Made by a program: the position numbers and the translations under genes
Part shown: positions 1-39,927 of the stretch, piece after piece
How positions within the stretch are numbered: the first letter of the stretch is position 1
Layout of the letters: each line of letters begins with the position of its first letter
The notes under the pieces: model-generated
Database searches by the model: none
Seen by the model: the letters and a program-made list of their open reading frames with translations, nothing else
Told to the model about the DNA's origin: nothing
Source: Rhodothermia bacterium
Lineage (GTDB): Bacteria; Bacteroidota; Rhodothermia; Rhodothermales; JAAAOL01
Direction of reading: 5' to 3'
NCBI GenBank assembly: GCA_030428385.1
Contig: JAUIDY010000052.1
Coordinates: forward strand, 1 to 39,927
DNA: 39,927 bases

Positions 1-323
1 GTCTCTCCGCCCCGCAGCAGTGCCCGTTCAAACTCGGTGTGCGCCATGGCATCGAGCTTTTGCTGCACCTCTCCCTGCACATTCACCTCCCCGGTGGCCC
101 CAAAGATGTCTATGAGTCCAGCGCGGCGAATACCCCGGTTGACGATCTTGGCCGCTACACTAATGTCGCGAAGCAGCCGAGAAAACGCCCCGGTTGATCC
201 CGGCGTGGCTTCCTGCTGTTCGATGATAAACTGTTCGAGTGTTTTAAAATCCCCGGTGTCCAGGTTCAGGCCATTGCTGCCTTCGCCGTTGGGGGGGGTT
301 GATGGCATGGTTGATCTATTCAT
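1..323 (-). CDS. fbp: Fructose-1,6-bisphosphatase class I, N-terminal part (runs off left edge)
   Basis: The reading frame starts at the ATG at 323 and continues past base 1, so only about 107 N-terminal residues are visible. They contain TLEQFIIEQQ near residue 28, then a stretch with FSRLLRDIS and AAKIVNR, then RRAGLIDIFG, NVQGEVQQKLD and a terminal FERALL. This series is the N-terminal helix and AMP-site region of class I FBPases. The enzyme hydrolyses fructose-1,6-bisphosphate to fructose-6-phosphate in gluconeogenesis, in the cytosol. The catalytic metal-site residues lie outside the window. The first 25 residues are Asn/Gly/Pro-rich and look like a non-conserved leader, and the internal ATG at 308 is an alternative start. 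The gene begins 4 bases after the stop of the upstream DUF2064-DUF5071 gene, so it is the third gene of a minus-strand operon. Confidence 0.9.
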   Translation of the reverse strand, partial: MNRSTMPSTPPNGEGSNGLNLDTGDFKTLEQFIIEQQEATPGSTGAFSRLLRDISVAAKIVNRGIRRAGLIDIFGATGEVNVQGEVQQKLDAMAHTEFERALLRGGE

Positions 324-327
324 CCAT

Positions 328-1395
328 TCAGGGTCCCTCCGACCCATTCAAAATCTCAATCGCGACAAGGTCCAACTCATCGGCTTTTTCTTGGGGAGTT
401 GGGGCGGTCGCCAATTGGTGTAACGCTGTAGAAAAGATACGCTTTAACTCGGGTGACGGGGCAAGAATATAAGATAGAATCCAATACTTCCACATCCCAT
501 CGTCACTCTCCAGAATGGGCCGAAGATACGGGGCCAGCGGAGCGCCAATGCCAGCAAGGAAGGGATGCAGCACCTGTGCCACGGGCCAGTTGATGTCTTG
601 CATCCATTCGAGCAGGGCAGACAGGACAGGTTCAACGGCCGGATACCCCATCGCAACCAGCGCGTGTGCCTGCAGGGTTTCATGTTTGTGCTGAGGCACC
701 AGTGCCGCCACGTTGATGGCAGTTTGGAGGGAAGGATAGTCTACCACCAGCGAAGCCACCACGTCCCGCGTCTGACGTGCCTGCCCTTGGGGTTCGAGGT
801 CTCGCACCAATCGCAGGAGCGTCTCGGGCGTGTCTACATCGTACCACTCGGGCAATACAGTGATGCCTGCCTGCGACGCCATGGCCCGGTCCAACGTCTG
901 CCGGAAAACGTCCGGGTGGCTATAGGTCATGGCTCGGAAAAGCTCGGGAAACAGGTCGTTCATACCCAGGAGGTAATACCCGCCATCTTCTGAAGGCCCT
1001 AGAGATACCGACAGCGGATCGACCAGGGCATCAAAGGCCTGGGTAATAAACACCGAAGGAAGCGTCGGATGGTCCGTGCCGATGATGACCAACCGCTCGT
1101 ATCCGGCCATGAACGATTCCAGAAAGGCGTGCTGCATCCGCGCTCCCAACCCATCGCCGTGCTGATTGTGCACACTTGTTGCCAGATCTGCTAATGCTGG
1201 ATCCAGTTTTTCGCTTGACGGACCGAGGTATAGCCGGACATCCACCCCCAGGGATTGATACTGGGTTAAGGCGTCTTGCAAAAAGGCGGCATACAGACGG
1301 GCCGCCTCCTCTTCGGAGAGCAACGCAGTGAGGCGGGTCTTTACGTGCCCCGGCACAGGTACTTTGGCAAAAACAAGCAGGGCATCCGTGTTCAT
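328..1395 (-). CDS. DUF2064 (TIGR04282) glycosyltransferase-like protein fused to DUF5071
   Basis: 355 residues in two parts. Residues 1-205 match the TIGR04282/DUF2064 family, a GT-A-like nucleotidyl/sugar transferase fold: LLVFAKVPVPGHVKTRL at the N-terminus (nucleotide-binding loop), IIGTDHPTLP near residue 105 (the metal-site Asp region), GPSEDGGYYLLG near 135, and YDVDTPETL near 187. Residues 212-345 look like DUF5071, with LVPQHKH, then LEWMQDINWPVA, then SDDGMWKYWIL, all typical of that small helical domain. The substrate of DUF2064 proteins is not settled, and DUF5071 has no known function. Its ATG overlaps the stop of the cysteine desulfurase gene (ATGA), which suggests translational coupling, and fbp follows 4 bases after its stop. 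I see no signal peptide or membrane segment. The family assignments come from recalled motifs; the fusion itself is read directly from one uninterrupted frame. Confidence 0.85.
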   Translation of the reverse strand: MNTDALLVFAKVPVPGHVKTRLTALLSEEEAARLYAAFLQDALTQYQSLGVDVRLYLGPSSEKLDPALADLATSVHNQHGDGLGARMQHAFLESFMAGYERLVIIGTDHPTLPSVFITQAFDALVDPLSVSLGPSEDGGYYLLGMNDLFPELFRAMTYSHPDVFRQTLDRAMASQAGITVLPEWYDVDTPETLLRLVRDLEPQGQARQTRDVVASLVVDYPSLQTAINVAALVPQHKHETLQAHALVAMGYPAVEPVLSALLEWMQDINWPVAQVLHPFLAGIGAPLAPYLRPILESDDGMWKYWILSYILAPSPELKRIFSTALHQLATAPTPQEKADELDLVAIEILNGSEGP

Positions 1396-2561
1396 GCCCT
1401 CCCTCCTCTAGTCATGCGCCGGAGAATCAACAAGAGTTTCTCAACGGCGAAGTCAATGTCCTCCTGAGTCGTATCCTTCCCGAGCGAAAACCGCACCACC
1501 GCCGACGCTGTCTCCCGGGGCAACCCCATCGCTTGCAGCACATGGCTCGGTTCCAGCGCTCCGCTCGTACACGCCGATCCCGCCGAGGCCATCACTCCCT
1601 CCATGTCAAGGTTAAGAATCAACATCTCGCCATCAAACGGACGCCCGTCAATAGGTGGAAATGCGAGGTTGAGGATATGTGGAGCTGCTGCGCCAGGCTC
1701 ATCGACCGGGGTGTTAATGACAGACGGAATTTCTAGTTGATCAACCAGTTGGCGGTGCAGTTGATCTCGAAGCCTTGTGATATGAGGCAGCCTTTCTTCA
1801 GCCTCCGTATAGGCGAGTTCCAAGGCCTTTGCGAGCCCCACAATGCCCGGGACATTCTCGGTACCACCGCGGCGACGCCGTTCCTGCGCGCCTCCTTCAA
1901 TCACAGGCGTAAAGTCGGTCCCGCCGCGAACGTACAGGACGCCCGTTCCTTTGGGGCCATAAAACTTGTGCCCGGAGATGGAGAGCAAATCGACGCCGAG
2001 TTCGTCGACCTTGAGTTGAAACAGCCCAGCGGTTTGGACGGCATCGGTGTGTACGGGCACCCCCTGTTCATGACAAAGGGGAATAATGTCTGCCAACGGC
2101 GTCAGCGTGCCCACCTCGTTGTTGGCATGCATCAGCGAAACAAGGCCAGTCTCGGGTGTCAACGCCTCCGCAACCTGTGCAGGGGTAACAGCTCCCTGCC
2201 TTTCGGGCTTCAATAGCGTGACGGCGTTGCCCTGCTGGTGCCAGCGTTCGGCCGGGCGGACGATGGCCTCATGCTCTGCCGCTGACGTAAGCAAATGCTT
2301 CCGTGTGCCCGTTAGCAATCCGCGAAGCGCCACGTTATTCGACTCGGTGCCTCCACTCGTAAAAATGATCTCGCCGAGTTCGGCCCCGAGCAAGGCCGCC
2401 ACTTTGTCTCTGCTTTCCTCCACCGCAAACCGAGCCCGTCGCCCGAGGGCATGTACCGACGAGGCATTGCCAAAATTTTCTTTCAGAAACGGGAGCATCA
2501 CCTCCAGCACACGCGGGTCGAGGGGCGTGGTGGCGGCGTGATCGAGATAAACTTTACGCAC
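1392..2561 (-). CDS. Cysteine desulfurase, NifS/IscS family
   Basis: PLP enzyme that takes sulfur from L-cysteine and carries it as a persulfide for Fe-S cluster or tRNA/thiocofactor assembly. The start chosen is GTG at 2561, giving an N-terminus of MRKVYLDHAATTPLDP, as in the family; 389 residues, normal length. An ATG at 2609 in the same frame would add 16 unconserved residues. Visible motifs: the substrate loop HAATTPLD near residue 8, FTSGGTESNN near 69, the conserved HANNEVGTL (about 146), and the PLP lysine in SGHKFYGPKGTGVLY (about 194). The catalytic cysteine lies in GSACTSGALEPSHVL (about 325), and RFSLGKDTT follows. There is no IscR, IscU or SufB gene here, so the pathway cannot be fixed. 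It is the first gene of an operon with DUF2064-DUF5071 and fbp, and is divergent from murA across about 180 bases. Confidence 0.93.
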   Translation of the reverse strand: MRKVYLDHAATTPLDPRVLEVMLPFLKENFGNASSVHALGRRARFAVEESRDKVAALLGAELGEIIFTSGGTESNNVALRGLLTGTRKHLLTSAAEHEAIVRPAERWHQQGNAVTLLKPERQGAVTPAQVAEALTPETGLVSLMHANNEVGTLTPLADIIPLCHEQGVPVHTDAVQTAGLFQLKVDELGVDLLSISGHKFYGPKGTGVLYVRGGTDFTPVIEGGAQERRRRGGTENVPGIVGLAKALELAYTEAEERLPHITRLRDQLHRQLVDQLEIPSVINTPVDEPGAAAPHILNLAFPPIDGRPFDGEMLILNLDMEGVMASAGSACTSGALEPSHVLQAMGLPRETASAVVRFSLGKDTTQEDIDFAVEKLLLILRRMTRGGRA

Positions 2562-2743
2562 AGGACGTGGTCTTTTATTTGAACCATGGGATACCCAGAA
2601 GGGATACACCCTTGGAATTGCTCGTATTTTTCGTTGTGGTTTCGGTTAACGAGCAGTGCGGGCTTCCGTTCACACAGAACGCCGCGAAGCTTCGCCCGTT
2701 GAACGCGCCATCCTTCTTTTCACGATCTGGATCTTACCTTCTC

Positions 2744-4054
2744 ATGGATAAACTGGTTGTTCGCGGCGGTGTGCCGTTGCAAGGTTCTCTCACCGTAAGT
2801 GGTTCAAAAAATACGGCGTTGCCGCTCATGGCCGCCGCCCTGCTGGCCGAAGGCACCACCACCCTGCAAAACATACCCAACCTGAAAGACATCGCCACGT
2901 TTTCAAACGTGTTGCGCGTATCGGGAGCCGTCGTAAACGCCCAACCTAGCACCCATACGCTTTCCATCGACAGTTCGCGCATTGAATACCCGGAAGCACC
3001 GTACGAATTGGTCAAAAAGATGCGGGCGTCGTTCTATATGCTCGGTGCCCTGATCGGGCGCTGTGGGCAAGCGCGGGTGTCGCTGCCTGGGGGCTGTGCC
3101 TGGGGACCGCGGCCCGTCGACTTGCACCTGAAAGGCATGGAAGCCTTCGGCGCGTCGATTGATTTGGATGAGGGCTACGTGGTTGCCCAAACGCCCTCCG
3201 CCGGCCTGCCCGGCGGCATCTATCGGCTGGAACCCTCAAGCGTGGGTGCGACGATCAATCTTGCCCTTGCCGCAACCACAGCCCGAGGCGGCTCGCGGAT
3301 TGAAAACGCCGCCATCGAACCGGACGTGGTGGTGTTCTGCGAGGCGTTGCAGGCGATGGGCGCCAAGATTGAGGGCATTGGCACCCGAACGCTCGAATTT
3401 GAAGGGGTCGAGGCGTTGCAACCGATCTCATTCCGCAACTGCCCCGACCGCATTGAGCTTGGCACCTTTATGATTGCAGCAGCCATCGCCGGAGAGCCGG
3501 GCCAACCCGTCCGGCTCAACAATGCCGAGCCCGCGCATCTTGGCCAGGCCTTTATCGACGCGTTCCAACAAACGGGGACCGGACTGACGGTGGGTACCGA
3601 TTATGTACAAGTGACCGCCCCTGAAACGCTCCGTCCCGTCTCTATCGAAACGGAAATCTATCCCGGTTTCCCCACCGATTTACAAGCGCAATGGACGGTG
3701 TTGCTCAGCCAGGCGAACGGCCCCGCTACCATCACCGACACTATCTACGGTGACCGCTTCGCTCATATCCCGGAATTAGGCCGCATGGGTATGTTTGCGA
3801 AGGTGTCCGGCAATCAGGTGACAGTCGAAGGCAACCAGCAATTACAGGGCGCAAATGTGATGAGCACCGACCTCCGGGCAAGTGTCTCACTCGTCCTCGC
3901 TGGGCTCGTTGCCAAAGGCGAAACACATGTCCTACGTATCTACCACCTCGACCGCGGCTACGAACGACTCGAAGACAAACTCTCGAACGCGGGGCTTTAT
4001 GTCCGCCGCGAGCAATATGACGAGTTCGCGACACCCGAAACGGAAATGGCGTAG
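2744..4054 (+). CDS. murA: UDP-N-acetylglucosamine 1-carboxyvinyltransferase (MurA)
   Basis: Transfers enolpyruvate from PEP to UDP-GlcNAc, the first committed step of peptidoglycan synthesis, in the cytosol. From ATG 2744 the protein has 436 residues, the standard MurA length, and starts MDKLVVRGGVPLQG; the frame is open further upstream but that stretch is not conserved. The substrate-site SGSKNTALPLMAAALLA is near residue 20. The PEP-binding cysteine, and fosfomycin target, is Cys118 in LPGGCAWGPRPVDLHLKG. Later motifs are GAT(I/V)N near 168, YPGFPTDLQAQ (about 306), and DLRASVSLVLAGLVAKG near the C-terminus. It stands alone on the plus strand, divergent from the cysteine desulfurase operon and convergent with the large outer-membrane protein gene. 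Cys at the active site rather than Asp predicts fosfomycin sensitivity at the target level. Confidence 0.96.
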   Translation: MDKLVVRGGVPLQGSLTVSGSKNTALPLMAAALLAEGTTTLQNIPNLKDIATFSNVLRVSGAVVNAQPSTHTLSIDSSRIEYPEAPYELVKKMRASFYMLGALIGRCGQARVSLPGGCAWGPRPVDLHLKGMEAFGASIDLDEGYVVAQTPSAGLPGGIYRLEPSSVGATINLALAATTARGGSRIENAAIEPDVVVFCEALQAMGAKIEGIGTRTLEFEGVEALQPISFRNCPDRIELGTFMIAAAIAGEPGQPVRLNNAEPAHLGQAFIDAFQQTGTGLTVGTDYVQVTAPETLRPVSIETEIYPGFPTDLQAQWTVLLSQANGPATITDTIYGDRFAHIPELGRMGMFAKVSGNQVTVEGNQQLQGANVMSTDLRASVSLVLAGLVAKGETHVLRIYHLDRGYERLEDKLSNAGLYVRREQYDEFATPETEMA

Positions 4055-4067
4055 CGGGTTGGGTCGG

Positions 4068-4147
4068 GGAGTGTTCGAGTAGTCGAGTATGGGAGGGGTT
4101 AAGTGTGAGAGATTGTTAGCCCCATGTTTCCTCCTCCCAAACACTCC
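4068..4147. terminator. Imperfect inverted repeat between convergent genes, possible terminator
   Basis: Between the stop of murA and the stop of the large outer-membrane protein gene, GGAGTGTT (4068-4075) is complementary to AACACTCC (4140-4147), and inside it GGGAGG (4091-4096) is complementary to CCTCCC (4133-4138). The arrangement is asymmetric and there is no U-tract on either strand, so termination is only inferred from the position between two convergent genes. Confidence 0.3.
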
Positions 4148-7100
4148 TAAAACGTCGCGCTGAGTTGCAGGCGGACGGTATGGATCGTCGGCGCGTCGGC
4201 GGGGGCACGGCCATTGTAGGCCAGCGTGGCGCGCAAGAGCCGGGTGAAGCGGTATTGCCCATCGAGGCTCCATAGAAACGAGGTGCCGGGGCCACGGCCA
4301 TCGGTGAGTTCGAACTCGGCCAGCCCCTCCGCTTCGCCGCTCAGTTCTACCAGGGCCGTCTCGAAGCGAGCCGCCAGTTGGAAACGGCGCGCCTGACTAA
4401 GGCGGGCTTCAAAAGGCACCTTGATCAGTTGGGCCTGGCGGTTCGCCTGCTGGTCTGTTTTGCGGGCAAACGAAAGCCGTGAGGTCAGTTGGAGCGCCCG
4501 CCACGGGCGAAACGACACTTCAGGCTCCACGGTCACCCCTTCGATGTCGAACGTGCGGGAGGCGAACTGCTCGCTCGCCGTCCGGTTTTGCTCCCACGAG
4601 GCCAGCAGCCGCAACCCCAGCCGGAGCGATGGGCGGTAACTCCCATCCATACGCCACTGATTGGCATAGCGACTTTCTTCCCCCGCCGCCAATTCGCTAA
4701 GGCTGCGCACCTGACTGAACGAGAAGTCGAGCCCATACCGCGAGGCGTTGCGAAAGAGTTGGAGGTCTTGCCCGATGCGGTACCGTCCGTTGAGGGTGTT
4801 GAGCGGACTGCGGAAGCGGTTGAGACGCAGGAGGTAGATCTGTGCGATTTCTGGGTCTCGGCTTTTTTCCACCACCTCCAACGTCGTGCGGGTGGTGACG
4901 TTGGAGAACCGCTTTTTCCACCCCTCGGCGTTGCGCCAGATGCGCGACGGGTCGAGCGTAAACCGAAGCCGTGCCTGCACGCTGATCACCGAAGTCAACG
5001 AGTCGGAGGGGATAAACGTGCGGACATAAGTCCCTTCGTCTGGGGTGCGTTCGGGGATAAACTCATCGAGTTGAATAACGGAATCGCTGTTGCGGTCTTC
5101 CCACACAAACTGGCCCAGTTCCGGTCCGGTACGGACGTAGATTTCTTGCAACTCCGGCGTGCGTTCGGTGAGGGCTTCATAAAACCAATTTACATCCACG
5201 GCACTGCGCCAGGGCCGCAGGCTGCCGTCCCACTTCATCACCAGCGACTCGCTGTTTTCGCGCTGCTCCTCCACGCGAAACATCTCCGTAAACGTCCGTA
5301 CCCGATAGCCGACACTACCATTGGTTTTAAATGTGGCGCGCGGCGTCCAAACAAACTGCGTTTGCACCGTTCGGGCGCTGGATGCCTCCTCCATCACCCC
5401 ATCTAGTGGTAGCTGCTCCTCCCTCCATTCGAGCGACCCCGTGAGCTCCAATCGCTCGGTCAGCCAGGTGACGCCAGGGCGTAGTTCCACAAACGAGAGC
5501 GAACGCTGGCTCAGGCTGTCCGTATTGATAATTTGCTGTCGTCTATTTTCATGTTCTACTTCAAGTCGTGGCGTTAACCTCCCTTCCAGCATGGGTTGTG
5601 CCAGAACACCAAGCTGCCGAAACCATCGCCCGTCTTCGTTTACAGTTCCTCCCAACCGAGCCAGCGAGTCGAGGCTGGCGATGTGCTCGACGCGATAATC
5701 AATCCGTGGGAATCCGACTTCTGCCAGATGCACCTGTAAGGCCCTACGATCACCTTGGAACGCATGGCCCAGCCGAATCCGTCCCACTTCCCCTTCGACA
5801 TGACTTAGCGTCGTTGGCGCATAACGCACACGCCCCTCATCAACGGTTTCATCAAACGCCTGCACCGTCCCCCCCGAAGTCCCAAGCCCCGCCGTGCCCA
5901 GGTTCCAGCGCCGCGCAAACTCCACCGGGCGCGTGCGGTCGAACGAGGTAAAGTTCTGCCCGGCGAACCGTCGGCGGTACTCCGCTTCTAGCGTCCCGAG
6001 GCCATGATCGGAAATGACAAGGGGGATAGGATCGAGCCGGACGCCCGCCAGATACGCATCGCCTCGGTTGTTATTGTCGCCTTGCTCGGAGAAGCGGTTG
6101 ACGTCGTTATATGATCCCGCCCACTCCCCAAATACCTCCACGCCGCGGACGGGGGCGAAGCCACCCCGCAGGTCCAGCAGCCGCTGCTGCGCGGGCTGGG
6201 GCAAAATCCGAACCGGTGCGTATTCGCCCAACCCTTTCCCCCGGTACTCATAGCGAATCCCGTTGACCTCGCGACCTACGCGCACGTAGTCGCCGAGCCC
6301 CGACCCAAGGCGGGTAAAGCGCACCCGAAACACCGGCGTTCCTTCCGGCGGGGCAGCGCTGAGGGCCACAAAAATGGTATCGCTGTCGATCACCTCCCGG
6401 ATGTATTGCACGTAGGGCGCTTCTGGGTCAAAAACCACCTGCTCGGCTCCGCTGCGAACCGCCCGTTCATCTCCGGCATTGGCCAGCAGCAATGAGTCAG
6501 CAGGAGTCAGCCCGAATTCCTCATTCAGCTGACGGGCATCAGCTTCACGAAGGAACGTGACGCCAAAACGCGCACGGGCAGTGCCATCGTCCCGTTGCCA
6601 GAGTTGCGCTTCGCCTTGCGAGGCCAACAGCGTGCGGGTGAATTGGTTGGTGGTGTACTGAAACTCAATCGTGATGCGGCTTTCCTCGGTGATGAGTTGA
6701 TTTGACGTAAAGGTCAACTCCCCCGTCGCATAGTCGATGACGTAGTCGTTGGCTTCGCCGCGCGTGAGCGTCAGCCCGTTGAGATACACCGCCTCGGACC
6801 CCGGCACGACGATAATAAACTGCTCTCCGTTTAATCCTTCGAGGCGATACGGCCCCTGCACCCCATCGAGCGCAACGATGTCTTGCGAGCGAAAGGTGCC
6901 TCGTGCCGTAGCTCCGGCTACGGTCATGCGTCCGCCACCAAAAACGGACGCTTCAGGATTGGGTACATCGCCGAACACGGTAATTCCTTGCAGCTTGCGG
7001 TTGAACCGGGCGAACTCGCTGCCGCCGAGTTGAAGGTCGAAGTCGCCGAGTTGCGCCGTCCCCTGTGGCGCGGCAATTTCGATAAAGACCCGGTCGAATT

Positions 7101-7719
7101 CGCTGAGGCGCTGTGTGGTGCCTTCAGGAAGGATGGGCGTGTTTTCATCGGTGAGGACGGCGTTGACGCGCACGCCTTCGGCCACTTCCCCCGATACCTG
7201 CATGCGTAGCCCCGACTCCACGGTCACGTCGCGGTTGTTGCCCGCCGCGATGCCGCGCGAGATGGAGCCGCTGCGTTGAAGGTTGGTCCCGCCAAACGGC
7301 GCAAACCCCTCTGTGGGAGGTGCTTCTTCCACCACCGCCAAAGCGCCGGTGCTGTCGGCCTCCTCCGCCGCAATCCCTCGTCGGCGATAGCTGTCCTGAA
7401 AATCGAAGGGATAGGTGCGGTAGTAGGCTACGAGTTGGGCATTTTGGCGGGCGGATTGCGACACCACCCACAAGTGCCCTTCTCGGTAGTCGATGCGATA
7501 CTGTGTAGAATCGAGTGCGCGGCCCTCAAAAAAGAAACGTTCGGAGCCGGGGATGACGAAGGGACGCAGTTGGTATGGCTGTGGCAAAGCCAGTGCAACG
7601 GTATCCTGCCACGCGCCCAGGTATTCACCGTTGTCCTGGCGCTCCTGCCCTACCGCGTTGCCTACTTGCAACACCATCAAACCGAGCAAAACGCCTGCAA
7701 TCCGCCCCATGCTGCGCAA
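4147..7719 (-). CDS. Giant outer-membrane beta-barrel protein with N-terminal extracellular-type beta domains
   Basis: 1190 residues with a signal peptide (MRSMGRIAGVLLGLMVLQVGNAVGQ; cleavage near 24-25) and a C-terminal phenylalanine after alternating polar/hydrophobic strands (LQLSATF), as in outer-membrane barrels. Residues about 50-105 and about 290-355 look like two copies of one beta domain (pattern VIPGSE-x-(F/Y)-x(2)-(G/N)...Y-x-IDY-x(2)-G). Around residue 150 the segment GSISRGIAAGNNRDVTV, followed by TDENTPILPEGTTQRLSEFD, resembles a family of large uncharacterised Bacteroidota surface proteins that I recognise only by pattern. Near residue 890, DRNSDSVIQLDE fits a 12-residue EF-hand-type calcium loop. 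The last 500 residues have many short Arg/Glu-rich amphipathic strands, consistent with a large barrel. It is downstream of, and probably cotranscribed with, the NHL-repeat gene. Function is unknown; a transport, secretion or adhesin role is inference. Confidence 0.8.
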   Translation of the reverse strand: MRSMGRIAGVLLGLMVLQVGNAVGQERQDNGEYLGAWQDTVALALPQPYQLRPFVIPGSERFFFEGRALDSTQYRIDYREGHLWVVSQSARQNAQLVAYYRTYPFDFQDSYRRRGIAAEEADSTGALAVVEEAPPTEGFAPFGGTNLQRSGSISRGIAAGNNRDVTVESGLRMQVSGEVAEGVRVNAVLTDENTPILPEGTTQRLSEFDRVFIEIAAPQGTAQLGDFDLQLGGSEFARFNRKLQGITVFGDVPNPEASVFGGGRMTVAGATARGTFRSQDIVALDGVQGPYRLEGLNGEQFIIVVPGSEAVYLNGLTLTRGEANDYVIDYATGELTFTSNQLITEESRITIEFQYTTNQFTRTLLASQGEAQLWQRDDGTARARFGVTFLREADARQLNEEFGLTPADSLLLANAGDERAVRSGAEQVVFDPEAPYVQYIREVIDSDTIFVALSAAPPEGTPVFRVRFTRLGSGLGDYVRVGREVNGIRYEYRGKGLGEYAPVRILPQPAQQRLLDLRGGFAPVRGVEVFGEWAGSYNDVNRFSEQGDNNNRGDAYLAGVRLDPIPLVISDHGLGTLEAEYRRRFAGQNFTSFDRTRPVEFARRWNLGTAGLGTSGGTVQAFDETVDEGRVRYAPTTLSHVEGEVGRIRLGHAFQGDRRALQVHLAEVGFPRIDYRVEHIASLDSLARLGGTVNEDGRWFRQLGVLAQPMLEGRLTPRLEVEHENRRQQIINTDSLSQRSLSFVELRPGVTWLTERLELTGSLEWREEQLPLDGVMEEASSARTVQTQFVWTPRATFKTNGSVGYRVRTFTEMFRVEEQRENSESLVMKWDGSLRPWRSAVDVNWFYEALTERTPELQEIYVRTGPELGQFVWEDRNSDSVIQLDEFIPERTPDEGTYVRTFIPSDSLTSVISVQARLRFTLDPSRIWRNAEGWKKRFSNVTTRTTLEVVEKSRDPEIAQIYLLRLNRFRSPLNTLNGRYRIGQDLQLFRNASRYGLDFSFSQVRSLSELAAGEESRYANQWRMDGSYRPSLRLGLRLLASWEQNRTASEQFASRTFDIEGVTVEPEVSFRPWRALQLTSRLSFARKTDQQANRQAQLIKVPFEARLSQARRFQLAARFETALVELSGEAEGLAEFELTDGRGPGTSFLWSLDGQYRFTRLLRATLAYNGRAPADAPTIHTVRLQLSATF

Positions 7720-7820
7720 CGTGTGGAGAAGGGAAATAACCGTGGTAGCGAGAGGCCGTTAATTTCGGGGCAGGTGCTGAGATTGTGGAAGTGCCAACGG
7801 TAGAAATAGAACGTGGTTTC

Positions 7821-8744
7821 TTACAATCTCCCGGTGAAGCCTTCGGCGAAGAGGAGCCGTGTGGGTGTGAGCAAAAACAGCCCGTTTGCGGAAGGCAGTA
7901 CATCTACGAGCGGCTCGCCGAGCGACATCGTACTACGCCACTGCAACCGCCCAGGCTTTTCAAAGACCCATAGCCCCTTCTCTCCCACGGCCCAGATGCG
8001 GTTGTCATCCACCACCACCGCCCGGAGGTTAGCGAGTTGCCCCTGCCCCATCGCCCGGATATAATCGCCAAAGTGGTCGTACACCAGCACCGCACCTCGT
8101 TCGCGGTCGGCTACATACAAAGAGGTGGCATCCAACGCCAGCGCCACAGGATTTTGGAGCGCTCCCTCCCCCGCGTCATAGCCGCCAATGGTTCGCTCCA
8201 GTTTCCGACGGACATCCCATTTCAGCACGACGCGTTGGGCAGCGTCCAGTACAAAAAGCTCATTGGTCACGCTCGTTACTACCCCAACGGGCTCCCCCCC
8301 AGCCTCCCGCGGTGATTCCTCGCCGAACTGGTAGAAGGCTTGTTCCGACGAGCGGCGCGTCCCTGCGTTTTCCCGGCCCACGGAAAGAGATTCCAGTGGC
8401 ACAAAGCGGTTTGAGAAACGCTGAATACGACCATTGCCCGCGTCTGCAACCACCAGCGACAGCCCGTTTGTCGGGTCGATATCCGAGGGTTCGAAGAAGG
8501 CTCCTTCCTGGGCACCTGCGCCTCCGATCTTTGCCAGCCACATCCCTTCTTGCGTCAGTTGGTAGACCACGTCGGCCCCGGCGTCGGCGACATAGAGTCG
8601 ACCCTGCGGGTCCATCGCCATCGCCCGCGCCTCGGCAAAGCGGGCGAGGGTTTTGGCTTCGGGGAGGACGAGATCCGGCTGTTGGGCAAGCACAGGCATA
8701 GCCCCAAGCAGCAGCATTACAACGTATATGGGGAGTATTTGCAT
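7821..8744 (-). CDS. Secreted NHL-repeat beta-propeller protein
   Basis: 307 residues with a signal peptide (hydrophobic VVMLLLGAMPVLAQQ; cleavage after AQ near residue 21). The mature part is a run of NHL-type repeats: AMAMDPQGRLYVADAGADVVYQL, then PSDIDPTNG..LVVADAGNGRIQRF, then a repeat at ELFVLDAAQRVVLKW, then NPVALALDATSLYVADRERGAVLVYD, and NLRAVVVDDNRIWAVGEKG. This predicts a propeller of about six blades in the periplasm or anchored at the outer membrane, normally a protein- or ligand-binding surface. There are no catalytic residues that I can name. It lies 59 bases after purD and 101 bases before the giant outer-membrane protein gene on the same strand, so a partnership with that protein is plausible but inferred. 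Confidence 0.82.
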   Translation of the reverse strand: MQILPIYVVMLLLGAMPVLAQQPDLVLPEAKTLARFAEARAMAMDPQGRLYVADAGADVVYQLTQEGMWLAKIGGAGAQEGAFFEPSDIDPTNGLSLVVADAGNGRIQRFSNRFVPLESLSVGRENAGTRRSSEQAFYQFGEESPREAGGEPVGVVTSVTNELFVLDAAQRVVLKWDVRRKLERTIGGYDAGEGALQNPVALALDATSLYVADRERGAVLVYDHFGDYIRAMGQGQLANLRAVVVDDNRIWAVGEKGLWVFEKPGRLQWRSTMSLGEPLVDVLPSANGLFLLTPTRLLFAEGFTGRL

Positions 8745-8803
8745 GGAGCCACTTGTTTGTTTAAAAAACCTAACGCCCCATGTCTACTTTCGTTTGCGCT
8801 CTC

Positions 8804-10081
8804 CTATCTATTCAATCCCTTTTGCCCAATGTCGCGGCGGAAGGTAGCGTCTTTGAAGGAAATCCGTTCCACGCCTGCGTAGGCACGGTCCAACGCTTCC
8901 TGCAAGTGATCGCCCCAGGCACTCACCGCAAGAACCCGCCCACCGCTCGTTACTACCTGATCGCCTTTCTGCCGCGTGCCGGCCTCAAAAACCACGGCGT
9001 CGTCGATCCGACTGGCGTCGTCTAGGCCGGTGATGGCATACCCTTTTTGATAGGATTCAGGATATCCCCCCGAAGCCATCACCACGCATGCTGCAGCACC
9101 TACGGCCGTCTCCAAACGCACATCTTGCAACTGCCGGTGCGCCAGTTTATCGAACACTGTCACCCAGTCATTGGCAATCATGGGCAAGAGCACCTGCGCC
9201 TCCGGGTCGCCGAAGCGGCAGTTGTACTCCACCACTTTAGGCCCCTCGGAGGTCATCATCAGCCCTACGTAGAGCACCCCTCGGTACGGACAGCCTTCCT
9301 GCATCATGCCCGCCAGCGTTGGTTCGATGATTTCGCGGCAGACCTGCGTCAGCAGTCCTCCGGTGATGACGGGTGCTGGCGCATAGGCCCCCATCCCCCC
9401 CGTGTTTAACCCCGTATCCCCTTCGCCGATGCGTTTGTGGTCCTGTGCCGGAGGAAGCAGCACATACCGCTCCCCATCTGTGAGGGCAAACACACTTGCC
9501 TCCTCGCCTTCCATAAATGCTTCGATTACCACCTCATCGCCTGCGGCCCCAAAGGCCCGGTCTTCCATGATCTGGTGGAGCGCGGCATACGCCTCGGCCA
9601 GCGTGGCACACACAATGGCACCTTTCCCCGCCGCCAACCCGCTGGCTTTGATCACAATCGGGGCGCCCTGCGCTTCAGCATAGGCCCGGGCGGCAGCGAT
9701 CTCCCCAGCGCTGAAGGTGCGGTAGGACGCCGTGGGGATGTGGTACTTTGCCATGAAGGCTTTGGAGAACGCCTTGCTGCCCTCCAGCCGCGCAGCCGCA
9801 GCCGAGGGCCCAACCACAGCGTGGCCTTCGGCTTCGAGCACATCCACCAGCCCATTTACCAACGGTACCTCGGGTCCCACAATGGTCAGGTCGATGGCTT
9901 CCTGCTGGACGAAGGCCAGCAGCCCCTCATTGTCCGTGGGAGCGAGGGCGACATTGGTGCCCAGGCGCTGCGTGCCCGCGTTGCCGGGCGCAATAAACAG
10001 TTCGGGACGTTGGGGACTGCGGGCCAGCGCCCAGGTTATGGCATGTTCGCGACCACCGCCGCCGACAATAAGAATACGCAT
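8804..10081 (-). CDS. purD: Phosphoribosylamine--glycine ligase (GAR synthetase)
   Basis: 425 residues, the usual length of monofunctional PurD. Ligates glycine to 5-phosphoribosylamine using ATP, the second step of purine synthesis, in the cytosol. The N-domain opens with MRILIVGGGGREHAITWAL. The linker has VGPEVPLVNGLVD near residue 73. The ATP-grasp domain shows GSKAFSKAFMAKYHIPTA (about 104), IVIKASGLAAGKGAIVC (about 147), EGEEASVFALTDG and GDTGLNTGGMGAYAPAP (about 225), and the metal-binding EYNCRFGDPEAQV (about 286). The C-domain ends with AYAGVERISFKDATFRRDIG. It is divergent from the flippase operon (100 bases apart) and is followed on the same strand by the NHL and outer-membrane protein genes; these need not be functionally linked. 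Confidence 0.96.
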   Translation of the reverse strand: MRILIVGGGGREHAITWALARSPQRPELFIAPGNAGTQRLGTNVALAPTDNEGLLAFVQQEAIDLTIVGPEVPLVNGLVDVLEAEGHAVVGPSAAAARLEGSKAFSKAFMAKYHIPTASYRTFSAGEIAAARAYAEAQGAPIVIKASGLAAGKGAIVCATLAEAYAALHQIMEDRAFGAAGDEVVIEAFMEGEEASVFALTDGERYVLLPPAQDHKRIGEGDTGLNTGGMGAYAPAPVITGGLLTQVCREIIEPTLAGMMQEGCPYRGVLYVGLMMTSEGPKVVEYNCRFGDPEAQVLLPMIANDWVTVFDKLAHRQLQDVRLETAVGAAACVVMASGGYPESYQKGYAITGLDDASRIDDAVVFEAGTRQKGDQVVTSGGRVLAVSAWGDHLQEALDRAYAGVERISFKDATFRRDIGQKGLNR

Positions 10082-10180
10082 CAGGATTTGCTGAACTTAC
10101 ATCTGGGTTTTGCTACTTTCGATAAGGACACCCATCAGAGAGCCCCATTGCGCAGGAAGGTACCAAAGCCAGGTCATGAT

Positions 10181-11149
10181 GTGAAGCGAACATTTTGGAT
10201 TACTGCGTTAAAAACCCTGGTGACGGTGGCTGTCCTGGGATACTTGGTGTATGTCGTCGATCTTGGCGTGTTGTTTTCCAACTTTCAAAACGCCGAAAAA
10301 CGCTGGCTCCTTGGCGCATTGGTCTTGCTGCCCCTCAACCTGTGGCTCGAAACAAAAACGTGGAACCTGTTTGCCCGCCTGGTGCTTCCCGCTTTGACCA
10401 TGTGGCGTGCCCTAGGTGCGTTGCTTGTGGGTCACACCATGGGTTTTTTCACCCCCGCCAAGGTGGGCGAATATGCCGGCCGCTTGTTGTACCTGCAAGC
10501 CGACGATTCGTGGGGATTGGGGGTAGCGATTGTTGCTGAACGCACGAGTTCGAAAGTCATCGCTGTCACCACCGGGATCGGGGCCCTCGTGCTTTTTCTC
10601 GCCACGGCAGACCCCGCTCCCCGGTTGCTCTGGTTCATCGTACTCGGCTATACCGCAGCGTCGGCCGTGTTACTTTATGCGGCACTTTTTTTTCCGAAGC
10701 ACCTACACCGAATGTTGCTTCGCTGGATGCCGGCGCGGTGGCACAAGGCGGTGCAGTATCTCACAGCACTCCACCCTCGCGTGGTGGGGCGAGGACTGGG
10801 GCTGGCGGCGTTGCGCTACGCTGTGTATGTGACCCAGTTTGTTTTGCTGCTCCGGGCGTTTGGTCCACTCGTTTCAATACAGGCTGCGCTGCTTGGGCTT
10901 GTACTGACCTATGTGGTCAAATTCCTCCTTCCTCCCATCACCTGGATGGACCTGGGGATTCGGGAAGGGGCTGCCATTTATTTTCTTGGAGGGTTGGGTT
11001 TTACCGAAGCTGCTGCGCTCAACGCGTCTTTGTTCATGTTTTGCATCAACATAGCCCTGCCCGCGTTGATGGGCATTCCCCTTTTGCAACGCCTCCGCAT
11101 TTCTAGGACGCCTCATGATTCCACTACCAAGATGACGTCCCCGCACTGA
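10181..11149 (+). CDS. Lysylphosphatidylglycerol-synthase-type flippase membrane protein (UPF0104 family)
   Basis: 322 residues, polytopic, with about 8-9 hydrophobic segments, the first at TALKTLVTVAVLGYLVYVVDL. The family signature segments are visible: HTMGFFTPAKVGEYAGRLLYL near residue 90 and VVKFLLPPITWMDLGIREGAA near residue 245. These match the membrane domain of MprF/AglD-like proteins, which flip or hand on lipid-linked sugars or amino-acylated lipids. I chose the GTG at 10181 because the conserved part begins immediately after it; the frame is open for 250 codons upstream, but that stretch is antisense to purD and should not be called. Its stop overlaps the ATG of the next gene by one base (TGATG), so it is translationally coupled to a GT2 glycosyltransferase and a deacetylase. 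Confidence 0.85.
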   Translation: MKRTFWITALKTLVTVAVLGYLVYVVDLGVLFSNFQNAEKRWLLGALVLLPLNLWLETKTWNLFARLVLPALTMWRALGALLVGHTMGFFTPAKVGEYAGRLLYLQADDSWGLGVAIVAERTSSKVIAVTTGIGALVLFLATADPAPRLLWFIVLGYTAASAVLLYAALFFPKHLHRMLLRWMPARWHKAVQYLTALHPRVVGRGLGLAALRYAVYVTQFVLLLRAFGPLVSIQAALLGLVLTYVVKFLLPPITWMDLGIREGAAIYFLGGLGFTEAAALNASLFMFCINIALPALMGIPLLQRLRISRTPHDSTTKMTSPH

Positions 11150-12288
11150 TGGTAGTCCTATACGAGTCTCTTTTGGTGATACTGGCGCTGGTATATGGAG
11201 CCTTCCTGTTGTCTTTGTCCGTAGGCTTTCGGCGGATAAGGGGAATCACATTGCCCCCCCTCTCACCCGTCACGAACCCAACCATCTCTGTCCTCGTTGC
11301 GACACGCAATGAAGCCGACGCCATTCTTCCTTGTGTGGAAGCCATCCTGGCCAATGACTACCCATCAGATCGGTTCGAAGTCCTTATCGTCGATGACCAT
11401 TCGGAAGATCGCACCACCTCCCACCTTGCTACCCTGCGGTCCCGTCATCCTGCCAGCAATGTCACTATTCTTTCGATGCCGTCCTCTGAGGGACGGGGAA
11501 AACAAGCCGCTATACGCCACGGCATAGAACACGCCTCCGGCGAATGGATCCTCGTCACCGATGCCGACTGTACCGTGGGCCCCCAATGGATCCGCTCGAT
11601 GGCCCGTGCCTTTTCAGACGACGTGTCCTTTGTGGCGGGTCCCGTGAAGTACGAGGTCCACGGGTCCTTCTTTTCCCAACTGCAGGCACTAGAATTTGCG
11701 GGGCTGGTAGCGGTTGGGGCAGGCAGCATGGGACTCGGCCGCCCCACCATCTGTAATGGCGCCAATGTGGGCTATCGGCGGTCGGCGTATCTCGCCTATG
11801 CGGAAGAAAAAGACCCGGCTTCAGACCCCGCTTTTGATGAATTGCTCGCCCAGCACCTGGGCCGTACCCAACCCAAGGCCGTCCGCTTCTGCCCGCTCCC
11901 AGAATCTATCATCACGACGCGCCCTGCGCCAACGGTCCGTGCTTTTTTGAAGCAGCGTCAGCGATGGGCATCCACGGGGGCTCGGTTTGAGGGAAAAAGC
12001 CTCAAGGCCCTGTTGGTTGCGATTTATCTGTTTTATCTGTTGCTCTTGATCAGCCCAGCCGTCTTCTTTTTTGCCGGATCAATTTCAGGTGTCGCAGGGT
12101 TGGCATTTTTTGTTAAAATTGGTGCCGAGTTTCCTCTGCTTTGGCAGGTATGTCGGCATTTCAACTGCCTACGCCTGCTCTTCCACCATCTTCCCGGACA
12201 AATGCTACAGATACCTTATCTCGTTGGGGTTGCCGGAGCGGGTGCCCTTTTTCCTTCTTCTTGGAAAGGACGAGCGGTGCAGCCATGA
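11149..12288 (+). CDS. Membrane-bound family 2 glycosyltransferase
   Basis: 379 residues. An N-terminal hydrophobic helix (residues about 5-22) is followed by a GT-A catalytic domain: ISVLVATRNEADAILP near 44, VLIVDDHSEDRT near 79, the metal-site DADC at about 140 in WILVTDADCTVGP, NGANVGYRR near 203, and a (Q/R)xxRW-like KQRQRWAS near 268. Two to three hydrophobic segments follow (YLFYLLLLISPAVFFFAG; FLVKIG-type stretch; GVAGAGALFP). This is the architecture of processive or lipid-linked GT2 enzymes that use a nucleotide sugar on the cytosolic face. The start overlaps the flippase stop by one base and the stop overlaps the deacetylase start (ATGA). The acceptor cannot be read from the sequence; a polyprenyl or glycolipid acceptor is inferred from the flippase neighbour. 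Confidence 0.88.
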   Translation: MVVLYESLLVILALVYGAFLLSLSVGFRRIRGITLPPLSPVTNPTISVLVATRNEADAILPCVEAILANDYPSDRFEVLIVDDHSEDRTTSHLATLRSRHPASNVTILSMPSSEGRGKQAAIRHGIEHASGEWILVTDADCTVGPQWIRSMARAFSDDVSFVAGPVKYEVHGSFFSQLQALEFAGLVAVGAGSMGLGRPTICNGANVGYRRSAYLAYAEEKDPASDPAFDELLAQHLGRTQPKAVRFCPLPESIITTRPAPTVRAFLKQRQRWASTGARFEGKSLKALLVAIYLFYLLLLISPAVFFFAGSISGVAGLAFFVKIGAEFPLLWQVCRHFNCLRLLFHHLPGQMLQIPYLVGVAGAGALFPSSWKGRAVQP

Positions 12289-12932
12289 TCGATCTTGTTG
12301 ATCTATTTGGAACCCGCCTCCCCCGCTGGTCGGCCCGGTATTTCCCCGATATCACGTGGCGGATTCCGACGACCGATAAAGTGGCATATTTGACCTTCGA
12401 TGATGGGCCCACCACGTCGGTTACTGCGCGGTTGCTGGACGTCATGGCCCGTTTCGATGCCAAAGGCACATGCTTTTTACTCGGCACCCATGCGCAACGG
12501 CACCCCCATCTTGTTCGTGATATTGCCGCCGCAGGACATACCATCGGCAACCACACCTACACCCACCCTAATGCGTGGCGAACGCCAGACGCTCAACTGG
12601 TTCGGGAATTGGAGCAAACAACAGGCATCCTCGAAAACCTGATCCAAAAGCCGGTTCGCTGGATGCGCCCGCCCTATGGCCGCTTTACGGACGCCATGCG
12701 GCACTGGTGCCGGGTACGCCGCCAGCAATGTACGATGTGGGACATTGGCCCCGGCGACTTTCTGCCCGACGCTTCCACTCAGCAAATCGCGCAACGGGTG
12801 GTTCGTGCCATTCGGCCCGGCTCGATTGTGGTGCTGCACGACAACCTCAAGGCCCGTGAAGTAGCTCCGGGGGCCCTGCACGACATCCTAGAACGTCTCA
12901 CCGCCGAGGGCTGGCGGTTTCCCTCTTTGTAA
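12285..12932 (+). CDS. NodB-type polysaccharide (carbohydrate) deacetylase, no signal peptide
   Basis: 215 residues, CE4 family. Motif 1 TFDDGPT (catalytic base and metal Asp) is near residue 37, motif 2 HTIGNHTYTH near 84 (metal-binding HxxxxH), motif 3 RPPYGRF near 128, motif 4 region WDIGPGDF near 152, and motif 5 IVVLHDN near 182. All catalytic motifs are present. I chose ATG 12285 because it overlaps the stop of the upstream glycosyltransferase (ATGA) and the upstream frame is antisense-like. There is no signal peptide or membrane helix, so the enzyme probably acts in the cytosol on a lipid- or nucleotide-linked acetylated sugar rather than on wall polymer. It is the last gene of the flippase-GT2-deacetylase cassette and ends 4 bases from the convergent gamma-carbonic-anhydrase-like gene. 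Confidence 0.9.
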   Translation: MIDLVDLFGTRLPRWSARYFPDITWRIPTTDKVAYLTFDDGPTTSVTARLLDVMARFDAKGTCFLLGTHAQRHPHLVRDIAAAGHTIGNHTYTHPNAWRTPDAQLVRELEQTTGILENLIQKPVRWMRPPYGRFTDAMRHWCRVRRQQCTMWDIGPGDFLPDASTQQIAQRVVRAIRPGSIVVLHDNLKAREVAPGALHDILERLTAEGWRFPSL

Positions 12933-12936
12933 ACGC

Positions 12937-13491
12937 TCATCGAGGCTGCGTGGGGTCGTAGTACGGATTTTTTTTGGGCGTCTCCACCCCCCGATAAATG
13001 GCGCTGTATCGCAGGTAGTTCGCGGCATACTGTCCAATCGTAGCCACCTCTTCATCGGTCAGTGGCCGAACCACCTGCGCAGGCATTCCCAACACCAGCG
13101 AACGCGGCGGAATGTGCATGCGCTGTGTGACCAATGCCCGCGCCCCCACAATACTGTTGGTTCCTATCACCGCGTGATCCATGATTGTTGCTCCCATTCC
13201 TATCAGCACGTTGTCTTCGATGGTGCAACCGTGAATGATGGCGGAATGACCTATCGTCACGCGCGCACCAACGTCCGTGGGGGCTGTCCCGTGAGTCACG
13301 TGCACGAGGGTGTTGTCCTGCACATTGGTGGCTTCCCCAATGCGGATCCAGTTCACATCGCCACGGATAGTGACGTTGTACCAAATACTCGCTCCAGAGC
13401 CCAACGTAACATCGCCAATGAGGTCGGCAGAAGGGGCAATAAAGTTGGAATCATCAAAGCGGGGGGAAATTCCCAGAAAGTCGCGAATCAT
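12937..13491 (-). CDS. Gamma-carbonic anhydrase family hexapeptide-repeat protein
   Basis: 184 residues forming a left-handed beta-helix of hexapeptide repeats (IGDVTLGSGASIWYNVTIRGDVNWIRIGEA...). The zinc-ligand pattern of gamma-CA/YrdA/PaaY proteins is visible: His residues in LVHVTHG (near residue 65) and GHSAIIHGCTI (near 82-89), and the typical NVLIGMGATIMD and PRSLVLGMPAQVVRPL follow. Members act as trimers in the cytosol. Many have little or no carbonic anhydrase activity, and the physiological substrate here is unknown. The C-terminal helix (YAANYLRYSAIYRG) is standard. It is convergent with the deacetylase gene. A strong terminator just upstream (13532-13573) insulates it from the structured RNA. 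Confidence 0.9.
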   Translation of the reverse strand: MIRDFLGISPRFDDSNFIAPSADLIGDVTLGSGASIWYNVTIRGDVNWIRIGEATNVQDNTLVHVTHGTAPTDVGARVTIGHSAIIHGCTIEDNVLIGMGATIMDHAVIGTNSIVGARALVTQRMHIPPRSLVLGMPAQVVRPLTDEEVATIGQYAANYLRYSAIYRGVETPKKNPYYDPTQPR

Positions 13492-13531
13492 CGGGAGTGG
13501 AAGAGAGATTTAGGAAAGCAATAGCATTTCT

Positions 13532-13573
13532 AAAATAAGAAGCCTGCGCGGATACTTCCCATACCGCGCAGGC
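13532..13573 (-). terminator. Rho-independent terminator of a minus-strand transcript
   Basis: A perfect 10-bp stem, GCCTGCGCGG (13542-13551) with CCGCGCAGGC (13564-13573), has a 12-base loop. Reading the minus strand it is followed by TTCTTATTTT (13541-13532), a fair U-tract; on the plus strand the following bases are not U-rich. It therefore ends a minus-strand transcript coming from the right, where the only candidate is the structured RNA at 13625-13796. Confidence 0.7.
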
Positions 13574-13624
13574 TCTTTGCGGATCAAAAGACGTGGCAAG
13601 ATAGAGTTCCGCTCACTTGACCAG

Positions 13625-13796
13625 GCCCTAGATCTGCTTTCCGGGGGGAATGTTGACTCAGGTGACCGTTCCATTGGGCAAGGCGTGGCTCGTGGGAACC
13701 CATCACCTTGTACTGTACAGCTACAAGATACCTTGCCAGTTCTAACAGAAGCATCACACCACCTTCAACATTGGATAACAGATAGGGGCGTAGGGC
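13625..13796 (-). ncRNA. ssrS: Rod-like structured RNA, 6S-RNA-like
   Basis: The 435-base gap between two divergent genes holds no convincing protein but folds into one long rod. From outside in, the complementary pairs are 13625-13630 with 13791-13796 (6 bp), 13632-13636 with 13779-13783 (5 bp), 13640-13642 with 13773-13775 (3 bp), 13649-13656 with 13765-13772 (8 bp, perfect) and 13660-13664 with 13760-13764 (5 bp). After a large internal bubble (12 against 22 bases) come 13677-13683 with 13731-13737 (7 bp) and 13707-13712 with 13722-13727 (6 bp). A rod of about 170-180 bases with a closing stem, a central open bubble and an apical arm is the architecture of 6S RNA, the RNA polymerase inhibitor. 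The strand is set by the terminator at 13532-13573. The pairs are seen; the 6S identity is inference, and no clear promoter was found. Confidence 0.5.
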
Positions 13797-13926
13797 GTTA
13801 TTTCGTTCGACTTTTCCGAAACGAACGTTTGACTTGGGCAACCGAACGACTTTCTCACACCGACAGCTTATCTCTCGGCACCGAACGCCTTCTTGCAACC
13901 TCAACCCTATCCGCCCTCTTTCCACG

Positions 13927-15129
13927 ATGCCTCACGCCTTCTCCAGCCTCCTGGCCTTCTTCTTTCTTTTCACCCCTTCCGTTCTCAGTCAGGCACAGCC
14001 GCTCCCGCGGCCTTCGGTGGCGTGGTCCATTGACACAGGTGGTCCCATCTGGGGATCGTCTACCACCAGAGAGGGCATCACCTATTTCGGCAACACCGAT
14101 GGCACCGTTTATGCCCTTCGGGTTGCAACCGGCGAAACGGTTTGGACGGTAGCAACTGGCGGAGCGATTTACGGTGATGTGGCGGTGTATGAGGATTACC
14201 TCTACGTGGGTTCAGACGATGGCTTTTTGTATAAGCTTCACCTTGCTGACGGCTCAACAATCTGGCGGTTTAACCTGCACGAGGCTCCCCCACTGGTTCG
14301 GTATGGTCCTGGCAACTTCCCGCCCGAAGACTCCAACCGGGGCCTTGATTTCCGGGGCCCCAGCCCGGTGGAAGCCAACGGGATCGTCTACGTAGGCAGC
14401 CCCGACAAGCGGTTGTATGCGATTGATGCCGAAACCGCCACTAAACGATGGCATGCCGAAACCAACGACATCGTCCGGTCAAAACCAGTTGTAGCCGATG
14501 GAACGGTGGTGTTTGGAAGCTATGATGGGGTGGTGTATGCCCACGATGCTATCTCCGGAGCCCAACGGTGGACGTTTGACACAGGTGCCCCCATCACACC
14601 AGGCCCGCTGTTTTATGAGGGCATGGTCTACATCGGCAACAGAAGCACCCGCACCGCAACCGGCACCTTATATGCGCTGAACCTGGCAGATGGTACGGTG
14701 CGCTGGCACAAGGTGTATGGCGAAGGATCGTGGGTGGAAGCTGCCGGGACTATTTATGACGATGTCCTTTACATCGGGTCGTCTTTTTGGGCCACAACGC
14801 TGGCGCTTAATCCCCTGGATGGCACCTCATATTGGGAGCGCCGCGTGGCGGGTGCTTCCTATTCCACACCTGCCTTAACGGAGGATTCTCACTATTCTGG
14901 CACCGTTGGTTTTAATAATGGGCGGGGGTTTATCGGTTCACTGGTGCGTATTCACCGAGAATCGGGCAGCATCATCTGGCGGTACCTGTTCGAACCACAA
15001 GATGGCTATTTCGAATATGGAGTGGGTGCTTCTCCAGAAGTGGTAGACGGCCTCATCCTGTTTGGAGGATTGGATGGGACCTTTTACGCCCTGCGGGACG
15101 CACCGTCTGACACATCCTCGACGCCGTAG
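13927..15129 (+). CDS. Secreted PQQ-type (pyrrolo-quinoline-quinone-like) beta-propeller protein
   Basis: 400 residues with a signal peptide (MPHAFSSLLAFFFLFTPSVLSQAQ; cleavage near 22). The frame is open 31 codons further upstream, but the hydrophobic leader right after ATG 13927 decides the start. The mature part is a string of PQQ-like blades with the pattern G-x-x-Y-(V/F)-G-(S/N)-x-D-G-x-(V/L)-Y-A-L...G-x-x-x-W: for example ITYFGNTDGTVYALRVATGETVWTV, YVGSDDGFLYKLHLADGSTIWRF, YVGSPDKRLYAIDAETATKRW, FGSYDGVVYAHDAISGAQRW and GTLYALNLADGTVRWHK. This predicts a seven- or eight-bladed propeller similar to BamB. There are no catalytic metal or PQQ-dehydrogenase residues, so a structural or binding role in the periplasm is more likely than enzymatic activity. 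Confidence 0.85.
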   Translation: MPHAFSSLLAFFFLFTPSVLSQAQPLPRPSVAWSIDTGGPIWGSSTTREGITYFGNTDGTVYALRVATGETVWTVATGGAIYGDVAVYEDYLYVGSDDGFLYKLHLADGSTIWRFNLHEAPPLVRYGPGNFPPEDSNRGLDFRGPSPVEANGIVYVGSPDKRLYAIDAETATKRWHAETNDIVRSKPVVADGTVVFGSYDGVVYAHDAISGAQRWTFDTGAPITPGPLFYEGMVYIGNRSTRTATGTLYALNLADGTVRWHKVYGEGSWVEAAGTIYDDVLYIGSSFWATTLALNPLDGTSYWERRVAGASYSTPALTEDSHYSGTVGFNNGRGFIGSLVRIHRESGSIIWRYLFEPQDGYFEYGVGASPEVVDGLILFGGLDGTFYALRDAPSDTSSTP

Positions 15130-15432
15130 AGGCTGTTGAGGTTTTCAGTTTGGAGCGAGCAGGATGCCCTTGTGGATGTATTTGGTCACAACGTTGGAGG
15201 ATCGTATCCGCACTACGGGCCGACAACGCGGGGACAAAGACGCCGCAAGGTCACTTGCGCAGCACAAGATCACAAATCTCAAAAACCTCTAAACCTAGTT
15301 GCCCGGTGCGCACTTTCAAGGGACGAAGTGCTTGCCATTCCCGACGCGCCAACAGCACTCCTTTTGTCTACCCACCGATCCCACTTAAAACTACTTACAT
15401 ACGACCCTTGATTTTTGTAATTAGCACCTTCC
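15130..15432. other. Intergenic stretch with no recognisable gene
   Basis: About 300 bases between the PQQ-type propeller gene and the GT-A-like gene. Short open frames here have no family-like composition, and I found no strong hairpin or clear promoter. It probably carries the promoter of the downstream gene. Confidence 0.5.
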
Positions 15433-16425
15433 GTGCACTGTTGGTTCAAATGGCAAGCTTTCGTGAAGTCCTCGTTCGACGATTTCTGGGTGATCACCAC
15501 CTATTTTAATCCGATTCGGTACCGGCGGCGCAAACATAATTACCACCACTTTCGCCAACACCTGGATGCCCCGTTACTCACGGTCGAACTCTCACACAAC
15601 GGGCAGTTTGAATTAGGCCCAGGTGATGCCGACCTGCTCGTTCAGATCACCGGCCCCGATGTGATGTGGCAAAAGGAACGGCTGCTCAATGTCGCCCTCA
15701 AGGCCCTTCCTTCATCGTGTAGGTATGTCGCCTGGCTCGACGGTGATGTGATCTTTGAAAACCCGGACTGGCACCACCTTGCTAGAATAAAGCTCGAATC
15801 GCACCCGCTTGTTCAGCCATTTAAGACCCTGTACGACCTTCCGCGTGGCGCCTCGCCTGAACCCCTCGCTGGGCTCTCTCAGCCCCCCACAGCCTATTCG
15901 TTTGCGTACAAAATTTCAACCCCGGAAGCTGGTGTTAATTTTTTCAGGCCCGCCAGCACAACACTCGCCCGGATCAGTACAACCGGATTGGCGTGGGCCG
16001 CTCGCAAGGAACTACTTGATCAACATGGGTTCTACGACGCGCTTATAATAGGCGGTGGCGACCGGGCCATGGCGTGTGCCGCGTTCGGCCGGTTCGATGA
16101 TGCCCTATACATGGCGTGCCTGCAGGGGCGCCGTGCCCAGCATTATCTTGCGTGGGCTACGTCCTTTTATGAGTCGGTGAAGGGGAATGTGGGCTACATC
16201 GATGCCACGTTGCTCCATCTCTGGCACGGAGCAATTGAGGATCGCCAGTATAATGAGCGGCACCAAAGGCTCAGCACGTTTGACTTTGACCCGTACACCG
16301 ACCTTTGCCTCGACGCCGAAGGCTCGTGGCGCTGGAACACGCCGAATCACGAGCTACGTGCCTACCTCAAGCACTATTTCGCCCATCGCCTGGAAGATGG
16401 GCGCGTCAGCCCCACTGAGTCGTAG
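15433..16425 (+). CDS. Putative GT-A-fold glycosyltransferase-like protein
   Basis: 330 residues from GTG 15433; GTGs at 15463 and 15490 are equally possible starts, because conservation seems to begin at FWVITTYFNPIRYRRRKHNY. A likely catalytic metal motif is YVAWLDGDVIFENPDW near residue 97, the DxD-like core of GT-A enzymes. It is preceded by DLLVQITGPDVMWQKERLLN, a segment I associate with a family of uncharacterised sugar transferases. Near residue 190, GLAWAARKELLDQHGFYD and IGGGDRAMACAAFG resemble the acceptor/nucleotide-facing part of galactosyltransferase-type C-domains, and LLHLWHG follows near 257. I see no signal peptide and no membrane segment. Donor and acceptor are unknown. It stands alone on the plus strand, convergent with the histidine kinase gene (15 bases apart). 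Confidence 0.65.
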   Translation: MHCWFKWQAFVKSSFDDFWVITTYFNPIRYRRRKHNYHHFRQHLDAPLLTVELSHNGQFELGPGDADLLVQITGPDVMWQKERLLNVALKALPSSCRYVAWLDGDVIFENPDWHHLARIKLESHPLVQPFKTLYDLPRGASPEPLAGLSQPPTAYSFAYKISTPEAGVNFFRPASTTLARISTTGLAWAARKELLDQHGFYDALIIGGGDRAMACAAFGRFDDALYMACLQGRRAQHYLAWATSFYESVKGNVGYIDATLLHLWHGAIEDRQYNERHQRLSTFDFDPYTDLCLDAEGSWRWNTPNHELRAYLKHYFAHRLEDGRVSPTES

Positions 16426-16440
16426 CGTACTGTGCGGAGG

Positions 16441-17940
16441 TTAAACCAGTTGCGCCTGTTGCCGTTGCCCGGTGAAGGAGTGTGCAAGGGGCAGATCGAA
16501 GAAGAAGGAGGTGCCCTGTCCTTCTTCGCTTTCAACAAGAAGCTTTGACGCGTGTAGCTCCAGGATTTTCTGGGCAATGGATAAGCCAAGCCCGGTTCCT
16601 CCTTCTTCGCGACTGCGGCTTTTCTCGACCCGGTAAAAACGGTCGAAGATATGGGGCACGTCTTCCGCCGGAATGCCTTGGCCCGTGTCGCGCACACAGA
16701 CGCGGATCGTTTCCTCGGAGGGTTCTACTTGCACACACACCGAACCGCCACGCGGCGTATACCGAATGGCATTCTCGATGAGGTTGGACAGGGTCCGCTC
16801 GATAAGCCCAATATCAGCGAATACATGTGGCAAGGTAGAAGGAAGCTTGGCTTCCAGGGCAATCCCTTCGGCTTCTGCCGTTTGATCAAACTGGAGCACG
16901 ATGTCCTGAACCAGTTCAGCCAAAGGAAACGGTTCGCAATGCGGTTGTACCTGCTGGGCATCTAATTTGGAAAGTTCGAACAACTCGTCAATGAGCCCGC
17001 CGAGCCGCTCTGCGCTTTTCATAACAGTGGCCAGGTACTGATGTTGTTCCTCCTCATCGAGCGTGCCCACCTTCATCTGAATGGTTTCCAGATACCCAAG
17101 CATTGACGCGAGAGGGCTGCGGAGGTCATGGGAGACGTTGGCCACCAACTCACGGCGCAGCCGATCCGCCTGCTTCAACTCATCCAGCATGGCTTCGAGA
17201 GAGTCTGCCATCTGGTTAAAAGACGACGCCAACTTGCCAATTTCATCGGGAGGCCCGACCCGAATGCGGCGATCCAGTGCCCCCGCCTCAAACGCCGTGA
17301 CCACCTGTTTCATCTCGCGCAGGCGACGGGTGAGCAAGGCCATAGCCACCAGCGCTACCAGTACGGCAAACAACAAGATCAGCCCTAACACCTCCAACGT
17401 TACCTTGGCGATGTAGCTGTCCTGAATCATCGCCGCGGCCGAGTCGTAGCGCTCGCTGCCAAGAATGACGTATAAATAATAGCTGTCCCCCATCACGTTG
17501 ATGGGGGCGACCGAAAACGGTTTTTGGCGCACAGCATGCAGCGGATCATCGCCGAGGATGGGCAGGGCGTCGCCTGCCAAAAACTGCTGGATCGGGGCCA
17601 GGGAAACATGCTCCTTTTCTACGGGCTCGTCCGACTCTAGGAAAGAAGACGTAATCGCGCCCGTACGGTCCAGCAGATACATCTCGATGCGGGGATTGAT
17701 GCCCATCATATATTCGATGCGCTGCATGACCCCCATTTTATCAATTTTCTCTTGCAATAACGGTTCAAACTCGGCAGCAAGTTCAGCGGCCAGGTTCTGA
17801 TTCAGGCTCTGCTCGGTCTCGTCTACAAAACGCAAAACCGACTGCGTCCAGATAACTGCCAGTACCACCCCCAAAACGGCAATCACCACAAGAATGACCG
17901 CCGCCAGCTTGGCGTATAAACTTTCCGCGAACCGCCTCAT
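16441..17940 (-). CDS. Membrane sensor histidine kinase (two-component system)
   Basis: 499 residues from ATG 17940, whose first bases overlap the stop of the response regulator (ATGA); the frame is open upstream, but that part overlaps the regulator gene. Domains in order: TM1 (about 9-30, AAVILVVIAVLGVVLAVIW), a periplasmic sensor of about 150 residues, TM2 (about 180-205), HAMP, and a dimerisation/H-box with SHDLRSPLASMLGY (phospho-His near residue 281). The catalytic ATPase domain has an N-box at LSNLIENAIRYTPRGG, G1 DTGQGIP, F-box FDRFYR and G2 GTGLGLSIAQKIL. All catalytic motifs are intact. It autophosphorylates and passes the phosphate to the adjacent OmpR-type regulator. The sensed signal cannot be read from the sequence; the periplasmic domain has no motif I recognise. 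Confidence 0.93.
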   Translation of the reverse strand: MRRFAESLYAKLAAVILVVIAVLGVVLAVIWTQSVLRFVDETEQSLNQNLAAELAAEFEPLLQEKIDKMGVMQRIEYMMGINPRIEMYLLDRTGAITSSFLESDEPVEKEHVSLAPIQQFLAGDALPILGDDPLHAVRQKPFSVAPINVMGDSYYLYVILGSERYDSAAAMIQDSYIAKVTLEVLGLILLFAVLVALVAMALLTRRLREMKQVVTAFEAGALDRRIRVGPPDEIGKLASSFNQMADSLEAMLDELKQADRLRRELVANVSHDLRSPLASMLGYLETIQMKVGTLDEEEQHQYLATVMKSAERLGGLIDELFELSKLDAQQVQPHCEPFPLAELVQDIVLQFDQTAEAEGIALEAKLPSTLPHVFADIGLIERTLSNLIENAIRYTPRGGSVCVQVEPSEETIRVCVRDTGQGIPAEDVPHIFDRFYRVEKSRSREEGGTGLGLSIAQKILELHASKLLVESEEGQGTSFFFDLPLAHSFTGQRQQAQLV

Positions 17941-18677
17941 AGGCGCACCTCGGCCTGTTCGATGAACCGATAGCCCACTCCCCACACGGTTTGGATGAAA
18001 CGGGGCGACGAGGGGTCTTCTTCGATCTTGCTACGCAGCCGGTTAATATGCGAATTGACCGTGTGACTGTAGCCGCTGTACTGGTAGCCCCACACCTGAT
18101 CAAGGAGCTCCTGCCGGTTGTAGGCCCGCCCTGGATTCTGCGCAAAAAGCAGGAGCAGGGTGAATTCCTTGGCCGTGAGTTCAATCGCCTCGCCCCGTAG
18201 CGTCACCTTGCGTTTCTGCGGATAGACAATCAAGTCCCCAAACAGCAGCGGCTCTTCCTCTTCCTTTTGGTACTGCGCATGGTCAATCTCAATCCGCCGC
18301 TGAATGGCTTTGATGCGGGCCAAGAGTTCGCGAACGCTGAACGGTTTGGTGAGATAGTCATCCGCTCCGAGTTCAAGGCCCAGAACTTTATCCATCTCTT
18401 CGGTCTTGGCCGTCAGCATAAGGATGGGCAAATACCGATCTTCGGCGCGGACCCGCTTGCACACTTCAAAACCATCGATTCCCGGCAGCATCACATCCAG
18501 GATAAGCAGGGCATAGGTATTCTCCAGCGCCAGTGCCAATCCTTGCCGTCCATCGCTGGCGTGGTCCACCTGGTACCCTAAATCGGAGAGATGAATGCAA
18601 AGCAAGTCGGCGAGGTCCGGGTCATCTTCGACGACGAGAATCGAGGGCGTGGAGGGTGCGCGGGAAGAAAAAGACAT
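17937..18677 (-). CDS. OmpR/PhoB-family response regulator
   Basis: 246 residues. Receiver domain (13-130): acidic pair VVEDDPDL, phospho-acceptor Asp in LLILDVMLPGIDG (near residue 58), the conserved Thr in ILMLTAKTEE, and Lys in DDYLTKPFSV. C-terminal winged-helix DNA-binding domain (about 145-240): ELTAKEFTLLLLFAQNPGRAYNRQELLDQVWG, then SHTVNSHINRLRSKIEEDPSSPRFIQTVWGVGYRF. This is a complete PhoB-type output domain. It is the first gene of an operon with the histidine kinase, overlapping it by 4 bases. It is divergent from the DAHP synthase gene across about 160 bases, where both promoters must lie. Confidence 0.95.
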   Translation of the reverse strand: MSFSSRAPSTPSILVVEDDPDLADLLCIHLSDLGYQVDHASDGRQGLALALENTYALLILDVMLPGIDGFEVCKRVRAEDRYLPILMLTAKTEEMDKVLGLELGADDYLTKPFSVRELLARIKAIQRRIEIDHAQYQKEEEEPLLFGDLIVYPQKRKVTLRGEAIELTAKEFTLLLLFAQNPGRAYNRQELLDQVWGYQYSGYSHTVNSHINRLRSKIEEDPSSPRFIQTVWGVGYRFIEQAEVRL

Positions 18678-18836
18678 GGATCAATGAAATTCTAAGCTTC
18701 TCCCCATAGATACTGTTTACCCCCCCAAGGTTTCATCACGGAACCATAACATCAACGACCAAAGTGCCATGAAGGGGGAAACGCGAATGTCGCCCACGCG
18801 TTGTGTCGCCCCACCCCATCTTTCCGAGTACTCCCG

Positions 18837-20195
18837 ATGCAACCAACCCCCACCGAAACCTGGAGCCGCGTGTCGTGGCAGGACAAAGAAGCCCTGCAAC
18901 AACCTGAGTACCCCGACGCCGACGCCCTCGCCGCGGCCCTGAAAACGCTCTCCATGCAACCCCCGCTGGTCACTTCGTGGGAGATTGAATCGCTCAAGGA
19001 AAAGCTGGCAGAAGCAACCTATGGCAAACGGTTTTTGCTGCAAGGCGGCGATTGTGCAGAACGGTTCGATGAATGTACCGCCCGCATCATCACGAGCCGG
19101 CTGAAAATCTTGTTGCAAATGAGCCTTGTGCTCAACTATGGCCTGCGCATGCCGGTGGTACGGGTGGGCCGGTTTGCAGGTCAATATGCCAAGCCCCGTT
19201 CCTCACCAATGGAAACCCTCGATGGGAAGACGCTGCCGAGCTACCGGGGTGATATCATCAATGGTATTGGGTTTACGGAGGAAGAACGTACCCCCGACCC
19301 TCGGCGTCTGCTGGAAGCCTACAGCACCTCGGCGCTTACCCTCAACTTTGTTCGTTCTCTCGTAAGCGGCGGATTTGCCGACCTACACCACCCGGAATAC
19401 TGGAACCAGGGGTTCGTCCATGAAGCCGACCTCGCTGCTGAATACCAGCACATGCTCGACACCATCCGGGCCGCCCTGATGTTTGCCGAAAGTGTAGCCG
19501 ATGGCCCCATCAGTGGTTTGCGTGAGGCTTCGTTTTACACCAGCCACGAGGCGTTGCATCTGCACTACGAGCAGGCATTCACCCGGACTGTCCCGCGCCG
19601 GACGGGGACGTATAACCTTTCCACCCATTTTCCGTGGGTCGGACTCCGCACGGCCCATCTAAACGGCGCGCATGTGGAATATGCCCGGGGCATCCGCAAC
19701 CCCATTGGGATCAAGGTGGGCGGCTCCCTTTCTCCGTCGGAACTCCAATCCCTGATCCGTCACTTAAATCCCGAACAAGAACCGGGGCGCCTCACCCTGA
19801 TCACCCGGTTTGGAGTGGCCAACATCGAGAACCAACTCCCCCCGCTGATTGATGCTGTCCGTGCCACGGGATCCCCGGTCCTCTGGTGTGCGGACCCCAT
19901 GCATGGTAATACGGAAACCACCGACAATGGCTTTAAAACCCGCCATTTCGACAATATTCTGGGCGAACTTGAACACGCCATGGATATTCATCGCGCTATG
20001 GGTACCTATTTTGGTGGTGTCCATTTCGAGTTGACGGGAGAAGACGTGACCGAGTGTATCGGAGGTGCGCGTGGCCTCTCCGCAGAAGACCTCGACCAAG
20101 CGTATCACTCACTGGTCGACCCGCGCCTGAATGCGGAGCAAGCCCTCGAAATGGTGCTGCTTATCGTGCATAAAAAGCAGCGAATGCCCGACTGA
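18837..20195 (+). CDS. aroG: Class II 3-deoxy-7-phosphoheptulonate (DAHP) synthase
   Basis: 452 residues, typical for the class II (plant/mycobacterial) type. Condenses PEP and erythrose-4-phosphate, the first step of the shikimate pathway, in the cytosol. The start ATG 18837 gives MQPTPTETWSRVSWQDKEALQQPEYPD; upstream codons in frame are unconserved. Visible motifs: LQGGDCAERFDEC (metal-ligand Cys, about 75), RVGRFAGQYAKPRSSP (about 112), HEALHLHYEQAFTR (about 238), GVRTAH-like WVGLRTAHLNGAHVEYARGI, IGIKVGGSLSPSEL (about 290), WCADPMHGNT (metal His, about 348) and GVHFELTGEDVTEC (about 396). These match the metal- and substrate-site segments of the class. The aro symbol varies between organisms for this class, so aroG is by analogy with the mycobacterial gene. 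It stands alone, divergent from the two-component operon. Confidence 0.93.
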   Translation: MQPTPTETWSRVSWQDKEALQQPEYPDADALAAALKTLSMQPPLVTSWEIESLKEKLAEATYGKRFLLQGGDCAERFDECTARIITSRLKILLQMSLVLNYGLRMPVVRVGRFAGQYAKPRSSPMETLDGKTLPSYRGDIINGIGFTEEERTPDPRRLLEAYSTSALTLNFVRSLVSGGFADLHHPEYWNQGFVHEADLAAEYQHMLDTIRAALMFAESVADGPISGLREASFYTSHEALHLHYEQAFTRTVPRRTGTYNLSTHFPWVGLRTAHLNGAHVEYARGIRNPIGIKVGGSLSPSELQSLIRHLNPEQEPGRLTLITRFGVANIENQLPPLIDAVRATGSPVLWCADPMHGNTETTDNGFKTRHFDNILGELEHAMDIHRAMGTYFGGVHFELTGEDVTECIGGARGLSAEDLDQAYHSLVDPRLNAEQALEMVLLIVHKKQRMPD

Positions 20196-20211
20196 CGTGT
20201 CCCTTCAGCCA

Positions 20212-20229
20212 AGGTGCATGTCTGCACCT
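20212..20229. terminator. Small perfect hairpin downstream of DAHP synthase
   Basis: AGGTGCA (20212-20218) and TGCACCT (20223-20229) form a 7-bp stem with a 4-base loop, 16 bases after the DAHP synthase stop. No U-tract follows, so it may be a pause or protection hairpin rather than an efficient intrinsic terminator. Confidence 0.35.
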
Positions 20230-20261
20230 ATGGCCACAACAATTAGAATTCTTACAAGCGC

Positions 20262-20293
20262 TTGAGCTTCAAATTGAATCCGTATACCTTTAG
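20262..20293 (+). promoter_or_regulatory. Candidate Bacteroidota-type sigma promoter before the Bax-inhibitor gene
   Basis: TTG (20262-20264) is followed after 20 bases by TACCTTTA (20285-20292), one base from the Bacteroidota -7 consensus TAnnTTTG, and the spacing fits the reported range. The ATG of the next gene lies 28 bases further on. Single promoter matches of this kind are weak evidence; it is given because it is the best one seen in the window. Confidence 0.4.
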
Positions 20294-20320
20294 GTAAATA
20301 CCTTCCTCCATTAGCCCGCC

Positions 20321-21025
20321 ATGAATATGAACACGTCACCTGGCGCTGCGGCGTCACTCCCTGTCGCCGGACTCGATGTGGGCGTACGCGCCGAGTTTAT
20401 CGCCCGCACCTACGCGCACCTTTTCGGGGCCATCGTGCTCTTCACCTTTGTCGAGATCTTCCTCTTCTCTTCAGGACTTGCCGCCACCATTGCTGAAAGC
20501 ATGTTGAGCGTCAATTGGCTGTTTGTGCTGGGTGGGTTTATGATTGTGGGCTGGCTGGCATCACGTACGGCGCATAACACCACCTCCAAACCCATGCAAT
20601 ATGCCGCGCTGGGCGGGTATGTGGTGGCGGAAGCGTTGCTTTTTGTCCCACTGCTTTACATCGCCAACTATTACGCGCCCGGTGCCATCCAAAGTGCTGC
20701 GTTTGTCACCCTCATTGGGTTCACGGGCCTGACAGCCATTGTCTTTTTCACCCGGAAAGACTTTTCGTTCCTGGGTGGTATCCTGCGCTGGGGCTTTATT
20801 GTGGCACTGGTGCTCATCGTCGCCGGGGTCCTGTTTGGCTTCCAACTGGGCACCTTCTTCTCCGTTGCGATGGTTGCCCTCGCGGGCGGGGCCATCTTGT
20901 ATGACACGTCCAATATCCTGCTGCATTATCCCGAAGACCGGTATGTGGGTGCTTCGCTCCAACTGTTTGCCTCGGTCGCGTTGATGTTCTGGTACGTGCT
21001 TAGCCTTTTCCTCTCACGGGACTGA
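20321..21025 (+). CDS. Bax-inhibitor-1/YccA family membrane protein
   Basis: 234 residues with about seven hydrophobic helices spread evenly along the chain (FGAIVLFTFVEIFLF; WLFVLGGFMIVGWLA; YVVAEALLFVPLLYIA; VTLIGFTGLTAIVFF; GFIVALVLIVAGVLFGF; VAMVALAGGAILYDTSNILLHY; SVALMFWYVLSLFLS). The family shows a helix-end acidic pair; here ILYDTSNIL followed by a tail rich in Tyr/Asp (HYPEDRYVGASLQLFASVALMFWYVL) matches the C-terminal signature of the bacterial YccA/BI-1 group. Homologs are pH-sensitive calcium-leak channels, or interact with FtsH protease. The N-terminal 20 residues are soluble. It is monocistronic, between a candidate promoter and a strong terminator. Confidence 0.9.
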   Translation: MNMNTSPGAAASLPVAGLDVGVRAEFIARTYAHLFGAIVLFTFVEIFLFSSGLAATIAESMLSVNWLFVLGGFMIVGWLASRTAHNTTSKPMQYAALGGYVVAEALLFVPLLYIANYYAPGAIQSAAFVTLIGFTGLTAIVFFTRKDFSFLGGILRWGFIVALVLIVAGVLFGFQLGTFFSVAMVALAGGAILYDTSNILLHYPEDRYVGASLQLFASVALMFWYVLSLFLSRD

Positions 21026-21050
21026 GAAGGCGAACAATAACGACAGAAAT

Positions 21051-21089
21051 AAAAAAGCCCGGTGCCCCACCAGCACCAGGCTTTTTTTT
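21051..21089. terminator. Strong bidirectional Rho-independent terminator
   Basis: GGTGC (21061-21065) pairs with GCACC (21073-21077). Below a single mismatch, GCC (21057-21059) pairs with GGC (21079-21081). The stem is flanked by A6 (21051-21056) and T8 (21082-21089), so it terminates on both strands. It lies 25 bases after the Bax-inhibitor gene stop. Confidence 0.85.
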
Positions 21090-21103
21090 GTTGAGGTAAC
21101 GGG

Positions 21104-21136
21104 AAGGCCCGATGCCCCCACCAGGCATCAGACCTT
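21104..21136. terminator. Second hairpin resembling the preceding terminator
   Basis: GATGCC (21111-21116) pairs with GGCATC (21124-21129) and, further out, AAGG (21104-21107) pairs with CCTT (21133-21136). Loop and flanks (CCACCA, AAGgCCC) look like those of the terminator at 21051-21089, with compensating changes in the stem. There is no U-tract of note. Confidence 0.4.
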
Positions 21137-21450
21137 CATTCCCACCAGACCGTATGCTCTGAGATGTATAGCTAGATATGAGGTCGTTTGGGGTGTTCAT
21201 CTATATATTCGTGAAAGCCGCCCAAGATGGATCATCCTGGGAGAATTTTTTTTCGTTTGTCCCGAATCAGTTGGCGGTTTCGTTATTCTTTATGCTGCAA
21301 CCTGACCTTTCGTTTTCCGCAAGACCAATGGATAGCTGGTCTGCTTGCGATTCGCGTGTGGGTTGGGTATCGTACGAGGCGGCGGCGCACTGCTCGGTTG
21401 TTGCCCGTCTCCTCTCTCAGGATTATGCCGATCATCCAATCTCTTGAACC
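21137..21450. other. Intergenic stretch before the SPFH gene, no recognisable gene
   Basis: About 310 bases. A short open frame at 21178-21447 has no family-like composition and ends just before the SPFH start, so it is not called. A T-rich patch (21245-21260) and TTG-containing stretches could hold the promoter of the SPFH gene, but I cannot name a convincing one. Confidence 0.4.
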
Positions 21451-22578
21451 ATGTCACTCTGGAAAAGCATTAAAGGGGAACTCATCGACATCATCGAATG
21501 GCTCGATGACTCGCATAGTTCACTCGTCTGGCGCTTCCCCCGCCACGATAATGAAATCAAAAATGGCGCAAAGCTAGTCGTCCGCGAAGGACAGTCGGCC
21601 GTCTTTGTGAATGAAGGCCAACTCGCCGATGTCTTTCCGCCCGGCACCTACACGCTCGAAACCGCCAACCTCCCCATTCTCTCCACCCTCAAAGGCTGGA
21701 AGTACGGATTCGACAGCCCCTTTAAGGCGGAAGTCTATTTCGTATCCACGCGCCAGTTTACGGACTTAAAATGGGGCACCAAAAACCCGGTGATGCTGCG
21801 CGACCCCGAGTTTGGCCCGGTTCGTATCCGCGCCTTCGGGACGTACGCGATGCGCGCCAAAGACCCGGCTGACATTATCCGCGAGATTGTGGGCACCAAT
21901 GCCCATTTCACCACCGACGACATCACCAACCAGTTGCGTAACCTCGTCGTCTCGCGTTTTGTGGACAACGTGGCCGAGAGCAAGCTGGCGGTGCTGGACC
22001 TCGCAGCCAACTACGACGAGTTTGGCTCCCAGGTCAAAGAAAAAATCCAGCCTGAGTTTGAAGCCTACGGCCTCGAACTCACCACGCTCCTGATAGAGAA
22101 CATCTCCCTCCCACCCGCCGTCGAGGAAGCACTGGACAAACGCACCAGCATGGGCGTCATCGGCAATCTGGGCGCGTACACGCAGTTTCAGGCCGCCAAC
22201 GCCATGGAGCAGGCCGCGCAGAATCCGGGCGGCATGGCCTCGGGCGGCATGGGCATGGGCATGGGCTTTGCCATGGCCAACCAAATGGGGCAAGCGATGG
22301 CCCAGCCTGCGCAGCCCTTCAACCCGGCAGCAACGGGAGCCACCCCCCCTCCGCCTCCTGCCCCGGTGGCGTACCACGTGGCGGTGAATGGACAAACCAC
22401 GGGCCCCTACGACTTGAATACGCTGCGCCAGCAAGCTGCTCAGGGACAGTTTACGCCCGACTCTGTGGTGTGGAAGCAAGGGATGAGCGGCTGGATCCGC
22501 GCGGGTGACGTGACCGAGTTGCAGCAGGTGTTTCAGGCGATGCCGCCACCGCCGCCGCCGCCTCCTCCGGCCCCTTAA
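21451..22578 (+). CDS. SPFH (band 7)-domain protein with C-terminal GYF_2 domain and poly-proline tail
   Basis: 375 residues. Residues about 15-235 are an SPFH-type domain of the YdjI/virion-core kind: LVWRFPRHDNEIKNGAKLVV at the start, GQSAVFVNEGQLADVFPPGTYTL, WGTKNPVMLRDPEFG, VRIRAFGTYAMRAKDPADI, and KIQPEFEAYGLELTTLLIENISLPP. A low-complexity Gly/Met/Gln linker (about 255-300) leads to a GYF_2 domain (about 308-355; VNGQTTGPYDLNTLRQQA, VWKQGMSGWIRAGDV). The tail is ten consecutive prolines. SPFH proteins form large membrane-associated scaffolds; GYF_2 domains bind proline-rich partners. There is no transmembrane helix. The next gene, a zinc-ribbon membrane protein, is the usual partner: in Bacillus subtilis ydjI and ydjG sit in the pspA operon. 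No pspA homolog is present here. Confidence 0.85.
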   Translation: MSLWKSIKGELIDIIEWLDDSHSSLVWRFPRHDNEIKNGAKLVVREGQSAVFVNEGQLADVFPPGTYTLETANLPILSTLKGWKYGFDSPFKAEVYFVSTRQFTDLKWGTKNPVMLRDPEFGPVRIRAFGTYAMRAKDPADIIREIVGTNAHFTTDDITNQLRNLVVSRFVDNVAESKLAVLDLAANYDEFGSQVKEKIQPEFEAYGLELTTLLIENISLPPAVEEALDKRTSMGVIGNLGAYTQFQAANAMEQAAQNPGGMASGGMGMGMGFAMANQMGQAMAQPAQPFNPAATGATPPPPPAPVAYHVAVNGQTTGPYDLNTLRQQAAQGQFTPDSVVWKQGMSGWIRAGDVTELQQVFQAMPPPPPPPPPAP

Positions 22579-22597
22579 TCCGTCTTTTCTCGTTATA

Positions 22598-22715
22598 AGA
22601 AGCAGGCACCTTTGTCGCGTTATCCCATGACCGGTGTACTGTCGTGTTTTCCGGCGTGTAGTGGTTCTTCAAACGCTACACGCCGGACTTTTACCCATCT
22701 TGGGTGCCTGCTTCT
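22598..22715. other. Large nested palindrome: 13-bp outer and 12-bp inner perfect stems
   Basis: The outer arms are 22598-22610 (AGAAGCAGGCACC) and 22703-22715, perfectly complementary over 13 bases. Inside them, 22650-22661 (TCCGGCGTGTAG) and 22676-22687 are perfectly complementary over 12 bases, with a 14-base loop. The left side has a 39-base unpaired stretch. It fills the gap between the SPFH gene and the zinc-ribbon gene. It could be a terminator/attenuator with read-through, a processed RNA, or a repeat-type insertion (BIME/MITE-like). I did not see a second copy in this window, and there is no long U-tract after the outer arm. Confidence 0.6.
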
Positions 22716-22756
22716 ACCGCTCGTGAAATGATCTCCCTCCCCAACCCCCTGTAAAC

Positions 22757-23836
22757 ATGGAACCCGTTAAGTTCCCCTGCAAATCGTGTGGCGCAACGCT
22801 GCACTTCGCCCCCGGCCAGGACGCCCTCGTTTGCCCTTTCTGCGGCGCTGCCAATGACATGCCGGAAGTGGATGTGGCCGTCCAGGAAGAAGCCCTCCAA
22901 GAACTCGACTTCCATGCATACCTCTCCGAACTTGCTTCTGGAAGTGAGACGGTGGTGGTTACCGTTGTCAAATGCTCAAACTGTGCCGCAGAGACCACCT
23001 TCGACCCCAATATTACGGCGGATGAATGTGCATTTTGTGGGACAGCCCTGATTGGCGGTCAACACACCGAGCGGATCATCAAACCGAAGGCCCTGCTCCC
23101 GTTTAAAATCGCCGACCGGGAGGCCCATGAGCTGTTTCGAAAATGGCTGGAAGGGCTCTGGTTCGCCCCGAACTCCCTGAAGCAATACGCCCACCGCGAT
23201 GAAAAACTGGATGGGGTATACCTGCCCCACTGGACCTTCGACTCCGATACCGCTACCGACTGGCGGGGGCAACGCGGCGAATATTATTACGTGACAGAAA
23301 CATACACCGTAGATGGTAAAACCCAGACCCGGCAGGTTCGCAAAACCCGGTGGTATTCACGCAGCGGCCACCTACATCACTTTTTTGATGATGTGTTGGT
23401 GTGTGCGACCAACTCGCTACCGCGTAAGTACATGACCTTGCTTGAACCCTGGGACTTAGAAGCCCTCGTGCCCTATGACGAAGCCTACCTGAGTGGGTTT
23501 AAGTCTGAGGCCTATTCCGTAGAGTTGGAACCGGGATGGGGCCATGCCAAAAATCGCATCGACTCCGACATCGACGTCATGATTCGACAACAGATCGGCG
23601 GCGACGAGCAGCGAATCACTTGGAAAAACTCGAACTACAACGACATCACGTTCAAACATATCCTGCTGCCGGTGTGGATCAGCGCCTATCGCTACAATGA
23701 CAAGGTATTTCGTTTTATTGTGAACGCCCGGACCGGCAAGGTGCAAGGCGAACGCCCGTGGAGTTGGGTTAAAATTGCCGGGGTCGTCATCTTGGCAATC
23801 CTTATTCTGGCCCTTATTATCTACTTCACGAAGTAG
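22757..23836 (+). CDS. Zinc-ribbon protein with C-terminal membrane anchor (YdjG-like partner of SPFH protein)
   Basis: 359 residues. Two zinc ribbons at the N-terminus: CKSC (8-11) with CPFC (29-32), then CSNC (75-78) with CAFC (93-96), four Cys pairs in all. The middle is a mixed region of about 220 residues with many aromatic and charged residues (VYLPHWTFDSDTATDW; YYYVTETYTVDG; HHFFDDVLV; SRSGHLHH), characteristic of a family whose members are often annotated loosely as primosomal-protein-like. It ends with one hydrophobic helix (about 337-356; WVKIAGVVILAILILALIIYF), so most of the protein faces the cytosol. It follows the SPFH gene after the nested palindrome, in the same direction. This pairing is known from the pspA-ydjG-ydjH-ydjI operon of Bacillus subtilis, a membrane stress module. 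Role here is inferred by that association. Confidence 0.83.
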   Translation: MEPVKFPCKSCGATLHFAPGQDALVCPFCGAANDMPEVDVAVQEEALQELDFHAYLSELASGSETVVVTVVKCSNCAAETTFDPNITADECAFCGTALIGGQHTERIIKPKALLPFKIADREAHELFRKWLEGLWFAPNSLKQYAHRDEKLDGVYLPHWTFDSDTATDWRGQRGEYYYVTETYTVDGKTQTRQVRKTRWYSRSGHLHHFFDDVLVCATNSLPRKYMTLLEPWDLEALVPYDEAYLSGFKSEAYSVELEPGWGHAKNRIDSDIDVMIRQQIGGDEQRITWKNSNYNDITFKHILLPVWISAYRYNDKVFRFIVNARTGKVQGERPWSWVKIAGVVILAILILALIIYFTK

Positions 23837-23856
23837 CCCATTCGCCCGGAACGCCA

Positions 23857-24972
23857 ATGCGCCTCAAATCGATTCAGAGTGGTTTTTTTATCACCCTGCT
23901 GGTCGTCGTAACGGTTGCTTTCCTCGCCCTGATCCGGGACTTTTTGCAGCCCGTTTTCTGGGCGGCCGTCCTGGCCGTCTTGTTTTACCCCATCCAGAAT
24001 CGCTGGCTTCGGGTAGTACGAGACCGACGAACGCTGGCCTCTCTCCTCACGACGTTGACAATCTTTTTCATCGTCATCCTCCCGTTAACGTTTGTTGGAG
24101 CAGCCGTATCGAACGAGGCGGTGAATCTGTACCAGCGCATTGAGTCGGGCGACATTGACCTTCAGGCGCTGATACAAAAACTGACGGCCATGTTGCCCGT
24201 CGCACAGGAAACACTAAACGACTACGGCATCGACCTGAACCAGCTAAAAGAACAGCTCTCGGGTGCCGCTGTCACGACGAGTCAGTTTCTGGCCTCACAG
24301 GCGGTGGATTTTGGGCAGAACGCCTTGCGTTTTGCGGCCTACTTCTTCCTCATGCTCTACTTCCTGTTCTTCTTCCTGCGGGATGGACCGAACTGGCTGG
24401 TGCACATTATGCGGGCGCTGCCGCTAGGTGACGACCGCGAGCAGATGCTGGTGGACAAGTTTGCCAACGTCTCGCGTGCAACGATCAAAGGAACCCTGGT
24501 GGTGGGCGTGGTGCAAGGCGCGCTGGGCGGGCTCATCTTCTGGATCCTGGGTATCGGTGCCCCCGTATTCTGGGGCGTTATTATGACGGTGCTCTCGCTG
24601 CTGCCGGCTATTGGGGCCGCCCTCGTATGGCTACCCGCCGCCATCATTTTAATGGTGAGCGGACAGGTAGTGAAAGGCATTATCCTGCTTCTTGTTGGCG
24701 GCTTGCTTATCGGGATGGTGGATAACATCCTGCGCCCAATACTCGTGGGGCGCGACACCAAGATGCCCGACGTGCTCATTCTACTTGCTACATTGGGCGG
24801 TCTGGCCATATATGGGATTTCAGGGTTTGTCATTGGACCCATTATCGCCGCGCTCTTTTTGGCGATCTGGCAGATGTTCGAAGCCGAATATGCGACGTTG
24901 GATGATCCGCCCGTGAACGACAGCCCCCCACCTTCGGACAAGCCCCCTCCAGGTTCATGGGCGACCCTCTAA
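23857..24972 (+). CDS. AI-2E (PerM/UPF0118) family membrane transporter
   Basis: 371 residues with about 8 hydrophobic helices. Helices 1-2 are FFITLLVVVTVAFLALI and FWAAVLAVLFYPIQNRW; then TTLTIFFIVILPLTFVGAAV. A long amphipathic middle (about 85-150) comes before the rest (AAYFFLMLYFLFFFLRDGPNW; VQGALGGLIFWILGIGAPVFWG; LPAIGAALVWLPAAIILM; LLVGGLLIGMVDNILRPIL; LATLGGLAIYGISGFVIGPIIAALFLAIWQMF). The family signature RPILVGRDTKMPDVLILLATLGGL, with an Asn-Arg-Pro core, is present. Members include PerM-type permeases, Na+/H+ antiporters and the AI-2 exporter TqsA; the substrate cannot be read from the sequence. It ends with a Pro/Ser-rich cytosolic tail. It starts 20 bases after the zinc-ribbon gene, so it may share that transcript. 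Confidence 0.87.
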   Translation: MRLKSIQSGFFITLLVVVTVAFLALIRDFLQPVFWAAVLAVLFYPIQNRWLRVVRDRRTLASLLTTLTIFFIVILPLTFVGAAVSNEAVNLYQRIESGDIDLQALIQKLTAMLPVAQETLNDYGIDLNQLKEQLSGAAVTTSQFLASQAVDFGQNALRFAAYFFLMLYFLFFFLRDGPNWLVHIMRALPLGDDREQMLVDKFANVSRATIKGTLVVGVVQGALGGLIFWILGIGAPVFWGVIMTVLSLLPAIGAALVWLPAAIILMVSGQVVKGIILLLVGGLLIGMVDNILRPILVGRDTKMPDVLILLATLGGLAIYGISGFVIGPIIAALFLAIWQMFEAEYATLDDPPVNDSPPPSDKPPPGSWATL

Positions 24973-25247
24973 TTGAACCCGCCTAGCTGCGCCGTTTCCT
25001 TTTTCTGGACTTATGCCCGCTCTCACTCGTCAACGCGAGGCGTAAAACGAAGCCACGTCCTCACGCCGTCTCCTGTGCTTTTCCCCTGTCGGGCGAGATC
25101 ACCACAGGGTATACGATCCTACTTGATGGCGAAAACCAGAGGAGGGTGCGTATGTCTAGGAATTCAGATTTCGATTGAAGAAGGAAGCCTTTTCTCTCCT
25201 TCACGCGTTGTAGCGCGGCTCACCCCTCGTCGGTTGATTCTTCGTGT

Positions 25248-26363
25248 ATGTCAGCCTCTCGGTCGTATCATCGTATTGTCGTTAAGCTCGGCACCAGTGT
25301 GCTCACTGGTGGCACGCCTCACCTGAACCGCCCCCGCATCATCGATCTGGTGCGGCAGTGCGCCGCGTTGCATGCCCAGGGATGCGAGGTGATTGTGTGT
25401 ACGTCGGGTGCCATCGCGGCGGGGCGCGAGCGGCTTGGGTTTCCCTCCCTTCCTGCTACCATCACCACGAAGCAAATGCTGGCCGCCGTAGGACAGAGCC
25501 GGCTCATGCACACCTGGGAACGGTTTTTTGAGATTTACGGCGTGCCAGTTGGTCAGGTGTTGCTTACCCGGGAAGACGTGGAAGACCGCCCCCGCTTTCT
25601 TAATGCCCGGGACACCCTGCGAACGTTGCTGGAACACCGCATCATCCCCGTCATCAACGAAAATGACGCCGTTGCGACCGCCGAGATCAAGGTGGGGGAT
25701 AACGACAATCTGTCGGCGCTGGTGGCGGTCCTTGCCGAAGCAGACGCCTTGTTTCTGCTTACCGACCAGCCGGGCCTGTTTACCGCCGACCCACGCCTCA
25801 ACCCCGAGGCCGAATTGATCGCCGAAGTGCATACGATCGATGACGCGCTGCGGCAGCTTGCGGGAGGCAGTGGAACGTCCTTGGGAACAGGCGGCATGTT
25901 AACCAAACTAGAAGCAGCCGATACGGCGCGTCGGGCTGGGGCCGACGTCGTTATAGCAAGCGGGCACCTCGAAAACGTAGTTACTCGCCTCGCTAAAGGT
26001 GAAGCCCTAGGGACCCGTTTTCCCGCCCTCGACACGCCGCTTGAAAGCCGCAAACGGTGGTTATTCGCCGGTCCCACCCCCGTGGGCACCCTTTGTGTTG
26101 ATGCGGGTGCGACGAAAGCCCTGCTTAAAAAAGGCAGCAGTCTGCTTCCCTCTGGTATCACGGCCATCGAGGGCGACTTCCAGCGGGGCGACCCGGTTCA
26201 CATTGCCAACGAAGAACTCACACCGATTGCCCGCGGTATCGTTCGCTACAGCGCGGCGGAACTGTCGCGTATCCGTGGGTGTCATTCTAGCGCCATCGCT
26301 GACCGGCTCGGATATGCCTATGGCCCCGTCGCCGTACACCGCAACGACTTAATCCTTCTTTAA
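25248..26363 (+). CDS. proB: Glutamate 5-kinase (ProB) with C-terminal PUA domain
   Basis: 371 residues. Phosphorylates L-glutamate to gamma-glutamyl phosphate, the first step of proline synthesis, in the cytosol. Amino-acid-kinase domain: [12 protein letters not shown] near residue 12, [19 protein letters not shown] near 50, [26 protein letters not shown] near 139, [19 protein letters not shown] and [14 protein letters not shown] near 170, and [23 protein letters not shown] near 211. The C-terminal PUA domain (about 280-365) is present, as in bacterial enzymes subject to proline feedback inhibition. It is followed 22 bases later by proA, giving a two-gene proBA operon. The 275 bases upstream, back to the transporter gene, hold no recognisable gene. 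Confidence 0.96.
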
Positions 26364-26385
26364 CCTTTGCCTGATCCACCCCATC

Positions 26386-27657
26386 ATGCAACTTGTTGAT
26401 TCCTCCCTCGCTGAGCTTGGCAAGGCGGCCAAATCCGCCAGCCGCACCCTCGCGGCCCTCACCACCGAGCAGAAAAATGCAGCCCTGCACGCTATTGCCG
26501 ACGCGATAGAAGCCAATGCGGACGACGTCCTGAAGGCCAACGCCCTGGACATCGCCGATGGCAAAACCCGTGGCCTGAGCGACGCCTTGCTAGACCGGCT
26601 CTTGCTCACTCCAACCCGTGTTGCGGCCCTCGCTCATGACGTGCGCAATGTCTCTACCCTGCCTGATCCGGTAGGCACCGACATCGATCAGCGCACGCTC
26701 CCGAACGGCATGGAATTGATCCGTCGGCGCGTGCCCATTGGCGTGCTGGGCGTGATTTACGAAGCCCGCCCGAACGTCACCATCGACATCGCCGCCCTGA
26801 GCCTCAAAACCGGTAATGCCGTCATTTTGCGCGGCGGAAGCGAGACGTTGCGGAGTAACCTCGCGCTGGTGGCCCTCATCCAGCAAGGACTTGCGACCGC
26901 TGGCCTTCCTGCCACCGCGGTGCAATACATCGAAAACCCCGACCGGGCACTGGTAGCCGAACTCCTCCGCCTCGATGACTATGTGGATATGATCATTCCT
27001 AGAGGCGGTGCAGGCCTTCACCGGCTTTGTAAGGAGCAAAGTACCATTCCCGTCATCACAGGCGGCATTGGCATCTGCCATATCTACGTAGATGCCGAGG
27101 CTGATCTGACACGCGCTGTGGATATCATTGAAAACGCCAAGGTTCAGCGCCCCAGTGTTTGCAATGCCCTCGACACGTTGTTGGTCCATAAGGCCGCCGC
27201 TGTAGCTCTCCTCCCCAACGTTGCTGCGCGTCTCGCCACGCATGGGGTTGAACTCCATGTAGATGGTCGCTCGCACGAGATTCTGCGCGACAGCACAGCC
27301 CCGCTCATCCCGGCGGCCCCTGATGATTTTGACAAAGAATGGCTGGGACTCACCATGGGCATTAAGGTGGTAGACAACATGGAGGAAGCCATTGCCCATA
27401 TTCATGCCCATAGCACGGAGCACTCGGACAGCATTTTGACCACAAATACCCACCATGCCGAACGCTTTGTGCGCGAGGTCAACTCCGCTGCGGTTTATGT
27501 CAATGCCAGCACCCGCTTTACAGATGGCAGTCAGTTTGGCCTTGGAGCAGAGGTGGCCGTGAGTACCCAGAAGCTCCACGCCCGCGGTCCGATGGGGCTC
27601 GAAGCCCTCACCACGTACAAATGGATCGGCCTGGGTGCTGGTCATGTGCGGGAATAA
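26386..27657 (+). CDS. proA: Glutamate-5-semialdehyde dehydrogenase (gamma-glutamyl phosphate reductase)
   Basis: 423 residues, standard ProA length. Reduces gamma-glutamyl phosphate with NADPH to glutamate-5-semialdehyde, the second step of proline synthesis. Visible family segments: [31 protein letters not shown] near residue 117, [12 protein letters not shown], the cofactor/phosphate region [13 protein letters not shown] near 205, [14 protein letters not shown] near 223, and the catalytic cysteine in [19 protein letters not shown] (Cys264 of this protein). The later motifs HSDSILTTN and [45 protein letters not shown] are intact. It is the second gene of the proBA operon. A long open frame on the opposite strand across this gene is a coding shadow and is not called. 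Confidence 0.97.
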
Positions 27658-27698
27658 ACCAACCTGTCTCTTCCCTCTTGTGCTTTCTTACACGTAGT

Positions 27699-29942
27699 AT
27701 GATGGTTATGCGCGTTCTTGTTGGTGTTTTGTTTTTCCTTGCGGCAACGACGTTGTCCGTTTACGCCCAACAGCACCTGGTGGTCATGAACACCGCCGCT
27801 CATCCCGACGATGAAGACGGTGCGACCCTGACTTACTATCGTCATGCTAAAGATGCCCTCGCCTATAGCGTTATTTATACCCGTGGGGAAGGCGGGCAGA
27901 ATGAAATAGGGCCTGAACTGTACGAAGAACTGGGTGCCATCCGCACCGACGAGTCGGAACGGGCAGCGCGTCACCTCGGCACGCAACTGTTCTTTCTGAA
28001 CTTCGAGGATTTCGGCTATTCCAAACACGCCGATGAGGCGTTTGAGGAATGGGGCGGGCGCGATGCTGTCACGGCGCGCCTGGTGTACCTCATCCGCAAG
28101 CTCAAGCCCGATGTGATCTTTACCAATCACGATACCGTCACGGTTGGCCCGCAGCGCCAGCACGGACAACATCAAGCCGTGGGCCTGTCCACCTATGATG
28201 CCTTTGCCCTGGCCAGTGACCCTGCCTACCACCCGGAGCAACTTGAAGAAGAGGGCGTGGACCTCTGGCAACCGAAACGGTTGTTTCTTCGCACATGGCA
28301 ATCCTCTGAACGTACGGTAGTGTCGGTACCTGTGGGCGCAATCAATCCAGCGACGGGCGAACCCTACGCTGCGTACGCGGCCCATGCGCTACGCGAACAC
28401 GCTTCGCAAGGCATGGATCGTTGGGCCGACCGGATGCAGTCCATCCCAGCTACCCACTTCGAGTTGCTCCGCACTGCTACCGAAGCGCCCTTTGTTGCTG
28501 ACGACCTCGCCGCCAACCTGCCCCCCAACACCCAGGCCCGCCCGTCGCTGGCCTATCGTATTGATGCGGGACGGGTGCCCCTTCTTCCAAAAGACGCCCT
28601 GATACTGGATGACGATGTTGCGGTGCCGGGCCAAACCATTTCGCTCTCCTGGGACCCGGCCACGTTCCCGGCGTCCCAATTACGCTGGCAGTTCTTTGGC
28701 GCGCTCGATTCCACAGTATACCTTGCAGATTCTGCGATCCATCGTCTTTCGCTGCAACTACCCGCCGACGCATCTCCAACCGTTCCTCACGCCGTGCACC
28801 AATACACCCGCTTTGAGAATCGTTTTCCCATTGGCATGGCGGTGTACGACGCCCAAACCGATGAACTGCTGGCGGGCGGCTACCTTCCGTTGAACATCGC
28901 CCCTCCTGTCCACCTGGAGTTGGCAGAGCCTGTGGTGCGGCTTCATGCGGGTAAAAACGAGATTAAGGTTCGCGCGCAAGTCTTCGATCCTGCCATTGAA
29001 GCCCTGACCGTAAACCTTGCTGTGGCCAACCCCACCACCCGCACGGTGGAAACACAACAACATTCTTCTATCAACGTGCAGGGAGCCGGGCCTTTGGAGC
29101 ATACTATTGCGTACGTGCTGCCAGCCGATCTGGAGACAGGTACCTACACCCTCACCGTCTCTGCCCTCCCCCAACCAACCACCCTCGTTCCGAGAGCCGT
29201 CACGGCAGAAGGCATGGGCCGGGCTTTTAAAGTGGCGGTAGCTGAACCCCTCAAGGTGGGGGTGGTGCAAAGTTATGACGATGCCATGGCTGTGGCCCTG
29301 GAAAACCTGGGCGTCAACTACGTCCTGCTCGATTCCACGGCGCTGGCGTCTCGCTCCTTCGCCGACCTTCACACCATTCTTGTTGACATTCGCGCCTATC
29401 TCGTCCGCGCTGACTTGCGGACCCACAACGACCGGCTGCTCGACTGGGTAGCCGAGGGGGGCCATCTGGTGGTAAACTACCAGAAAACGTTCGAGTGGAA
29501 TGATAACTTCGCCGACCCGTTTGTGGAAGGACAGAATAATCCTTCAGGGTTTGCCCCCTACGCGTTAAAATTGGGACGCGACCGTGTGACCCGCGAAGAC
29601 GCCCCCGTTACCGTCCGCCATCCTGATCACCCGTTGCTGCATTCGCCCAACCCAATCTCCCAGAACGATTGGGACGGCTGGGTTCAGGAGCGCGGGCTAT
29701 ATTTTCCTGCCACCTACAGTGATGCTTACACCGAACTATTCTGCATGAACGACCCCGGCGAAGCTCCTTTGTGCAGCTCTACGCTGCTAACGACGCACGG
29801 TGAAGGCTCATATGTGTATACCGCCCTGGGATGGTATCGCCAACTCAAGCTCTTCCATCCGGGTGCCTACGCCTTCTTCGCCAACCTGATCAGTTATCCC
29901 CTGACAAGGGGCGAATCTGTCGAAACATCGGCCAACTTTTAA
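27699..29942 (+). CDS. Secreted PIG-L (LmbE) family deacetylase with C-terminal Rossmann/GATase-like domain
   Basis: 747 residues from ATG 27699; the ATG at 27708 is also possible. The hydrophobic leader MRVLVGVLFFLAATTLSVYAQ is a signal peptide, so the enzyme works outside the cytosol. The zinc-binding motif AHPDDE is at residues 34-39, followed by the conserved RGEGGQNEIG and ARHLGTQLFFLNFEDFGYSKH. Near residue 146, TNHDTVTVGPQRQHGQHQAVG carries the third metal-ligand His. PIG-L enzymes remove acetyl groups from GlcNAc-type sugars. After a beta-sandwich-like middle (about 290-500), residues about 520-640 (VGVVQSYDDAMAVALENLGVNY; LVDIRAYLVRADLR; WVAEGGHLVVNY) look like a class I glutamine-amidotransferase or ThuA-like fold without an obvious catalytic Cys. 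Substrate unknown. It follows proA by 41 bases but is probably unrelated in function. Confidence 0.85.
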   Translation: MMVMRVLVGVLFFLAATTLSVYAQQHLVVMNTAAHPDDEDGATLTYYRHAKDALAYSVIYTRGEGGQNEIGPELYEELGAIRTDESERAARHLGTQLFFLNFEDFGYSKHADEAFEEWGGRDAVTARLVYLIRKLKPDVIFTNHDTVTVGPQRQHGQHQAVGLSTYDAFALASDPAYHPEQLEEEGVDLWQPKRLFLRTWQSSERTVVSVPVGAINPATGEPYAAYAAHALREHASQGMDRWADRMQSIPATHFELLRTATEAPFVADDLAANLPPNTQARPSLAYRIDAGRVPLLPKDALILDDDVAVPGQTISLSWDPATFPASQLRWQFFGALDSTVYLADSAIHRLSLQLPADASPTVPHAVHQYTRFENRFPIGMAVYDAQTDELLAGGYLPLNIAPPVHLELAEPVVRLHAGKNEIKVRAQVFDPAIEALTVNLAVANPTTRTVETQQHSSINVQGAGPLEHTIAYVLPADLETGTYTLTVSALPQPTTLVPRAVTAEGMGRAFKVAVAEPLKVGVVQSYDDAMAVALENLGVNYVLLDSTALASRSFADLHTILVDIRAYLVRADLRTHNDRLLDWVAEGGHLVVNYQKTFEWNDNFADPFVEGQNNPSGFAPYALKLGRDRVTREDAPVTVRHPDHPLLHSPNPISQNDWDGWVQERGLYFPATYSDAYTELFCMNDPGEAPLCSSTLLTTHGEGSYVYTALGWYRQLKLFHPGAYAFFANLISYPLTRGESVETSANF

Positions 29943-30090
29943 CGGCAGTCGCCCTTTTTTTTCTTTTCCTCGTCTTTCCTATCTGTTCCTTTTGATATTT
30001 TGGGAAAGCATGTCGTTCTTCTAGGGTGGGCCATCTGTTTTTGGTCAGACGGAAAGCCCCCTTTACGATCCCGCTGTCTGCTTCCCGCCT

Positions 30091-30798
30091 ATGCCTTCCC
30101 CGCACGCTCCCACCTACCGCATGTTGATCGTCGATGACGACAACGAAATTCGTTTTGCCCTCCAAGATTATTTCGAACTGAACGGCTACCACGTTTCTGT
30201 TGCCGCCGATGGTTCCGAAGCCCTGGCTTTTCTGAACGGGTCACCCCGGTTTGACATTGCCCTGCTGGATGTGATGCTTCCTCACAAAAACGGCTTTGAG
30301 ATCCTGCAAGAAATCCAATCGCTGCAGATTGATACTCCGATCTTGATGCTTACGGCACGCGGAGAACAGGAAAGCGTGCTGAAAGGCTTTGGGTTGGGAG
30401 CCGATGATTATGTGACAAAGCCTTTTAACGTGGACGAACTGGCGGCGCGTATTCGCGCCATTCTGCAGCGCACCCAGCCACCCAGTGCGGCCCCGATGTC
30501 CATTTTCACTGTTGGTGATGTGGAGATCAACTTCAGCACCCATGAAGCCACCAAGGCCGGTGAACCCCTCAATTTTACCGCGCTGGAATTCGAAATCCTG
30601 CGGTATCTCATCGAACACCGGGGGGAAACGGTCTCTCGCCGGCAGTTGCTCCGGGATGTCTGGAATATTCCGCAGGACATCGTCACGCGCACCATCGACC
30701 GGCATATGGCGTCGATTCGGAAAAAGATCGAACCCGACCCGACCCGCCCTACTTTTATCGAAACGGTTTATGGCACGGGCTATCGATTTCATGGCTAG
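30091..30798 (+). CDS. OmpR-family response regulator, no adjacent kinase
   Basis: 235 residues. Receiver domain: LIVDDDNEIR near residue 12, phospho-Asp in ALLDVMLPHKNG (near 56), ILMLTARGEQ, and Lys in DDYVTKPFNV near 107. Winged-helix output domain: NFTALEFEILRYLIEHRGETVSRRQLLRDVWN near 165, then VTRTIDRHMASIRKKIEPDPTRPTFIETVYGTGYRF. The domain order and motifs are complete. Kinase genes normally sit beside such regulators, but here the next gene is a decayed outer-membrane protein on the same strand, whose reading frame starts inside this gene's end. It therefore depends on a kinase elsewhere. Confidence 0.93.
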   Translation: MPSPHAPTYRMLIVDDDNEIRFALQDYFELNGYHVSVAADGSEALAFLNGSPRFDIALLDVMLPHKNGFEILQEIQSLQIDTPILMLTARGEQESVLKGFGLGADDYVTKPFNVDELAARIRAILQRTQPPSAAPMSIFTVGDVEINFSTHEATKAGEPLNFTALEFEILRYLIEHRGETVSRRQLLRDVWNIPQDIVTRTIDRHMASIRKKIEPDPTRPTFIETVYGTGYRFHG

Positions 30799-31317
30799 CC
30801 CTGCAAATCCACCTGCTCGTACTCAATTCTCCCTGGTGCTTCTACCCAGCACATGGGGCATCGCCTGCATGCCCGCCTCAGGGCAATGAGAAGACACCTC
30901 CCGCATGGTGGGTCTCTTTTCCTTCAACATAAATGCGGGCACGGGGTACGTCCAACAAGATCCGACCTCGTATATTTCGGGCGCCCTTGGTTTTTGGTAC
31001 CGACGCGGACGAACGCTCTTTACGGGCTATGGCGAAACCACACACCCCTTTCCTGTCACGTTTCGATACCGGTACCAGGAATTATCCAATACCTTTGAAG
31101 ACATCTCCGCTCTAGGCATCGAAGAAAAGTCAGAAACGACCAAAACGTGTGGTGACAAAGAAAGCGGGTAGGAAATAATAGGATTTCTCCCTACGCCACA
31201 GCGGGGTATTTCACCGTGTTAGGCTTCAACACCGTGCGTATACGTATGAATGCAGGTTGGCGCTTTGATGAAGCCGGGTTCACCATCACGATGTTTCAGT
31301 TCCAGGTAGTCCCCTAA
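30791..31317 (+). pseudogene. Decayed small outer-membrane beta-barrel protein
   Basis: A frame opens at ATG 30791, overlapping the end of the response regulator, and begins with a signal-like stretch (RTQFSLVLLPSTWGIACMPASGQ). A TGA follows at 30887-30889. The same frame continues as GLFSFNINAGTGYVQQDPTS, a beta-strand run with aromatic girdle residues, up to EEKSETTK. It then needs one frame change to read VVTKK and another to read VGNNRISPYATAG and onward to FTITMFQFQVVP and a TAA at 31317. That is one stop and two frameshifts in about 175 codons. The composition (Gly/aromatic, alternating strands) fits a small barrel. I do not recognise the family. Sequencing error could explain one lesion, hardly three. 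Confidence 0.5.
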
Positions 31318-31345
31318 CTTCTTATTCGACACTGAGCCCGCGTCC

Positions 31346-32044
31346 TCATTCGTCGGTCGTTTCTTGTTTTAGGTCTGCCACGAGTTCGTCGCCTATGTCC
31401 GTAATCCCCCCGGCTAAATCCGCCACATTCCGTAAGCCTTGGAGGTACCATTGGTACTTTGGACGCAGTGTTGCATTTTCTGGATCGTAAAATTCGTCGG
31501 GGCCCTTCTCAAGGTTGGGAATAAGGACCGTTTCGGACAGGTGCCGCAGTTGCGCCAGTTGTTCAAACCCTGCGTTTAAGGCGTTATAAAACTCAGAAAT
31601 GCGGTATAGGGTGGGCACATCGAGAAGATTTAGTCCTCCACTCTCTAACGCGGCTTCCCACATATGAGACCGCACACTGATGGGTTCAATCAGCGGTTGT
31701 AGGGGCGGCATGGCCCCGGCGGCGATGGACGAATCGTAATACGCGATCATCCGGGGCGTTTGGGTGGCTGCCCGCCTCGTCCGAATGGTGATTTCTTCGA
31801 TCTCTTGCACCAACGCCCGCTGCATTTGTGCGCGGTGAATTTTTTCTTCTTGCCCTTCTCGGTATTCAGAAAGTTGAAAGGCGGCAAACACCCCAAAAAA
31901 CACGATAAGCAGCTCAAAAAAACCACGCCTCAGCAGGGAAAGCCAACCATTGGAGGGTACCGGGTGCCCAGGTGCAGGCGCTGGTGCCGATGAAGAACGA
32001 GGCTCTTCTAGCAAGGGTTGAGGATTCTTCGGATCAGCAATCAA
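31346..32044 (-). CDS. Unrecognised membrane-anchored protein with coiled-coil-like region
   Basis: 232 residues if it starts at TTG 32044, which overlaps the stop of the upstream FGE-type gene (TTGA). There is no in-frame ATG between that point and the middle of the gene, and the upstream ATG at 32152 lies inside the FGE gene. After a Pro/Ser-rich N-terminus comes one hydrophobic helix (about 38-54; FFELLIVFFGVFAAFQLSEYR), followed by a charged helical stretch (EGQEEKIHRAQMQRALVQEIEEI) resembling the start of DUF6090-type proteins. The rest (to about 230) is helical and soluble, with conserved-looking SHMWEAALESGGLNLL and YRISEFYNALNAGF. Function unknown. Its tight coupling to the FGE-like gene suggests a shared role at the cell envelope. 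Confidence 0.6.
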   Translation of the reverse strand: MIADPKNPQPLLEEPRSSSAPAPAPGHPVPSNGWLSLLRRGFFELLIVFFGVFAAFQLSEYREGQEEKIHRAQMQRALVQEIEEITIRTRRAATQTPRMIAYYDSSIAAGAMPPLQPLIEPISVRSHMWEAALESGGLNLLDVPTLYRISEFYNALNAGFEQLAQLRHLSETVLIPNLEKGPDEFYDPENATLRPKYQWYLQGLRNVADLAGGITDIGDELVADLKQETTDE

Positions 32045-33090
32045 CGATTTGGGGGATCTTGTTCGAGGTCTTTTACACACCGAAACCCCACGTGAAACAG
32101 CGAGGTCTCCGGCGTGGAATGCGAGCGCGTAAACACGTTGTATCCGTGGCATTCTTCACATTGAAACGACCCTCCTCGCTGTACCTTTTCACTTTGGTCA
32201 TGCGGGGTAAACGGGGTTCCTCGCTCGGCATAGGGGCGGTACCAGTCTTCGCACCACTCCCATACGTTTCCGGCCATATCGGTTAATCCCAGGGGCGTTT
32301 CCCCAAATGCTCCTACGGGCGAGGTGTATCGAAAGCCGTCGGCTACCGTGTTAAAAGCGGGAAAAGAGCCTTGCCACGTATTGGCCCGATGCACTCCGGC
32401 CATCGCCAGGGTCTCCCCCCAGGGTAATGGGGTTCGGGTGTTGTGTGCATTCCGGGCGGCGTGCTCCCACTCTACTTCCGTGGGAAGTCGTTTGCCAGCC
32501 CACGTGGCATAGGCCACCGCGTCGTTCCAAGAAACCTGGGTGACGGGATGGTCATCCGGAGCTTCAGGCCCTTCGGGTCCAAAGGGATGATGCCAGGTAG
32601 CCCCGGGCACCAGAAGCCATTGCCGCGCCTGTTCATCCAACACCCCTGCATCACCAAACCGCTCGGCTTCGGTAACAAACGCCGTCGCTTCCACAAATTG
32701 CCTGAACTGTGCCACGGTTACCGGCGACCGATCCATCAAAAAGGCGGGGACCTCCACCCAAAAGGCCGGTCGGGCTGAGCCGTTGTGCCGGCTCCCTGGT
32801 CCGACCTCTTCGAGGGTCCCCGAATCATCGCCCACACGGGTACGTCCGCCGGGTACGTACACCATCTCCGCAGGCACAGCAACCGAAGGCGGCACCTCAA
32901 CGGAAAACGGCTCGATCACCTGCGCTGCGGGTGATGGCGGTGTTGTCTGAAGAACCGTATCCGTATCCTTGTCTCCCAATTCCCGGCCCACAAACCAACC
33001 CACCACCATCAGGGAACACAACACGAGAAGAAGAATCCCCCAAAGCCGCGCTTTGCCTGCTTCTTTATGCTCAGCTCTTAGTTGCTCCAT
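32041..33090 (-). CDS. Formylglycine-generating-enzyme-like (FGE-sulfatase/SUMF1) membrane-anchored protein
   Basis: 349 residues from ATG 33090, which is 13 bases after the stop of the sulfatase remnant; an ATG at 33144 overlaps the remnant and gives no conserved extension. An N-terminal membrane helix (about 16-35; LWGILLLVLCSLMVVGWFVG) and a Pro-rich linker precede the FGE-sulfatase domain (about 75-340). Family motifs are present: FMMG-type start as MVYVPGGRTRVGD, DRSPVTVAQFRQFVEAT, DHPVTQVSWNDAVAYATWAGKRLPTEVEWEHAAR, and GLTDMAGNVWEWCEDWY. In active FGEs the redox pair is C-x4-C in GGSxxCxxxxC. Here it reads RGGSFQCEECHGY, a C-x2-C with two residues missing. Activity is therefore uncertain. 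FGE converts sulfatase Cys/Ser to formylglycine, and a sulfatase remnant lies directly upstream. Confidence 0.82.
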   Translation of the reverse strand: MEQLRAEHKEAGKARLWGILLLVLCSLMVVGWFVGRELGDKDTDTVLQTTPPSPAAQVIEPFSVEVPPSVAVPAEMVYVPGGRTRVGDDSGTLEEVGPGSRHNGSARPAFWVEVPAFLMDRSPVTVAQFRQFVEATAFVTEAERFGDAGVLDEQARQWLLVPGATWHHPFGPEGPEAPDDHPVTQVSWNDAVAYATWAGKRLPTEVEWEHAARNAHNTRTPLPWGETLAMAGVHRANTWQGSFPAFNTVADGFRYTSPVGAFGETPLGLTDMAGNVWEWCEDWYRPYAERGTPFTPHDQSEKVQRGGSFQCEECHGYNVFTRSHSTPETSLFHVGFRCVKDLEQDPPNR

Positions 33091-33103
33091 CTTCACGATC
33101 AGG

Positions 33104-33365
33104 TTATTCGTTGTCAAGCAGCGGATCCGTGCGTGGTGCATCATCGAGCCGCGAATCGCCCCCTCGAAAGCCCTGTGGTATCCGCAGGGGAATCTGCATC
33201 CCGCTGGTTCTATTCAACGTTTCAATCAACCGATTCCGCAAGTGGCTTATTTCCTCCCGGTGTACGGGGCTGTGAATCAGGTTGAAGCGCTCCATGGAGT
33301 CCGTTTCCAGGTCATAAAACCCATCTTCGTCTGGGTGTCTGTCGACAGAGCGTACCCTGTTCCGG
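33104..33365 (-). pseudogene. C-terminal stub of a sulfatase
   Basis: The frame ending at 33104 reads VRSVDRHPDEDGFYDLETD, then SMERFNLIHSPVHREEI and ISHLRNRLIETLNRTSG, then MQIPLRIPQGFRGGD. It ends in ...TDPLLDNE. This is the C-terminal portion of type I sulfatases (the FYDLETDPxERxNL pattern near the end of the alkaline-phosphatase-type fold). The catalytic N-terminal two thirds, including the C/S-x-P-S-R formylglycine site, are missing: upstream bases to 33627 show no sulfatase-like sequence in any minus-strand frame that I could see. The frame is open to 33415, but the first ~17 residues are unlike a sulfatase. It is followed after 13 bases by the FGE-like gene, so the two were probably one operon before truncation. 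Confidence 0.6.
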
Positions 33366-33627
33366 TGAAGACAAGTACAAGGAGCCTGAGCAACCAACAC
33401 CCCAGCTGAAAACACAAAAAGTGGTCTCTACGATTGGGCAAGGAAAGCCTCCTGGGGCGTTATATGATTGGGGGAAGGCTTGGGGATCTCAATATATCAA
33501 AACACCGAGGCATTGCCAGTTCGTCTCTCAAGAAAACACGCGTGCCTCTTTTTTGAAGGGTGGTGTAGGGATGTAGGGTTTTGCGTCTCGGAAGGAAACA
33601 TCCTCCTGTTCCAAACCCAATTGATCC

Positions 33628-34453
33628 ATGAACACTCCCACCACATTCAATTTTGGCTCCGAGGCCATCGCCCGGGCCTACGATGACCTTCTCGTACCAA
33701 CCCTTTTTCTTCCTTAGACTTCTTACCTGCTCGACAACTACGGGCCCTGGGAAGGATGCCGGGTCCTCGACCTTGCGACGGGCACGGGGGCGATCGCGTC
33801 CCAACTACCTCAGCGTGTTGGTGAACCAGGAACCGTTGTTGGTGCAGACATCAACGCCGATATGCTCACCTTCGCTTTGAAGCGATGCAAGAATATGCCG
33901 GTCCAGTTTGAGCACATGCCCGCCCATAAATTGACCTTTGCAGATGATGCTTTCGACGCCGTTATCTGCCATCATGGATTTCAGTTTTCTCCCAGACCGC
34001 CTCGAAGCCACCCGCGAGATGCACAGGGTGCTTGGCCCTCAAGGCCGTGTCGTCATCGCCACCTGGATGCCTGTCTCTCCGGACTCTCTCTTTGGTATTC
34101 TGTGTGAGGTACTAGATGAACATGGTGTCCCCGACATTGCTCAGATGATGCGTAAGCCCTTCAACTTTTTATCGACCAAAGACCTGGCGGCTCCCTTCAC
34201 GGAAGCCGGTTTCCATGCCGTAGATGTGCAACAAGTATCGATGCCCTTTGTCATTCCTGGCGGAATTCCCCAGGCCCTCAAGGTGGCTTCGGCGACTCCC
34301 ATCGCCCCGAAGGTTCACGCTTTACCCCTCGCCCAGCAAGAAACGATTCAACAGCAACTAGCAGAGCGGCTGGGTCGGCTTTCGACCGATGGGGTGATGA
34401 TGGGTCGCATGACGACGAACATTCTCACAGCCTCCAAGCTGCCCCTCAACTAA
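33628..34453 (+). pseudogene. Broken class I SAM-dependent methyltransferase
   Basis: From ATG 33628 the frame reads MNTPTTFNFGSEAIARAYDD then LLVPTLFLP and meets a TAG at 33715-33717, where family members usually have W (TGG to TAG would be one base). Past it the same frame continues with VLDLATGTGAIASQLP, the SAM-binding motif I, GADINADML, and HKLTFADDAFDAVICHHGFQF. Near 33985 the frame shifts at a T4 run and continues as PDRLEATREMHRVLGPQGRVVIATW (motif III and post-I region) to the TAA at 34451-34453. The C-terminal part is typical for UbiE/YcgJ-like methyltransferases. One stop plus one frameshift indicate a pseudogene, unless read errors explain both. The end overlaps the convergent esterase gene by 4 bases. 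Confidence 0.75.
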
Positions 34454-35235
34454 CCGCGCATCCAGTCAAGGGCCCGCTCGGATACCTCCAGGGTTACCGT
34501 GTGCCCGGCATCGAATTCTTCGTACAATACCTGATAGCGCATCCGAAGTAATTCGGGGACGATTTGGTCGCGGGTAGGCCCCAGCAGCCCATAGTCGCGG
34601 GTGCCTTGAAACACATAGATGCGCGGCTGTCCCACGATTGGTGAACCCGGAACAAACGCCACCGGTGCGAAAGCCACCAAATGGCTAAACAGGTTGCCGT
34701 TCGACACCCCCAGCGAAAGCGCATACGTGGCCCCGTCGGAAAATCCCCCCAGCGCGATGCGGCCCCGTTGGACACGGCACCGCCGGAAGGTATACGCAAG
34801 GGCTTCATCGAGGAAGGCACGATCCGGCCCATACGTGCCCGTCTCCATCAGGTCCCATGTAAAAGAACGAGAATCCGGGGCTAGCAGAATGATGTTTCGT
34901 TCCTCGGCGAGGGTAATCCACGGAAGCCACGCTCCATGGGCGGACCCACCCGCTCCATGAAGGATGACCATCAGGGGCAAAGCAAACCGAGGATGTACCC
35001 GCTTCGGCACATACAAAAAACCATCCCGTTCGCTCCCCAATCCCAGCGGTGACAACCCCCGCGGCGGCGCTTCGAGGGGGGCACCCACGCCAACAGTTAG
35101 CCGAGGATCTCCCACCCTCGATAGCGCAACAGGGTCAGCACAGGCGGTACCCCAAACCGAAGCTCCCAGTAGCGCTGCTCCCTGTTTTAGAAAAGCACGC
35201 CTGGTGTTGCTGCCCGAAGGTCTACGCTCACCCAT
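34450..35235 (-). CDS. Exported alpha/beta-hydrolase (esterase-like), Tat-type leader
   Basis: 261 residues. The N-terminus SNTRRAFLKQGAALLGASVWGTAC is a twin-arginine-type leader (TRRAFLK, then a hydrophobic stretch); Cys32 following could be a lipid anchor, although the lipobox is poor. Alpha/beta-hydrolase features: VILHGAGGSAHGAW (oxyanion loop, about 90), the nucleophile Ser in IALGGFSDGATYALSLG (about 165), a likely catalytic Asp in YVFQGTRDYGLLGP (about 215), and the catalytic His in EFDAGHTVTLEVSERAL (about 246). This looks like a phospholipase/carboxylesterase (DLH-like) family member. Substrate unknown. Convergent with the broken methyltransferase gene (4-base overlap). Confidence 0.85.
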   Translation of the reverse strand: MGERRPSGSNTRRAFLKQGAALLGASVWGTACADPVALSRVGDPRLTVGVGAPLEAPPRGLSPLGLGSERDGFLYVPKRVHPRFALPLMVILHGAGGSAHGAWLPWITLAEERNIILLAPDSRSFTWDLMETGTYGPDRAFLDEALAYTFRRCRVQRGRIALGGFSDGATYALSLGVSNGNLFSHLVAFAPVAFVPGSPIVGQPRIYVFQGTRDYGLLGPTRDQIVPELLRMRYQVLYEEFDAGHTVTLEVSERALDWMRG

Positions 35236-35352
35236 ATGCCTTACCTCTTGACGGATTACATGCGCCCGCAGGGTAAGACCGTGTTTTCAAAGAATCGTTC
35301 GTTCCTAGAAAACCGAACCATTTCGTGCATTCTTGAACCATCCTCCGAATGG

Positions 35353-36501
35353 CTACCAGCCAAAGACTTCCACCATCCGTGCCTTCAATTGAGCGATGAT
35401 GGGGTTTCGCAGTTCGGACGGACCATTCCCAAAAACCACCATGCCATGCCCCCCTTTAAGGGTGCCCACGACTTCTCCTCCCGTTCCCGTATTCGATCCG
35501 CCATGCGAAAAGGCTGGAAAAGAGCCGAGCGAGTCCGAAACCATCCATCCCAAACCAAATCCGCCTTTGCCAGGGGACATCATTTCTTGCGCCACTGTTG
35601 GCGAAATGACGCCCTCTTCTTCGCCGTCTAGGGCACGCTGAAACGCTAGCATCAGGCGCGCGATATCCAGCGGAGTACTCCACATGCCCGACGGCGCTAC
35701 CTGTGGGCAAATGGGCAATCCCGTGCGGATTACTTCGCCATCCCGGTTGTGAGCCCGCGCCACGTTTGAAAAAAAGGCCTCCTCGTCGGGCTGATACATG
35801 GCGGTTCTCGTCATCCCGAGGGGTTCAAACAGATAGTGCTGTGCCAACGCAGCCAGTGGCTTGCCTAGCTCATCTTCGATGGCGACTTGGGCGATCACAT
35901 ACCCACCTCCGCTGTAGCGCCATTCGGACCCCGGTGTATGGGTAATCATAAGCGGTGGCGTCCGTGCTACCGGGTCTCCGTTTAAGCTTTGCACCAGACT
36001 GGGCCGTTCATCGCCTTCGTAAAAATCCATAAACCCGTGCTGGGTGGTCCCTGCTGTGTGATTCAACAGGTGGCGCAGCGTGATGGGCGTGACCTGTGTA
36101 TGCGGGTTGTCGGGTAGCGACCATCGCTTTAAATAGCTGGACACCGGCGCATCCAGATCGAGCAGTCCTTCCTCGGCCAGCAGGACCACGAGCGTGGCCG
36201 TAACCACCTTCGAGATGGAACCCGTGGAGTATGCGGTTGCGGTGTCAACCAACGCCCCCTCCCCTGCTTTTTTCAAGCCAAAAGCCCTCGCCCCCACCAC
36301 CTCAAAATCATTTATGACCGCGAGACTTAACCCTTGTAACCCATGTGCCTCCATGGCCTCTTCCACAGTCCAACGTCCACCCTCTTCATGCACCAGGGCT
36401 TGCACGAGGGAGTCCAACCTGGCTTCTCGGGCTTGTCCCCAACTCATCTCCACGATGACTTGACTGAAGAGCAGAGCAATGAGTACAGGGATTAAGCGCA
36501 T
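35353..36501 (-). CDS. Exported serine hydrolase, beta-lactamase (class C) fold
   Basis: 382 residues from ATG 36501 (the ATG at 36513 adds four). Signal peptide MRLIPVLIALLFSQVIVEMSWGQA. Class C/AmpC-like motifs: SxxK nucleophile in STGSISKVVTATLVVLL (about 92-95), LLNHTAGTTQHGF (a HTAG segment conserved in esterase-type members), a YxG-type second motif YSGGGYVIAQVAIED, and the third motif region HGGSNTGTGGEV. The lack of a canonical YxN and KTG makes esterase or D-aminopeptidase-like activity more likely than beta-lactam resistance. The 120 bases upstream, to the start of the esterase gene's 5' side, hold no gene. It is the second of two neighbouring serine-hydrolase genes on the minus strand. 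Confidence 0.87.
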   Translation of the reverse strand: MRLIPVLIALLFSQVIVEMSWGQAREARLDSLVQALVHEEGGRWTVEEAMEAHGLQGLSLAVINDFEVVGARAFGLKKAGEGALVDTATAYSTGSISKVVTATLVVLLAEEGLLDLDAPVSSYLKRWSLPDNPHTQVTPITLRHLLNHTAGTTQHGFMDFYEGDERPSLVQSLNGDPVARTPPLMITHTPGSEWRYSGGGYVIAQVAIEDELGKPLAALAQHYLFEPLGMTRTAMYQPDEEAFFSNVARAHNRDGEVIRTGLPICPQVAPSGMWSTPLDIARLMLAFQRALDGEEEGVISPTVAQEMMSPGKGGFGLGWMVSDSLGSFPAFSHGGSNTGTGGEVVGTLKGGHGMVVFGNGPSELRNPIIAQLKARMVEVFGW

Positions 36502-36584
36502 GATGTCAGACAAGGCAGTGAGGAATCGGGGCTATGGTGCGCCCCTACGTGCGTGAGAACCCCCTCGTTACATCCTCACGCAAA

Positions 36585-37688
36585 TCAGGATTGGGTCATG
36601 ACTGGCGCATTTTCGGGCGATGCTTCGAGGATCAGGTTGATGAGGTGACGGAGTTGGGGATTGTTCACCCGGGGACCAAACTTCCACCAAATAAGGCGCC
36701 CTAACCGTTCTCCCGTATTCACCCGGTTTACCACCACCAATTCACGCTGGGGATCGATGATGATTTTTTGTCCTCCGGTACCTGTCGCCATGTAGGTACC
36801 ATCGGGCATCAGCCACCACATGTAGCCATATCCTACGCCATCGCCCAGATCCGAATACCGCACCATGCTTGCCTCGATCCACGACGCTGGAATAATTTGC
36901 TTTCCTTCCCAGCGTCCTTCCTGGAGGTATAGCACCCCAAAGCGCGCCAGGTCGCGCCCCGACATCCAGAACCGAAACGCGGGAAAGGCCGATTCTTTTC
37001 CTTCATAATACCGCACATCCTCGACCCGAAAGTCCTGCATCCCGATCGGGTCGGCGATCCACGCTTTGAAGGCTTCGCCAAGCGTGAGGCCCGTCAGTTC
37101 CTCGAATATGATGCCGCTGGCGTTAAAGCTCCAGTTGTTGTAATGGAAAAACGTGTTGGGGGGATGCGCCCCGCGTTCGGGCGAGGGCCCATTGTCGTCC
37201 TTCACGGACGGATGATAGATCCCAGAACGCGCCGTCAGCAAGTCTTCTAGCCGTGCCTGTCGTTCTGCTTTCGTTAGCTGTGGATTTTTGTCGTCAATAC
37301 CCAGCGCTTCGAGTGTCTGGTTGATATCGATCATGCCACGAGAGACGGCGATGCCATAGAGCGCACTCACCAGGCTTTTGCGTACCGAATGCACGCTGAT
37401 GCGTTTTTCCGTGGCTCCCCATTCCGCAAGCAGTTGCCCGTTTTGTATGGCAATCACCGCCGTTGTGCCCAGGCTATCAGCGTACCTCCGCGCCCCTTCC
37501 AGTTGTGAGGTTGAACGATTTGCAACAGGGGGAAAAACAGGCTGCAACGATGCGGAGTCCTTTGTCGGTTGCAGGCGGGGTCCCCGAATCAAATCGCGGT
37601 GGATCAGACATCCCGAAACAAACGAGACAAGAATAAGCGGGACCAGGAAAAACAGGGTGTGGCGCATAGATTGCTTGAATGAAGCCAT
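36585..37688 (-). CDS. Lipoprotein serine hydrolase, beta-lactamase-like (class C related)
   Basis: 367 residues. Signal peptide with a lipobox-like VSFVSGC (Cys27), so probably an outer- or inner-membrane lipoprotein; the ATG at 37667 would give a shorter leader. Motifs: the nucleophile SVRKSLVSALYGIA (SxxK near residue 104), a YxN-like HYNNWSFNASGIIFEELTG near 183, LARFGVLYLQEGRWEGKQIIP (typical of the family), YGYMWWLMPDGTYMATGTGGQKIIIDP and VVVNRVNTGE. This is the pattern of esterase/peptidase-like penicillin-binding-protein relatives, not of resistance beta-lactamases. It is upstream of the other serine hydrolase gene on the same strand, with a hairpin (36551-36557 with 36575-36581) between them. 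Confidence 0.87.
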   Translation of the reverse strand: MASFKQSMRHTLFFLVPLILVSFVSGCLIHRDLIRGPRLQPTKDSASLQPVFPPVANRSTSQLEGARRYADSLGTTAVIAIQNGQLLAEWGATEKRISVHSVRKSLVSALYGIAVSRGMIDINQTLEALGIDDKNPQLTKAERQARLEDLLTARSGIYHPSVKDDNGPSPERGAHPPNTFFHYNNWSFNASGIIFEELTGLTLGEAFKAWIADPIGMQDFRVEDVRYYEGKESAFPAFRFWMSGRDLARFGVLYLQEGRWEGKQIIPASWIEASMVRYSDLGDGVGYGYMWWLMPDGTYMATGTGGQKIIIDPQRELVVVNRVNTGERLGRLIWWKFGPRVNNPQLRHLINLILEASPENAPVMTQS

Positions 37689-37810
37689 CAGAACAAGGGT
37701 TCAAGGGTCGTTTTTATTAACCCTGCCAACAAAAGCTATCCCTGGAAACCCATGCCTTGATCCTCGTCAAGAAATCGGGCCTTTATCTACTATTACGCCT
37801 CGCATTTTTC

Positions 37811-38470
37811 TCACCCCGAGCGGCGACTTCGGATACGGCTCAGGGTCTCGGGGGTGACGCCCAGATACGACGCGAGGTGATACAAGGGAACGCGGTGAAT
37901 CAGGCGAGGCACGTGCTCCTGCAAATACTGGTAGTGCTCAGCCGGCGAAAAACGCCGAAAACGCCACTCCTTCCACTCCTTTTGTAAAAATTCCTGTTGC
38001 GCCATCAACCGCCCAAAATGCTCCCAGAAGGGGTGCCGGTCATATGAAGCCTGTACCATCTCATACGTGACATAGTACAAATCGGTCGGCTCCAACGCCT
38101 CCACGGCATAATGACTGGGGAGTTGCTCCCGAAAGCTGATCGAGTTGGTAAAAAAGCGCGGAGCGAATACAAAACTGCGGTTCAACTCGCGCTCGGGCGT
38201 AGGATAATAAACCCGGAGCAAGCCCTCCATCACAAAGTACAGCCGATCCACCCGGTCGCCTTCTCGAATAAGATGCTGGCCTTTAAGCAGGGAAAGCGGA
38301 CGCATGCGGGCACAGGCATACGCCCACTCGCTCTCAGGGATGGGTGCGATTCGTTCGATTGTTTCCCGGATTGTGGTCCAGGCACCTACAGCTTGTTCAA
38401 CGGGCATGGGCAATGGGGGCATTCCCGAAAGGTCCATTCCCCGTACGAGCCCCGGCAATAGCTGTTGCAC
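37811..38470 (-). CDS. Crp/Fnr-family transcriptional regulator
   Basis: 219 residues; ATGs at 38437 and 38422 are alternative starts, because the first ~25 residues look unconserved. Effector (cyclic-nucleotide-binding-like) domain about 45-130: LLKGQHLIREGDRVDRLYFVMEGLLRVYY, then FTNSISFREQLPSHYAVEALEPTDLYYV. A long helix follows (WEHFGRLMAQQEFLQKEWKEWRFRR), then SPAEHYQYLQEHVPRLIHRVPLYHLASYLGVTPETLSRIRSRR, the helix-turn-helix. The cAMP-binding arginine segment is not evident, so the ligand is unclear. Such short Bacteroidota Crp-type regulators are often of unknown ligand. It is downstream of the DoxX gene (36 bases) and upstream of the serine hydrolase lipoprotein; local control of these is plausible but not shown. 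Confidence 0.9.
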   Translation of the reverse strand: MQQLLPGLVRGMDLSGMPPLPMPVEQAVGAWTTIRETIERIAPIPESEWAYACARMRPLSLLKGQHLIREGDRVDRLYFVMEGLLRVYYPTPERELNRSFVFAPRFFTNSISFREQLPSHYAVEALEPTDLYYVTYEMVQASYDRHPFWEHFGRLMAQQEFLQKEWKEWRFRRFSPAEHYQYLQEHVPRLIHRVPLYHLASYLGVTPETLSRIRSRRSG

Positions 38471-38506
38471 CTCTTCGTCGTTGGACTACGACACCAGAAT
38501 GGGCCG

Positions 38507-38890
38507 CTACTGCTCCTTCTTTTTCAGAAATGGGATTTCGCTGCGATGCAAAATGAGGGCAACGAGGCAACAGATGAAGACGACCAGGGCGAGCCCAAAC
38601 AACAACCCCCCATCGCCTTGCACATCGATACCCAGAATGGTGAGGTGGCTGAGGATGGCCCCCGAAATGACACCCAGCCCGAGCAGCGCTCCGATCCAGA
38701 CCGTACGCGGAATGAGGAGCAAAATGGAAGCAATCAGTTCCGCCAAGCCGCTTCCATACCTTCCCCAAGGCTCGGCTCCTACCTGCTCAAATATATAGAT
38801 GCTCTCCTCGGCCCCAGTAAACTTAAAAAACAGGGTTTGGATAAAGATGACGGCGGCCACAATGCGCACGATCCAGTCGAGTATTTTCAT
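38507..38890 (-). CDS. DoxX-family membrane protein
   Basis: 127 residues with four hydrophobic helices: IVRIVAAVIFIQTLFFKFTG, GSGLAELIASILLLIPRTVW, IGALLGLGVISGAILSHLTILG and LLFGLALVVFICCLVALILH. The pattern LFFKFTGAEE after helix 1 and ILLLIPRT in helix 2 are typical of the DoxX/SURF4-like family. The role of most members is unknown. It lies between the hexosaminidase gene (81 bases) and the Crp/Fnr gene (36 bases), all on the minus strand. Confidence 0.85.
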   Translation of the reverse strand: MKILDWIVRIVAAVIFIQTLFFKFTGAEESIYIFEQVGAEPWGRYGSGLAELIASILLLIPRTVWIGALLGLGVISGAILSHLTILGIDVQGDGGLLFGLALVVFICCLVALILHRSEIPFLKKKEQ

Positions 38891-38971
38891 GGGTTTGTCC
38901 TAGTACAATGAGGGGAACACAGCGACAGGTAGCACAGGGTACGTAAATATGGTGGCGGGAGCAATGGGCGG

Positions 38972-39927
38972 TTACCATTCGGCTGACCACGGTACTTCAG
39001 GGGCACGATAGAAGTTAATCCCCAAGGCCGTCCAACGCGCCTCCTGCGCTCCCAGCCGTAGCCGATACTCTGCCCATGCGCGTTTTTCAGCGGGCGACCA
39101 CCCGATTTCGGCGATGCCAGCAATTCGGGGAAAAGCCATGTACGCCACATCATCAAGGGTACCCAGCGTCTCCGACCACAAAGGCGTCTCAACCCCGATA
39201 ATGGCTTCGTCAGAAACGCCGGAGACCATGGTTTCAGGAGTCCAGGAATAGCTGTCTTCGACCGGGAGGTAACCGGCCCAGTTCAGTCCCAGCACGGTGC
39301 CGGTGTGGTACTTCATATCGAGGTAGGCCTTGTTGGCGGGCGATAGCACCACCACCGCTCCCTGCTCGACCGCCTGGGCTATAGCATCCTCCGCCCCCGA
39401 GGGCCGCCAGTGCTGGACGATGGTGCCCGGAAGCAAAGGGATCTCTGCTATCTCATCCCAACCCACCACTTGTTTCCCCTGCATAGCCACGATCTCTTGC
39501 ACCCGCACCATAAACTGTTCGTATTCGTCATGGCTCAGTTTTTCCACTTCATCACCGCCGATATGAAAATACGGCCCCGGCGAAACGGCAGCGATTTCGC
39601 GCACCACCTCTTCCACAAATTGGTACGTGATTTCTTTATCGACGCAGAGCGAGCTAAAGCCGACCTCGGTGCCCGTATACAAGGAAGGCGCCACGCCCTC
39701 ACAATTTAACGCCGGATATGACGCAAGGGCGGCATTGGTATGTCCGGGAAGGTCAATCTCCGGCACGATGGTGATAAAGCGATCCGACGCATACCGCACG
39801 AGTTCGGCGAAGCCCTCTTGGGTGTAGTGTCCGCCGGGACCTCCGCCCACCTGGGTACCCCCGCCGATGGCCGTAAGATCAGGCCAGGATGGAATTTCGA
39901 TACGCCACCCCTGATCATCGGAAAGAT
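38972..39927 (-). CDS. Beta-N-acetylhexosaminidase, GH20, C-terminal part (runs off right edge)
   Basis: The frame is open from 38972 to the window edge, so only the last ~318 residues are seen, with the N-terminal domain outside. LSDDQGWRIEI is at the visible start, then TQEGFAELVRYASDRFITIVPEIDLPGHTNAALASYP, and the catalytic Asp-Glu pair in YFHIGGDEVEKLSHDEYEQF. The Trp-rich sugar-binding segments VVGWDEIAE, VVLSPANKAYLDMKY, NWAGYLPVEDSYSWTPE and the conserved WSETLGTLDDVAYMAFPRIAGIAEIGWSP follow. These match the barrel of GH20 enzymes, which release terminal GlcNAc/GalNAc from chitin fragments, peptidoglycan or glycans. A GTG at 39850 is internal to the conserved barrel and is not a start. 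It is the first visible gene of the minus-strand group. Confidence 0.95.
   Translation of the reverse strand, partial: LSDDQGWRIEIPSWPDLTAIGGGTQVGGGPGGHYTQEGFAELVRYASDRFITIVPEIDLPGHTNAALASYPALNCEGVAPSLYTGTEVGFSSLCVDKEITYQFVEEVVREIAAVSPGPYFHIGGDEVEKLSHDEYEQFMVRVQEIVAMQGKQVVGWDEIAEIPLLPGTIVQHWRPSGAEDAIAQAVEQGAVVVLSPANKAYLDMKYHTGTVLGLNWAGYLPVEDSYSWTPETMVSGVSDEAIIGVETPLWSETLGTLDDVAYMAFPRIAGIAEIGWSPAEKRAWAEYRLRLGAQEARWTALGINFYRAPEVPWSAEW

Follow-up and report, generated by a model that had tools for sequence, protein, structure and literature searches.

An SPFH protein whose GYF domain lies between two proline motifs, paired with a zinc-ribbon membrane protein in many bacterial groups

The locus and its two proteins

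The window, that is, the whole stretch of DNA that was analysed, is a complete contig (C13) of 39,927 bases in a Rhodothermia assembly of 6.19 Mb. The SPFH/GYF protein and zinc-ribbon membrane partner that the original prediction had read from the sequence are both encoded by ORFs at the positions it gave, and their domains were confirmed. The features discussed here are as follows.

21451-22578, + strand: SPFH-GYF gene, YdjI-like, 375 aa (ORF and Pfam)
21526-22158, + strand: SPFH (Band_7_1) domain (PF13421 match and structure-model alignment)
22345-22359, + strand: upstream proline motif, aa 299-303, PPPPP in the window protein (alignment of 96 proteins)
22372-22521, + strand: GYF_2 domain, aa 308-357 (PF14237 match, conserved aromatics and match to the GltJ GYF structure)
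22543-22575, + strand: C-terminal proline motif, aa 365-375, nine prolines and then AP (alignment of 96 proteins and run lengths)
22598-22715, no strand assigned: nested inverted repeats between both genes, a possible RNA hairpin (folding, z -7.27), not claimed as part of the system
22757-23836, + strand: zinc-ribbon partner with C-terminal membrane anchor, YdjG-like, 359 aa (ORF and model)
22778-22843, + strand: zinc ribbon 1 of the partner, C8, C11, C26 and C29 (invariant in 49 sequences)
22973-23038, + strand: zinc ribbon 2 of the partner, C73, C76, C91 and C94 (invariant in 49 sequences)
23765-23830, + strand: C-terminal membrane helix of the partner, aa 337-358 (hydropathy and model helix)

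The SPFH protein, the only PF13421 protein in its genome, matched Band_7_1 (PF13421) at aa 26-236 (E 1.5e-106, 355 bits, cut-off 24) and GYF_2 (PF14237) at aa 308-357 (E 5.4e-20, 71.3 bits, cut-off 25.8) in Pfam. A Gly/Met/Ala-rich linker joins the two domains, and low-complexity stretches lie on both sides of the GYF domain. No membrane-spanning segment was found in this protein, whose top 19-residue Kyte-Doolittle mean was 0.86. The AF2 model was of modest quality (mean pLDDT 68.4), and its predicted SPFH part aligned with flotillin, stomatin, prohibitin and HflK/C structures, with Z up to 13.1. The C-terminal end reads MPPPPPPPPPAP. The "ten-proline tail" described originally was correct in the total of ten prolines but not as an unbroken run, the longest being nine, followed by AP. 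EF-P is encoded in the same genome.

In comparisons with the PDB, the best sequence match of the GYF profile was the GltJ GYF structure 7z3c_A (E 8e-13), and the profile also matched Tic56 (E 4e-4 and 7.5e-4), GIGYF2 (E 0.05) and GIGYF1 (E 0.2), the last three being eukaryotic proteins, of which Tic56 is chloroplastic. NCBIfam GltJ matched aa 295-374 of the SPFH protein, far under its cut-off. GltJ (AglX), a gliding motility protein by its NCBIfam and PDB name, is alike in the sequence of its GYF domain and otherwise a different protein; we found no functional study of its GYF domain in the open-access literature, and the comparison is one of name and match.

The partner contains eight cysteines, which form four CxxC pairs and make up two zinc ribbons, and all eight are invariant across 49 aligned homologs. 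It matched no Pfam family at cut-off; the zinc-ribbon matches were weak only, and a match to PepSY (E 0.071) was below cut-off. Its hydrophobic segment at aa 340-358 had a mean Kyte-Doolittle value of 2.97. In the model (mean pLDDT 93.9), a beta-rich middle and a helix at aa 337-358 were predicted. Foldseek gave no match for the middle domain at E up to 0.001, a lack of match that does not by itself make a new fold. The single PADLOC (defence) match for the partner was a weak one to PDC-S64, at 21.7 bits.

The likeness to ydjI and ydjG, which had been proposed from the sequence alone, was supported by a locus of Enterococcus gallinarum, in which the gene order is SPFH gene, partner homolog and TPM gene, and in which the second product (WP_003127086.1) is homologous to the partner (E 7e-26, 25.4% identity). 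The comparison with Bacillus subtilis is drawn through this locus and the published descriptions of the B. subtilis proteins. YdjI is described in PMC8581546 as having no membrane anchor, a zinc finger near the C-terminus and demonstrated self-interaction. The window protein is alike in its PF13421 SPFH domain and in having no membrane segment, whereas the C-terminal zinc finger of YdjI has its counterpart here in a GYF_2 domain between two PPP[L/I/V/P]P motifs. YdjG, which consists of two ZnRs, a YpeB-related domain and a TM segment in the description of Ravi et al. (PMC11237479), shares the two zinc ribbons and the membrane helix with the partner. The top VIA-align row for the modelled partner was the YpeB C-terminal domain 5boi, a weak structural match (Z 4.8, 66 residues, rmsd 3.5) that may correspond to the YpeB-related domain of YdjG. 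In the pspA-ydjGHI operon, pspA and the TPM gene (ydjH) adjoin, whereas neither adjoins the window pair, in which the SPFH gene comes first; the three TPM matches in the genome were on contigs C212 and C5, and none was on C13. We conclude that the pair is a real and widespread YdjI/YdjG variant. It is not a member of the pspA-operon type, since a C-terminal zinc finger, a pspA neighbour and a TPM neighbour were each looked for and not found.

Conservation of the pair and of its surroundings

We surveyed 195 genomes of the class, that of the window included, and found a full-length SPFH-GYF homolog in 12 of them; three more matched in the GYF part only. The partner was found in 8 of the 195 genomes, all among these 12. 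The pair was adjacent in five genomes (G000, G032, G051, G137 and G152) and split over contigs in three genomes of one family (G008, G012 and G022); the search for a partner found none in the remaining four SPFH-GYF genomes (G043, G102, G111 and G135).

When the alignment of the 12 class sequences was used to search named genomes, at least 568 relatives were confirmed, and the best 80 of them were taken for analysis. By record title, these belong to Bacteroidetes, Planctomycetes, Gammaproteobacteria and Alphaproteobacteria, desulfobacteria, Acidobacteria, Aminicenantes, Spirochaetales and others. The partner was located downstream in 54 of the 76 informative loci among the best 80, at no more than 400 bases in 51 and within 1 kb in 3, which upholds the prediction that the two genes are linked in other genomes too. 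Another 22 loci had no partner despite at least 1.4 kb of downstream sequence, and 4 were too short to judge. In a wider set (95 of 100 loci, five being left out over overlapping ORFs), the partner was at position +1 in 54 of the 86 loci with room for it, and another zinc-ribbon protein took its place at +1 in four loci.

Comparative analyses of the neighbouring genes covered 91 selected neighbours, which were on the same strand, at positions -1, +1 or +2 and 110-900 aa long, with the partner, TelA and XpaC left out. An AI-2E transporter gene (23857-24972) begins 20 bases after the partner gene, and this short gap suggests that it is co-transcribed with the pair here. The transporter as a conserved third member was unsupported, the one in the window being the only PF01594 protein among the 91 selected neighbours. 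TelA was encoded upstream in 18 and XpaC (PF10112) upstream in 16 of the best 80 named loci, and by title the loci with either gene were from Alpha- and Gammaproteobacteria, apart from one titled "Proteobacteria" and one titled "bacterium". A general partnership with TelA was rejected, since TelA was upstream in only 18 of these 80 loci and was found in none of the 195 class genomes, the genome of the window included.

The inverted repeats at 22598-22715 were also compared between loci. They are present in a single copy in the genome, no Rfam match was found in the window, and in the closest relative (L023) the gap between the two genes folded no better than its own shuffles, so that a conserved element at this place was rejected. 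Among 17 intergenic stretches that were folded, several folded well (L067, L079 and L048), and their sequences were unrelated by eye; L067 is the locus of Methylotuvimicrobium buryatense 5G, a relative in which the pair is present. A terminator-like hairpin lies at 21051-21087, after the Bax1-I gene and upstream of the SPFH gene.

A GYF domain between two proline motifs

The original prediction treated the GYF domain and the proline tail as additions made locally. They proved to be the usual form: the GYF domain was present in 78 of the best 80 named relatives, and 77 of these 78 carried a PP.?P motif after it. The two loci without the domain were L090, in which the ORF stops ahead of the GYF part, and L119, in which the picked ORF ends early. 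The core of the downstream motif was PPPLP in 50 and PPPIP in 14 of the 77 with the motif, and a PP.?P motif within 25 residues before the domain was found in 76 of 78. As a control, non-overlapping ORFs of 200 aa or more from the same named loci had PP.?P in their last 30 residues in only 11 of 558 cases, so that the motif after the GYF domain is beyond chance. A tail peculiar to the genome of the window was ruled out by these GYF-bearing relatives.

To define the motifs, we aligned 96 proteins, namely 78 named relatives, 12 from the class and 6 further ones from the phylum; 95 of them are distinct, because G137 and L044 are the same contig. The alignment showed one motif form, PPP[L/I/V/P]P, on each side of the GYF domain; its fourth position favours a hydrophobic residue. 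In the upstream motif, proline was found at position 299 in 89 of the 96 proteins, at 300 in 94, at 301 in 96 and at 303 in 87, and position 302 was L in 46, V in 15, P in 12 and I in 12. The downstream motif was similarly conserved, with P365 in 96, P366 in 95, P367 in 94 and P369 in 95, and with L in 57, I in 16 and P in 13 at position 368. By regular expression, the upstream motif was counted in 88, the downstream motif in 93 and both in 87 of the 95 distinct proteins. The last 25 residues had a longest proline run of 3 in 79 of the 95 proteins; in four, including that of the window, it reached 9. The nine-proline run is therefore a lengthened PPPLP motif. Within the GYF domain, W341 and W348 were invariant (96/96), and the residue was aromatic at position 308 in 90 and at position 320 in 82 of the 96 proteins. 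By analogy with known GYF domains, these four positions are candidate residues of the binding pocket.

The proline tail was found together with the GYF domain also among more distant proteins. Outside the class, the phylum Bacteroidota gave 48 PF13421 matches over 78 bits, 37 of which were examined: the C-terminal tail was found in 6 of 6 GYF-bearing and in 0 of 31 GYF-less proteins. At the place of the GYF domain, SHOCT was found at or above cut-off in all nine GYF-less proteins scanned, and the remaining ones resembled the SHOCT type by eye, the regular expression catching only 11 of the 31. These SHOCT-type proteins are thus alike in the SPFH domain and have SHOCT instead of the GYF domain and proline motifs. 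PF13421 is described in PMC3581485 as the commonest companion of SHOCT. The partner was downstream in five of the six GYF loci of the phylum, L160 being without it, and a clear partner at over 200 bits was seen in two of the 31 GYF-less loci (L132 and L133); seven more of the 31 had weak partner matches of 16-73 bits. In Enterococcus, the PF13421 member carries a double zinc ribbon that falls under the Pfam cut-off. Taken together, the GYF domain with its proline motifs, SHOCT and the zinc ribbon suggest three unrelated short C-terminal modules that do one job.

Proline motifs were less regular around the GYF_2 domains of other proteins. A profile search of the same genome and the phylum gave 34 non-SPFH GYF_2 domain hits in 25 loci, and PP.?P was found no more than 40 residues after the domain in 10 of the 34, which indicates that self-ligands are not general to GYF_2. 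All 10 were among the 21 hits in which the W of position 341 is conserved, and none was among the 13 without it (count by eye; Fisher P 0.005), a comparison that lends weak support, because the 13 hits without W come from few genomes and look mutually related. Among the matches listed from the open-access literature, none described a bacterial SPFH protein with a GYF domain; where GYF and SPFH appear in PMC7159879, they concern other systems, and the word GYF did not occur in the other papers in which it was looked for.

Possible assembly at the membrane and competing readings

The domains, the two conserved flanking motifs, the co-occurrence of tail and GYF domain, the swap with SHOCT and the gene pair can be read directly from the sequences. 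On this basis we propose that the pair may form a membrane-surface scaffold of the YdjI/YdjG type, in which subunits are cross-linked by GYF domains that bind the PPPLP motifs of their neighbours, and we hold this proposal to be evenly poised between right and wrong. The zinc-ribbon partner encoded downstream would be anchored in the membrane through the helix at its extreme C-terminus and would keep the SPFH protein, which has no membrane segment of its own, against the inner side of the membrane. The SPFH domains would assemble like stomatins and flotillins, and the C-terminal GYF domain would bind the PPP[L/I/V/P]P motifs flanking the GYF domains of neighbouring subunits. Each chain would thereby offer one receptor and two ligands, and weak, reversible contacts would cross-link the assembly.

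Anchoring by the partner would follow the example of B. subtilis, where YdjI requires YdjG/H for its localisation according to PMC8581546. Oligomerisation, the binding of GYF to PPPLP and a binding between chains, not within one, we infer. That the protein could bind itself through its own tail was part of the original prediction; the argument from pattern for such self-binding is now better than at first reading, since there are two copies of the motif and both are conserved. The conserved pair, present in many bacterial groups, and the GYF domain flanked on both sides by the motif suggest a built-in link for a scaffold, which would bear on the assembly of YdjI-like SPFH proteins in bacteria and on the way in which they reach the membrane. 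A wider version of the proposal is that a self-cross-linking device is used across phyla, in which an SPFH scaffold carries a GYF domain with a copy of its own ligand (PPP[L/I/V/P]P) on either side, a module for which SHOCT or a zinc ribbon can stand in at the same place, and forms reversible membrane networks without PspA nearby. We put this forward tentatively, as falling somewhat short of an even chance.

Several observations count against parts of the scaffold proposal. The GYF domains of GIGYF2 are described in PMC12249416 as binding PPG-Phi, and the motif of the SPFH-GYF proteins lacks the Gly of this eukaryotic ligand, which counts against cross-linking; so does SHOCT, which takes the same place and did not act as an oligomerisation domain in the authors' test reported in PMC3581485. 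Against an anchoring pair count the 22 of 76 informative named loci with no partner downstream, the class genomes with the partner on another contig (three) or with none found (four), and the low number of GYF-less loci (2 of 31) with a partner over 200 bits.

The place of PspA bears on a further reading, in which the pair works as in Bacillus and recruits PspA, encoded elsewhere, to the membrane. This is compatible with a cross-linked scaffold, and we regard it as possible while leaning somewhat against it. As had been noted originally, no pspA homolog is in the window: PF04012 had no match on contig C13. The suggested search elsewhere in the genome located one on contig C95 (70.7 bits, cut-off 33.9), which rules out PspA as a gene missing from this genome; a second match, on contig C224, reached 22.5 bits and was below the same cut-off. 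PspA was found in 186 of the 195 class genomes, including all 12 with SPFH-GYF. The suggestion that the module may work without PspA hence does not follow, because another contig of the same genome encodes PspA, which is near-universal in the class with or without the pair. Recruitment is favoured by this co-presence and by the dependence of B. subtilis PspA foci on YdjI described in PMC8581546; the co-presence says little, however, because PspA is in nearly all of these genomes and SPFH-GYF in only 12. Near the genes, no PspA was found in the window, in 11 class loci (L023-L033) or in the best 80 named loci with a profile built from three sequences, one of them E. coli PspA, which a profile of two sequences had missed, and PF04012 was not among the families common to at least 2 of the 91 selected neighbours (among the 25 of 140 families listed). 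This absence rests on the profile and the neighbour scan, by which PspA at a single locus could be missed. It argues against recruitment, as does the presence of TelA upstream in the mostly alpha- and gammaproteobacterial loci described above.

The proline motifs might instead serve within a single chain, the GYF domain binding its own tail as a lid that stress would open, freeing the domain for proline-rich clients, so that the motifs regulate and do not assemble. Only a few residues separate the domain from either motif, in keeping with a lid, and the modelled stretch 301-375, tail included, aligned with the Tic56 chain 7vcf_Q (75 residues, Z 9.3, rmsd 4.1). The predicted confidence of the tail (pLDDT 59-63), which is middling and not proof of docking, was also above that of the linker (30-39). 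Two near-identical motifs per domain, however, exceed what a lid needs, and the Tic56 alignment is silent on the position of the tail upon the domain; we consider the lid doubtful.

We judge it similarly unlikely that the GYF domain and PPPLP motifs act as adaptors for other proteins, such as the partner or other GYF or PPPLP proteins, with no self-binding. The same genome does encode a second GYF_2 protein (L005), the only one besides the SPFH protein, and other bacterial GYF_2 proteins occur with and without PP motifs; yet the tail was absent wherever the GYF domain was absent (0/31), a pattern not required by a separate role as adaptor. That the proline runs are mere low-complexity linkers, as the composition before and after the GYF domain might suggest, is scarcely credible given their fixed places across phyla, the proline at position 365 in every aligned protein, the hydrophobic fourth position and the rarity of PP.?P in control ORFs, and it was already disfavoured by the alignment.

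Phage and plasmid records were searched for copies of the two genes as well. The SPFH protein had matches in 7 phage records, all covering no more than 80% of the query. Among plasmids, 23 records matched the SPFH protein and 12 the partner, and six plasmid places were inspected.

Inverted repeats between the two genes

Nested inverted repeats were observed at positions 22598-22715 of the window, between the SPFH-GYF gene and the gene encoding its zinc-ribbon membrane partner. These repeats folded much more strongly than shuffled sequences (z -7.27) and were present as one copy in the genome, and the element was not seen at the locus of the closest relative (L023).

Gene order around SPFH-GYF and PspA genes

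In Proteobacteria, the genes were found in the order XpaC, TelA, SPFH-GYF and zinc-ribbon partner (L061, L085, L088, L089, L107 and others). At four loci (L045, L047, L055 and L056), the usual partner was replaced at the +1 position, immediately downstream of the SPFH gene, by a different zinc-ribbon protein of about 230 aa. A domain scan on L047 gave Zn_ribbon_TFIIB, and the same identity was inferred for the other three loci from membership in a cluster of four neighbours and from the neighbour list.

The genome under study also carries a PspA locus separate from the SPFH pair, where a shorter PspA-like gene comes after the PspA gene (L034 13262-14687, contig C95). The same arrangement was found in G012 (L184 4636-5930), another genome of the class.

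Other GYF_2 and SPFH proteins

The only further GYF_2 protein found in the genome has 334 aa (L005 1264-2268, contig C241), and PPxP was absent within 40 residues after its domain. Outside the class, in the same phylum, a divergent SPFH protein (L160 4677-5960; PF13421 match, 76.8 bits) carries GYF_2 and a PPPPPPP tail, and looks like a separate fusion. The SPFH ORF of Tannerella (L090 3024-4154) stops ahead of the GYF domain while the match continues beyond, possibly reflecting a sequencing error or a real truncation.

On an Enterococcus gallinarum plasmid (L188 4751-7928), an SPFH gene, a YdjG homolog and a TPM gene are consecutive, with pspA absent among the genes shown at the locus, and the SPFH protein carries a C-terminal double zinc ribbon.
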